Below, piece after piece: positions 1 to 45,273 of a DNA stretch of 45,273 bases; the stretch's first letter is position 1; every line of letters begins with the position of its first letter. This DNA is from Candidatus Moraniibacteriota bacterium (GTDB lineage: Bacteria > Patescibacteriota > Minisyncoccia > Moranbacterales > UBA9337). The translations under genes and the position numbers were made by a program. The DNA lies in contig JALSQF010000003.1 of NCBI GenBank assembly GCA_026985555.1, positions 126,605 through 171,877 of the forward strand. The letters are read 5' to 3'. The notes under the pieces are model-generated. The model made no database searches. It was not told the DNA's origin and worked only from the letters and a program-made list of their open reading frames with translations.

Positions 1-1
1 C

Positions 2-511
2 AATACTAAAAGAGAGGAGATAATAAATTATTTACAAAAATATAAAATAGAATACAGAAAAGATAAAAGTAATAAGAGTTTGAAATTTCTACGTAATAAA
101 ATTCGTTGGAAATTGTTACCTTATCTAGAAAAAAATTATAATTCTAAAATTAAAGATAATTTAGCTATTTTAGCTAATAACGTTGCTGATGACTATAATT
201 TTTTAAGAAGAGAAACAGAAAAAATTTTTAGTCAGTGGAAGATTGACTTAAAAAACGAAATAAATGAAATAATTTTTCAAGAAAAAGATTTTTTAAAATT
301 AGATAAAGCTATTCAAAAAATGTTTTTACGTTTAATTTGGGAAAAATTAAGAGGCAGTCTTTTTGATTTTTATAATAATGATATAAATGAAATGTTAAAA
401 ATTATTAGAAGTCAAAAAAATAAAATACATCTTTTTAAAAAACAAAATATAACACTACTTAAAAAAGGAGATAAAATAATTATTTCAAAAGTAAGAAATA
501 AAATTAAATAG
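2..511 (+). CDS. tilS: tRNA(Ile)-lysidine synthase, C-terminal part (cut by window start)
   Basis: The reading frame is open from the first bases to the TAG stop, so this is the 3' end of a longer gene. Visible early is the segment K-D-x-S-N followed by F-L-R-N-K-I-R and L-L-P-Y-L, which matches the conserved region of TilS that follows the N-type ATP pyrophosphatase core. TilS modifies C34 of the CAU-anticodon tRNA-Ile to lysidine so that it reads AUA. The ATP-binding SGGxDS loop must lie upstream of the window. The remainder is helical and Lys-rich, with a short C-terminal domain. Position directly before ftsH repeats the tilS-ftsH neighbourhood seen in many bacteria, which supports the call. 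The internal TTG at 80 is not a credible start because the frame continues upstream with family-like sequence. Confidence 0.85.
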   Translation, partial: NTKREEIINYLQKYKIEYRKDKSNKSLKFLRNKIRWKLLPYLEKNYNSKIKDNLAILANNVADDYNFLRRETEKIFSQWKIDLKNEINEIIFQEKDFLKLDKAIQKMFLRLIWEKLRGSLFDFYNNDINEMLKIIRSQKNKIHLFKKQNITLLKKGDKIIISKVRNKIK

Positions 512-535
512 TAAAATTAATTTTATTAATATTAT

Positions 536-565
536 TTGACAATAAGGAAGAAAAAAAGTTATTAT
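536..565 (+). promoter_or_regulatory. Predicted sigma-70-type promoter of ftsH
   Basis: A TTGACA hexamer at 536-541 is separated by 18 nt from TATTAT at 560-565. It lies in the gap between tilS and ftsH and would start transcription near 572, giving a leader of about 40 nt. The gap has no terminator-like hairpin, so read-through from tilS is also possible. Confidence 0.6.
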
Positions 566-613
566 GCTTTTAAAAGCAAAATAATTAAATATTTTTAAAA
601 GAGAAATAAAGAC

Positions 614-2491
614 ATGGATAAATTAATGAAAAATACTAGTTATATAATTTTAATTTTCTTGTTAATTGCGGGAATGTTAATTTTATATAATGCTCCTAAT
701 CAAAAAATAAAAGAGGTTCCTTTAAGTGAGTTAGTTACACAAATAAATGAGAACAAGGTAAAAAAAATAGAAGTTGATGGAACTAATTTAAAAATAGAAC
801 TTCAAGATGGAACCAAAGAAAAGGCAGCTAAGGAAATGCAAAGTTCTTTAGGGGAAACTTTAAATGGTTACGGTGTAGATAAAAATAAGTTAAGAGCAGT
901 GGATGTAAAAATAAAACAGCCATCAGTAGCTATGACTTGGGCAGGTATAATATTGCCATTTTTGTTACCCTTTTTATTGATTGCTGGTTTTATCTGGTTT
1001 ATGATGCGTCAAGCTCAAAGAGGAAATTCACAAGCTCTTTCTTTTGGGTTAAGTAAGGCAAGAATGTTAAATCCAAAAGATAAAAAAAGACGTTTAACTT
1101 TTAAGGATGTAGCTGGCAACAAGGAAGCTAAAGAAGAAATGCAAGAGTTTGTTGATTTTTTACGTCATCCTCAAAAATTTCTTAAGATGGGCGCGCGTAT
1201 TCCTAAAGGAATGCTTTTATTAGGTCCTCCGGGAACAGGGAAAACTTTAATGGCTAAAGCTATAGCGGGAGAAGCCAATGTTCCTTTTTTTAATATAAGT
1301 GGTTCTGAATTTGTAGAAATGTTTGTGGGAGTAGGAGCTTCTCGTGTGAGAGATTTATTTAAACAAGCTAAAAAAAATGCGCCTTCTATAATTTTTATTG
1401 ATGAAATTGATGCAGTGGGTCGTCATAGAGGAGCTGGACTAGGAGGAGGACATGATGAAAGAGAACAAACTCTTAATCAAATACTAGTGGAAATGGATGG
1501 TTTTGAAACAGATACTAATGTAATTGTTATTGCTGCTACTAATCGTCCTGATGTTCTAGATCCAGCTTTATTAAGACCAGGTCGTTTTGATAGGCGAATA
1601 ACTTTAGATTTGCCTGATATAAAAGACAGAGAAGCTATTTTAGAAATTCATGCCAAGAATAAACCTTTAGCTAAAAATGTTAATTTAAAAATAATTGCTC
1701 AGAGAACGCCTGGTTTTTCTGGGGCTGATTTAGCTAATTTATTAAACGAAGCGGCTATTTTGGCGGCGCGTAAAGGGAAAAGAGTAGTGCATATGGAAGA
1801 ATTAATTGAGGCTATAGAAAAAGTATTGTTAGGACCAGAAAGAAAAAGTGCGGGCATGAACAAGGAAGAGAAAAAAATAGTAGCTTATCATGAAGCCGGA
1901 CATGCTTTAATTGGAGCTATTTTACCTGAAGCTGATCCTATTCAAAAAGTTTCTATTATTTCTCGTGGCAGAGCGGGAGGATATACTTTAGCTGTGCCAG
2001 AAAAAGATATTCATTTACATTCTAAACTTTATTTCCAATCAGAGATGGCTGTTTTATTAGGAGGTTATGTGGCAGAAAAAGAAATTTTTGGGGAAGAAAA
2101 ATTGACCACAGGAGCATCTAATGATTTAGAGAGAGCTACTCATATGGCTAGAGATTTAGTGACACGTTATGGTATGAGTTCATTAGGTCCAAGAACTTTT
2201 GGTAAAAAAGAAGAATTAATTTTTCTTGGAAAAGAAATCAATGAAGAGAAAGATTATGCGGAGAGCACAGCTGAAAAAATCGATCAAGAAGTTTCTCGTT
2301 TTATTCAAGAAGCAGAAGAAAAAGCCATACGTATTTTAAAGGAAAAGATGTCTATTCTAGAAAAACTAGCTCAAACATTACTAAAGAAAGAAACCATAGA
2401 GAAAGAAGAATTTGATCAAATTGTTTTTGGTGAAAATGAACAAGAAGAAAATTTAGAAGAAAAAAAGAATAATTCAGAAATAAAAAAATAA
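614..2491 (+). CDS. ftsH: ATP-dependent zinc metalloprotease FtsH
   Basis: Membrane-anchored AAA+ protease that degrades misfolded membrane and short-lived cytosolic proteins as a hexamer. The 625-residue protein has the family's standard order: a TM helix at about 9-27, a short extracytoplasmic domain, a second TM at about 108-130, the AAA+ module with Walker A G204-PPGTGKT, Walker B IIFIDEID and the second region of homology with R-P-G-R-F-D-R, then the peptidase domain with zinc motif H426-E-A-G-H430 and the likely third ligand D504. All catalytic residues are present. The tail is Glu/Lys-rich. The start at 614 lies behind a good promoter; a second ATG at 626 is possible but less likely. 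It heads a cluster with a membrane protein, map and groES, a protein quality-control and maturation grouping. Confidence 0.97.
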
Positions 2492-2535
2492 AAACATTTT
2501 TTGTTAAATAGTTCAAATACTAATATAAAAATAAA

Positions 2536-3531
2536 ATGAAAGTTAATTTCATTAAAATTATAAAAAATGCTTGGCAAATAACCTGGTATAACAAATACCT
2601 TTGGTGGTTCGGAGCAATTATTTTTTCTAGCGGTATAAGTTTTAATTATACCTTTCCTTTTAGTGAGAATTATAAAAATAAATTAGAATTCAATAAAATT
2701 AAAATTGAAACGATAAAAAATTTCAAAATCGCTTTTTTTCATTATGAGACAATTATAATTTTTTTTGTTCTTCTTTTTTTTCTTTTTATTTTTTTCTTAT
2801 GGATATTAAGCGCTATTGGCCAGGGGTCTTTAATAGGGTCTTTGTATAAATTAGCTCGGGGAGAAGAAGTGAGTTTTAAAAAAGGATTAAGAGAAGGATT
2901 GCATTTTGGAGTGCCTTTATTTTTATTGGGATTATTATTTTTTTTCTTTAATTTAATTTTAATTTTAATTTTATTTCTTCCTGTAACTTGGTTAATTTTT
3001 TCAGCACAATTTATAGCAGGTTTTTTATTGTTTTTTCTAGCCTTACTCATATTATTTCCTTTTATAATTTTTTTCAATTTTCTAAAAATTATAGCCAGTT
3101 TTTATATTGTAATAGGAAAGGTAAAAATAATTGATTCTTTAAATTTAGCCTATATTTTTTTAAAAAAACAATGGAAAAATGTTTTGGTTTTAGCTTTACT
3201 TTTAATGATCATACGAGCAGTTTTTAGTTTTATATTATTAGCTCCATTTTTAATATTTTTCTTTTTAATTTTGTTATTTAGTATTGGTTTAGGACATATT
3301 ATCGCAATACAATATTCTATTTTAATAATTGTATCAATTAGTCTAATTTTAATTTTATTATTATTTAACGGAATACTAAATACTTTTTCTTATGCCAGTT
3401 GGTTTTATTTATTTGTAGAAACTGCTGATAAACAATCCCCAGATGATTTTTCTGAAAAAGATCTTAATTCAGATCTTGAGAAAGATGTTTTATTGCCAGA
3501 AAAAAAAGCGCCCGTAATTAGTAAGAAGTAA
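2536..3531 (+). CDS. Multi-pass membrane protein of unknown function
   Basis: A 331-residue, very hydrophobic protein with about six predicted membrane segments: around 74-95, 120-145, 155-180, 210-235, 240-262 and 265-290. The N-terminus has the pattern W-x-x-T-W-Y-N-K-Y-L-W-W-F-G, a signature I associate with a widespread family of uncharacterised Patescibacteria membrane proteins, some annotated as glycerophosphoryl-diester-phosphodiesterase membrane-domain-like. No catalytic motif is visible. The C-terminal 40 residues are charged and probably cytosolic. It sits 44 nt after ftsH and 5 nt before map, so it is almost certainly co-transcribed with both; a role in membrane quality control is only a guess from position. 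A long antisense open frame over 2742-3077 is a by-product of the T-rich coding strand. Confidence 0.75.
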   Translation: MKVNFIKIIKNAWQITWYNKYLWWFGAIIFSSGISFNYTFPFSENYKNKLEFNKIKIETIKNFKIAFFHYETIIIFFVLLFFLFIFFLWILSAIGQGSLIGSLYKLARGEEVSFKKGLREGLHFGVPLFLLGLLFFFFNLILILILFLPVTWLIFSAQFIAGFLLFFLALLILFPFIIFFNFLKIIASFYIVIGKVKIIDSLNLAYIFLKKQWKNVLVLALLLMIIRAVFSFILLAPFLIFFFLILLFSIGLGHIIAIQYSILIIVSISLILILLLFNGILNTFSYASWFYLFVETADKQSPDDFSEKDLNSDLEKDVLLPEKKAPVISKK

Positions 3532-3536
3532 TTTTT

Positions 3537-4310
3537 ATGTCTTTAATTAAAACAGAGAAAGAAATAAATCTGATGCGTGCTAGTGGAAAACGTTTAGCTC
3601 AGGTAATGATGGAATTAGAGAAAAATGTTCTGCCAGGAAAAAATACATTATCTCTAGATAATTTAGCGGAAAAATTAATTCTTTCTTTAGGTGGAAAGCC
3701 AGCTTTTAAAAATTATGGAGATCCTGTTAATCCTTTTCCGGCAACAATTTGTGCTTCTCTTAATGAAGAAATAGTGCATGGTATTCCTTCAAAAGAAAAA
3801 ATGTTGAGAGAAGGAGATCTTTTAAAAATTGATATAGGGATGATTTATAAAGGTTATTATTCTGATATGGCAAGAACTTTTCCCGTAGGAAAAATTAGTT
3901 CTGAAGCACAAAAAATAATGGAGGTAGTGCGGAAAAGTTTTTTTTTAGGAATAAAAAGCTTAAAAGAAGGAGCCTGGTTAAGTGATTATTCTAAAGCTGT
4001 GCAAAAATATGTGGAGCAAAAAGGTTTTTCCGTGGTAAGAAATTTAACTGGACATGGAATAGGAAAAGAACTACACGAAGAACCTTCCGTTTATAATTTT
4101 TATGATCAGAAAAACTATAGAGATATGCCTTTGAAAAAAGGAATGACTTTAGCTTTAGAACCGATGATAAATCAGGGAACTTTTGAAACAATTTTAGGGG
4201 AAGATGGTTGGGTTTTTGTTACAGCAGATCGGAAATTAAGCGCTCATTGGGAAAATACAATTTTAATCACAGAAAAAGGAGTAGAAATCTTGACGGAAAC
4301 AAAAAAATAA
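3537..4310 (+). CDS. map: Methionine aminopeptidase, type I
   Basis: Removes the initiator methionine from nascent proteins after deformylation. At 257 residues it has the usual length of the type I enzyme without an N-terminal extension. The five metal ligands are all visible: D99, D110, H173, E208 and E239. The substrate histidine H81 lies in the segment E-I-V-H-G-I-P. The gene starts 5 nt after the preceding stop, so translation is probably coupled. In this window map works in the same pathway as def and fmt (28892-30394), although these are encoded elsewhere on the other strand. No Shine-Dalgarno precedes the ATG. Confidence 0.96.
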   Translation: MSLIKTEKEINLMRASGKRLAQVMMELEKNVLPGKNTLSLDNLAEKLILSLGGKPAFKNYGDPVNPFPATICASLNEEIVHGIPSKEKMLREGDLLKIDIGMIYKGYYSDMARTFPVGKISSEAQKIMEVVRKSFFLGIKSLKEGAWLSDYSKAVQKYVEQKGFSVVRNLTGHGIGKELHEEPSVYNFYDQKNYRDMPLKKGMTLALEPMINQGTFETILGEDGWVFVTADRKLSAHWENTILITEKGVEILTETKK

Positions 4311-4352
4311 TTAAAATAATAAAAGTAATAATTAATCTATCTATTTAAACAT

Positions 4353-4631
4353 ATGAGTAACGTAAATATTCAACCATTAGGAGACAATCTTCTTTTAGAA
4401 CCAATTGTTAATGATGAACAAAAAACAGAAAGTGGCATTTATCTTCCTGAAACAGCGGAAGGGGAGAAACCACAAGAAGGGTTAGTTGTAGCCACAGGAG
4501 ATGATGAAAAAATAAAAGTAAAGAAAGGAGACAAAGTAATTTTTAAAAAATTTAGTGAAACGGAAATAAAAGTGGAAAACAAAGATTATTATATTATTAA
4601 AAATGAAGATATTCTAGCTGTGATTAAATAA
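4353..4631 (+). CDS. groES: Co-chaperonin GroES
   Basis: A 92-residue protein with the normal length and fold pattern of the 10-kDa lid of the GroEL chamber: the start I-Q-P-L-G-D-N-L-L-L-E-P, the mobile loop around T25-E-S-G-I-Y-L-P, the segment G-D-K-V-I-F-K-K-F, and the terminal N-E-D-I-L-A-V-I-K. The GroEL partner, usually the next gene, is not here: the sequence goes directly to a palindrome, a promoter and a surface-protein gene. It is therefore an orphan groES whose partner must be elsewhere. It ends the ftsH-map cluster, with a gap of 42 nt from map. Confidence 0.95.
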   Translation: MSNVNIQPLGDNLLLEPIVNDEQKTESGIYLPETAEGEKPQEGLVVATGDDEKIKVKKGDKVIFKKFSETEIKVENKDYYIIKNEDILAVIK

Positions 4632-4679
4632 TTTTTTCTTAAACAAACTTAATTGTGGATAACTTTAAGATATATTTAT

Positions 4680-4708
4680 TTGACAAGAAACTAAGTTTAT
4701 TTTAAAAT
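4680..4708 (+). promoter_or_regulatory. Predicted promoter of the first surface-protein island
   Basis: TTGACA at 4680-4685, a 17-nt spacer and TAAAAT at 4703-4708. Transcription would start near 4715 and the first gene begins at 4770. The spacer and the -10 box lie inside a perfect 32-bp palindrome (4688-4719), so any protein or structure at the palindrome would compete with RNA polymerase. Confidence 0.55.
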
Positions 4709-4719
4709 AAACTTAGTTT
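4688..4719 (+). terminator. Perfect 32-bp palindrome after groES, candidate terminator or operator
   Basis: Two 16-nt arms (4688-4703 and 4704-4719) are exact reverse complements with no spacer, the left arm reading AAACTAAGTTTATTTT. The right arm ends in TTTT and is followed by G and more T. As RNA it forms a hairpin of about 14 bp after groES, so termination is plausible though the stem is AT-only in its upper half. Because it overlaps the promoter at 4680-4708 it could equally be a protein-binding site. Confidence 0.6.
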
Positions 4720-4769
4720 TTGTTTAGATTTGTATTTTTTAAATTTAACTAAAAAATAAAAATAAAAAT

Positions 4770-5918
4770 ATGTTAAAAAAAATATTTTTAGCGTTAGTAA
4801 TTTTAATTGGTATAAGCGCAATCTCTTTTAATGTTGAAGCTGGAAGCAATGATAATGTTAGAGGTTGGTTATGGGCCGGAAGTGATACTAATTTTGGTTG
4901 GATAAGTACTAATAATATTACTGGTGGAGGAAATGTTAATTATGGACTTAATATTCCTGCTAATGATGGTAATGTGACAGGATATGCTTGGAGCGAAAAT
5001 TTAGGATGGATTAATTTTGAGCCTGAAGGTCCTTATCCAGCTGCTCCTAATTATAGCGTTAAAAGAGTAGGTAATAAACTGGAAGGTTGGGCTAGAATAG
5101 TGAGTATTCAAACTGCTAGTTCAATAGGTAATTCTGGCGGTTGGTTGGGTTGGATTAAAATGAGTGGGACAGTTCAAGTTGGAGGTTATTATGGAGTTAC
5201 GATTACCCCTAGTAGTGGTCAGCTAAAGGGTTATGCTTGGTCTGATGAATTAGGTTGGATTGACTTTAGTAGAGCCCAAACTAATCCGACAGTAACACAT
5301 CATTTAAATATTTGTAATATTTGTAGTAGCGGTAATCCTTTGCCAGCATTAACTATGAATATAAATGATACTAGAAATTTAAGAGCTTGTTTAGCTGATA
5401 GTGCTAGTAGTTGTTCGGGAACAGATGTAACTGCTAGTGCTAGCTGGAATGATACAAATAGTCCTCAGGATGCCGTTAGTATTCCTTCTAAAGGAACTGT
5501 TCAAGCTAATAAGGCTGGTAGTGAAAATGTAAATGTTTCATATAATGATAATGGGAATTCTCTAAGTAATAGTTTGCTAGTTAATGTATCAGATAATAGA
5601 AATTTAGTTGTTTGTGAAAATTCTTGTACAGGAGGAACATTAGTAAATACTCTTCAAATGAAAAAAGGAAATACTCAAAATTTAAAAGCTTGTTTAGTTA
5701 CTAACTCTAATAGTTGTTCGGGAATAGATGTAACTACTAGTGCTAGCTGGAATGACACAAATAATCCTCAGGATGCCGTTACTATTCCTTTTAAAGGAAC
5801 TGTTCAAGCTAATAAGGCTGGTAGTGAAAATGTAAATGTTTCATATAATGGTAAAAATACTTCTTTTACAGTTAATGTAACAGGAGGAGTAGATGACTGG
5901 AGAGAGGTAACTCCTTAA
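4770..5918 (+). CDS. Secreted surface protein with GW-type repeats and two Ig-like repeats
   Basis: A 382-residue exported protein of unknown function. Residues 1-24 form a signal peptide ending V-E-A. Residues 30-170 hold three repeats of the kind G-W-x-W-S-x-x-L-G-W-I-x-F, a module common in secreted Patescibacteria proteins. Residues 175-275 and 276-376 are two copies of a domain with N-L-R/K-A-C-L, S-C-S-G and G-T-V-Q-A-N-K-A-G-S-E-N-V-N-V-S-Y, resembling a bacterial Ig-like (Big-2) fold with paired cysteines. The copies are spaced 303 nt apart and nearly identical in DNA over about 135 nt. The protein ends in D-D-W-R-E-V-T-P, a tail shared with the protein at 19571-21592. No sortase motif or C-terminal TM is seen. 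It leads a three-gene surface island. Confidence 0.8.
   Translation: MLKKIFLALVILIGISAISFNVEAGSNDNVRGWLWAGSDTNFGWISTNNITGGGNVNYGLNIPANDGNVTGYAWSENLGWINFEPEGPYPAAPNYSVKRVGNKLEGWARIVSIQTASSIGNSGGWLGWIKMSGTVQVGGYYGVTITPSSGQLKGYAWSDELGWIDFSRAQTNPTVTHHLNICNICSSGNPLPALTMNINDTRNLRACLADSASSCSGTDVTASASWNDTNSPQDAVSIPSKGTVQANKAGSENVNVSYNDNGNSLSNSLLVNVSDNRNLVVCENSCTGGTLVNTLQMKKGNTQNLKACLVTNSNSCSGIDVTTSASWNDTNNPQDAVTIPFKGTVQANKAGSENVNVSYNGKNTSFTVNVTGGVDDWREVTP
5412..5858 (+). repeat. Intragenic direct repeat, 303-bp period
   Basis: The block from about 5421 to 5555 recurs at 5724-5858 with only a few base changes (for example GCTAGTGCTAGCTGGAATGA in one copy matches the other except in the flanks). It corresponds to the two Ig-like domains of the surface protein and indicates a fairly recent duplication. 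Confidence 0.8.
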
Positions 5919-5962
5919 AATTAAAAACGAGAAAATAAAAATAAATATTAAAAAATAAAAAT

Positions 5963-6541
5963 ATGAAATTTTTAAAAAATAACATAATGACCAATAGAAA
6001 GGTTTTAGGTGTAACTATTGTAATTGTATTAATATTTATTTTGGGTTTAATAATCTTTTTAGGTTTTTTTAAGAAGGAATCTTACGAATATTATTTGTCT
6101 AAAATGAATTTAAATAGATTTAAATTTAAAAATTATAATAAAAAGATTCATAAAGAGGTTGATTTTAACAATACACCTCTTTCTGATAAAGAAAAAGAAG
6201 AAATACGCGTTCTTTTGGAAAAAGAAAAAAATAATTCAAGAAATTCAGATTTAACATCGGATCAAGAAAATGAAAATTTCAAAAAAATTGATTCAATTTT
6301 AAAGAAGAGCTTGGTTAGTAACAGACCTCTTTCTGATAAAGAAAAAGAAGAAATACGCGTTCTTTTGGAAAAAGAAAAAAATAATTCAAGAAATTCAGAT
6401 TTAACATCGGATCAAGAAAATGAAAATTTCAAAAAAATTGATTCAATTTTAAAGAAGAGCTTGGTTAGTAACAGACCTCTTTCTGATAAAGAAAAAGAAG
6501 AAATATGCGCTCTTTTGGAAGAAATTCAAAGAAACCGATAA
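5963..6541 (+). CDS. Membrane-anchored protein with perfect 50-residue tandem repeats
   Basis: A 192-residue protein that I do not recognise. Residues 13-34 form one TM helix after a short basic N-terminus, so the rest is probably outside the membrane. From residue 72 on it consists of a 50-residue unit starting P-L-S-D-K-E-K-E-E-I-R-V-L-L-E-K, present twice in full and once as a 15-residue start before a different ending. The unit is predicted to be helical and highly charged; the L-S-x-x-E-K-x-x-I-x-x-L-L pattern resembles short helical repeats found in other Patescibacteria hypothetical proteins. It lies 44 nt after one surface gene and 76 nt before another, so it is likely part of the same transcription unit. 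A stalk or spacer role is a guess. Confidence 0.7.
   Translation: MKFLKNNIMTNRKVLGVTIVIVLIFILGLIIFLGFFKKESYEYYLSKMNLNRFKFKNYNKKIHKEVDFNNTPLSDKEKEEIRVLLEKEKNNSRNSDLTSDQENENFKKIDSILKKSLVSNRPLSDKEKEEIRVLLEKEKNNSRNSDLTSDQENENFKKIDSILKKSLVSNRPLSDKEKEEICALLEEIQRNR
6176..6519 (+). repeat. Perfect 150-bp tandem repeat, 2.3 copies
   Basis: Units at 6176-6325 and 6326-6475 are identical base for base as far as I can read. A third copy starts at 6476 and diverges after about 30 nt, near TATGCGCTC, keeping partial identity to about 6519. The length is a multiple of three, so the frame is kept. This is expected to vary in copy number between strains and could be miscounted in short-read assemblies. Confidence 0.92.
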
Positions 6542-6617
6542 AAAATATTATTAATAAGATATAGTGTAATTGAATTTAAAATAAATAATAATTAATTTAA
6601 TTTAATAAACTAAAACT

Positions 6618-7496
6618 ATGAAAAAAGAAATGAAAACCAATCATTGGTTAGGGATAATTATTACGGGAATTATGTTAGGTGCTTCTATCCAATTTGCAAT
6701 GGCTTGGACAGAACCTTCCTCAAAGCCTCCCAAGGGTAATTTGGCTGCACCACTCAATGTGGGGAATAAATTTCAAGAAAAAGCAGGAGGATTGTTTATC
6801 AATAGAGATAATGTATCTGGATTTGGGTTGATGAATAGAAATTATTTAATTAATTATGGTAGTATTATTGCTATGCATGGGGGAAATGTTATTGCGTCAA
6901 AAGATGTACGTGCCTCTGGTGATGTAATAGCTGATGATCAGGTGTATGCAGGAAGCGGTAAGTATAATCTAATATTAGGAACAGTAAATTCTGTTAGTGA
7001 TTATAGAAAAGTAGATAATATAGGTGGTCCTTGGATTTATGCTTTTAATTCTTCTCCTGACGCACATTCTTTAAATGGATCTATAGGAATTAGAGTTCGT
7101 CCTTTAGGTAGCCAGGCTGGATTGGTAGTAGGAAAAGGTAAGGGAAGATGGGCTGATGTATGGGCAAGGACGTTTCATTATACTTCTGATAAAAGATTAA
7201 AAAAAGACATTAAGACAATTAATAATGCTTTAGAAAAAATAACTAAAATTAGAGGAGTAGAATATAAAATGAAAGATGGTAATGTTCCAGGAATGGGGGT
7301 AATTGCTCAAGAAATTGAAAGTCAATTTCCCGCTTTAGTGAGCACTGGTCCTAGTGGCTATAAAACCGTTGAATATAATGGTTTTATAGGTGTTTTTATA
7401 GAAGCTTTTAAAGAGCAGCAAAAGCAAATAAAAGAACAACAAAAAGAAATTGATGAACTTAAACAAGCTCTTCAAGAGCTAAAAAATAGACAGTAG
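6618..7496 (+). CDS. Surface protein with C-terminal S74 intramolecular-chaperone domain
   Basis: A 292-residue exported protein. Residues 12-29 form the signal segment, with a likely cleavage after Q-F-A-M-A. The segment W-T-E-P-S-x-K-P-P-K-G-N-L-A-A-P-L-N-V-G is a motif frequent in Patescibacteria surface proteins. Residues 185-275 match Peptidase_S74, the chaperone of phage tail spikes and some bacterial surface proteins, which trimerises the stem and cleaves itself off: S190-D-K-R-L-K195-K-D-I carries the expected Ser-Lys dyad, and G-V-I-A-Q-E-I-E plus Y-K-T-V-E-Y-N-G-F-I-G follow. The last 30 residues are a Gln/Glu/Lys coiled coil. So a trimeric fibre that matures by self-cleavage is likely. 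A strong terminator closes the island just downstream. Confidence 0.85.
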   Translation: MKKEMKTNHWLGIIITGIMLGASIQFAMAWTEPSSKPPKGNLAAPLNVGNKFQEKAGGLFINRDNVSGFGLMNRNYLINYGSIIAMHGGNVIASKDVRASGDVIADDQVYAGSGKYNLILGTVNSVSDYRKVDNIGGPWIYAFNSSPDAHSLNGSIGIRVRPLGSQAGLVVGKGKGRWADVWARTFHYTSDKRLKKDIKTINNALEKITKIRGVEYKMKDGNVPGMGVIAQEIESQFPALVSTGPSGYKTVEYNGFIGVFIEAFKEQQKQIKEQQKEIDELKQALQELKNRQ

Positions 7497-7521
7497 AACA
7501 AAATAAATTTCTTTTATAATT

Positions 7522-7555
7522 AAAACCAACCTTTTGGCGAGGTTGGTTTTTAAAA
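7522..7555 (+). terminator. Intrinsic terminator of surface island 1
   Basis: Stem AAAACCAACC (7522-7531) with GGTTGGTTTT (7541-7550), loop TTTTGGCGA, and a T at 7551 after the stem's own T run. This is a classical rho-independent terminator. The half palindrome of the dispersed element begins at 7553, directly abutting it. Confidence 0.9.
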
Positions 7556-7765
7556 TGGATATTTAAATAGCCAGAAGGAAAAATACTTTTTAAAAATTTA
7601 AAAATATTTTTTGAATTTAAACTTATTGGTTTAAAAATATATAAAATATTTAGAAAATAGAATTAGAAAAAACTATAAATTAAAGAAAAGACTATTAAAG
7701 GAAGTTAATTGTATATCATTTTTTAAAAGTTTGAATAGAGTTTTAGATGAATTTTTAAAAAAAGA
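7553..7765 (+). repeat. Dispersed intergenic element, copy 1 (half palindrome plus body)
   Basis: Positions 7553-7574 are exactly the right arm of the 44-bp palindrome core found complete at 21726-21769 and 30501-30544; the left arm is missing and the arm touches the upstream terminator. The following sequence to about 7710 aligns with 21770-21910 with few changes, and a further block at about 7719-7765 aligns with 22034-22085. The body is AT-rich and contains an open frame of about 60 codons without a convincing start (stop at about 7832), so it may be a decayed gene. It fills most of the 490-bp gap before rpsF. Confidence 0.8.
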
Positions 7766-7818
7766 TTTATATAGGAATATGGAGGAATGTTCAAGATGCA
7801 TTCTTTTAATAGAGTTAT

Positions 7819-7847
7819 TTGACAAAAGTTAAAAATTAATTTACACT
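7819..7847 (+). promoter_or_regulatory. Predicted promoter of the rpsF operon
   Basis: TTGACA at 7819-7824, a 17-nt spacer and TACACT at 7842-7847. Transcription would begin near 7854 and produce a leader of about 135 nt before rpsF. Confidence 0.7.
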
Positions 7848-7853
7848 AGTAAA

Positions 7854-7989
7854 GTTAAATAAAATATAATTTAAAGTCCCTTTTTATTTCACCTCTAAAT
7901 CTTAAGAGGATAAGATAAAAACGTGCCGATAAAGTAGCAGGCAAGGGTCTTTATCGGTTTTTTAGTAAGTAAAATAAATTTAAAAAAAT
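7854..7989 (+). promoter_or_regulatory. Structured rpsF leader with predicted attenuator
   Basis: The leader contains a complete intrinsic terminator: CCGATAAAG (7926-7934) pairs with CTTTATCGG (7949-7957), followed by six T (7958-7963), yet this lies upstream of the ribosomal-protein genes it would switch off. An upstream segment 7873-7882 can pair with 7943-7952 (AAAG-U-CCCUU with AAGGG-U-CUUU, one U-U mismatch), which would block the terminator and enclose a small hairpin at 7892-7909. Two mutually exclusive folds are the pattern of transcription attenuation. Autogenous control of rpsF operons by an S6:S18 leader is known in many bacteria; whether this RNA is a version of that motif I cannot tell. 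Confidence 0.65.
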
Positions 7990-8643
7990 ATGGAATATGA
8001 AATTTTGTATTTAATAGGAGAAAGTCAAGAGAATAATTTAGTAACAATTAAAAAAGAAGTAGAAGGTATTATAATTAAACAGGGAGGAAAATTTTTAGAA
8101 GAAGAATGGATAGAGCAAAGAAAATTAGCTTATCCTATTCAGCACGAAAAAAGAGGAACTTATATAGCGCGTCGTTTTGTATTACCTGATAAAGATCAGC
8201 GATTTAAAGATAAGATTAAAAAAGATTTCATTGGTAATATTACTCGTAAATTAAATTTGCAAGATAATATTTTACGTTTTATAATAGTAAAAGCAGAAGA
8301 ATTGCCGCCTTTAGAAAATAAAGAAATTGCAGAAATTAAGCCAGCAAAAGACAAAAAGGAAAATTTAAAAAACAATAAAGAAGAATCAAAGATAGAAAAG
8401 AAAAAAACTGATTCAAAAACGAAAAAAACTGAAACAACAAAACTGAAAAAAGAAGATAAAATAGAAAAAAAAGAAGTTGATAAAAATAAAGAAACTAAAG
8501 CAGAAGTTAAAAAAGATATTCTAGAAGAAAAAGATAAAATGTCTTCTCAAAATACAGAAAACAAGAAAAAAGAAGATTCAACACTAGAAAGTGATAAAGG
8601 TGATGATATTGATAAGAAGTTAGAAGAAATTTTAAACATTTAA
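7990..8643 (+). CDS. rpsF: 30S ribosomal protein S6 with long charged C-terminal extension
   Basis: Binds the central domain of 16S rRNA together with S18. The core is residues 1-105 (M-E-Y-E-I-L-Y-L-I at strand 1, W-I-E-Q-R-K-L-A-Y-P-I-Q, G-T-Y-I-A-R-R-F, D-N-I-L-R-F-I-I-V). At 217 residues it is about twice the usual length: residues 106-217 are a low-complexity tail of Lys, Glu, Asp and Thr with no fold pattern. S6 in E. coli gets an enzymatically added oligo-glutamate tail; here a charged tail is encoded in the gene. It is the first gene of the unit rpsF-ssb-rpsR, the classical order, 53 nt before ssb. Confidence 0.93.
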   Translation: MEYEILYLIGESQENNLVTIKKEVEGIIIKQGGKFLEEEWIEQRKLAYPIQHEKRGTYIARRFVLPDKDQRFKDKIKKDFIGNITRKLNLQDNILRFIIVKAEELPPLENKEIAEIKPAKDKKENLKNNKEESKIEKKKTDSKTKKTETTKLKKEDKIEKKEVDKNKETKAEVKKDILEEKDKMSSQNTENKKKEDSTLESDKGDDIDKKLEEILNI

Positions 8644-8696
8644 TTAAAATTAATTTTTTAATCTTTTTCAATTAAAAAAATTGAAAAAATAAAACT

Positions 8697-9212
8697 ATGA
8701 ATGTTAATAAAGTAATTTTAGTAGGTCGTTTAACTCGTGATCCCGAATTAAGAAATACAAATTCTGGACAACCGGTAGCTACAATTAATTTAGCTACTAA
8801 TCGTTTTTGGACTGATCAATCGGGACAAAAACAAGAACAAACAGAATTTCATCGTGTAGTTATGTTTGGAAGATTAGCAGAAACAGTTAGCCAGTATTTA
8901 ATTAAAGGCCAAGAAGCTTACATAGAAGGACGTTTGCAAACTAGAAGTTATACGGATAAAAGTGGAGTAGAAAAATATACTACAGAGGTAATAGCGAATG
9001 ATATTCAATTTGGAAGTAAGCCTCAAGGATCAAATTCTGGAACATATAATCAAAACATTTCTAATCAAAATCAAGCAGTAGAAAAAAATAACGAAAATGA
9101 TACAAAAAATAATGTATCAGGAGAAACTAAAAATACATCAGAAGAAGAAATACCTACTATAAATTTAGATGAAGAAGATGATGAAATAAAAATTGAAGAT
9201 GTTCCTTTTTAA
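8697..9212 (+). CDS. ssb: Single-stranded DNA-binding protein
   Basis: Coats single-stranded DNA in replication and repair. Residues 1-110 form the OB fold (N-K-V-I-L-V-G-R-L-T-R-D-P-E-L, A-T-N-R-F-W, F-H-R-V-V-M-F-G-R-L-A-E, Y-I-E-G-R-L-Q-T-R-S-Y). Residues 111-160 are an Asn/Gln/Glu-rich linker. The last residues E-D-V-P-F give the acidic tip ending in P-F that recruits partner proteins. Length 171 is normal. Its place between rpsF and rpsR is the conserved one. Confidence 0.96.
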   Translation: MNVNKVILVGRLTRDPELRNTNSGQPVATINLATNRFWTDQSGQKQEQTEFHRVVMFGRLAETVSQYLIKGQEAYIEGRLQTRSYTDKSGVEKYTTEVIANDIQFGSKPQGSNSGTYNQNISNQNQAVEKNNENDTKNNVSGETKNTSEEEIPTINLDEEDDEIKIEDVPF

Positions 9213-9262
9213 TAATAAGATTTAAAGTTAGAATTTATATTTAAATATTAAGAAATAATTTT

Positions 9263-9469
9263 ATGGAAAAGAAAAGTTGTTATTTTTGTCAAAATAAAAT
9301 AGATCATATTGATTATAAAGATGCTTATCTTTTAAGACGTTTTTTGAATTCTCAAGGAAAAATTTATCCTCCTAAACGTTATGGCACTTGCGCTAAACAT
9401 CAACGTCGTTTAACTCAAGCAATTAAAAGAGCTAGAATTATGGCGCTAGTTCCTTTTGTGATTAAATAA
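9263..9469 (+). CDS. rpsR: 30S ribosomal protein S18
   Basis: A 68-residue protein with the S18 pattern: C-Y-F-C near the N-terminus, I-D-Y-K-D-A-Y-L-L-R-R-F, the motif K-I-Y-P-P-K-R-Y-G-T-C-A-K-H-Q-R-R-L-T-Q-A and I-K-R-A-R-I-M-A-L-V-P-F. It pairs with S6 on the small subunit. Four cysteines/histidine near the ends suggest a zinc-binding form. In many bacteria rplI (L9) follows; here efp follows after 8 nt, in line with the reported absence of L9 from several Patescibacteria lineages. Confidence 0.95.
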   Translation: MEKKSCYFCQNKIDHIDYKDAYLLRRFLNSQGKIYPPKRYGTCAKHQRRLTQAIKRARIMALVPFVIK

Positions 9470-9477
9470 TTCTTATT

Positions 9478-10035
9478 ATGTTAGGTATTTCAGAAATTAA
9501 GTCAGGAAAAAATATTGAACTTAATGGTCAGCCCTATAAAGTTCTTTCTCACGAACATTCAAAAATGGGAAGAGCAGGGGCTGTTTTAAGGACAAGATTA
9601 AAAAATTTAAAAACAGGAGCTGTTTTAGAAAAAACTTTTCAAGGAGCAGATAAAGTAAAAGAAGCTGATTTAGAAATTAATCGGGCACAATATCTTTACA
9701 AAGATAATAATGACTATATTTTTATGAATCAGGATAATTTTGAGCAATTTACGATTACTAGTCAAAATTTAGGTGATAGCGCTAATTATTTAATAGAAGG
9801 AACTGAAGTTAATATTTTAATTTATCAAGGAGAACCTATTAACATTGAATTACCGGTTAAAATGAAGTTTAAAGTGGTTGATGCGCCTCCAGGAATAAAA
9901 GGTGATACAGCTTCAGGTGGTAATAAATTAGTAACATTAGAAACCGGAATGAAAATTAGCGCCCCTCTTTTTATAAAAGTTAATGACACAGTGATAATTA
10001 ATACAGAAAAAGGAGAATATGTTTCTAGAGGTTAA
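9478..10035 (+). CDS. efp: Translation elongation factor P
   Basis: Relieves ribosome stalling at consecutive prolines. The 185-residue protein has the three-domain length and pattern of EF-P: domain I with the tRNA-CCA-contacting loop, domain II, and domain III ending with I-N-T-E-K-G-E-Y-V-S-R-G. The loop reads H-S-K-M-G-R32-A-G-A, so the tip residue that is lysine in E. coli (beta-lysylated) is arginine here, as in the rhamnosylated EarP-dependent group. However, the Pro that precedes the loop glycine in that group is Met30, and no earP or epmA gene is seen in the window, so the modification state is unknown. It starts 8 nt after rpsR, hence co-transcribed. Confidence 0.95.
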   Translation: MLGISEIKSGKNIELNGQPYKVLSHEHSKMGRAGAVLRTRLKNLKTGAVLEKTFQGADKVKEADLEINRAQYLYKDNNDYIFMNQDNFEQFTITSQNLGDSANYLIEGTEVNILIYQGEPINIELPVKMKFKVVDAPPGIKGDTASGGNKLVTLETGMKISAPLFIKVNDTVIINTEKGEYVSRG

Positions 10036-10072
10036 TTTTTTTTATTTTTCTATTTAATTATTTGAAAAAATT

Positions 10073-11299
10073 ATGGTAGATAGTTTACGTAAAAATAAAG
10101 GCCATAATTTAAAGAGTCAAAAAAAATTTAAAGATAAATATAACAATATATCAAAAGAAAAAAACAAAGGAAAGATAAATCAAGAAACACTTTTTATAGT
10201 CAATAAAATTTCTAAAAAACAAATATTTAAACGTTGGTTAAAACGTTTTTTTCTTTTCTGCTTCATTTTATTTTTTTCAATGTTAATGTTAGCAGGATTT
10301 TTATTATTTAGATTTTCTCAGACGAGCAAAAAGGTGATTATTGTAAAAAATAAGCAAAAGTTTTCACAGTCAGAAAATGTATTTGCTACAGCTAAATTAG
10401 CTTTTAATTTGTTGCAGATTAAAAATAAAAATTTTCAAAATATTGATTTAAAAGGTAAGGAAAGAGAACAAATTAATATTTTACTTTTAGGAATTGCAGG
10501 AAAAGGGAAAGCCGGTACTAATTTAACAGATACAATTATGTTAATGAGTTTAAATTTAAAAAAGAAAAAAATTGCTTTACTTTCTTTACCAAGAGATTTA
10601 TATTATCTTAATCACAACTCTCAAGAAGAAGAATTTTCTGGAGCCAAAATAAACTCCTTGTATCAAAGAGGAATCAATCAACATAAGGGAGCTCAATATA
10701 TCGTGAAAGCCGTGGAAAATGTTACAGGTTTGCCTGTTGATTATTACTTTATTTTAGATTTTGATGGTTTTAAAAAAATTATAGATGATATAGGTGGAAT
10801 AGATATTTATTCTGAAAGAGATTATTATGATACACGTTATCCTGGACCTAATTATAGTTATGAAACATTTCAACTGAAGAAAGGCTGGCATCATTTAAAT
10901 GGAGAAACAGCTTTGAAATATGCTAGAGAAAGACACAGTGATCCAGAGGGTGATTTTGGTAGAGCTAAAAGACAACAGCAAGTGATTCAAGCCGTAAGAG
11001 ATAAAATATTTTCACAAAATTGGTTGAATATTTTTAAAATGAATAAATTATTAGGAAATATAGAAAATAATTTGAAGACCAATGTTGATTTAGATGATAT
11101 AGATGATTTTGTTTTTTTAGCTTATAATTTAGATACAAAAAATATTATCAATAAAGCAGTAGATGCTTGGAAACAGGATAGTTTGTTAAGAGTAGATCAT
11201 TTGAATATGAATGGAATAAGAGCTTTTATTTTAGTTCCTAAAAAAGGTTACGCTGATTATTCAGATATTCATCAATTAACTAAAAATTTGTTTCAATAA
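10073..11299 (+). CDS. LytR-CpsA-Psr (LCP) family envelope protein
   Basis: LCP enzymes transfer glycopolymers from lipid carriers to peptidoglycan. The 408-residue protein has a basic cytosolic N-terminus, one TM helix at about 57-80, and the LCP domain at about 135-310. Visible are I-N-I-L-L-L-G-I-A-G-K-G, D153, the core S-L-P-R174-D175, G-G-I-D-I-Y, L-N-G-E-T-A-L-K-Y-A-R285-E-R and D-F-G-R297-A-K-R300-Q-Q, i.e. the acidic and arginine residues used for pyrophosphate-lipid binding and catalysis. It follows efp after 37 nt. The glycopolymer substrate is unknown, but two GT4 glycosyltransferases lie further downstream. Confidence 0.92.
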   Translation: MVDSLRKNKGHNLKSQKKFKDKYNNISKEKNKGKINQETLFIVNKISKKQIFKRWLKRFFLFCFILFFSMLMLAGFLLFRFSQTSKKVIIVKNKQKFSQSENVFATAKLAFNLLQIKNKNFQNIDLKGKEREQINILLLGIAGKGKAGTNLTDTIMLMSLNLKKKKIALLSLPRDLYYLNHNSQEEEFSGAKINSLYQRGINQHKGAQYIVKAVENVTGLPVDYYFILDFDGFKKIIDDIGGIDIYSERDYYDTRYPGPNYSYETFQLKKGWHHLNGETALKYARERHSDPEGDFGRAKRQQQVIQAVRDKIFSQNWLNIFKMNKLLGNIENNLKTNVDLDDIDDFVFLAYNLDTKNIINKAVDAWKQDSLLRVDHLNMNGIRAFILVPKKGYADYSDIHQLTKNLFQ

Positions 11300-11322
11300 T
11301 TAAAAATTTAAATTATATTAAT

Positions 11323-12156
11323 ATGTCTTATGTTTTCTATCAAGGCAAAGTTAGACCTTTGCGACAAATTAAAATTAATCCTTACGATTTAGGATTTTTA
11401 AGAGGCTATGCTGTTTTTGATGTAATGAAAGTAGTTAATCAAAAACCTTTTTTAATCAAAGAACATTGGAAGCGTTTAAAAAATTCAGCTCAACAACTCA
11501 ATATGAAAATGCCATTAAATTGTCAAGAATACAGAGCTAATGTTAAGCAACTTTTAAAATATAATAAATTTTCTTCCGCTATTTTAAGGACGGTTTTAAG
11601 TGGTGGTTTTTCTCAAGATGGATTTACTTATGAAGGTGATACAAATTTTTTAATTTTTTTAGAAAATGCTGAACCATTATTTCCTTCTCATAAAGTTTAT
11701 ACTCAGGGATCTAAAATTATTAGTGTTCATTATAAAAGGGAGATACCTACAGCTAAGGTAACTAATTATCTAGAAGCTTTGCGTTATCAAAAAGAAAAAA
11801 AGAAAAATAAAGCTTTGGAAATAGTTTTTTTCTGGGAAAATTTGGTTTTAGAAGCTTCTACCTCTAATATTTTTATTGTAAAAAAGAGTACAATTATTAC
11901 TCCACGAGAAAATATTTTATTGGGAATTACTAGAAACTTAGTAATTAAATTAGCGCAAAAAAATAAGTTTCTTGTAAAAGAAAGAGATATTAAAATTAAA
12001 GAATTATTTCAAGCTGACGAAGTTTTTTTGACAGCTTCTAATAAAAATATAGTTCCTGTGGTAAAAGTGGATAATAAATTGATTAAAAACGGAAAAGTTG
12101 GAAGAGTAACTCAGAAATTAATGGACATAATGCAAGATTATTTAAAAAAATATTAG
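11323..12156 (+). CDS. PLP fold-type IV aminotransferase or aminodeoxychorismate lyase
   Basis: A 277-residue class-IV PLP enzyme (branched-chain aminotransferase, D-amino-acid aminotransferase or 4-amino-4-deoxychorismate lyase). The catalytic lysine is K145 in T-A-K-V-T-N-Y-L; E177 in L-E-A-S-T-S-N-I-F binds the PLP ring nitrogen; I-I-T-P and G-I-T-R (201-204) complete the cofactor site. The N-terminus F-Y-Q-G-K-V and the segment G-F-L-R-G-Y-A-V-F-D-V-M are typical. The subfamily cannot be settled from motifs alone; D-amino-acid supply for the wall would fit the neighbouring LCP gene (inference). The gene ends with TAG. Confidence 0.85.
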   Translation: MSYVFYQGKVRPLRQIKINPYDLGFLRGYAVFDVMKVVNQKPFLIKEHWKRLKNSAQQLNMKMPLNCQEYRANVKQLLKYNKFSSAILRTVLSGGFSQDGFTYEGDTNFLIFLENAEPLFPSHKVYTQGSKIISVHYKREIPTAKVTNYLEALRYQKEKKKNKALEIVFFWENLVLEASTSNIFIVKKSTIITPRENILLGITRNLVIKLAQKNKFLVKERDIKIKELFQADEVFLTASNKNIVPVVKVDNKLIKNGKVGRVTQKLMDIMQDYLKKY

Positions 12157-12169
12157 AAATAAGGAGTGT

Positions 12170-12197
12170 TTGACTTATCTTATTTTTAAGTTAAACT
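12170..12197 (+). promoter_or_regulatory. Predicted promoter of pnp
   Basis: TTGACT at 12170-12175, a 16-nt spacer and TAAACT at 12192-12197, only 14 nt after the preceding stop. Start of transcription near 12204 would give a leader of about 120 nt that contains the long hairpin at 12225-12318. Confidence 0.6.
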
Positions 12198-12224
12198 AAA
12201 GATAATTAGTGTAATTTATAATAA

Positions 12225-12318
12225 TAATTATTATAAGAATCTAGCAGACACGCTATTTTAATTAAGCATAAGTATTTGATTAAAATAAAGTGTTTAGTAG
12301 ATGTTCTTATAATAATTA
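12225..12318 (+). promoter_or_regulatory. Long stem-loop in the pnp leader
   Basis: An outer helix of 15 bp pairs 12225-12239 with 12304-12318 (AATTATTATAAGAA with TTCTTATAATAATT plus one A-T). Inside, ACAC (12248-12251) pairs with GTGT (12290-12293) and TATTTTAAT (12254-12262) with ATTAAAATA (12279-12287), leaving a 16-nt loop. The structure ends 8 nt before the pnp ATG. In E. coli the pnp leader is a long hairpin cut by RNase III and then degraded through PNPase itself, giving autogenous repression; this one has the same place and size. Confidence 0.7.
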
Positions 12319-12326
12319 AAATTTTT

Positions 12327-14450
12327 ATGTTAGAAGAAAAAAAATGGACTCTTCAGTTAGGAGGAAGGGAATTAATAGTAAAGTCAGGATTATTTGCAGA
12401 GCAAGCTAATGGATCAGTTAGAGTGCGTTATGGAGAAACAGAGGTTTTAGCTACAGCGGTAATGAGCGAAAAACCTTCAGCGAATTTAGGATACTTTCCT
12501 TTAATGGTTGATTATGAAGAACGTTATTATGCGGCGGGAAAAATAAAGGGATCTCGTTTTATCAAAAGAGAAGGTCGTCCTTCAGACGAGGCTATTTTAG
12601 CGGGACGAGCGGTGGATAGATCTATCCGTCCACTTTTTAATTCTAGAATGCGTCAAGATGTGCAAGTAATTATCACTGTTCTTTCTTATGATGGCGAAAA
12701 TGATCCTGATTTTATTTCTATAATAGCTGCTTCTTTAGCTTTAACTATTTCTGATATACCTTGGAATGGTCCCATTGGAGCAGTAAAAATAGGAAAATTA
12801 AATGGTGAGTTTATTTTAAATCCTTTAGTTGAAGAAAAGGAAGAGGGAAGTTTAGATCTAACCGTAGCTGGAACTAGAGATAAAATTAATATGATAGAGG
12901 CAGGCTTAAAAGAAACTCCAGAAGAAGAGATTTTAGCCGCTTTAGAATTAGCGCAAAAAAACATTAGTAAGATAGTAGATTTTATTAATGAAATAAAAAA
13001 AGAAATAGGTAAAGAAAAAAGAGAAGTTTTTCTTTTGCAAGCGGAAAAAGAAATAGAAGAAAAAATAAAGGATATTTTAAATAAAACAGAATTAGAAAAA
13101 ATTATTTTTTCTCAGGAGGAAAAACATGTTAAGGATGAGAAATTAAATCAGTTACAGGATAAAGCTAAGAAATATTTAGAAGAAAATTATACAGGAGAAA
13201 AATTAGAAGAATTGCTTCAAATAGTAACTATTCTTTTTGATGAAATGGCTGATGAAATAGTTCATAAAAATATTTTAGAAAAAGAATTACGCCTAGATAA
13301 ACGCAAATTAAATGAATTGCGTCTTATTAGTAGCCAAGTTAGAGTTTTATCACGAACACATGGTTCAGGATTATTTAATAGAGGAAAAACGCAAGTACTG
13401 ACTGTTACTACTTTGGGTGCTCCAGGTGATGAACAAATAATTGATACAATGGAAACGGATTCTAAAAAACGTTATATTCATCATTATAATTTTCCTCCTT
13501 ATTCTGTGGGAGAAGTGAGATTTATGCGAGGTCCAGGAAGAAGAGAAATCGGGCACGGAGCTTTAGCAGAGAAAGCTTTGTTACCAGTTTTACCAGATAA
13601 AGAAGAATTTCCTTATACTATGTTGTTAGTATCAGAGGTGCTTTCTTCCAATGGTTCTTCTTCTATGGCTTCTACGTGTGGTTCCACTTTATCATTGATG
13701 GATGCAGGTGTGCCAATTAAACGTCCAGTAAGTGGAATTGCTATGGGAGTAATTATTGATGAAAAACAGAAAGATAATTATAAAATATTAACTGATATTC
13801 AAGGAATGGAAGATCATTACGGAGATATGGATTTTAAAGTGGCGGGAACAGAAAAAGGAGTTACAGCTTTGCAAATGGATGTTAAGGTGGAAGGAGTAAG
13901 TATAGATATTTTAAGGCAAGCTTTAAAACAAGCGCGAAAAGCGCGGATGGAAATTTTAGAAGTAATGTTAAAAACCATTGACAAACCTCGTTCTGAATTA
14001 TCTCAATATGCTCCACGAATAATTCATATGAAAATAAATCCAAATAGAATTAGGGATGTAATTGGCTCTGGAGGAAAGGTAATTAATGAAATTATAGATG
14101 AAACAGGAGTAGCTATTGATATAGAAGATGACGGTTCTATCTTTATTACTTCTAGTGATGAGGTTAGCGCGCAAAAAGCTAAAGAATGGATAGAAAATCT
14201 TACTAGAGAAATAAAGGTGGGAGAAGTTTTTAAAGCGCGAATAACCAAAATTATGAATTTTGGGGCTTTTGCGGAAATTTTACCAGGACAAGAAGGGTTA
14301 ATTCATATTTCAGAATTAACTGATCACAGAGTAAATAAGGTGGAAGATGTAGTTAAGGTAGGAGATATTGTTCCAGTTAAAGTTAAAGAAATAGATAGTC
14401 AAGGACGTATTAATTTAAGTAGAAAAGAATTACTGAAAACACAAAAATAA
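12327..14450 (+). CDS. pnp: Polyribonucleotide nucleotidyltransferase (PNPase)
   Basis: Phosphorolytic 3'-5' exoribonuclease of mRNA decay. The chosen start gives 707 residues, the normal family length, beginning M-L-E-E-K-K-W-T-L-Q-L-G-G-R-E-L; an in-frame ATG at 12276 would add 17 hydrophobic residues and lies inside the leader hairpin, so it is rejected. Order: first RNase PH domain (about 1-140, with the signature G-R-A-V-D-R-S-I-R-P-L-F), helical linker, second RNase PH domain (about 310-535, with F-N-R-G-K-T-Q and G-S-S-S-M-A-S-T-C-G), KH domain with G580-S-G-G, and S1 domain from about 631 ending L-S-R-K-E-L-L. It has its own promoter and structured leader. Confidence 0.96.
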   Translation: MLEEKKWTLQLGGRELIVKSGLFAEQANGSVRVRYGETEVLATAVMSEKPSANLGYFPLMVDYEERYYAAGKIKGSRFIKREGRPSDEAILAGRAVDRSIRPLFNSRMRQDVQVIITVLSYDGENDPDFISIIAASLALTISDIPWNGPIGAVKIGKLNGEFILNPLVEEKEEGSLDLTVAGTRDKINMIEAGLKETPEEEILAALELAQKNISKIVDFINEIKKEIGKEKREVFLLQAEKEIEEKIKDILNKTELEKIIFSQEEKHVKDEKLNQLQDKAKKYLEENYTGEKLEELLQIVTILFDEMADEIVHKNILEKELRLDKRKLNELRLISSQVRVLSRTHGSGLFNRGKTQVLTVTTLGAPGDEQIIDTMETDSKKRYIHHYNFPPYSVGEVRFMRGPGRREIGHGALAEKALLPVLPDKEEFPYTMLLVSEVLSSNGSSSMASTCGSTLSLMDAGVPIKRPVSGIAMGVIIDEKQKDNYKILTDIQGMEDHYGDMDFKVAGTEKGVTALQMDVKVEGVSIDILRQALKQARKARMEILEVMLKTIDKPRSELSQYAPRIIHMKINPNRIRDVIGSGGKVINEIIDETGVAIDIEDDGSIFITSSDEVSAQKAKEWIENLTREIKVGEVFKARITKIMNFGAFAEILPGQEGLIHISELTDHRVNKVEDVVKVGDIVPVKVKEIDSQGRINLSRKELLKTQK

Positions 14451-14473
14451 TTTAATTATTAAAAATAAAATTT

Positions 14474-14890
14474 ATGATTAAAAAAATAACATCAAAAGGA
14501 AGTGTTTTAGTTTTTTCTTTAATTATTATGTTTCTTATTCTTTCGGTAGTTTTAGGAATTACTAAAGTAGTAGTTACTCAACAACAAACCTCTTCTGTTA
14601 CTAGTAAATCAACTCAAGCTATTCAGATAGCCAATAGTGGATTAGAGAAAGTATTAAATAAGAAAAAAGATACTACTAATACTCAAATACAAGACTTAGC
14701 TGATAAACCTAATGATTGTGAAAATGGAATTATATCTTATAGTTTATTAGGAGGACAAGTGACTATATCTTTTTTTAATAATAATAATTCTATTAATAAT
14801 TGTTCTGGTTCTGTTAGTAATATTAAAAAAATAAAGTCAGTGGGTGAAATTAATGGAATCAAGCGCGCTATACAAGTTACTGTTGAATAA
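14474..14890 (+). CDS. PilX-like prepilin or pilus-tip component
   Basis: A 138-residue protein with a type IV prepilin-like N-terminus: short basic leader, then G-S-V-L-V-F-S-L-I-I-M-F-L-I-L-S-V-V-L-G-I (about 9-29) and the helix continuing A-I-Q-I-A-N-S-G-L-E-K. This A-x-x-A-x-x-G-L-E pattern is typical of PilX-type minor pilins, which often lack the Glu5 of major pilins, as here. The C-terminal part is Ser/Asn-rich with two cysteines (in N-D-C-E-N and N-N-C-S-G) that could form a disulfide. It sits between pnp and ligA, 23 nt after pnp; no other type IV pilus gene is adjacent. Confidence 0.7.
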   Translation: MIKKITSKGSVLVFSLIIMFLILSVVLGITKVVVTQQQTSSVTSKSTQAIQIANSGLEKVLNKKKDTTNTQIQDLADKPNDCENGIISYSLLGGQVTISFFNNNNSINNCSGSVSNIKKIKSVGEINGIKRAIQVTVE

Positions 14891-14954
14891 AATAGTTTAG
14901 TTTAAAAATTGAGAAATATTTTAAAAATAAATTAGTTAGTAGATTAATTTTTAG

Positions 14955-17144
<2,190 letters not shown>

Positions 17145-17153
17145 ATAAATTAT

Positions 17154-17182
17154 TTGCTAAAGATGTAAAGATAGTTTATAAT
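17154..17182 (+). promoter_or_regulatory. Predicted promoter before the 17215 gene
   Basis: TTGCTA at 17154-17159, a 17-nt spacer and a perfect TATAAT at 17177-17182. The predicted transcript start is near 17189, about 26 nt before the ATG. Confidence 0.6.
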
Positions 17183-17214
17183 AAATTCAAATTTAAAGCA
17201 TTAGTAAAAAATAC

Positions 17215-18699
17215 ATGTGGAGCTTGATTAAAAAAAATAAAAAAAATAAAAAAGAAAGTAGCAGTAAATCGCGTTTATCTAAAGAGGATTATCAAGACTT
17301 GTTATCCCGTGTGCATACGATGCAAGATGATATAAATAGTGTTGTTAGAAAAAAAACGAGTAAGATATATTATAGTGAAAATGGACAAAAGGATAAAAAC
17401 AAAGAATATGATAAAAAACAGGATTTGCCCATTACAGAATCAAATAGTCCTTTTCTAAATGATGTTGAAAATGACGAAACTACCTTTGATAATTTGGATA
17501 AAAAAATAAAGCAAGTAGAAGAAAATAGAAAAGGGCAGAAGAAAACAGAAAATCAATCTCAAGATCAATCTCAGCTTGATATAAAAAATAACACGAAAGA
17601 ACAAATAGAAGAAAAGACTGAAAATACTTATTTGGATAAGTCTAATAAATATTTTGAAAATGAAGAAATAACAGATGATAAAAATTTTACTCAATTGAGT
17701 GAAAAGGACGAATATAATCAAAAAAAATCAGAAAGAGATAAGCAACAAGAAAATAACAATTTATCTTTTGAAAATCCTTATGCTGATATGTGGAAAAAAG
17801 ATGATAATTTACAAAAATCAGCGATTAATCAAGGAGTTACACAAGAAACTAAAAATGAAATTTCTGAATCTAAAAAAAATAATTATTTCTCTTCTCAAGA
17901 TAAGAATAAAATTAAAAAGTCATTTTCTGATATTGCTCCCGCTCCCGAACCAAAAAATCAAAAGAGTTATTCTTTAAAAACAGGCATTGTAGTAGCTATG
18001 CTTGGCATTATTTTAGTAACCTTAGGTTGGGGAGGATATTATTATTGGAAAAAAAATTATTCTTTGCCAGATTATATAAAAGACTATGATACGAAAGCAG
18101 ACAAAAAACAAATAGAAAATAAAAAAGAATTAGAATATTCTTTAACGGGTCCTAATTATTTTTTATTGGATACAGAAACAACTAATAAGGAAAGCATACG
18201 ACAAGAATTAATAAAAATAAGTCAAAAAATAAATCAAACTGATTATAATAATAAATTAGTTAAGTTTATTGTTACAGATAAAAACAATAATCCCTTAGCA
18301 TTTTCTCGCTTCGCTTATTTATTTAAGCTTAATTTAAACAACAATCTAACCAATCTTTTAGATGAAAAATTTTATTTTTGTTTCTTTAATGATAATGGCA
18401 AGGTTCACTCTGGTTTAATAATTAAAATTAAGAAAGATCAAAAGAATAATTTAAATTCAATGTTATTCAAAGATCAAAACAATTTAGTAAAACAGCTTTC
18501 CCCATTATTTTTAAACAAAAAAATAGATTTTAATAAAAAATATGTTTTTAAAGAAAGTTCTTACAAAGATCTAAAAATTCATTATGTTAATATAGATAAT
18601 CAAGATGGTTCATCCATAGACTATACCTTTACTGATAAATATTTTCTTTTAGGCACGAGTAAAAATACATTAAGAAGTATTATAGATAACTTAGAATAA
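17215..18699 (+). CDS. Bitopic membrane protein with long charged cytosolic region, unknown function
   Basis: A 494-residue protein that I do not recognise. Residues 1-255 are a low-complexity, highly charged and Gln/Asn/Ser-rich region, predicted disordered and cytosolic. A TM helix spans about 256-278 (T-G-I-V-V-A-M-L-G-I-I-L-V-T-L-G-W). Residues 290-494 look like a folded extracytoplasmic domain with many short hydrophobic strands and no catalytic motif; the end G-T-S-K-N-T-L-R-S-I-I-D-N-L resembles the ends of envelope proteins that report or restrict access. It has its own promoter and is followed by a second promoter, so it is probably a single-gene unit beside surface island 2. Confidence 0.7.
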   Translation: MWSLIKKNKKNKKESSSKSRLSKEDYQDLLSRVHTMQDDINSVVRKKTSKIYYSENGQKDKNKEYDKKQDLPITESNSPFLNDVENDETTFDNLDKKIKQVEENRKGQKKTENQSQDQSQLDIKNNTKEQIEEKTENTYLDKSNKYFENEEITDDKNFTQLSEKDEYNQKKSERDKQQENNNLSFENPYADMWKKDDNLQKSAINQGVTQETKNEISESKKNNYFSSQDKNKIKKSFSDIAPAPEPKNQKSYSLKTGIVVAMLGIILVTLGWGGYYYWKKNYSLPDYIKDYDTKADKKQIENKKELEYSLTGPNYFLLDTETTNKESIRQELIKISQKINQTDYNNKLVKFIVTDKNNNPLAFSRFAYLFKLNLNNNLTNLLDEKFYFCFFNDNGKVHSGLIIKIKKDQKNNLNSMLFKDQNNLVKQLSPLFLNKKIDFNKKYVFKESSYKDLKIHYVNIDNQDGSSIDYTFTDKYFLLGTSKNTLRSIIDNLE

Positions 18700-18704
18700 A
18701 ATAT

Positions 18705-18733
18705 TTTACAATTTTTTTAAAATACCTTATAAT
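18705..18733 (+). promoter_or_regulatory. Predicted promoter of surface island 2
   Basis: TTTACA at 18705-18710, a 17-nt spacer and TATAAT at 18728-18733. Transcription would start near 18740, just before the ATG at 18769. Both boxes are close to the sigma-70 consensus. Confidence 0.7.
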
Positions 18734-18768
18734 AAAATTAAGTTAAAATAACTAACAAAAATAAAATT

Positions 18769-19539
18769 ATGGAGAAAGAAAATAAAAACAAAATTCTTTA
18801 TTTAGTTTTAGCTATCGTTGTTATTATTGGTTTAGTTATTCTTCTAATGATTATGTTTAACAGAAAGACAACTACCAAATCAATATCAAAACCAGCTAAG
18901 GTTACTAAGAATGTTAAGGAAATTAAGAAAGAAGTTAAGGAGGTTAAAGAAGAAATTGATGATAAAGAACCTCGTTTGGAAATTAAAAGTAATAATAATG
19001 AATTTCATGCTGGAAATAGTGGATATTTTAAATTAATTTATACTAACGAAAAAGGAAAAGAAAAAGATGTAACTCAAGAATCTGAGTGGGCGTCTAATAA
19101 TTCAAAAATATTTTCAATTTATAATTTTCCTAAAAATAAAAAAGGTTTTTTCATTCCTCAGCAGATAGGTAAAGCAGAAATTTATGCTGAATATAATGGA
19201 ATATATACTACTTTTCCAGTAGAAGTAAAACCAACTTTATTAGAATTAGGTTGTGATGTTATTCCTATAACACGAGATTTAAACAAAGTAGAAACAAAAT
19301 CAAAAGATGTTATTACAGCTAGAGTTGGTGAGGAGCTTGAATTTATCTTTACTTATATGCAATCAGGAACTCCTTATTATACTTATGAAGCATTTGGTGA
19401 TGATGGCTTGAAAAGTAATCAGCCAATTTTTAGTTTTATTTATAAGAAACCTGGTATTAAACATGTTTATCTAAAAACTACAGATTTTACTGGTCAGACA
19501 GCAGAAGCTGATTGTCCAATAATTAAAGTGGTTCAGTAA
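18769..19539 (+). CDS. Membrane-anchored protein with Ig-like and PKD-like domains
   Basis: A 256-residue protein of unknown role. A TM helix lies at about 9-30, followed by a Lys/Glu/Val-rich stalk at 35-65. Residues 68-155 look like a bacterial Ig-like (Big-2) domain, with a D-V-T-Q-E-S-E-W element and a G-K-A-E-I-Y-A-E-Y-N-G strand. Residues 160-256 resemble a PKD-type domain ending P-G-I-K-H-V-Y-L-K-T-T-D-F-T-G-Q-T-A-E-A-D-C; two cysteines (in L-G-C-D and A-D-C-P) could form a disulfide. It lies 31 nt before the large secreted protein, so the two are probably made together and may interact. Confidence 0.7.
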   Translation: MEKENKNKILYLVLAIVVIIGLVILLMIMFNRKTTTKSISKPAKVTKNVKEIKKEVKEVKEEIDDKEPRLEIKSNNNEFHAGNSGYFKLIYTNEKGKEKDVTQESEWASNNSKIFSIYNFPKNKKGFFIPQQIGKAEIYAEYNGIYTTFPVEVKPTLLELGCDVIPITRDLNKVETKSKDVITARVGEELEFIFTYMQSGTPYYTYEAFGDDGLKSNQPIFSFIYKKPGIKHVYLKTTDFTGQTAEADCPIIKVVQ

Positions 19540-19570
19540 TAATTTTATTAATTATTTATTTTTTAAAAAA

Positions 19571-21592
19571 ATGATCAATAAAAAAAGAATATTAATTTTT
19601 GACTTTTGGAAACTGTTAGCTTTATTGTTAATAATTTATACATATTTTGGAGGTGTACAATTAAAAGCTGAAGCCAGGGTTTATTTTACGGAGGGTTCGA
19701 TATCTCCTCAGTGTGGTTCTTGTGATCATCCTAATTATGATTATTTTAAAGAAGTTCATTTTGATTCTCCGTTTCAAGGGCAAATTTTTTATCCTGGTAG
19801 TCCTATACACATCAAAGGTTATATAAAAACAAATGAAAAAGCATCTTATCGTTGCAAAGTAGGGGGTAAGTGGACTTGGGGTAAAGTAACTGGTGCTTTA
19901 TTTAATATGATTTTAGGAAAAGATATAAATGGTGTTAGTAATAATGTTTCCTGTACTACCATATGGGCAACTAAGTGTACCTCTGGTTCTTATCCTCATA
20001 TAGGTATTATAAAAAGAAATGATTATGTTTTAAATTCAGGAGGAGGTAATATTCAACATGTCGGTAACGAAGAATCACATAAAAGTTCCAATGGTCGTAT
20101 ATATTTTGATAAAACTTTTACTATTCCTGTAGATTGGGCTAATAATGATAATAATTCAGAAAAAACAGATTATTTACGAATTTATCCCGTATTTTCAACT
20201 TGTAACAGTCAAGATATTGGAGTAAATATAGGTAGTTTTTATTTACCAATCAATATTAGGCCTAACAAAATTAACGGACAATGTGCTATAGGACATTATT
20301 ATTGTTTAAAAGGAAACTCTATCAATCATCATTACAATTCTTCTTCTAGTACTTATACTTGGCAATGTCAAGGAGTTAATGGAGGAACTACAGCTAGATG
20401 TGTTCAGAGATTAGCTATTAATGGTCGATGCGCCCTTATACATAATCAATGTAATAGGGGTGCTTCACGAGATATTCCTGATACATCAACCCAATGGAGA
20501 TGGCAATGTGTAGGAACAAATGGAGGTTCTAATATTACTTGTTCCGAAGATAAACCAACTTTATCTTTCACTGCTAATCCTAATCCAGTTAATTATAATA
20601 CAGCTTCTAATCTAAGATGGACAACTAGTCATGTGCAAAGTTGTTATGCTTCAGGAGCTTGGCGTGGTTGGAAAAGTAACACCGGAGGAAGCCAATCTAC
20701 AGGTCCTTTAACTTCTAGTAAAACATATTCTTTAGAATGTTGGAATTCTCAAGGAAATAGCACGGGAAGAAAAACGGTTACGGTTAATGTTAATAGAGTC
20801 AATGGTCAATGTGCTTCTAGACATAATCAATGTAATAGGGGTGCTTCTCAAGATATTCCTGATACATCAACTCAATGGAAATGGCAATGTTTAGGAACAA
20901 ATGGAGGTTCTAATATTACTTGTTCCGAAGATAAACCAACTTTATTTTTCACTGCTAATCCTAGTTCAGTTGATTATGGTAAAACTTCTAATTTAAGCTG
21001 GACGACTAGTCATGTGCAAAGTTGTTATGCTTCAGGAGATTGGCGTGGTTGGAAAAGTAACACCGGAGGAAGCCAATCTACAGATTCTTTAACTTCTAGT
21101 AAAACATATTCTTTAGAATGTTGGAATTCTCAAGGAGATAGCACGGGAAGAAAAACGGTTACGGTTAATGTTAATGCAGTCAATGGTGAGTGTAATAATG
21201 AGGATGCAAAAACTTATGATTGTCATGCTACAAGTTTTACCAAAGGAATATTTTGTAATAAAGGAACTCCAAACCCAACTAAACCAATCTTTCCTAATAA
21301 AGGAACTTCTACTACTTGGCAATGCTTAGGATTAAATGGAGGTAATAATGATACTTGTACAGCTTCTGTGCAAGCAATAACTAGTGGTAAATGTGGTTCA
21401 GCTAACGGACAAAGTTTTTATACTAGACCAACTTCAAATTTGTGTAATAATGGTACGCCTTCCACTTTAAATTATAATAGTAACACTTCTAAATGGACAT
21501 GGACATGTTCTGGCAATTGCAAAACTTCCGTTAACTGTTCAGCTAACAAAAAAGAACAAAAAACTGAAGACTGGACAGAAGTAGCCCCTTAA
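19571..21592 (+). CDS. Large cysteine-rich secreted repeat protein
   Basis: A 673-residue exported protein. A signal segment (about 12-36) ends near L-K-A-E-A. Residues 37-235 form a unique domain with several cysteines. From about 235 on the protein is made of two alternating modules: a short cysteine module N-G-x-C-A-x-x-H-x-x-C ... W-x-W-Q-C-x-G-x-N-G-G ... C, and an Ig-like module L-x-F-T-A-N-P-x-x-V-x-Y ... L-x-W-T-T-S-H-V-Q-S-C-Y-A-S-G. The pair is duplicated with a period of 127 residues at near-identical DNA sequence. The protein ends E-D-W-T-E-V-A-P, the same tail type as the protein at 4770-5918. Such cysteine modules recur in secreted Patescibacteria proteins; adhesion is a guess. 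A strong terminator follows. Confidence 0.8.
   Translation: MINKKRILIFDFWKLLALLLIIYTYFGGVQLKAEARVYFTEGSISPQCGSCDHPNYDYFKEVHFDSPFQGQIFYPGSPIHIKGYIKTNEKASYRCKVGGKWTWGKVTGALFNMILGKDINGVSNNVSCTTIWATKCTSGSYPHIGIIKRNDYVLNSGGGNIQHVGNEESHKSSNGRIYFDKTFTIPVDWANNDNNSEKTDYLRIYPVFSTCNSQDIGVNIGSFYLPINIRPNKINGQCAIGHYYCLKGNSINHHYNSSSSTYTWQCQGVNGGTTARCVQRLAINGRCALIHNQCNRGASRDIPDTSTQWRWQCVGTNGGSNITCSEDKPTLSFTANPNPVNYNTASNLRWTTSHVQSCYASGAWRGWKSNTGGSQSTGPLTSSKTYSLECWNSQGNSTGRKTVTVNVNRVNGQCASRHNQCNRGASQDIPDTSTQWKWQCLGTNGGSNITCSEDKPTLFFTANPSSVDYGKTSNLSWTTSHVQSCYASGDWRGWKSNTGGSQSTDSLTSSKTYSLECWNSQGDSTGRKTVTVNVNAVNGECNNEDAKTYDCHATSFTKGIFCNKGTPNPTKPIFPNKGTSTTWQCLGLNGGNNDTCTASVQAITSGKCGSANGQSFYTRPTSNLCNNGTPSTLNYNSNTSKWTWTCSGNCKTSVNCSANKKEQKTEDWTEVAP
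20420..21181 (+). repeat. Intragenic direct repeat, 381-bp period
   Basis: Unit 20420-20800 is followed directly by 20801-21181, with mostly single-base differences (for example GCTTGGCGTGGTTGG versus GATTGGCGTGGTTGG). A third unit begins at 21182 with AATGGTGAGTG and then diverges. Each unit encodes one cysteine module and one Ig-like module. Confidence 0.9.
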
Positions 21593-21610
21593 AAAACTTT
21601 AAATTTAAGC

Positions 21611-21649
21611 AAAAAACCTGATTTAATTAAAAAATCAGGTTTTTTTATT
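21611..21649 (+). terminator. Intrinsic terminator of surface island 2
   Basis: AAAAAACCTGATTT (21611-21624) pairs with AAATCAGGTTTTTT (21632-21645) over 14 bp with loop AATTAAA; the right arm provides the T tract. Being symmetrical in A and T, it could stop transcription from both sides. Confidence 0.9.
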
Positions 21650-21723
21650 TAAAATAAAATTTTCTATTTTTATTTTTCAATCAACTTAATTAGATTGATG
21701 AAAATAAGAATTTAATTTTATAT

Positions 21724-22085
21724 TTCTGGCTATTTAAATATCCATTTAAATGGATATTTAAATAGCCAGAAGGAAAAATAGGTTTTGAAAAATTTAAAAA
21801 TATTTTTGAATTTAAACTTGTTGGTTAAAAAATATATAAAATATTTAGAAAATAGAATTAGAAAAAACTATAAATTGAAAAAATCATTAAAGAAAGTTAG
21901 TTATATATCACTTACAATTTATAAAACCTTTAACTTAATTGAATTCAAAAAATTAGTTTAATAATTAAATAAAAACAACAAAAACATTAAAAAACTTTAA
22001 TTAAAAATGAAAAAACAATTAAAAGGTAGCTCTGTTTTTAAAAAATTTGAAAGGGTTTTAGATGAAAGAATTCTTTAAAAAGCTC
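21724..22085 (+). repeat. Dispersed intergenic element, copy 2 (complete palindrome plus body)
   Basis: Positions 21724-21771 are a perfect 48-bp palindrome whose arm begins TTCTGGCTATTTAAATATCC. The right side continues with a body to about 21910 that matches copy 1 (7575-7710). After about 120 nt of sequence absent from copy 1, homology returns at about 22034-22085. Nothing else is recognised in this 626-bp gap apart from the terminator before it, a 23-codon remnant and the promoter of the next gene. Confidence 0.85.
22007..22078 (+). pseudogene. Possible gene remnant inside element copy 2
   Basis: A 23-codon frame starting ATGAAAAAACAATTAAAAGG encodes a peptide ending S-S-V-F-K-K-F-E-R-V-L-D-E-R-I-L and stops with TAA. 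The related stretch in copy 1 (about 7719-7750) encodes F-F-K-S-L-N-R-V-L-D-E in an open frame. The shared R-V-L-D-E suggests that both derive from the 5' part of a former gene, but the match is short and could reflect conserved DNA rather than protein. Confidence 0.3.
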
Positions 22086-22161
22086 ATTTTTTAAATATTA
22101 AAAGCAAAAATAGTTAGTAGAATATAATTTTTAAGTTATATTAAAATAAATAAAACAAACC

Positions 22162-22189
22162 TTGACATTTAAACGGAGTTTATTATACT
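22162..22189 (+). promoter_or_regulatory. Predicted promoter of the LysM/CHAP hydrolase
   Basis: TTGACA at 22162-22167, a 16-nt spacer and TATACT at 22184-22189. Transcription would start near 22196, about 23 nt before the ATG at 22219. Confidence 0.7.
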
Positions 22190-22218
22190 TGTTTTTAGTG
22201 TAAGAAATTAGGGTTTTA

Positions 22219-23496
22219 ATGGATACTTTTCAATTCTTGAAATGGGGGCAAGAAAAGTTAAAATTAAAACTAATAGAAAGGTTAAGCGCTATTAGTAAAC
22301 AAACTAATACGTTAAAATATAAACGTTTCAATTTTAAAAATCTTCAAAAAAAGATTTATCAAATTCAACAACAAATAGCTAACTTTATCAAGAAACGCAG
22401 AACAATTAAATTGTTACATTTGTGGCAAAATTATGCAGCTATGGCAGTAGTTTTTTCTAGCTCTCTTCTAGTTATAACTACTAATACAACAGCGCAAAAT
22501 AGTTCTAGCGGTTTTTTATTTGGATATTGGAAATCAAAAGATGATAAAACAATTTTTTCTCAAAAAAAAGTATTGTCTAGTGATAAAGATAATTTAGCAG
22601 TAATGCCTTTAGCTAAGGCTAATTTAGCTGTTAATGTAGAAAATTTAGAAAGTTTAGAAAAAAATGAAAATCAAGAATCTAATATGGTAATTTCTTCCCA
22701 ACAAGGTTATATGCTAGCTAGCATGAACAAGGGAATGATAATGAAGGATCCTCAAGAAGGAGAAGGGGTAAAAATATACGAAGTGAAAAAAGGAGATACA
22801 GTGGGGAAAATTGCTCAAAATTTTCATGTTACAGTCAATACTATTTTGTGGGCTAATGATATTGAGAATATTAATTCTATTAAACCAGGTGATAAATTAT
22901 TTATTTTACCAGTGGCAGGTTTAATTCATACAGTAAAACAAGGAGAAACTCTAGATAAAATTGCTAAAAAATATAAGGCTAATAAAGATAGAATTATTGC
23001 TTTCAACGACTTACCTGCTAATGGGGAAATTAAAAAAGGAGAAGAAATTATTATTCCTGATGGGCAAAAGGAAACGCCTAAACCAAAAAATAATAACAAT
23101 CGTTTTGGAATTATGCGTCGTTCCTATGCTACTCCTAGCGGTGGAGTAACACGTGTTTCTGGTTGGAAAAAATTAGAGGGTAAGGCTGGCAAGGGTCATC
23201 GCTTTCCTTATGGATATTGCACTTGGTATGTGGCTCAAAAACGTTATGTTCCTTGGGGAGGTAATGCAGGAACATGGCTTTATCATGCTAAGGCCTTAGG
23301 TTACAAGGTGGGAAGAACTCCTCGTAAAGGTGCTATTATGGTAACTTCTGAATCTTGGTGGGGGCATGTGGCTATTGTAGAAAAAGTAAATAAAAAAACC
23401 ATTACGGTTTCTGAAATGAACAGAATAGGATGGGGAAAAGTAAGCAGAAGAACACTTCCTATTAAAAGTCGGGTAATTAAAGGATTTATATATTAA
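22219..23496 (+). CDS. LysM and CHAP domain cell-wall hydrolase
   Basis: Predicted peptidoglycan amidase or endopeptidase. Residues 1-70 are basic and helical, and residues 72-90 form a membrane/signal segment (Y-A-A-M-A-V-V-F-S-S-S-L-L-V-I). Two LysM modules at about 185-231 and 235-282 (V-K-K-G-D-T-V-G-K-I-A and V-K-Q-G-E-T-L-D-K-I-A) would bind glycan strands. The C-terminal CHAP domain holds the catalytic C334 in Y-G-Y-C-T-W-Y-V-A and H383 in W-W-G-H-V-A-I-V-E, with E399/N401 as the likely third residue. The long basic N-terminus before the membrane segment is unusual for a hydrolase. It is transcribed alone from a strong promoter. It fits a role in wall remodelling with mltG and mreBC. 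Confidence 0.93.
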   Translation: MDTFQFLKWGQEKLKLKLIERLSAISKQTNTLKYKRFNFKNLQKKIYQIQQQIANFIKKRRTIKLLHLWQNYAAMAVVFSSSLLVITTNTTAQNSSSGFLFGYWKSKDDKTIFSQKKVLSSDKDNLAVMPLAKANLAVNVENLESLEKNENQESNMVISSQQGYMLASMNKGMIMKDPQEGEGVKIYEVKKGDTVGKIAQNFHVTVNTILWANDIENINSIKPGDKLFILPVAGLIHTVKQGETLDKIAKKYKANKDRIIAFNDLPANGEIKKGEEIIIPDGQKETPKPKNNNNRFGIMRRSYATPSGGVTRVSGWKKLEGKAGKGHRFPYGYCTWYVAQKRYVPWGGNAGTWLYHAKALGYKVGRTPRKGAIMVTSESWWGHVAIVEKVNKKTITVSEMNRIGWGKVSRRTLPIKSRVIKGFIY

Positions 23497-23662
23497 AATT
23501 ATAATTTTCTTAAAATATAAAAAATATCAGATAGAATAAGATTATATTATCAGAAACACTTTTTTTAAAATACAAAATTGTTTATGAAGTGATTGTCTTG
23601 TATAAATATTTTCTTTCTTTTTAAAAATAATATATAATAATTATTATAAATAATTAAAAAAT

Positions 23663-24802
23663 ATGAGGTCAAAAAAAATTAGTTCAGCTGTGGCTTTATC
23701 TCAGAAAATAGGTGGAAAAATAGAGATTTGTTCTAAACAAAAATTAACTCCAAAAAATTTAGCTACATTATACACACCTGGAGTAGCTGATGTTTCTTTA
23801 GCTATAGCTAGAGAAAAAAAATTATCTTTTCAATATAGTATAAGGAAAAATAGCGTGGCTGTTATTTCGGATGGTAGTGCTGTTTTGGGGCTGGGTAATA
23901 TTGGTCCAGAAGCGGCTTTGCCAGTTATGGAAGGAAAAGCCTTACTTTTTAAAGAATTAGCCAAGGTGGATGCTTTTCCTTTAGTTTTAAAGACTCAAAA
24001 CGAAGATGAAATTGTAAAAATAATAAAAAATATTGCGCCAACTTTTGGTGGAATTAATTTAGAAGATATTTCGGCTCCACGTTGTTTTGAGATAGAAGAA
24101 AAACTGAAAAAAGAGATAACTATTCCAATTTTTCATGATGATCAACACGGAACAGCTATAGTTGTTTTAGCGGGATTAATAAATGCTTTAAAAGTAGTGA
24201 AAAAAAAGAAAAATGAAATTAAAATAGTAATTTCTGGTGCTGGAGCGGCTGGCATAGCTATTGCAAAACTTTTGATGAAATATGGGATAAAAAATATTAT
24301 TTTAGCAGATAGTCAAGGAATTATTTATGCAGGAAGGAAAAAACTTAACCAAGCTAAACAAGAAATAGCTCTAAAAACAAATCTAGACAGGATAAAAGGT
24401 AAAATACAAAAAGCATTAGTGAAAGCTGATGTTTTTATTGGCGTTTCTGCTCCTAATATTTTAAAAGCGGAAGACATAAGATTAATGAATAAAAATTCCA
24501 TTGTTTTTGCTATGAGTAATCCTGTGCCAGAAATAATGCCACGAGAAGCCAAAGAAGGAGGGGCAAAAGTTGTAGCTACGGGAAGAAGTGATTTTCCCAA
24601 TCAAATTAATAATGTCTTGGCTTTTCCTGGAATTTTTAGAGGTGTTTTAGATAATCAAGTAAGAATTATTACTAGTAATCATAAAATTAAAGTAGCGGAA
24701 GCAATTGCTAGTTTGATTAAAAAACCTACTTCTGCTAAAATAATACCAAGTATATTTAATAAGCAAGTAGTTAAAAAAGTGGCGCAAGTATTTCAACAAT
24801 AA
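23663..24802 (+). CDS. Malic enzyme (malate dehydrogenase, oxaloacetate-decarboxylating)
   Basis: Oxidatively decarboxylates malate to pyruvate with NAD(P)+. The 379-residue protein is the short bacterial form without the phosphotransacetylase domain of MaeB. Visible are the catalytic Y37 in L-Y-T-P-G-V, D-G-S-A-V-L-G-L-G-N-I-G, M-E-G-K92 as the probable catalytic lysine, metal ligands E134-D135 and D159-D160 in F-H-D-D-Q-H-G-T-A, and the Rossmann loop G-A-G-A-A-G (192-197). Preference for NAD or NADP cannot be decided here. A TATAAT at 23633-23638 may belong to its promoter. It heads the unit with yjbQ-like, pcm and mltG. Pyruvate is also the product of pyk at 38426. Confidence 0.94.
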   Translation: MRSKKISSAVALSQKIGGKIEICSKQKLTPKNLATLYTPGVADVSLAIAREKKLSFQYSIRKNSVAVISDGSAVLGLGNIGPEAALPVMEGKALLFKELAKVDAFPLVLKTQNEDEIVKIIKNIAPTFGGINLEDISAPRCFEIEEKLKKEITIPIFHDDQHGTAIVVLAGLINALKVVKKKKNEIKIVISGAGAAGIAIAKLLMKYGIKNIILADSQGIIYAGRKKLNQAKQEIALKTNLDRIKGKIQKALVKADVFIGVSAPNILKAEDIRLMNKNSIVFAMSNPVPEIMPREAKEGGAKVVATGRSDFPNQINNVLAFPGIFRGVLDNQVRIITSNHKIKVAEAIASLIKKPTSAKIIPSIFNKQVVKKVAQVFQQ

Positions 24803-24837
24803 AAACTTTTTGATAATTAACATAAAAACAAAAAAAT

Positions 24838-25278
24838 ATGAAAATTTATAAAAAAGAAATTGTTATTGAAACAAAGAAAGATATAGAGTTTGTTGATATA
24901 ACTGATAAAGTGCAAGAGATTATTGATAATTCTGGAATTAGAGAAGGACAGGTTTTAATTTATATGCCTCATACCACAATGGGTGTAGCGATTAATCATA
25001 ATGAACCAATGCTTTTACAAGATTTTGCTAGAGTACTTTATAGAATTGCTCCTATTGATGATCAATATTCTCATGATCTATTTGAGCTTAAAAAAGCAAC
25101 TAAATCAGATGGAAGAAGCAATGGGCATTCTCATTGTAAGCAAATTATAGTAGGAGGAAGCGAAGTTGTTCCTATAGAAAAAGGAAAAATGTTTTTAACT
25201 GAACGACAAAGTATTTTTGCAGTAGAATTTGATGGTGGAAGAAAACGTAATTTTTTAGTGCAGGTAACTGGTTTATAA
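24838..25278 (+). CDS. YjbQ/UPF0047 family protein
   Basis: A 146-residue member of the UPF0047 family, of which some members show weak thiamine-phosphate synthase activity and whose main role is unsettled. The motif P-H45-T-T-M-G-V-A-I-N, D62, H79 in Y-S-H-D, N-G-H97-S-H and the ending F-D-G-G-R-K-R-N-F-L-V-Q-V-T-G are the family pattern, with histidines placed for metal binding. It lies 35 nt after malic enzyme and 12 nt before pcm. Confidence 0.9.
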   Translation: MKIYKKEIVIETKKDIEFVDITDKVQEIIDNSGIREGQVLIYMPHTTMGVAINHNEPMLLQDFARVLYRIAPIDDQYSHDLFELKKATKSDGRSNGHSHCKQIIVGGSEVVPIEKGKMFLTERQSIFAVEFDGGRKRNFLVQVTGL

Positions 25279-25290
25279 TTTTTTTTAAAT

Positions 25291-25911
25291 ATGAATAGTT
25301 TAGTTAATAGTCTAATTGAGCAGGGATATTTAAAGACAAGTGAAATTATTGATGCTTTTGCTAATATAGAAAGGATAGAATTTGTTCCAGAAGAACTAGA
25401 ATCCGAAGCTAATGTAAATATTCCTCTGCCTATTGGTCATGGTCAAACAATTTCACAGCCACTTACTGTAGCTATCATGTTAGAATTACTTAACCCTCAA
25501 AAAAATCAAAATATTTTAGATGTGGGAAGTGGTTCTGGTTGGACTACAGCTTTGTTGGCTTATATCGTAGGACCTAAGGGAAAGGTAACAGGAGTAGAAC
25601 GTATTAAAGAATTAGCAGAATTAGCTCAACGTAATGTTAATAAATTTGGATTCATAGATGAAGGGAGGGTGGAAATATACAATAGTGATGGTAGTCTAGG
25701 ATTAGAGAAAAATGCTCCTTATGATAGAATTTTAGTTTCAGCTATGGCAGAGGAAGTTCCCCAGGCCCTAAAACGACAACTTAAAATAAAAGGCAAAATG
25801 GTTATTCCAGTGAATAATACTATTTGGTATTTAGAAAAAAAAGGAGAAAATGAATTTTATAAAGAAGAGTTTTCTGGTTTTAATTTTGTTCCTCTAGTGG
25901 TAAAAGGTTAA
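25291..25911 (+). CDS. pcm: Protein-L-isoaspartate O-methyltransferase
   Basis: Repairs isoaspartyl damage in proteins by SAM-dependent methylation. The 206-residue protein has the family pattern: F-V-P-E-E-L, P-L-P-I-G-H-G-Q-T-I-S55-Q-P for substrate binding, and the SAM loop L-D77-V-G-S-G-S-G-W (motif I), followed by G-V-E-R and D-R-I-L-V-S-A. It precedes mltG by 7 nt, so the genes are surely co-transcribed. Confidence 0.93.
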   Translation: MNSLVNSLIEQGYLKTSEIIDAFANIERIEFVPEELESEANVNIPLPIGHGQTISQPLTVAIMLELLNPQKNQNILDVGSGSGWTTALLAYIVGPKGKVTGVERIKELAELAQRNVNKFGFIDEGRVEIYNSDGSLGLEKNAPYDRILVSAMAEEVPQALKRQLKIKGKMVIPVNNTIWYLEKKGENEFYKEEFSGFNFVPLVVKG

Positions 25912-25918
25912 AAATAAA

Positions 25919-26950
25919 ATGAAACTAAATTTTTCTAAAAAATTTTTTCAGATTTTAGTAGTACTAATAGCCTTAACATTAAGCTATTTTTTTTATTTAC
26001 AGAAACAACTTTCTTTAAGGCAGGTTAAGAATAAAGAGGTTGTTAATATAACAATAAAAAAAGGAATGAGCTGGTGGGAAATATGTCAAACTTTTAATCA
26101 AAAAAAAATAATTAACCAATATCAATTAGCTTTTTATCTTTGGAAAAATCATTTAACTAATAAAATTATCGCTAATCAATATCAAATTTCTCCTCAAATT
26201 AATTTGGCAGAGTTAGCTTATCTAATTACGCACGATAAGAAAAAAAATAATCAAAGTCTTAAGATAACTTTTCCTGAAGGTTGGTCTACTCAACAAATGG
26301 CTGAAAAATTGAAAAAAAATAATTTAGATTATGTTAATTTTTTAGAATTATCTCAAAATTCTTCCTTTTTTTATAAAAAATATCATTATTCGTTTTTAAA
26401 AGATGTTCCTACAAAAAATACTTTAGAGGGTTTTTTGTTTCCAGATACTTATTTTTTTTCTAATCAAATTTCAGGAGAAGAAATTATTAAAAAAATGTTA
26501 GATAATTTTGACAGAAAATTAGATAATCAAATGAGAGTAGATATTAAAAAACAGAAAAAAAGTATCTATCAAGTCATTATAATGGCTAGTCTTTTAGAAA
26601 AAGAAGTGAGATCCTTTGAAGATAAGAAAAGAGTGAGCGATATTTTTTGGAGAAGAGTTCAAGATCAATATCCTTTACAAAGTTGCGCTACTCTAGCTTA
26701 TATTTTAAAGAAAAATAAAAAACAATTTTCCTATGCGGATACGCAAATAAATTCACCTTTTAATACTTATAAAAATATTGGATTACCTCCAGCGCCCATT
26801 GATAATCCTGGCAAGGACGCTATTTTAGCGGCTATTTACCCAGAAAAAAATAGTTACTATTTTTTTCTGAACAATCCAGAAACAGGAGAAACAGTTTTTT
26901 CACGAACGTTACAAGAACATAATTTAAACAAGAAAAAGAATGGATTGTAA
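25919..26950 (+). CDS. mltG: Endolytic murein transglycosylase MltG (YceG-like)
   Basis: Cleaves nascent glycan strands in the membrane-proximal layer and sets their length. The 343-residue protein has one N-terminal TM helix (about 9-27), a LysM-like segment, and the YceG domain: F-P-E-G-W-S, T-L-E-G-F-L-F-P-D-T-Y, catalytic E227 in A-S-L-L-E-K-E-V, and the conserved S-P-F-N-T-Y-x-x-x-G-L-P-P-x-P-I-x-N-P-G near the end. All key elements are intact. It ends the malic-enzyme unit and is followed by a terminator. Confidence 0.95.
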   Translation: MKLNFSKKFFQILVVLIALTLSYFFYLQKQLSLRQVKNKEVVNITIKKGMSWWEICQTFNQKKIINQYQLAFYLWKNHLTNKIIANQYQISPQINLAELAYLITHDKKKNNQSLKITFPEGWSTQQMAEKLKKNNLDYVNFLELSQNSSFFYKKYHYSFLKDVPTKNTLEGFLFPDTYFFSNQISGEEIIKKMLDNFDRKLDNQMRVDIKKQKKSIYQVIIMASLLEKEVRSFEDKKRVSDIFWRRVQDQYPLQSCATLAYILKKNKKQFSYADTQINSPFNTYKNIGLPPAPIDNPGKDAILAAIYPEKNSYYFFLNNPETGETVFSRTLQEHNLNKKKNGL

Positions 26951-26966
26951 AAGGATATATTAATAC

Positions 26967-27017
26967 AACTAAACTTAAAAATAAATTTTAAATTTAAAAA
27001 ATAAGTTTAGTTTTTTT
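26967..27017 (+). terminator. Intrinsic terminator after mltG
   Basis: AACTAAACTTA (26967-26977) pairs with TAAGTTTAGTT (27002-27012), followed by T to 27017; the 24-nt loop is AT-only and can pair internally. The rest of the 300-nt gap to 27253 holds a short palindrome ACTGATCAGT at about 27109-27118 and the promoter below, and otherwise nothing I recognise. Confidence 0.75.
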
Positions 27018-27173
27018 GCTCTTTTGTGTAAAAATATATTTAATTTCTATTTTTCAACTTTTCTTTTTTTTATTCTTTTATTTTCAATTAGATAAGCTTT
27101 CGTATGCTACTGATCAGTATTTTTTATTAAGAATGATTAGTAAAGATTAGAAGTAGAATAAAGTTTAGAAATA

Positions 27174-27182
27174 TGTTATAAT
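27174..27182 (+). promoter_or_regulatory. Predicted extended -10 promoter of the channel gene
   Basis: TGT followed by TATAAT (27177-27182) is a good extended -10 element; the region 17 nt upstream has only a weak -35 match (TAGAAT at 27154-27159). The core matches the promoters at 30642 and 37801. Confidence 0.55.
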
Positions 27183-27239
27183 AAAATTAAATATTTATTA
27201 ATGTTGTTTATTTTATTAAAAATAAATAATAAATAAGAG

Positions 27240-27247
27240 AGGAGGTG
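27240..27247 (+). promoter_or_regulatory. Perfect Shine-Dalgarno sequence, exceptional in this window
   Basis: GAGAGGAGGTG ends at 27247, 6 nt before the ATG at 27254. It decides the start: a GTG at 27245 lies within the ribosome binding site itself and is not the start. No other gene of the window has such a sequence. Confidence 0.85.
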
Positions 27248-27253
27248 TTTTTT

Positions 27254-27940
27254 ATGAATATAGTAGATAATGTTAGTAGCGCAGTTTTTGTTTCCTGGAG
27301 TCAATTATTAACAGAATTTATTAATTTTATCCCAGTTTTTTTAGGTGCCTTATTGGTTTTTGTAGTAGGATTAATAGTGGCTGTTATTTTGGGTAAATTA
27401 ACAACTAAGATCGTAAAATTAACTAGAATAGATACTATAGTTAATGAAGGAAGGTTAGGGAAATATTTAAGAGAGAAAGATTTACAGTTTAATATTTCTA
27501 CTTTATGTGGAGCATTGATTAAATGGTTCTTAATTTTAGTTTCTTTAATGGCGGCAGCAGATATTTTAGATCTTTATCAAGTAACAGAATTTTTGAACAA
27601 TATTATTCTTTATGTTCCTAATATTATAGTAGCAGTTGTAATTTTAAGTATAGCTTTTTTGCTAGGAAATTTTATCTATCGCATAGTTCGTTCTAGTGTT
27701 AAAGCGGCGGGGATAGTCAGCGCTTCTTTTTTAGCTACATTAGCTAAATGGTCAATTATCATTTTTGGATTATTAGCAGCGCTTATTCAATTGGGCATTG
27801 CTAAATCGTTGGCAGAAATTCTTTTTACAGGAATTGTAGCTGCTCTTTCCTTAGCTTTTGGTTTAGCTTTTGGTTTAGGTGGAAAAGAAGAGGCTAGTTT
27901 AATTTTACGTAAAATAAGAGAAGAAATTGAAAAGGATTAA
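27254..27940 (+). CDS. Mechanosensitive-channel-like membrane protein (TM-helix repeat type)
   Basis: A 228-residue protein with about five hydrophobic helices (around 22-47, 75-97, 105-130, 145-165 and 172-200), resembling the conserved TM-helix repeat proteins related to small-conductance channels of the MscS family. The pore-like stretch L-A-F-G-L-A-F-G-L-G-G-K-E-E-A near the end matches the glycine/alanine-rich TM3 region of MscS, but the cytosolic beta domain that normally follows is missing: the protein stops after a short charged helix. It is therefore a membrane core only. It is the only gene here with a perfect Shine-Dalgarno sequence, which suggests strong or specially controlled translation. 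It converges on the rhodanese-like gene. Confidence 0.8.
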   Translation: MNIVDNVSSAVFVSWSQLLTEFINFIPVFLGALLVFVVGLIVAVILGKLTTKIVKLTRIDTIVNEGRLGKYLREKDLQFNISTLCGALIKWFLILVSLMAAADILDLYQVTEFLNNIILYVPNIIVAVVILSIAFLLGNFIYRIVRSSVKAAGIVSASFLATLAKWSIIIFGLLAALIQLGIAKSLAEILFTGIVAALSLAFGLAFGLGGKEEASLILRKIREEIEKD

Positions 27941-27958
27941 AACTTTTTCTATAAAAAA

Positions 27959-27997
27959 TTCAACTAAAAAATCGGCTCAGCCGATTTTTTAGTTGAA
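27959..27997. terminator. Bidirectional terminator between convergent genes
   Basis: Two 19-nt arms (27959-27977 and 27979-27997) are perfectly complementary around a single C; the core is GC-containing (TCGGCT/AGCCGA) and flanked by A6/T6 runs, so it can terminate both the plus-strand channel gene and the minus-strand def operon. Confidence 0.92.
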
Positions 27998-28033
27998 TAA
28001 TCAAAATATAAAAATATTAGAAAAATAAAATTT

Positions 28034-28888
28034 TTAATTAGAACTAATTTCTAATCCTTCATTTTTCCATTTTTCTGCGTCAAAACCATCTTGAATAACA
28101 GTAACTAAATTAAATCCTAAATCATAAAGCATTACGCCATATTGAAAAGCTTGTTTACCAGTAGAACTATAAAGAATAATGAAATTATCTAAAGCTATCT
28201 TTTGTCGTTCTTTTTCAAGTTTATAAAAAGGTATATTAATAGCGTCTTTAAGATGGTTTTTTTTATATTCTTGATAATTTCGTATATCAACAAAAGTGGT
28301 AAATTTATTTTTCTTTGCTATTATCTTTTTCAATTCCTCTAGATTTATTTGTTTTACTTTGGATTGATCAACGAAAGATTGTATATCTCCTAAAGAAACA
28401 ACAGGATAAGCATTTTTAATCCAATTGGCTAGACCTCCTTCCAAAATAAAAGTATTTTGTTTTTTTTCAGGATTTAAATTTTCCCAAAGAAGTTTGATTT
28501 CTTTATCATTGGCATAATTAGTGATTAGAACATTTAATTTTTCATTAGAATTATAATTAGGGTTATTATTAAAATCTTGAAAATTAATATTACTAGAATC
28601 TAAAATATGTTCTTTTCTATATTCTTGAGAAGAGCGAATATCCAATAAATTATATTTTAGAACATTTTCTTTTTGAATAGCTTGAAATATTTTTTGAGGA
28701 GAAATAGTGGGGTAATTTATTTTTTTTTCGGTTTTTTGAAAGTTATTTTTTTTAGTTGAGAGAGAGGAAGTGGATCGTAAAAAAATAAAACTAACTATTA
28801 AAATAATCAAAATAAAACCAAATAAAATAATTTTATTGGTATTAAAAGGAGTTTTATTTTGATTAAGATGGTTTTTAGTTTGAAACAT
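28034..28888 (-). CDS. Membrane-anchored double rhodanese-like protein without catalytic cysteine
   Basis: A 284-residue protein with a TM helix at about 19-37 and two rhodanese-like domains at about 60-165 and 180-282. Family features are clear: L-L-D-I-R-S-S-Q-E-Y-R-K-E-H-I and F-V-D-I-R-N-Y-Q-E-Y-K-K-N-H-L-K-D-A-I-N-I-P, then G-G-L-A-N-W and D-G-F-D-A-E-K-W at the domain ends. In active enzymes a cysteine opens the loop after the central strand; here the second domain reads I-I-L-Y-S241-S-T-G-K-Q and the first V-L-I-T-N-Y-A-N. The whole protein has no cysteine. It cannot be a sulfurtransferase and is more likely a binding or scaffold protein outside the membrane. It is the last gene of the def-fmt unit, 3 nt after fmt. 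Confidence 0.85.
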   Translation of the reverse strand: MFQTKNHLNQNKTPFNTNKIILFGFILIILIVSFIFLRSTSSLSTKKNNFQKTEKKINYPTISPQKIFQAIQKENVLKYNLLDIRSSQEYRKEHILDSSNINFQDFNNNPNYNSNEKLNVLITNYANDKEIKLLWENLNPEKKQNTFILEGGLANWIKNAYPVVSLGDIQSFVDQSKVKQINLEELKKIIAKKNKFTTFVDIRNYQEYKKNHLKDAINIPFYKLEKERQKIALDNFIILYSSTGKQAFQYGVMLYDLGFNLVTVIQDGFDAEKWKNEGLEISSN

Positions 28889-28891
28889 ATA

Positions 28892-29866
28892 TTATTTTAA
28901 AATACTGCCAATAAAGTGAGGATAACCGTTGATAAATTCTTCTATCATAAAAGCAAATTTTCCTTCTAATTGCACTTTTTCTAAATAAATTATTCCTTGT
29001 CCGGTTTGAACAGCTATTTTTTGAGTATTTTCTTCTTTAAAAACTTTGCCTAAGGGAAATTTTTCTGAGGGATTATTTTTATTATAAGATATTTTAATGA
29101 ATTTAATTCTTTTTAATGTTTCTCTGTCATTCCAAAAAGCAAAAATTCCTGGCCAGGGATAGAGAGCGCGATATTGATTATAGATTTCTTTAGCTGTTTT
29201 TTCAAAAAATATTCTTCCGTCATTTCTTTCAATTAATTGACAAAGAGTAGCTTTAGACTCGTCTTGTTGGCGCGGTTCTATTTTTTGATTTATCCAAAGA
29301 GGAATGGTTTGAACCAATAAATCTCCTCCTAATTCAGCTAATTTTTGTTCTAAAGTTAAAAATGTATCATATTTACTAATATTTTGTTCTTTTTGAGAAA
29401 CAATATCTCCTGTATCAATATTTTCATTCATAATTATAATAGTAACACCTGTTTTTCTTTTTCCTTTCCAGAGAGCATTTTGAATAGGAGATGGTCCTCT
29501 AAGTTTAGGTAATAATGAAGCGTGAACATTAAGACAATTGAAGGTAGGAATTTCTAATACTTCTGGAGGTAGTATTTTTCCATAATCAGCTACAATGATT
29601 AAATCAGGGGATATTTCTTTTAATTTTTCAATTTCTTGTTTATCAAACTTTTTAGGTTGAAATACTTTTATTTTATTTTTTTGAGCTAGATGTTTAACTG
29701 GAGTAGGGATAACTTCTTGCTTTCTTCCAACAGGTTTATCTATTTGCGTATAAACAGCTGTGATATTATACTCTCTTTCCAAGAGAGAAGCGAGAATTTT
29801 TTTGGCGAAATTAGAAGTCCCCATAAAAACAAGATTAATAGAATTAGGTTTTATTTTGAGTTTCAT
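28892..29866 (-). CDS. fmt: Methionyl-tRNA formyltransferase
   Basis: Formylates initiator Met-tRNA from 10-formyl-THF. The 324-residue protein has the usual length. The formyltransferase domain shows V-F-M-G-T-S-N-F near the start, P-D-L-I-I-V-A-D-Y-G-K-I-L-P, catalytic N113 and H115 in N-V-H-A-S-L-L-P-K-L-R-G-P-S-P-I-Q, and D151 in N-I-D-T-G-D-I-V. The C-terminal OB-like tRNA-binding domain starts at about 205. It lies 24 nt downstream of def, the classical def-fmt pair whose products act in sequence on the protein N-terminus, completed by map at 3537. Confidence 0.96.
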   Translation of the reverse strand: MKLKIKPNSINLVFMGTSNFAKKILASLLEREYNITAVYTQIDKPVGRKQEVIPTPVKHLAQKNKIKVFQPKKFDKQEIEKLKEISPDLIIVADYGKILPPEVLEIPTFNCLNVHASLLPKLRGPSPIQNALWKGKRKTGVTIIIMNENIDTGDIVSQKEQNISKYDTFLTLEQKLAELGGDLLVQTIPLWINQKIEPRQQDESKATLCQLIERNDGRIFFEKTAKEIYNQYRALYPWPGIFAFWNDRETLKRIKFIKISYNKNNPSEKFPLGKVFKEENTQKIAVQTGQGIIYLEKVQLEGKFAFMIEEFINGYPHFIGSILK

Positions 29867-29890
29867 ATTTTTTGTTATTTTTTATTTAAA

Positions 29891-30394
29891 TTATTTAGAA
29901 TTAGTATAATCAATAAATAGTTTTCCTTGCAAATGATCAACTTCATGTTGGATTATTCTAGCTAGCATTCCTTCAGCCATTAATTTTTTTCTTTTTCCTG
30001 AAACGGTTAAATATTGAAGTGATATTTTATTTGATCTTTTTACATTTAAAAATTTTCCAGGAAAACTAAGACAACCTTCTTCGGCTACGTTTTTTTCTTG
30101 GGAAAAAAACGTAATTTTAGGATTTATAAGAATATAAATTTTATTTTGAAAATCTATCACACATAAATTTTTGGCCTGATTAATCTGAGGAGCAGCTAAA
30201 CCAAGCCCGTTGTTATTTTTCATTGTGATTAACATACTCTGAATAAGTTGTTGAATTTCAGGTTTAGTAGGATCTTTAATATCTTCAGTTTTTTGGCGTA
30301 AAATAGGATGTGGATAAATGACGATAGGTAAAGATTGTTTTATTTTTATTGAAAAAATATTTGAATTATGATTATTAGTAAAAAAGTTATCCAT
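29891..30394 (-). CDS. def: Peptide deformylase
   Basis: Removes the formyl group from nascent proteins. The 167-residue enzyme has all three motifs: G-L-G-L-A-A-P-Q70, E-E-G-C108-L-S-F-P-G and Q-H150-E151-V-D-H154, giving the Cys-His-His metal site and catalytic Glu. The start at 30394 adds about 20 residues before the usual P-I-V-I-Y-P-H-P-I-L-R; no better ATG lies closer. It opens the minus-strand unit def-fmt-rhodanese-like; its promoter must lie in the divergent gap with tpiA, next to element copy 3. Confidence 0.96.
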   Translation of the reverse strand: MDNFFTNNHNSNIFSIKIKQSLPIVIYPHPILRQKTEDIKDPTKPEIQQLIQSMLITMKNNNGLGLAAPQINQAKNLCVIDFQNKIYILINPKITFFSQEKNVAEEGCLSFPGKFLNVKRSNKISLQYLTVSGKRKKLMAEGMLARIIQHEVDHLQGKLFIDYTNSK

Positions 30395-30498
30395 AGAAGA
30401 TTTAAACAGTTTGTAATTTAAAAACTTATTCCATCCTTTAATTTTACTTTAGCATATTTTTAGCATTAAACAAGTTTATTTATTAAATTAAATTTTTC

Positions 30499-30546
30499 TT
30501 CTGGCTATTTAAATATCCATTTAAATGGATATTTAAATAGCCAGAA
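30499..30546. repeat. Dispersed intergenic element, copy 3 (48-bp palindrome)
   Basis: A perfect 48-bp palindrome identical to that at 21724-21771, arm start TTCTGGCTATTTAAATATCC. Downstream sequence to about 30580 shares TATTTTT, TTTAAACTTA and TTTAAA blocks with copies 1 and 2 in the same order, but shorter, so the body appears deleted. It lies in the divergent promoter gap between def and tpiA. Confidence 0.9.
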
Positions 30547-30617
30547 AGTATTTTTAAATTTTTAAACTTAATTTTTTTAAATTTTTTTCAAGAAAAATTT
30601 TTAAAATATGATGTTAG

Positions 30618-30647
30618 TTGGAAATTTAAATTAAAATATGTTATATT
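30618..30647 (+). promoter_or_regulatory. Predicted extended -10 promoter of tpiA
   Basis: TTGGAA at 30618-30623, an 18-nt spacer and TATATT at 30642-30647 preceded by TGT. The transcript start would be near 30654, only about 6 nt before the ATG at 30660, so the mRNA may be nearly leaderless. The 16-nt string at 30633-30648 is identical to that at 37792-37807. Confidence 0.6.
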
Positions 30648-30659
30648 AAATTTAAATGT

Positions 30660-31448
30660 ATGTTATTAAAAGATAATAAAAAAATTATCATAGCCAACTT
30701 GAAAATGAATATCCTCTCTCTTAGAGAAAGAGATTTGTTTTGGTCATCATTAACTAAAGAAAGTAAGCTAACAAAAAAACAAATTAAAAATAAAACAGAG
30801 GTTATTATCTGTCCCCCATCTATTTATTTAGAAAGTTTCGTAAAACGATTTAAAAAAAATCAGTGGATTAATATAGGAGCACAAAATATTCATTGGGAGA
30901 AAAAAGGGGCTTTTACAGGAGAAATTTCAGTTCCTATGCTTAAGGGTTTGGACATAAAATGGAGCATAATTGGTCATAGTGAAAGAAGAAAATATTTTTG
31001 TGAGACAGATGAAATAGTTAATCAAAAAATATTAATAGCTTTAAAAAACGATATTTTGCCTATTTTTTGCACAGGAGAAACAGCGAAAGAAAAAGAAAAA
31101 GGAAAAAGAAAAGAAGTTTTAACTAATCAAATAATAAAAGGATTAAATCAAGTTAGTAAAGCTAGAGTAGAGAAAATAATTTTTGCCTATGAGCCAGTTT
31201 GGGCGATTGGCACAGGAGAAACACCTTCTGCAGACGACATATTAGAAGCGCGTTTGTTGATTAAAAAAATAATAGCTAAAAAATACAGTCTTAAAATAGC
31301 TGAAAAAATAAAAATAATTTATGGAGGTTCAGTTGTTTCTAAAAATGCTAACCAAGTAATTCTAAAAAGCCAAATGGACGGTGCTTTGGTAGGAGGAGCA
31401 AGCCTTTATCCTAAAGAATTTTTTAAAATAATTGCAAAGATAGTTTAA
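30660..31448 (+). CDS. tpiA: Triosephosphate isomerase
   Basis: Interconverts dihydroxyacetone phosphate and glyceraldehyde 3-phosphate. The 262-residue TIM barrel shows N13-L-K15-M-N, the electrophile H106 in I-I-G-H-S-E-R-R, the base E178 in A-Y-E-P-V-W-A-I-G-T-G, the phosphate loop Y-G-G-S-V and G-A-L-V-G-G-A-S-L near the end. All catalytic residues are intact. It has its own promoter and is followed after 33 nt by a pilin gene. Confidence 0.97.
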   Translation: MLLKDNKKIIIANLKMNILSLRERDLFWSSLTKESKLTKKQIKNKTEVIICPPSIYLESFVKRFKKNQWINIGAQNIHWEKKGAFTGEISVPMLKGLDIKWSIIGHSERRKYFCETDEIVNQKILIALKNDILPIFCTGETAKEKEKGKRKEVLTNQIIKGLNQVSKARVEKIIFAYEPVWAIGTGETPSADDILEARLLIKKIIAKKYSLKIAEKIKIIYGGSVVSKNANQVILKSQMDGALVGGASLYPKEFFKIIAKIV

Positions 31449-31481
31449 ATTTATTTCCAATAAAAACTAAAATTAAAAAAT

Positions 31482-32030
31482 ATGTTAAAAAATAGAATAA
31501 AAATAATTTTATTGCCTCTATTGTTAGTTGGTTTTCTAGGATTTAATTTTCAAGGAATTTCTCAGGCTGCGAATTATAATTATCATCCGATGGAAAAAAT
31601 TCCAGGCACAGAAGATATTTCTACTTTTCCTAAATATATAGAAGCTATTTTTCGTTTTGCTGTGTGGACTATTGGCATAGCGGCTTTGTTAATGTTAACT
31701 ATAGGAGGCTATATGTATATAACAGCAGCGGGAAATACTAGCACAATAGAAAAAGCTAAAGATATTATTCGGGATGCTATTCTAGGAGTTTTAGCTGTTA
31801 TTTTGGCTTATTTGCTTTTGTTTGTGATTAATCCAGATTTAGTTAATATTGATTTAGGCAGTTTAAGCAGTAGTAATTTAAATTCTTCTAACAACTCTAA
31901 CAACTCTAACAACTCTAATAACTCTAATAACGCTAATAATTCTTCTAATTCTAATAATAACCAAAATAATAATACTAACAATTCTCAATATAATTACTCA
32001 GAAGAAGAGAATTCGTTACCAGGTCCTTAA
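31482..32030 (+). CDS. VirB2/TrbC-like pilin with Asn/Ser-rich tail
   Basis: A 182-residue protein. Residues 1-29 form a signal peptide ending S-Q-A-A. Two hydrophobic helices at about 55-78 and 90-112 flank a short loop, with G-G-Y-M-Y-I-T-A-A-G-N and I-I-R-D-A-I-L-G-V between them, the arrangement of VirB2/TrbC pilins of type IV secretion systems and of a frequent Patescibacteria family. Residues 125-175 are a tail of S-N-N repeats, encoded by a 9-bp microsatellite, unlike classical VirB2. No other type IV secretion gene is next to it. The loop G-N-T-S-T-I-E-K-A-K-D is conserved in relatives I remember. Confidence 0.75.
   Translation: MLKNRIKIILLPLLLVGFLGFNFQGISQAANYNYHPMEKIPGTEDISTFPKYIEAIFRFAVWTIGIAALLMLTIGGYMYITAAGNTSTIEKAKDIIRDAILGVLAVILAYLLLFVINPDLVNIDLGSLSSSNLNSSNNSNNSNNSNNSNNANNSSNSNNNQNNNTNNSQYNYSEEENSLPGP
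31893..31937 (+). repeat. 9-bp microsatellite in the pilin tail
   Basis: Five units of AACTCTAAC or close variants in frame (31893-31937), encoding S-N-N repeats. Slippage here would lengthen or shorten the surface tail without breaking the frame. Confidence 0.85.
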
Positions 32031-32183
32031 AATGTTAACAATAAGTGTGGTTTTAATATTTAGAAAATATGTTTCGTATAATATTAATAATATAAGTACA
32101 GTAGTTAAAAAAATTTTTTATTTAGTTTTGTTTGTTAGTTAATATCCTCATTATTTTTAATTTTTTCATAATATTTTGTTGAT

Positions 32184-33224
32184 ATGTTTAATTTTAATAA
32201 AGTAATTTGCATTGGTTCACTAGGGAAAGATGTTTTTTTCTCTGTTTCTGAAGGAAAAATTTTAAAAACTCCGCAAGATATTTTGTCGCAAGAGAAGATA
32301 GCTTTTGAGTTAGGAGCTAAATATAAGATTAAATCTTATCAAGAGAGTGTAGGAGGATGTGCGGCTAATGTTTCTCAAGGATTATCAAAATTAGGAATTC
32401 AGTCAGCCTGTTGTTCTGTTATTGGCAATGATGATACAGGCCAATGGTTAATAAAGGAATTAAAAAAGAATAAAGTAAAACTAAACAACATAAAAGCTAT
32501 AAAGAAAATTTCTAGTGATATTTCTATAATAGTAGTTGATGATAAAACCCATGATCATGTTATTTTTTATAATCGTCAGGCGAATGAACATTTAAAAATT
32601 GTTTCTAAAGATTTGAAAAAATATAATTGGATTTTTATTGGATCTTTAAATGGAAATTGGACTAATAATTTAGATAAAATAATAGAAGTTGTTAAAAAAG
32701 ATAAGAGAAAAAAAATAGCCTTTAATCCAGGACAAGGAAACATAAAAGAAAATCCTCAAAAAATTATACGAATGTTAAAATTTACAGAAGTTTTATTAGT
32801 TAATAAAGATGAAGCTATAGAAATAGTAATGCATATGAACAATATTCAAAAAGAGGATCTAAGAAAAATAAGTTTTTTATTGAAAAAAATAAGTCAAAAG
32901 GGAGTGAAGCAAGTTATCATTACAGAAGGAAAGAAAGGGGTAAATTATTACAAAACAGGAGATTTATGCTATTATAAAGTTATTAATACTGAAAAAAATA
33001 ATTTGGTTATTGATACCACCGGAGCAGGAGATTCTTTTAATAGTGGATTTTTAGCTGGAACAATAAAAGGGAAAAATTTCAAAAATAATTTGTATTGGGG
33101 AATGGCCAACAGCGAAAGTGTGATTCAATATTATGGAGCGCAAAAAGGATTATTAAATTCTTCCGCTATAAAAAGAAAAAGTCTCAAAAACAAATATCAA
33201 ATTAAAGAAATCAAATTGAAATAA
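32184..33224 (+). CDS. PfkB-family carbohydrate kinase
   Basis: A 346-residue ribokinase-like kinase. The substrate-binding pattern G57-G-C-A-A-N62-V-S-Q-G-L-S-K-L-G and the ATP/catalytic motif D-T-T-G-A-G-D283-S-F-N-S-G-F are intact. The substrate (ribose, adenosine, fructose or other) cannot be determined; the C-terminal 25 residues are basic. It is 14 nt before the FtsA/PilM-like gene, so it is the first gene of an operon with envelope genes. A TATAAT at 32077-32082 may be part of the promoter, but no -35 is seen. Confidence 0.9.
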   Translation: MFNFNKVICIGSLGKDVFFSVSEGKILKTPQDILSQEKIAFELGAKYKIKSYQESVGGCAANVSQGLSKLGIQSACCSVIGNDDTGQWLIKELKKNKVKLNNIKAIKKISSDISIIVVDDKTHDHVIFYNRQANEHLKIVSKDLKKYNWIFIGSLNGNWTNNLDKIIEVVKKDKRKKIAFNPGQGNIKENPQKIIRMLKFTEVLLVNKDEAIEIVMHMNNIQKEDLRKISFLLKKISQKGVKQVIITEGKKGVNYYKTGDLCYYKVINTEKNNLVIDTTGAGDSFNSGFLAGTIKGKNFKNNLYWGMANSESVIQYYGAQKGLLNSSAIKRKSLKNKYQIKEIKLK

Positions 33225-33237
33225 AATTTTAAAATAT

Positions 33238-34494
33238 ATGTCATTTTTTAATCTTTTTAAAAAATATCCTAGAATCTTATTGGCTTTAGATATAGGAACG
33301 GAAGTAGTAAAAGCTTTAGCAGTAGAGGTGGATAGTGAAAATAAAAAAGGTGTCGTTGTGGGGGTGGGAAAGGTTTATCAAAAAATAGGTAATATGCAAA
33401 GTGGAGCTGTTTCAGATATTAGCGGAGTAATTGAAAGCGCGCGCAGGGCCATTGAAATTGCTAAAAATAATGCGGAGATAAAAAAAACTCCGGATGTGAT
33501 TGTAGGTATTGCAGGAGAACTAGTAAAAGGAACAACTACTATTGTGCATTATGAAAGAGTTAAGCCAGATGTTAAAATTGATAAAGACGAACTTAAAACC
33601 ATTATAGAAAAGGTTCAACAAAAAGCTTATGAAAAAATTAAGAATCAATTGGCTTTAGAAATAGGTCAGTCTGAAATAGATATAAAACTAGTTAATGCTG
33701 CTATAGCAGATGTAACTATTGATGGATATAAAGTTAGTGATCCTTTAGGTTTTCAAGGTAGAGAAGTTTCTATTGCTGTTTTTAATGCTTATGCGCCTAT
33801 GATTCATTTAGGAGCCTTACAGACGATTGCTAGTAAACTAAATATTAATTTAGTTAGTATTGTGGCAGAACCTTATGCTGTAGCTAAATCAGTAGGTTTT
33901 GAAGATGATCCTGAATTTGGAGCTATTTTTGTTGATGTAGGTGGAGGAACGACAGATATTGCAGTAGTGCGTAACGGAGGATTAGAGGGAACAAAAATGT
34001 TTGCTTTAGGTGGTCGCGCTTTTACTAAGCGATTAGCTAGAGAATTAAATATTAGTTTTCGGGAAGCCGAAAAATTAAAAATTCACTATTCTTTAGGAGA
34101 ATTAGGAAAAGATGTTTCAGCTAAAATTAGAACTATTTTTAGAGAGGATAGCAGGGTTTGGCTAAGTGGAATAGAGTTGTCTTTAGAAGAATTTTCAGAA
34201 AATAATTTATTACCACCAAGAATATTTTTGTGTGGCGGAGGATCAGCTTTGCCAGAAATAAAAAAAGTTTTAGATAAGGGAGAATGGTCAAAGAGGTTAC
34301 CTTTTAGTAAACAACCAGTAGTTAGTTTTTTACAACCTAAAGATGTTTATAGAATTATTGATAAAACGGATAAATTAACTAATCCACAGGATGTTACGCC
34401 TATGGGATTAGCTAGTCTTCTAGTTGATTTTGTAGAGGAAAAGCGAGAAATAGCCAGTATTTTACAGGAAGCAATGGAGAATATTAGTAATTAA
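33238..34494 (+). CDS. FtsA/PilM-like actin-fold ATPase
   Basis: A 418-residue protein of the FtsA/PilM family, membrane-associated actin homologues of cell division or type IV pili. Phosphate-1 is A-L-D18-I-G-T, phosphate-2 F-V-D233-V-G-G-G-T-T-D240, and the adenosine motif L-C-G-G-G-S-A-L (about 331-338). Between them lies an SHS2-type insert at about 85-165 as in FtsA. Two possibilities remain: a divergent FtsA, or a PilM-like partner of the adjacent membrane protein. The lack of an FtsA C-terminal amphipathic helix and the neighbour with a single TM favour the PilM-like reading (inference). No ftsZ is adjacent. Confidence 0.85.
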   Translation: MSFFNLFKKYPRILLALDIGTEVVKALAVEVDSENKKGVVVGVGKVYQKIGNMQSGAVSDISGVIESARRAIEIAKNNAEIKKTPDVIVGIAGELVKGTTTIVHYERVKPDVKIDKDELKTIIEKVQQKAYEKIKNQLALEIGQSEIDIKLVNAAIADVTIDGYKVSDPLGFQGREVSIAVFNAYAPMIHLGALQTIASKLNINLVSIVAEPYAVAKSVGFEDDPEFGAIFVDVGGGTTDIAVVRNGGLEGTKMFALGGRAFTKRLARELNISFREAEKLKIHYSLGELGKDVSAKIRTIFREDSRVWLSGIELSLEEFSENNLLPPRIFLCGGGSALPEIKKVLDKGEWSKRLPFSKQPVVSFLQPKDVYRIIDKTDKLTNPQDVTPMGLASLLVDFVEEKREIASILQEAMENISN

Positions 34495-34512
34495 TTTTTT
34501 CTATTTTTTTAT

Positions 34513-36444
34513 ATGGCGAAAGTATTTTATATTGCTGGTGATGAAGAAATTACATCAGTAATTGATAAATTTAGAAGTAGCTCGGTTAAGGAAATAATTT
34601 TTGTAGTTCCTCCAAGAGCTTTAGTTTTGCAAAGTATAGTTAATTTAAAGCTTTTAAAAAGAGAAGCAGATAAATTAAAAAGAAAAATTATTTTAGTTAC
34701 CAAAGATGAAAATGGTAGATCACTAGCTCAAAAGGTGAATATTTTAGTGGTTCAATCCTTAGATGAACTCAGCACCTTAGTGAAAAAGAATGCTATAAAA
34801 GCTCAAATTAAAAAAAATAAATCATTAGCTAAAGTGGTTGCTCTACAAAATAATTCTCAACAATCAAAAAATAGACTAGAAGAATTGGGAAGTGATAAAT
34901 TTTTTCTTCAACCGGCTAGAAAAAAAATAAATAAAATTATTAAAAATAATAGTGATGTTAATAATTCAGTAACTAAAAAAAACATTGTTCCGAGAAAAAC
35001 AATAGAAAAAGAAAGAGAAAAGATTGTAAAAAAAACGAATAATCAAAAGAAAAAAATAATAGATTTTTGGAGAATAACGACAAGAAAAAAAGATAAAACT
35101 TTACAACCAAAAGAAAAAGAAAAATCAAAAGAAAGAAATGAGCAAAAGCTTCACTCAAAATTTTCCTCTAACCATACTAAAGAATTAGAAGAGATTTTTA
35201 GCAAAAGAATATCTCAATCTAATTCTCAATCGCAGGAGAAAACTTCTTCATTTAATTCTCAATTAAAAATTAAAACTGGAGCTAAAAAATATCAAAAAAA
35301 CAAAGTTTCTCTAAAAGCCAAGTTATGGCTAGGAGGATTGTCTTTGTTTTTAGTAGCGTTATCTGTTTTTTTGTTTGTTTATTTATGGTTACCGAAAGCT
35401 TTGGTAAAAATAGATTTAAAGTCCTATGAAAAAGAAGTAGAATTAATTACGCAGTCTTCTATTAAGCCAGTTAATAATGAAATTCCAATGAGAATTATTG
35501 AAGGTGAAGAAGAAATTACAAAAAATTATTTAGCTTCAGGAAAAAGCAAAATAGCAGACAAAAAAGCTAGAGGAGTAGTAACAATTTATAATCAGTCAAG
35601 TAAAAAGCAACCATTAATAGCTACGACACGAATAATGACTAAAGACGGTAAAGTTTTTCGTTTAATAAAGAATGTGATGGTTCCTTCTAAAAATAAAGAT
35701 AATTCTCCAGGAGAAGTTATTGTAGGAGTAGTAGCAGACAAAGCAGGTGAAGATTTTAATATTGGACCGAGTAAATTTACCATTCCTGGATTAGAAGGAA
35801 GTCCGATTTATAAAGATATTTATGCAAAATCTGATAGCAATATGATTGGAGGAGGAGGGGAAACAGAAATGAAGGTGGTTTTAGCTTCAGATATTAAAGA
35901 AGCTCAAGATAAAACCTTAAGACAGTTGATAGATAAGATAGTAAGCAAAGAAAAAGTTAAAATTAAAAAGAATGAAGATTTTACTAAAGATATGCTTCAA
36001 TATGATATTATTGAAAATTTTGCTTTTCCTAGTGAAGGTATGATTACAAAAAGTTTTAGTTATAAGATTAAAGTTAAATATAAATTAGCAGTTTTTGATG
36101 AAGAAATTTTAAAAAAAGAAATTATAAAAAAAGCTCAAGATTTTATTAAAAACAAAAACAATATTGAATGGACGATAAAAGTGAAAGAAATAAATTTTGG
36201 AAAAAATGATTGTGATTATAATAAAAATGTTTGTTTAATTAAAGCCAATGGCAAAATTTCTTTTGATACAGTTTTTGATAAAGATAAATTTAAAAAAGAA
36301 ATTTTAGGAAAGAACGAAAGTGATCTTCAAGGAATAATTAAAAAATATCCTCAAATTCAAAAAATAAAAATTGAATTTTCTCCTAAATATTTACCTATTA
36401 AAATCCCGCTATATTCTAAAAAAGTAGAATTAATTGTTAAATAA
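34513..36444 (+). CDS. Bitopic envelope protein with baseplate-J-like outer region
   Basis: A 643-residue protein of a type frequent in Patescibacteria. Residues 1-105 are a folded cytosolic domain (D-E-E-I-T-S-V-I-D-K-F-R, V-V-P-P-R-A, S-I-V-N-L-K-L-L-K-R-E-A, I-I-L-V-T-K-D-E-N-G). Residues 106-265 are a Lys/Gln/Ser-rich linker. One TM helix lies at about 270-293. The outer part includes T-I-Y-N-Q-S-S, R-I-M-T-K-D-G-K-V-F-R-L and G-E-D-F-N-I-G-P-S-K-F-T-I-P-G-L, a pattern often annotated as Baseplate_J-like. It starts 19 nt after the actin-like ATPase gene; a PilM-PilN type pairing is likely but unproven. Confidence 0.75.
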   Translation: MAKVFYIAGDEEITSVIDKFRSSSVKEIIFVVPPRALVLQSIVNLKLLKREADKLKRKIILVTKDENGRSLAQKVNILVVQSLDELSTLVKKNAIKAQIKKNKSLAKVVALQNNSQQSKNRLEELGSDKFFLQPARKKINKIIKNNSDVNNSVTKKNIVPRKTIEKEREKIVKKTNNQKKKIIDFWRITTRKKDKTLQPKEKEKSKERNEQKLHSKFSSNHTKELEEIFSKRISQSNSQSQEKTSSFNSQLKIKTGAKKYQKNKVSLKAKLWLGGLSLFLVALSVFLFVYLWLPKALVKIDLKSYEKEVELITQSSIKPVNNEIPMRIIEGEEEITKNYLASGKSKIADKKARGVVTIYNQSSKKQPLIATTRIMTKDGKVFRLIKNVMVPSKNKDNSPGEVIVGVVADKAGEDFNIGPSKFTIPGLEGSPIYKDIYAKSDSNMIGGGGETEMKVVLASDIKEAQDKTLRQLIDKIVSKEKVKIKKNEDFTKDMLQYDIIENFAFPSEGMITKSFSYKIKVKYKLAVFDEEILKKEIIKKAQDFIKNKNNIEWTIKVKEINFGKNDCDYNKNVCLIKANGKISFDTVFDKDKFKKEILGKNESDLQGIIKKYPQIQKIKIEFSPKYLPIKIPLYSKKVELIVK

Positions 36445-36454
36445 TTTTATTTCA

Positions 36455-37576
36455 ATGAAAATTGCTTTAGTGCATGATTATTTAGTGCAATACGGAGGAG
36501 CCGAGAGAGTATTAGAGTCTTTTGCTGAAATTTTTCCTCAGGCGCATATTTATACAATAGTTTCTGATAAAAAAATTATTAAAAGATCTTTTAGTTCTAA
36601 AATTATTCATACTTCTTTTTTGCAAAAAAATTTATTAGCGCGTCGTTGGCACAGACTTTTTCCCTTACTAATGCCTTTAGCTATAGAACAATTTGATTTT
36701 TCTCAATACGATATAGTTTTATCCGATTCTTCTAGCTATGCTAAAGGAATCATCACTCATCCTCACACCTTACATATTTCTTATGTGCATACTCCTATGC
36801 GATATGCTTGGGATGATTGTCAAAAATATACTCAAGATTTTGGTTTTCCACGTTGGATTAAAAATATGATTCCTTTTGCTATGAATTATTTAAGAATATG
36901 GGATAGGATTAGTTTTTCTAGAGTAGATAAGGTAATAGCTAATTCTAATTTTGTAGCAAAGAGAATTAAAAAATATTATCATCGTTCAGCTCAAGTTATT
37001 CATCCTCCAGTTAATATAGAAAATTTTTATGTTAATTCTCAACAAAAATCTTATTATTTGATGGTGGGTAGATTAATTGCCTATAAGAGACATGATATTG
37101 CTATAAAAGCTTTTAATCAATTAGGATTACCTTTAAAAATTATCGGTCGTGGTCCAGAATTGAAACGTTTGAAAAAAATAGCTAATTCTAATATAGAATT
37201 TTTAGAGAGAGTATCAGATAAAGAATTACCTCATTATTATGCTCAGTGTCAAGCTTTTATTTTTCCGCAAGAAGAAGATTTTGGAATTGTTGCCATTGAA
37301 GCTATGGCATCAGGAAGGCCCTTAATTGCATTTAAAGGGGGAGATATTGTAGAACATTTAGAAAATAATAAAACAGGTATTTTTTTTGAAAAACAAACAC
37401 CAGAAAGTATTATTAAAGCTGTAAAAAAAAGTCAGAAAATCAATTTTAATTCAGCATATATACATTCCCAAGCGCTTAAATTTGATAAGAAAATATTTCA
37501 AAGAAAAATAAAAAAATATATAGAAAAAGAATTTGAAAAACATATAGACAAAAAAAATAAAGGTGTATTGAATTAA
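36455..37576 (+). CDS. GT4-family glycosyltransferase
   Basis: A 373-residue GT-B glycosyltransferase. The ATG at 36455 is chosen, 10 nt after the previous stop, because the fold begins M-K-I-A-L-V-H-D-Y-L-V-Q-Y-G-G-A-E-R; a TTG at 36434 would overlap the preceding gene. The C-terminal half has H-P-P-V-N-I, M-V-G-R-L-I-A-Y-K-R-H-D-I-A-I-K-A-F, and the E-x7-E motif E274-D-F-G-I-V-A-I-E282 followed by M-A-S-G-R-P-L-I-A. Donor and acceptor are unknown; the protein resembles mannosyl- or galactosyltransferases of surface polysaccharide assembly. Confidence 0.92.
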   Translation: MKIALVHDYLVQYGGAERVLESFAEIFPQAHIYTIVSDKKIIKRSFSSKIIHTSFLQKNLLARRWHRLFPLLMPLAIEQFDFSQYDIVLSDSSSYAKGIITHPHTLHISYVHTPMRYAWDDCQKYTQDFGFPRWIKNMIPFAMNYLRIWDRISFSRVDKVIANSNFVAKRIKKYYHRSAQVIHPPVNIENFYVNSQQKSYYLMVGRLIAYKRHDIAIKAFNQLGLPLKIIGRGPELKRLKKIANSNIEFLERVSDKELPHYYAQCQAFIFPQEEDFGIVAIEAMASGRPLIAFKGGDIVEHLENNKTGIFFEKQTPESIIKAVKKSQKINFNSAYIHSQALKFDKKIFQRKIKKYIEKEFEKHIDKKNKGVLN

Positions 37577-37777
37577 ATATTTAAAGATTGTATAAATTAT
37601 GTAAAATAAGATATATTGAAAATATATTAAAAAATAAATGGTAAATTAAAAGTATTTAAAAATTTAAGAGAGGAATTTTTTAGACTTAGTTTTTGGAGAA
37701 TTTAAAATTGAAATTAGAGAAGTTAGTTTGAATTTCAATTGAGTAGTTCATTTTAAAAGTAATCATTTTTCAAAAGC

Positions 37778-37806
37778 TTGCTTACTAAAATAAAATATGT
37801 TATATT
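37778..37806 (+). promoter_or_regulatory. Predicted extended -10 promoter before the DUF4870-like gene
   Basis: TTGCTT at 37778-37783, a 17-nt spacer and TATATT at 37801-37806 with TGT directly before it. The preceding 200 nt of this gap hold only a 10-bp hairpin (37706-37715 with 37731-37740) without a T tract. Confidence 0.6.
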
Positions 37807-37875
37807 AGAATAAATTTAATAATTTAAAAAATATTTTAAATTTTAATTTTTTAAAATTTAAAATTTTAGAAAAAT

Positions 37876-38307
37876 ATGGAAGAACAAAAAAATCAAACAA
37901 TAGAAACAGAACAACAGGAATCAAAACAAGAAAATAATGATGTTGAGCAAATGACAATGGAAGCGGATAGTGGAAATAATGCTAGCGATTCTAAAGAAGT
38001 AGATGATAATAAAATTATGGCTATTATTGGTTATATCATTCCTTTGTTGTTTTTTATTCCCTTACTAGATAATGAAAAGAAAAAAATTCCTTTTGTTAAG
38101 TTCCATGCTAATCAACAATTAAATTTATTATTAGCCGGATTTATTGTTAGCACTTTAGGGGGAATTATTCCAGTGTTAGGATGGTTTATAATTTTACCTT
38201 TAGGAATGATAGCTTCATTAGTATTAGCTGTTATAGGAGTAATTAATGCTTCTAAAGGTGAAATGAAAGAATTGCCTCTTATTGGTGGATTTCAATTGAT
38301 TAAATAA
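37876..38307 (+). CDS. DUF4870-like small membrane protein
   Basis: A 143-residue protein. Residues 1-50 are Glu/Gln/Asn-rich and probably disordered. The rest matches the DUF4870/Tic20-like membrane family: K-I-M-A-I-I-G-Y-I-I-P-L-L-F-F-I-P-L-L, then F-V-K-F-H-A-N-Q-Q-L-N-L-L-L, and two further hydrophobic helices with P-V-L-G-W and G-V-I-N-A-S-K-G-E. The characteristic H-A-N-Q-Q is present. Function is unknown. It is a single-gene unit between its own promoter and a strong terminator. Confidence 0.85.
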   Translation: MEEQKNQTIETEQQESKQENNDVEQMTMEADSGNNASDSKEVDDNKIMAIIGYIIPLLFFIPLLDNEKKKIPFVKFHANQQLNLLLAGFIVSTLGGIIPVLGWFIILPLGMIASLVLAVIGVINASKGEMKELPLIGGFQLIK

Positions 38308-38323
38308 TTTCTTTCAAATATTT

Positions 38324-38357
38324 AAAAAAGAAACTATTGTTGAATAGTTTCTTTTTT
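38324..38357 (+). terminator. Intrinsic terminator overlapping the pyk promoter
   Basis: A perfect 15-bp stem, 38324-38338 with 38343-38357, loop GTTG, ending in T6 (AAAAAAGAAACTATT / AATAGTTTCTTTTTT). The hairpin closes the DUF4870-like gene and contains most of the next promoter. Confidence 0.93.
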
Positions 38358-38365
38358 GTTATACT
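38337..38365 (+). promoter_or_regulatory. Predicted pyk promoter within the terminator
   Basis: TTGTTG at 38337-38342, a 17-nt spacer and TATACT at 38360-38365. The -35 box is the loop and part of the stem of the terminator. Predicted start near 38372, about 54 nt before pyk. Confidence 0.5.
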
Positions 38366-38425
38366 ATTAAAGTTATATAATTTTAAGAATCGTTTTTTTA
38401 TTTATTAAAATAAAAAGATAAAATT

Positions 38426-39856
38426 ATGCAGACTAAAACAAGAATAGTGGCTACTTTAGGTCCGGCGTCAGAAAAAAAAGATATTTTAAAGCAAATGATT
38501 AAAAACGGTATGAGGATAGCACGTTTAAATTTTTCACACGGAAGCTATATTTGGCATCGTAAAGCAATAAAAAATATTCGTGAGTTAGCTAAGGAGTTAA
38601 ATGTTAACATAGGAATTTTAGGAGATTTACAAGGACCAAGAATTAGGGTGCAAATAGCAGAGGATTTAAAAATTGAGAGAGGAGAAAAAATTTTAGTGGT
38701 AGATGGAAGTCAAAAAAAGACGTTTCAACGTTTTGATAGGCCGTTTTTCTTTCTAGATTATCCTCATATTATAAAAAATATCAGGAAGGATAGTGAAATT
38801 TTAATAGAAGATGGTTTAATTAGTTTGAAGGTTCTTGAAAACAGAAAAGAATACTTAGTAACAAAGGTTATAGATGGTGGAATTATACGTAATCATAAGG
38901 GTGTTAATATACCGGGAGTAGATTTAAATATTGATGTTATTACTCAAAAAGACAAGAAGGATTTAGATTTTATTTTAAAAGAAAAACTAGATTTTATTGC
39001 TCTTTCTTTTGTTAGTTCTAGCGAAGATATTCAATATTTAAAACAACTAATTTTCAAAAAAACAAAAAAGAGGGAAAACGTTCCTTGGATAATTGCTAAA
39101 ATTGAAAGACAACAAGCTATTACCAATTTAGGTGAAATTTTGGATGAAGCTGATGGAGTTATGGTAGCGCGTGGGGATTTAGGTATAGAAATGGATGAAA
39201 ATAAATTAGCTGTTTTACAAAAAAGGATTATTGCCGAATCTTTAAAAAGAGCGAAACCGGTTATTGTAGCTACACAAATGTTAGATAGCATGATTAGAAA
39301 TCCTCGTCCTACAAGAGCAGAAGTGAGTGATGTTTCTAATGCTGTTATTGATCATACTGATGCAGTTATGCTTTCAGGAGAAAGTGCTAGTGGAAAATAT
39401 CCTGTAGAAAGTGTTTCTACTATGCAGAAAATTATTTATAGCACGGAAAAATCAATTTGGGACGATGAAAAAGTAAAACCATTAAGCATTAAACTTCAGT
39501 CAGAATATTCTGTTTTAGCTAGAAGCGCTTATGAATTAGCGGAAAGTTTTTCAGCTAAAGCCATTGTAGTAATTAGTTTAAGCGGATTTACGGCGCGATT
39601 AATTTCTCATTTTCGTCCTCAACAAAAAATATTAGTAGCTACTAATAGGCGTAAAACTTTTCATTATTTTTCTTTGTTATGGGGAGTGGAGGCTTATTTA
39701 TTTAAGAAAAAAGAAAAATTAGACTTACTTATAGATAAAACTATTAAGTTAGCCTTAAAAGAAAAATTATTAAAGGAAGGAGATAAAGTGGTTGTTTTGA
39801 TAGGAAGAAATATTAAAGGGAAGAAAATGCGATTAGTTGGAGTAAAATATATTTAA
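38426..39856 (+). CDS. pyk: Pyruvate kinase
   Basis: Makes pyruvate and ATP from phosphoenolpyruvate. The 476-residue protein shows K-T-R-I-V-A-T-L-G-P-A-S, the R-x-N-F-S-H-G region, G-D-L-Q-G-P-R-I-R, the catalytic-lysine signature I-A-K-I-E-R-Q-Q-A-I, G-V-M-V-A-R-G-D-L-G-I-E for Mg2+ and substrate, and A-T-Q-M-L-D-S-M. It has the normal bacterial length without the extra PEP-utiliser domain. It is the first gene of a unit with the DedA-PAP2 fusion and lgt. Confidence 0.97.
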   Translation: MQTKTRIVATLGPASEKKDILKQMIKNGMRIARLNFSHGSYIWHRKAIKNIRELAKELNVNIGILGDLQGPRIRVQIAEDLKIERGEKILVVDGSQKKTFQRFDRPFFFLDYPHIIKNIRKDSEILIEDGLISLKVLENRKEYLVTKVIDGGIIRNHKGVNIPGVDLNIDVITQKDKKDLDFILKEKLDFIALSFVSSSEDIQYLKQLIFKKTKKRENVPWIIAKIERQQAITNLGEILDEADGVMVARGDLGIEMDENKLAVLQKRIIAESLKRAKPVIVATQMLDSMIRNPRPTRAEVSDVSNAVIDHTDAVMLSGESASGKYPVESVSTMQKIIYSTEKSIWDDEKVKPLSIKLQSEYSVLARSAYELAESFSAKAIVVISLSGFTARLISHFRPQQKILVATNRRKTFHYFSLLWGVEAYLFKKKEKLDLLIDKTIKLALKEKLLKEGDKVVVLIGRNIKGKKMRLVGVKYI

Positions 39857-39893
39857 TTTTTTATAATAGTTTTAACTGGTGGTTGCTTTATTT

Positions 39894-41279
39894 ATGTCTG
39901 AAATATTAAATAATAATTTATTACTTGTTCAAATAATACATTCGTCTGGGTGGGGTTATGTTTTAGCTTTAGGTGCGTCTTTTTTGGAAACAATTTTGGC
40001 TTTAGGTTTATTTTTGCCCGGTTCTAGTGTAATTATGGTGTTAGGTGCTTTAAGCGCTTATCACTGGCTAAATTTTTATGGGGTGTTAATCTTTGCTATT
40101 ATGGGAGCTGTTTTAGGCGATAATTTAAATTATTATTTAGGAAAAAAATATGCTAGTAGTTATTTGAAAAAAGGTTTTTGGTTTTTGAAACCGGCTTACT
40201 TTAAAAAAGCGCAAATTTATTTTCAAAAACATGGAGGTAAAAGTGTTTTTTGGGGAAGGTTTATCCCTACTTTAAAAGAAGTCATACCTTTTATTGCGGG
40301 TGCCTTTCAAATGTCTCAAAAAGAGTTTATTTTTTGGAATATTTTAGGAGGAATAGGGTGGTCATTAGAATGGGCGGGAGCTGGTTATTTATTTGCTCAA
40401 TCTTTAAATTTAGCTCGGATTTGGTTATCGCGAGCAGGTTTTTTCTTTTTCTTTTTATTTTTATCTTTATCTTTTCTTTTTTATTTGCGTTGGTTAGTGG
40501 CTAAAAGAAAACAACAAGAAAAATATTGGCATTATCCTTTATGGAGATTCGCTTTGAAAATGATATTAAAAAATAAATGGTTACAAAAAAAAGAAAAACA
40601 ATCTCCTCAAACTTTTCTTTTTTTTCGTTCTCGTTTTGATGAAAAAAAGATAACAGGTTTATTTTTGACTTGGACGTTAACAATGTTAATTATTTTAGGG
40701 GGAATAATTATCTGGGGGAAAAAGATTATTTCTCTTCAACAAATTCCATGGTTAGATAAAATTACTATTAACCTAATTCACTTTATTCAAGTTTCAACAA
40801 TAGCTCAATATATAATGATAATAACTTATTTAGGTAAATGGTGGTTTGTTCTAATTTTAGCTGCATTTATTTCTTTATTTTGGTTACGAAAAAAAGAAAA
40901 AATATTTCTTATTCCTTTCTGGATAATTTTGTTAGGAGGGGAGCTTTCCGCTCATTGGATTAAAAAATTAATTGGTCGTCATCGTCCTGAAGCAATTTTT
41001 TCTTTTGAAAAAACCTATTCTTTTCCTAGCGGACACGCTACCTTAGCTATGATTTTTTACGGCTTTTTAACTTACTATTTCATAAAAAAAAGTAAAATAT
41101 GGGAAAAGCAATTAAATTATTTTTGGATAGGAATAAGTTTAATTATATTGATTGGATTTACGCGTCTTTATTTAGGAGTGCATTATTTAAGTGATGTAAT
41201 AGCGGGTTATTTAGTGGGTTTAGTTTGGCTAATATGGGGAATTATTTTAGTTAACTGGCAAATTAAATCAAAAAAATAA
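39894..41279 (+). CDS. DedA and PAP2 fusion membrane protein
   Basis: A 461-residue fusion from the ATG at 39894; a GTG at 39879 is rejected as too close to the previous gene and without added homology. Residues 1-200 are a DedA/SNARE-associated (VTT) domain with F-L-P-G-S-S, G-D-N-L-N-Y-Y-L-G-K and F-W-G-R-F-I-P; such proteins flip or recycle lipid carriers. Residues 245-460 form a PAP2 phosphatase with K-K-L-I-G-R-H-R-P, P-S-G-H and T-R-L-Y-L-G-V-H-Y-L-S-D-V, the three motifs of the active site. Known fusions of this kind are thought to act in undecaprenyl-phosphate recycling. Position before lgt and in reach of mreBC supports an envelope role. Confidence 0.9.
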   Translation: MSEILNNNLLLVQIIHSSGWGYVLALGASFLETILALGLFLPGSSVIMVLGALSAYHWLNFYGVLIFAIMGAVLGDNLNYYLGKKYASSYLKKGFWFLKPAYFKKAQIYFQKHGGKSVFWGRFIPTLKEVIPFIAGAFQMSQKEFIFWNILGGIGWSLEWAGAGYLFAQSLNLARIWLSRAGFFFFFLFLSLSFLFYLRWLVAKRKQQEKYWHYPLWRFALKMILKNKWLQKKEKQSPQTFLFFRSRFDEKKITGLFLTWTLTMLIILGGIIIWGKKIISLQQIPWLDKITINLIHFIQVSTIAQYIMIITYLGKWWFVLILAAFISLFWLRKKEKIFLIPFWIILLGGELSAHWIKKLIGRHRPEAIFSFEKTYSFPSGHATLAMIFYGFLTYYFIKKSKIWEKQLNYFWIGISLIILIGFTRLYLGVHYLSDVIAGYLVGLVWLIWGIILVNWQIKSKK

Positions 41280-41292
41280 TCAGATTGTAATT

Positions 41293-42183
41293 ATGTTGAA
41301 CTTCTATCAACACCTGCCAGAAAAAATTAATCCTTTAATTTTTAATTTTGATTTTTTTTCTTTGCGCTGGTATTCGCTGATGTTTCTTTTTGCATTATTA
41401 ATGGTTTATTTTTTCTTGAAAAAACAAATATTTTTTCAAGAAAAAAATAAAAAGAATATTGATTGGGATATTTTTTTTATTTATATGGCAATAGGAATTT
41501 TATTGGGAGGACGTTTAGGATATGTTTTTTTTTATGATCTATCTTATTATTTGCACCATTGGCAGGAAATTTTTTGGCCATTTTTTTATGATCAAAATCA
41601 ACAAAAATTAATTTGGCAGGGGATTTCAGGAATGAGTTATCATGGAGGATTGATAGGAGCTTTAATAATGGGTATAATTTTTTGCTATCATTACAAAATA
41701 GATTTTCTTTGGTTAGCTGATCAAATTGCATTAGTAACTCCTTTGGGATATTTTTGGGGAAGAATAGGAAATTTTTTGAATAGGGAATTATATGGAAGAC
41801 CTACTCAAAAATTTTGGGGAATGTATTTTAAGGGAGAAAATTTTTTGCGTCATCCTTCTCAATTATATGAAGCTTTAGGAGAAGGAATATTATTATTTTT
41901 TATTTTATTTTTCATTAAAAATAGATGTTGGCAAAAAAGAAAAAGAGAAAAAAACAGCAGTTTTTGTACTCAAAAAGGTTATCTTTTTTTAAGCTATATT
42001 CTTTTTTATAATTTAATTCGTTTTGGAATAGAGTTTTTTCGTCAATCAGACGAACAGATTGGTTTAATCTGGAATATATTAACCTTAGGTCAGATATTAT
42101 CTTTATTTTTTATAATATTTGCTATTCTATTATTTTTCTTCTTTTTTAATTTTGACAACAATAAGGATAAAAAAGAAAAATAG
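41293..42183 (+). CDS. lgt: Prolipoprotein diacylglyceryl transferase
   Basis: Attaches diacylglycerol to the lipobox cysteine of lipoproteins. The 296-residue multi-pass protein has G-G-R-L-G-Y-V, H117 in M-S-Y-H-G-G, the signature R157-I-G-N-F-L-N-R-E-L-Y-G and R-H-P-S-Q-L-Y-E, all conserved in Lgt. The two final helices are rich in Phe and the C-terminus is charged. It begins 14 nt after the DedA-PAP2 gene and ends with TAG. Confidence 0.95.
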   Translation: MLNFYQHLPEKINPLIFNFDFFSLRWYSLMFLFALLMVYFFLKKQIFFQEKNKKNIDWDIFFIYMAIGILLGGRLGYVFFYDLSYYLHHWQEIFWPFFYDQNQQKLIWQGISGMSYHGGLIGALIMGIIFCYHYKIDFLWLADQIALVTPLGYFWGRIGNFLNRELYGRPTQKFWGMYFKGENFLRHPSQLYEALGEGILLFFILFFIKNRCWQKRKREKNSSFCTQKGYLFLSYILFYNLIRFGIEFFRQSDEQIGLIWNILTLGQILSLFFIIFAILLFFFFFNFDNNKDKKEK

Positions 42184-42356
42184 AAAAGTATTTAAAATTT
42201 TTTCAAGCTTTTAATGAGATATAAGTATAAGTTTATAGAATGGTTTACGAGAGGATTATTTTGTATAATTTTTTTGTATAATTTTTTAGACAAAATAATA
42301 TTTTTATGTTAGTTTTTATTTGATAGTTATTTAATGAAATTAAAATTCGTTTTTTT

Positions 42357-43445
42357 ATGATGAATAAGTATAAACAATGGAAAAATAAAATAACTGGAAA
42401 ATTTTTTGGAAATCTTTCTAATGATGTAGGTATAGATTTAGGAACGGCTAACACTTTAGTTTATGTTAATGGTAAAGGTATCGTGATTAATGAACCGTCG
42501 GTTGTAGCTATCAACAAAAAGACTGGTCAAATTTTAGCCATAGGAAAAGAAGCTAAAAAAATGGTGGGCAAAACGCCGGGACATATAGTAGCTATTCGTC
42601 CTTTAGTTGATGGTGTAGTGAGTGATTATGAAACAACACAACAGATGTTGCGTTATTTTATTAATAAAGTTCGTAAAAAATCTTTTGCCTTACTTCCTCG
42701 TCCTAGAGTGTTAGTAGGAATTCCTTCGGGAGTAACAGAAGTAGAAAGAAGGGCAGTAATAGAAGCTACTATTAATGCAGGAGCGCGAGAAGCTTATTTA
42801 ATTGATGAACCTATGGCAGCAGCTATCGGAGCACGTTTGCCTGTTATTAATGCCACAGGAAATATGATAGTAGATATTGGAGGAGGAACAAGTGAAATAG
42901 CAGTGATTTCTTTAGGAGGAGTAGTGGTTTCCAGGAGTTTAAGAATTGCAGGAGATGAGATGAACGAAGATATTGTGCGTTATTGTCGGGATAAATTTAA
43001 TTTATTGATTGGGGAAAGAACGGCTGAGGAAGTAAAGATAAGAATAGGAAGCGCTTATCCTCAAGAAAAAAAAGAAAGAATTGTAATTAGAGGTAGGGAT
43101 TTAGTTAGTGGATTACCAAAAGAAATAAAAGCCAATAATGAAGAAATTGAGGAGGCGCTTTCTCGTTCAATTAGAATTATTGTAAACAATATTAGAACTA
43201 TTATTGAAGAAACTCCTCCAGAACTTATAGCTGACATAATGCAACAAGGGATTATTTTAGCTGGCGGAGGGAGCTTAATTAGAGGCTTAGATAAATTAAT
43301 TGCTAATCAAACAGGTATGCCAGTGAGAATGATGGAGGATCCTTTAACAGCGGTAGTAAGAGGGACAGGAATTGTTTTGAATGATTTGGAACACTTAAAA
43401 GATGTTCTTTTAGAAACAGATAAAATTGAAAAACCGCTACATTAA
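42357..43445 (+). CDS. mreB: Rod-shape protein MreB
   Basis: Actin-like protein guiding side-wall synthesis. The 362-residue protein shows the phosphate-1 motif V-G-I-D27-L-G-T-A-N-T, G-K-E-A-K-K-M-V-G-K-T-P, R-P-L-V-D-G-V-V-S-D-Y, the phosphate-2 motif M-I-V-D-I-G-G-G-T-S-E-I, and I-I-L-A-G-G-G-S-L-I-R-G near the end. The start has two consecutive ATG codons (42357, 42360). The AT-rich gap upstream has a repeated TTGTATAATTTTTT (42261-42288) that may contain a -10 element, without a clear -35. Confidence 0.97.
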   Translation: MMNKYKQWKNKITGKFFGNLSNDVGIDLGTANTLVYVNGKGIVINEPSVVAINKKTGQILAIGKEAKKMVGKTPGHIVAIRPLVDGVVSDYETTQQMLRYFINKVRKKSFALLPRPRVLVGIPSGVTEVERRAVIEATINAGAREAYLIDEPMAAAIGARLPVINATGNMIVDIGGGTSEIAVISLGGVVVSRSLRIAGDEMNEDIVRYCRDKFNLLIGERTAEEVKIRIGSAYPQEKKERIVIRGRDLVSGLPKEIKANNEEIEEALSRSIRIIVNNIRTIIEETPPELIADIMQQGIILAGGGSLIRGLDKLIANQTGMPVRMMEDPLTAVVRGTGIVLNDLEHLKDVLLETDKIEKPLH

Positions 43446-43489
43446 ATAATAAACAATTCTGTTATTTTTTAAGAAAAAAATAAGAACAT

Positions 43490-44284
43490 ATGGGGATAAA
43501 AAAATTTTTCAATAAAAAACAGAAAATTTTTTGGGTAGGAATAATTATTCTTTTGGTTTTATTTTTAAATTTTTTTCAAGAAAAATTTTTTTTTAATTTT
43601 GTTTTTAGCATAACTTATCCTTTTCAAAAAGTTTTTTATTTAACCTCTCAAAAAGCAAATAATTTTATTTATTTATTTGAAAACATTAGCAAATTAAAAC
43701 AAGAAAATGAAAGACTATATCAAGAAAATATAAGACTATTAGCTAGAAATAATCAATTAGAAAACTTAGAGAAAGAAAATAAACATTTAAGGGAAGAGTT
43801 AGGTTTATTACCTCAAGATAAATTTAAAATAGAAAAAGCGCAAATTATTGGCAGAAGTTCTAATATAAATAACTGGTTATTAATTGATAAAGGAAAAAAA
43901 CAAGGAATTGAGGTGGGTCAACCAGTGGTGATAGCGCAAGGTATTTTTATAGGAAAAGTAAAAAAGGTTTTTCAGTATAGCGCTCAAATTATTTTAATTT
44001 CTAATTCTCAAAGTAATATTAGTGCAATGGATAAAAACACTAATACGAAAGGAATTTTAAAAGGAAAATATGGGTTAGGAGTCTATTTAGATATGGTAAT
44101 GCCCACAGAAGCTATAAATAATAATGATGAAATTGTTACGGTAGCTACGGATAAAACTCCAGAAGGACTTTTAATTGGAAATTTAACCAATATTCATTTA
44201 TCTGATGATCATTTAGTTCAACAAGCGGATGTAGTAATTCCTTATGATTTAAGTAAAATTCATTTTGTGGGAGTTATTAAATAA
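43490..44284 (+). CDS. mreC: Rod-shape protein MreC
   Basis: Membrane-anchored scaffold of the elongasome. The 264-residue protein has a TM helix at about 12-30, a coiled coil at about 60-105 (Leu/Glu/Asn heptads), and the beta-rich periplasmic domain with I-I-G-R-S-S-N-I-N-N-W-L-L-I-D-K-G-K-K-Q-G-I, V-I-A-Q-G-I-F-I-G-K-V and T-K-G-I-L-K-G-K-Y-G. It lies 44 nt after mreB. The expected mreD does not follow; a glycosyltransferase gene begins 17 nt downstream. Confidence 0.94.
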   Translation: MGIKKFFNKKQKIFWVGIIILLVLFLNFFQEKFFFNFVFSITYPFQKVFYLTSQKANNFIYLFENISKLKQENERLYQENIRLLARNNQLENLEKENKHLREELGLLPQDKFKIEKAQIIGRSSNINNWLLIDKGKKQGIEVGQPVVIAQGIFIGKVKKVFQYSAQIILISNSQSNISAMDKNTNTKGILKGKYGLGVYLDMVMPTEAINNNDEIVTVATDKTPEGLLIGNLTNIHLSDDHLVQQADVVIPYDLSKIHFVGVIK

Positions 44285-44301
44285 ATATTATTAAATTATC
44301 A

Positions 44302-45273
44302 ATGGAAAATAAAAGAAAAAAAATAATTGGGATTAATGCTTTTTTTTTAAGCCAGCCGAATACAGGTATAGGTCAAGTAACTGTTAGTCTAATAAATTCT
44401 TTTAAACAGGATAATTTTTATCGGAAAAATAAAACTTTAATTTATCTTCAGGATAGATTAAATAAAGAAAAAATTTTTTCAGATTTTCAAACTACAATCA
44501 TGCATTCTTTTTATCAGAGAAAGGATTTATTGCAAAAAATATGGAAAGAAAAAATTTTATTGCCTCGTAATTTTAAAAAAATTAAAGGAGATATTTTTTT
44601 AAGTTTGTATCAATGTCCGAGTGTGTTTTCTGATGCTTATCATTTAATGATAGTGCATGATATTATCCCTCATCTTTTTTCGGAATATCTAAATAATTGG
44701 CGGAAAAAAATTTATTGGAAACTTACTTTACGAGCTATAAAAAAAGCTGATAAAATTATAGCTGTTTCTTATTCTACTAAAAAGGATTTAATTAGTTATC
44801 TTTCTCTCTCACCTTCTCAAATAAAAGTAATTTATCCAGCTATTCATCCAATTTTTTATCAAGAAATTAGTTTTAAGACAAGGGAAAGAGTGCTTCAAAA
44901 ATATAATCTTTCTCCTGGTTATTTATATTATGGAGGAGGATTAGAAAAAAGAAAAAATATAAAGAGAATATTAAAAGCTTATCAAAAATTAAAAGCAGAA
45001 GATTTTAATTTACCTCCTCTGGTTATTTCAGGAAAACTAATGCCCCATTTAGCGCCTTTAGTGACAGATGCGGAAGATTTAGTGAAAAAAATGTCTTTAG
45101 AAGAAGAAGTAAAATTATTAGACTTTGTTCCGCAAAAGGATCTTCCTATTCTTTACTCTTCCGCCTCTCTCTTTCTTTTTCCCTCTCTCTATGAAGGATT
45201 TGGTCTCCCAGTTTTAGAAGCGCAAGCCTTAGGAACTCCCGTAATCACCAGCAATCTTTCTTCTTTGCCAGAA
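44302..45273 (+). CDS. GT4-family glycosyltransferase (cut by window end)
   Basis: A frame open from ATG 44302 to the last base (324 codons), 3' end missing. The protein begins I-I-G-I-N-A-F-F-L-S-Q-P-N-T-G-I-G-Q-V, with M-I-V-H-D-I-I-P-H-L-F, A-V-S-Y-S-T-K-K-D-L, V-I-Y-P-A-I-H-P, G-G-G-L-E-K-R-K-N-I, and the motif E298-G-F-G-L-P-V-L-E306 followed by A-Q-A-L-G-T-P-V-I, i.e. the GT-B fold with the E-x7-E donor site. It follows mreC after 17 nt and so belongs to the mreBC unit. It is distinct in sequence from the GT4 gene at 36455. Sugar and acceptor are unknown. Confidence 0.9.
   Translation, partial: MENKRKKIIGINAFFLSQPNTGIGQVTVSLINSFKQDNFYRKNKTLIYLQDRLNKEKIFSDFQTTIMHSFYQRKDLLQKIWKEKILLPRNFKKIKGDIFLSLYQCPSVFSDAYHLMIVHDIIPHLFSEYLNNWRKKIYWKLTLRAIKKADKIIAVSYSTKKDLISYLSLSPSQIKVIYPAIHPIFYQEISFKTRERVLQKYNLSPGYLYYGGGLEKRKNIKRILKAYQKLKAEDFNLPPLVISGKLMPHLAPLVTDAEDLVKKMSLEEEVKLLDFVPQKDLPILYSSASLFLFPSLYEGFGLPVLEAQALGTPVITSNLSSLPE

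Follow-up and report, generated by a model that had tools for sequence, protein, structure and literature searches.

Results

Palindromes in the Window

We have analyzed 45,273 nucleotides of DNA from a Candidatus Moraniibacteriota bacterium, a stretch that we call the window. It contains two complete copies of a 48-bp perfect palindrome. That at 21724-21771 has three ATTTAAAT cores in 12-bp phase, and that at 30499-30546 lies between the genes for peptide deformylase (− strand) and triosephosphate isomerase (+ strand). An exact right half of the palindrome is found at 7553-7576, with terminator-like sequence in place of the left half. None of the three is assigned to a strand. Both identical full copies had been reported in an earlier note on this DNA and are recovered here; the half copy it described is also present, with an extent of 24 nt rather than the 22 nt (7553-7574) originally given.

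The 20-nt arm occurs five times in the window, compared with 0.03 occurrences expected from shuffled sequences, and the base composition predicts about 2 × 10⁻⁷ perfect 48-bp palindromes in the genome. The palindrome is therefore not a product of chance. Its predicted fold is a hairpin of −30.2 kcal/mol (z = −11), in agreement with the hairpin-forming potential noted earlier.

The window also contains internal duplications in long ORFs, at 20420-21100, 5355-5854, and 6165-6614, with units of 300, 197, and 150 nt, respectively. The first is inside a 673-aa ORF at 19571-21592 that has no Pfam match, and the other two are just upstream of a Peptidase_S74 chaperone gene.

A Modular Family in the Host Genome

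The assembly of the host genome (G000) comprises 741 kb in 11 contigs, is 95% complete, and has a GC content of 28%. A search of the whole genome for the arm, as the earlier note had proposed, revealed further copies. There are 39 exact arms plus one with a mismatch, and the element family has 25 copies: 15 perfect palindromes of 48 bp, eight of 36 bp, one of a 24-bp type (at C11:23775, with a 1-nt deletion), and the half copy of the window. The design is modular with a period of 12 bp, reading TTCTGGCT-ATTTAAAT-ATCC-ATTTAAAT-GGAT-ATTTAAAT-AGCCAGAA. The 36-mers are perfect palindromes from which exactly one 12-bp unit is missing, with a 4-nt loop (three have ATCC, five GGAT). Not a single arm substitution is found across the 23 full copies, an unbroken identity that may reflect recent copying or constraint. 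The genome also contains an inverted pair of 311-bp sequences of 100% identity (C10:178499-178809 and C10:229022-229332).

Although ~84% of the sequence is coding or rRNA, the 23 full-length copies all lie clear of predicted genes and ORFs of at least 80 aa; two overlap short ORFs only (63-69 aa), which are probably spurious. This bears out the earlier description of the element as dispersed and intergenic. From ORF calls, the neighboring genes are tandem for 13 copies, divergent for seven, and convergent for three, a make-up close to that of all intergenic DNA. Thus the proximity to a terminator or divergent promoters that the earlier note had remarked upon holds for the copies in the window, but not as a general rule. 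The copies are spread over the contigs in proportion to length, with no clustering along them (p = 0.50).

Genes with a copy upstream include those for 16S rRNA and 23S rRNA, tuf, gyrA, and tpi among others, tuf and gyrA being named by eye from the sequence. The 16S (C7:71870-73370) and 23S-5S (C3:112585-115899) rRNA genes are on separate contigs and appear unlinked; the palindrome is 659 bp upstream of the former and 536 bp upstream of the latter. A −10-like box is found within 26 nt on 10 of the 46 sides of dispersed copies, which is below the expected 20.9. The best promoter matches nearby mostly lie past the palindrome, at a distance of 20-120 bp or more, and there is no constant distance from palindrome to promoter. 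The dispersed copies in the host genome do not, then, overlap or abut promoters in the manner of operators.

The Flanking Sequences

Without exception, a pyrimidine adjoins the left end of the palindrome and a purine the right end (46 of 46, read outward); at the next position out, a purine is found in 40 of 46. Uninterrupted complementarity runs outward beyond the palindrome more than in permutations, at 44 bp compared with 22 bp (p = 4 × 10⁻⁴); if G-U pairs are counted, the signal is not raised over chance.

A right flank is common to three or four copies, but the left flank is not. The right flank at 7577-7725 (+ strand) is homologous (about 83%-90%) to that following position 21771 and to that of the copy at C7:71211. 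The flank at 21772-21920 (+ strand) is identical over its first 65 nt to that of C7:71211, upstream of the 16S rRNA gene, and the two then diverge, remaining homologous with indels. The flanks beginning at 7577 and 21772 differ at ~10% of positions. An unchanged palindrome beside homologous flanks that have diverged has thus varied less than the sequence around it, and at least once the neighboring DNA appears to have been copied together with the palindrome, by a putative mechanism considered in the Discussion. The recent spread proposed in the earlier note is still compatible with these data, but is complicated by the divergence of the flanks.

Comparison with Mobile Elements and RNA Families

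The earlier note had likened the element to REP or MITE sequences, and in forming short intergenic palindromes in many copies (25) it does resemble REP/REPIN elements. We looked for target-site duplications, as had been suggested there, and found none: direct duplications of 2-9 bp are no commoner than in permutations. The companion search for a transposase, which covered the Y1 (HUH) REP-associated family, gave no PF01797 match in the host genome, although the same search matches 5 of 14 control genomes. With neither a target-site duplication nor a Y1 transposase, membership of either class is not supported. REP/RAYT was rejected on the missing Y1 gene; against a DDE-type MITE stands the missing target-site duplication of constant length. 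There is no Rfam match in the window, and no copy in viral contigs. A general collection of genome contigs yielded two isolated look-alikes only, from Moellerella and Clostridium.

The Core and Layout in Related Genomes

We compared 54 relatives, all from genera other than that of the host. The outer arm alone is absent from these apart from scattered matches with a single mismatch. However, a palindrome scan found the core ATTTAAAT-ATCC-ATTTAAAT-GGAT-ATTTAAAT in G007, a genome of the same family (genus g8), and a search with the core pattern found it in G007 and in G051 (family f4), which represent two genera of the order besides that of the host. A class-wide sample of 383 genomes, in which these two are not included, contained no further genome with the core. 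The arrays of G007 tolerate changes in the spacers, whereas every position is identical between the copies in the host genome. In G001 there is a 48-mer of identical 8-8-4-8-4-8-8 layout but other spelling, TTCGGGAC GTAAGTAC GGAC GTACTTAC GTCC GTACTTAC GTCCCGAA, with about eight loci of this type detected by pattern search. Thus the arm, for which the earlier note knew of no family, is not wholly private: its core is present in other genera, and across the order its 12-bp architecture goes with AbrB-like genes, as described below.

Other repeats were observed in these genomes. Dispersed copies in G007 (L151, L154, and L157) have in common a longer flank with palindromes of the CTAGGACGGTCCTAG type and the motif AAATTATTGGGAAGTG. 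G001 has another repeated near-perfect hairpin, TTAAACGGCCAAATCAAT...ATTGATTTGGCCGTTTAA, at L101:1571 and L099:10539 (42 and 41 nt).

Arrays beside AbrB-like Genes

In G007 and G051, which belong to different families, an array lies a few tens of bases before the same small gene, whose product is an AbrB/MazE-family (PF04014) protein of 57-60 aa, and arrays with the ATTTAAAT/ATCC core are found next to PF04014 genes in G007, G051, and G055. These proteins belong to a multi-copy family of 54-62 aa with the AbrB/MazE fold, found in 62 of 120 genomes across the order with up to 10 in a single genome; no relative of the family in the PDB was found by sequence.

The association was examined in the 100 bp upstream of 30 AbrB-like loci. 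The mean self-match at period 12 is 13.5 of 20, compared with 8.8-10.4 at the other periods between 7 and 19. A period-12 match of at least 15 of 20 was found in 12 of the 30 regions, but in just 4 of 600 control genes (Fisher, 2 × 10⁻¹⁴), and palindromes with an arm of 10 or more in 11 of the 30 compared with 16 of the 600 (3 × 10⁻⁹). Most gene-linked arrays begin some 30-70 bp ahead of the start codon, and a TATAAT-like box often immediately precedes them; of 22 AbrB-like loci, 11 have such a box no more than 26 nt to the 5′ side of the array, compared with 5.3 expected. From this position we infer that the gene-linked array is an autorepressor operator. Many of the loci have a same-strand gene of varied kind closely 3′.

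In a small set of loci, the spelling of the array appears to track the subtype of the protein. SKRGGSY proteins go with GGATATTTAAAT, NG(S/T)Y with GGTCATTAA, SIGLTLP with TTACGTAA, and NGDSY with CAGTATTTAAAT.

Gene-linked arrays also share sequence with dispersed ones. In G056 three dispersed intergenic copies match exactly the 36-mer that precedes an AbrB-like gene, with 36-38 exact bp shared. In the host genome the AbrB-like gene is preceded by a second type of array, of which a 36-bp stretch is found again at C10:215300. The exact sequence common to the two kinds of array reaches 33 bp in G051, 25 bp in G001, and 24 bp in G007. With such sharing in five genomes, over 22-38 exact bp, the presence of AbrB-linked arrays at dispersed sites is recurrent. 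Judged by its sequence, the palindrome of the window is built like one AbrB-linked array type and has the same core.

The host genome has a single PF04014 gene, at C10:83743, and this is preceded by a different type of array, ATTAAAGGGGTC. No second or degenerate AbrB-like gene was found in six frames of the assembly, in which the two short contigs C5 and C9 read as N and ~5% of the genome is perhaps missing, and there is no cognate PF04014 gene beside any host copy of the palindrome. The partner of the 48-mer array may have been lost, or may be unassembled or masked; alternatively, the protein encoded at C10:83743 may serve both types of array. The ATTAAAGGGGTC direct repeats themselves form a second dispersed 12-bp family in this genome (C10:9335, 36569, 83683, and 215300; C6:284), one copy being directly upstream of the sole AbrB-like gene.

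Discussion

On balance we lean, by little, toward the view that the palindrome serves the AbrB-like regulator family as a dispersed binding array, from which a function in the host genome would follow by inference. Dimers of a small AbrB-like protein would bind the 12-bp-phased ATTTAAAT cores cooperatively, the bound unit comprising ATTTAAAT cores parted by GGAT/ATCC and closed by GGCT/AGCC. An array beside its own gene would be an autorepressor operator, and dispersed copies would be further binding sites, with an organizing or insulating role rather than one of blocking promoters. Palindrome-anchored copying or conversion could have multiplied the copies, and loss of 12-bp units between the ATTTAAAT repeats could have generated the 36- and 24-bp forms.

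Three observations fit poorly. That the single AbrB-like gene of the host carries a ATTAAAGGGGTC array counts against the AbrB-array reading, as does the location of the dispersed copies outside operator position, and predicted binding alone does not explain total identity when G007 tolerates spacer changes. These misfits of partner gene, position, and identity are the reason that our preference is so slight, and that autonomous spreading is its main rival. The palindrome might be a non-autonomous repeat with no present function, propagated by template switching on itself, by gene conversion or by a now-lost transposase, and persisting in harmless intergenic DNA. The exact identity of 23 copies, their location away from promoters, and the absence of a partner gene of the right subtype would all be expected of such a repeat, as would flanks common on the right but not the left and the 65-nt identical tract adjoining the palindrome. 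Yet neither a Y1-family transposase nor a target-site duplication is found, the palindrome is unchanged where homologous flanks have diverged, and the same array architecture is repeatedly linked to AbrB-like genes elsewhere, so that we consider this origin unlikely.

The remaining alternatives concern other levels of function. A transcribed hairpin acting as a bidirectional terminator or RNase III processing site would account for the very stable fold (−30.2 kcal/mol), the T-tracts after some copies, and the pairing that extends outward past the palindrome. We nevertheless think it quite improbable: the 3′ ends of genes are not enriched (three convergent and seven divergent of 23), several copies come after a separate conventional terminator, counting G-U pairs adds nothing over chance to the outward pairing, and Rfam offers no match. 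About equally improbable is a site acting on the scale of the chromosome, in segregation or in the nucleoid, to which a protein with no relation to AbrB would bind. Twenty-five exactly conserved copies over the main contigs are consistent with such a site, but they show no clustering on the contigs (p = 0.50), and the modular core is linked elsewhere to AbrB-like genes.

Several known systems resemble the AbrB-linked arrays in part. MraZ operators are direct repeats upstream of mraZ. They too involve an AbrB-fold protein with repeated sites, and one G007 array is upstream of mraZ; however, the repeat sequence and period differ, and mraZ of the host genome has no such palindrome upstream. Swapped-hairpin proteins of the SpoVT/AbrB and MazE types (PF04014) share the autorepressor style of gene-linked arrays upstream, often just 3′ of a −10-like box. 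Here, by contrast, the proteins are solo, of 54-62 aa, with no recognized adjacent toxin, and the arrays are palindromic, 12-bp-phased, and dispersed away from promoters as well.

REP/REPIN sequences with their RAYT (TnpA-REP) partners (PMC3116915, PMC2817692, PMC8266576) are likewise short dispersed intergenic palindromes, and several genomes here pair the palindromes with a gene carrying the same palindromes. The paired gene, however, encodes a small DNA-binding protein rather than a Y1 transposase, insertion duplications are absent, and the perfect 48-bp symmetry and 12-bp modules are peculiar to the present elements. We entertain, as a tentative proposal that is somewhat doubtful, a REP-RAYT-like partnership without a transposase, in which a solo AbrB-like protein and its own scattered 12-bp arrays would change together, array with subtype, from genome to genome. 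The dispersed arrays would then be chromosome-organizing or titration sites, or multiplying repeats derived from operators.

In the literature searched, outside which most subscription journals lay, we found nothing on AbrB from Patescibacteria/CPR, nothing on palindromes of this kind in them, and no description of 12-bp-phased palindromic arrays together with their dispersal. If our reading is correct, these proteins would constitute a regulatory family that is common among bacteria with very small genomes yet apparently undescribed, and a readable code would lead from protein subtype to operator sequence. As many array-protein pairs are available in one order, the binding specificity is directly testable. 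The palindromes themselves would represent a class of dispersed bacterial repeats derived from operators, not from transposase ends.
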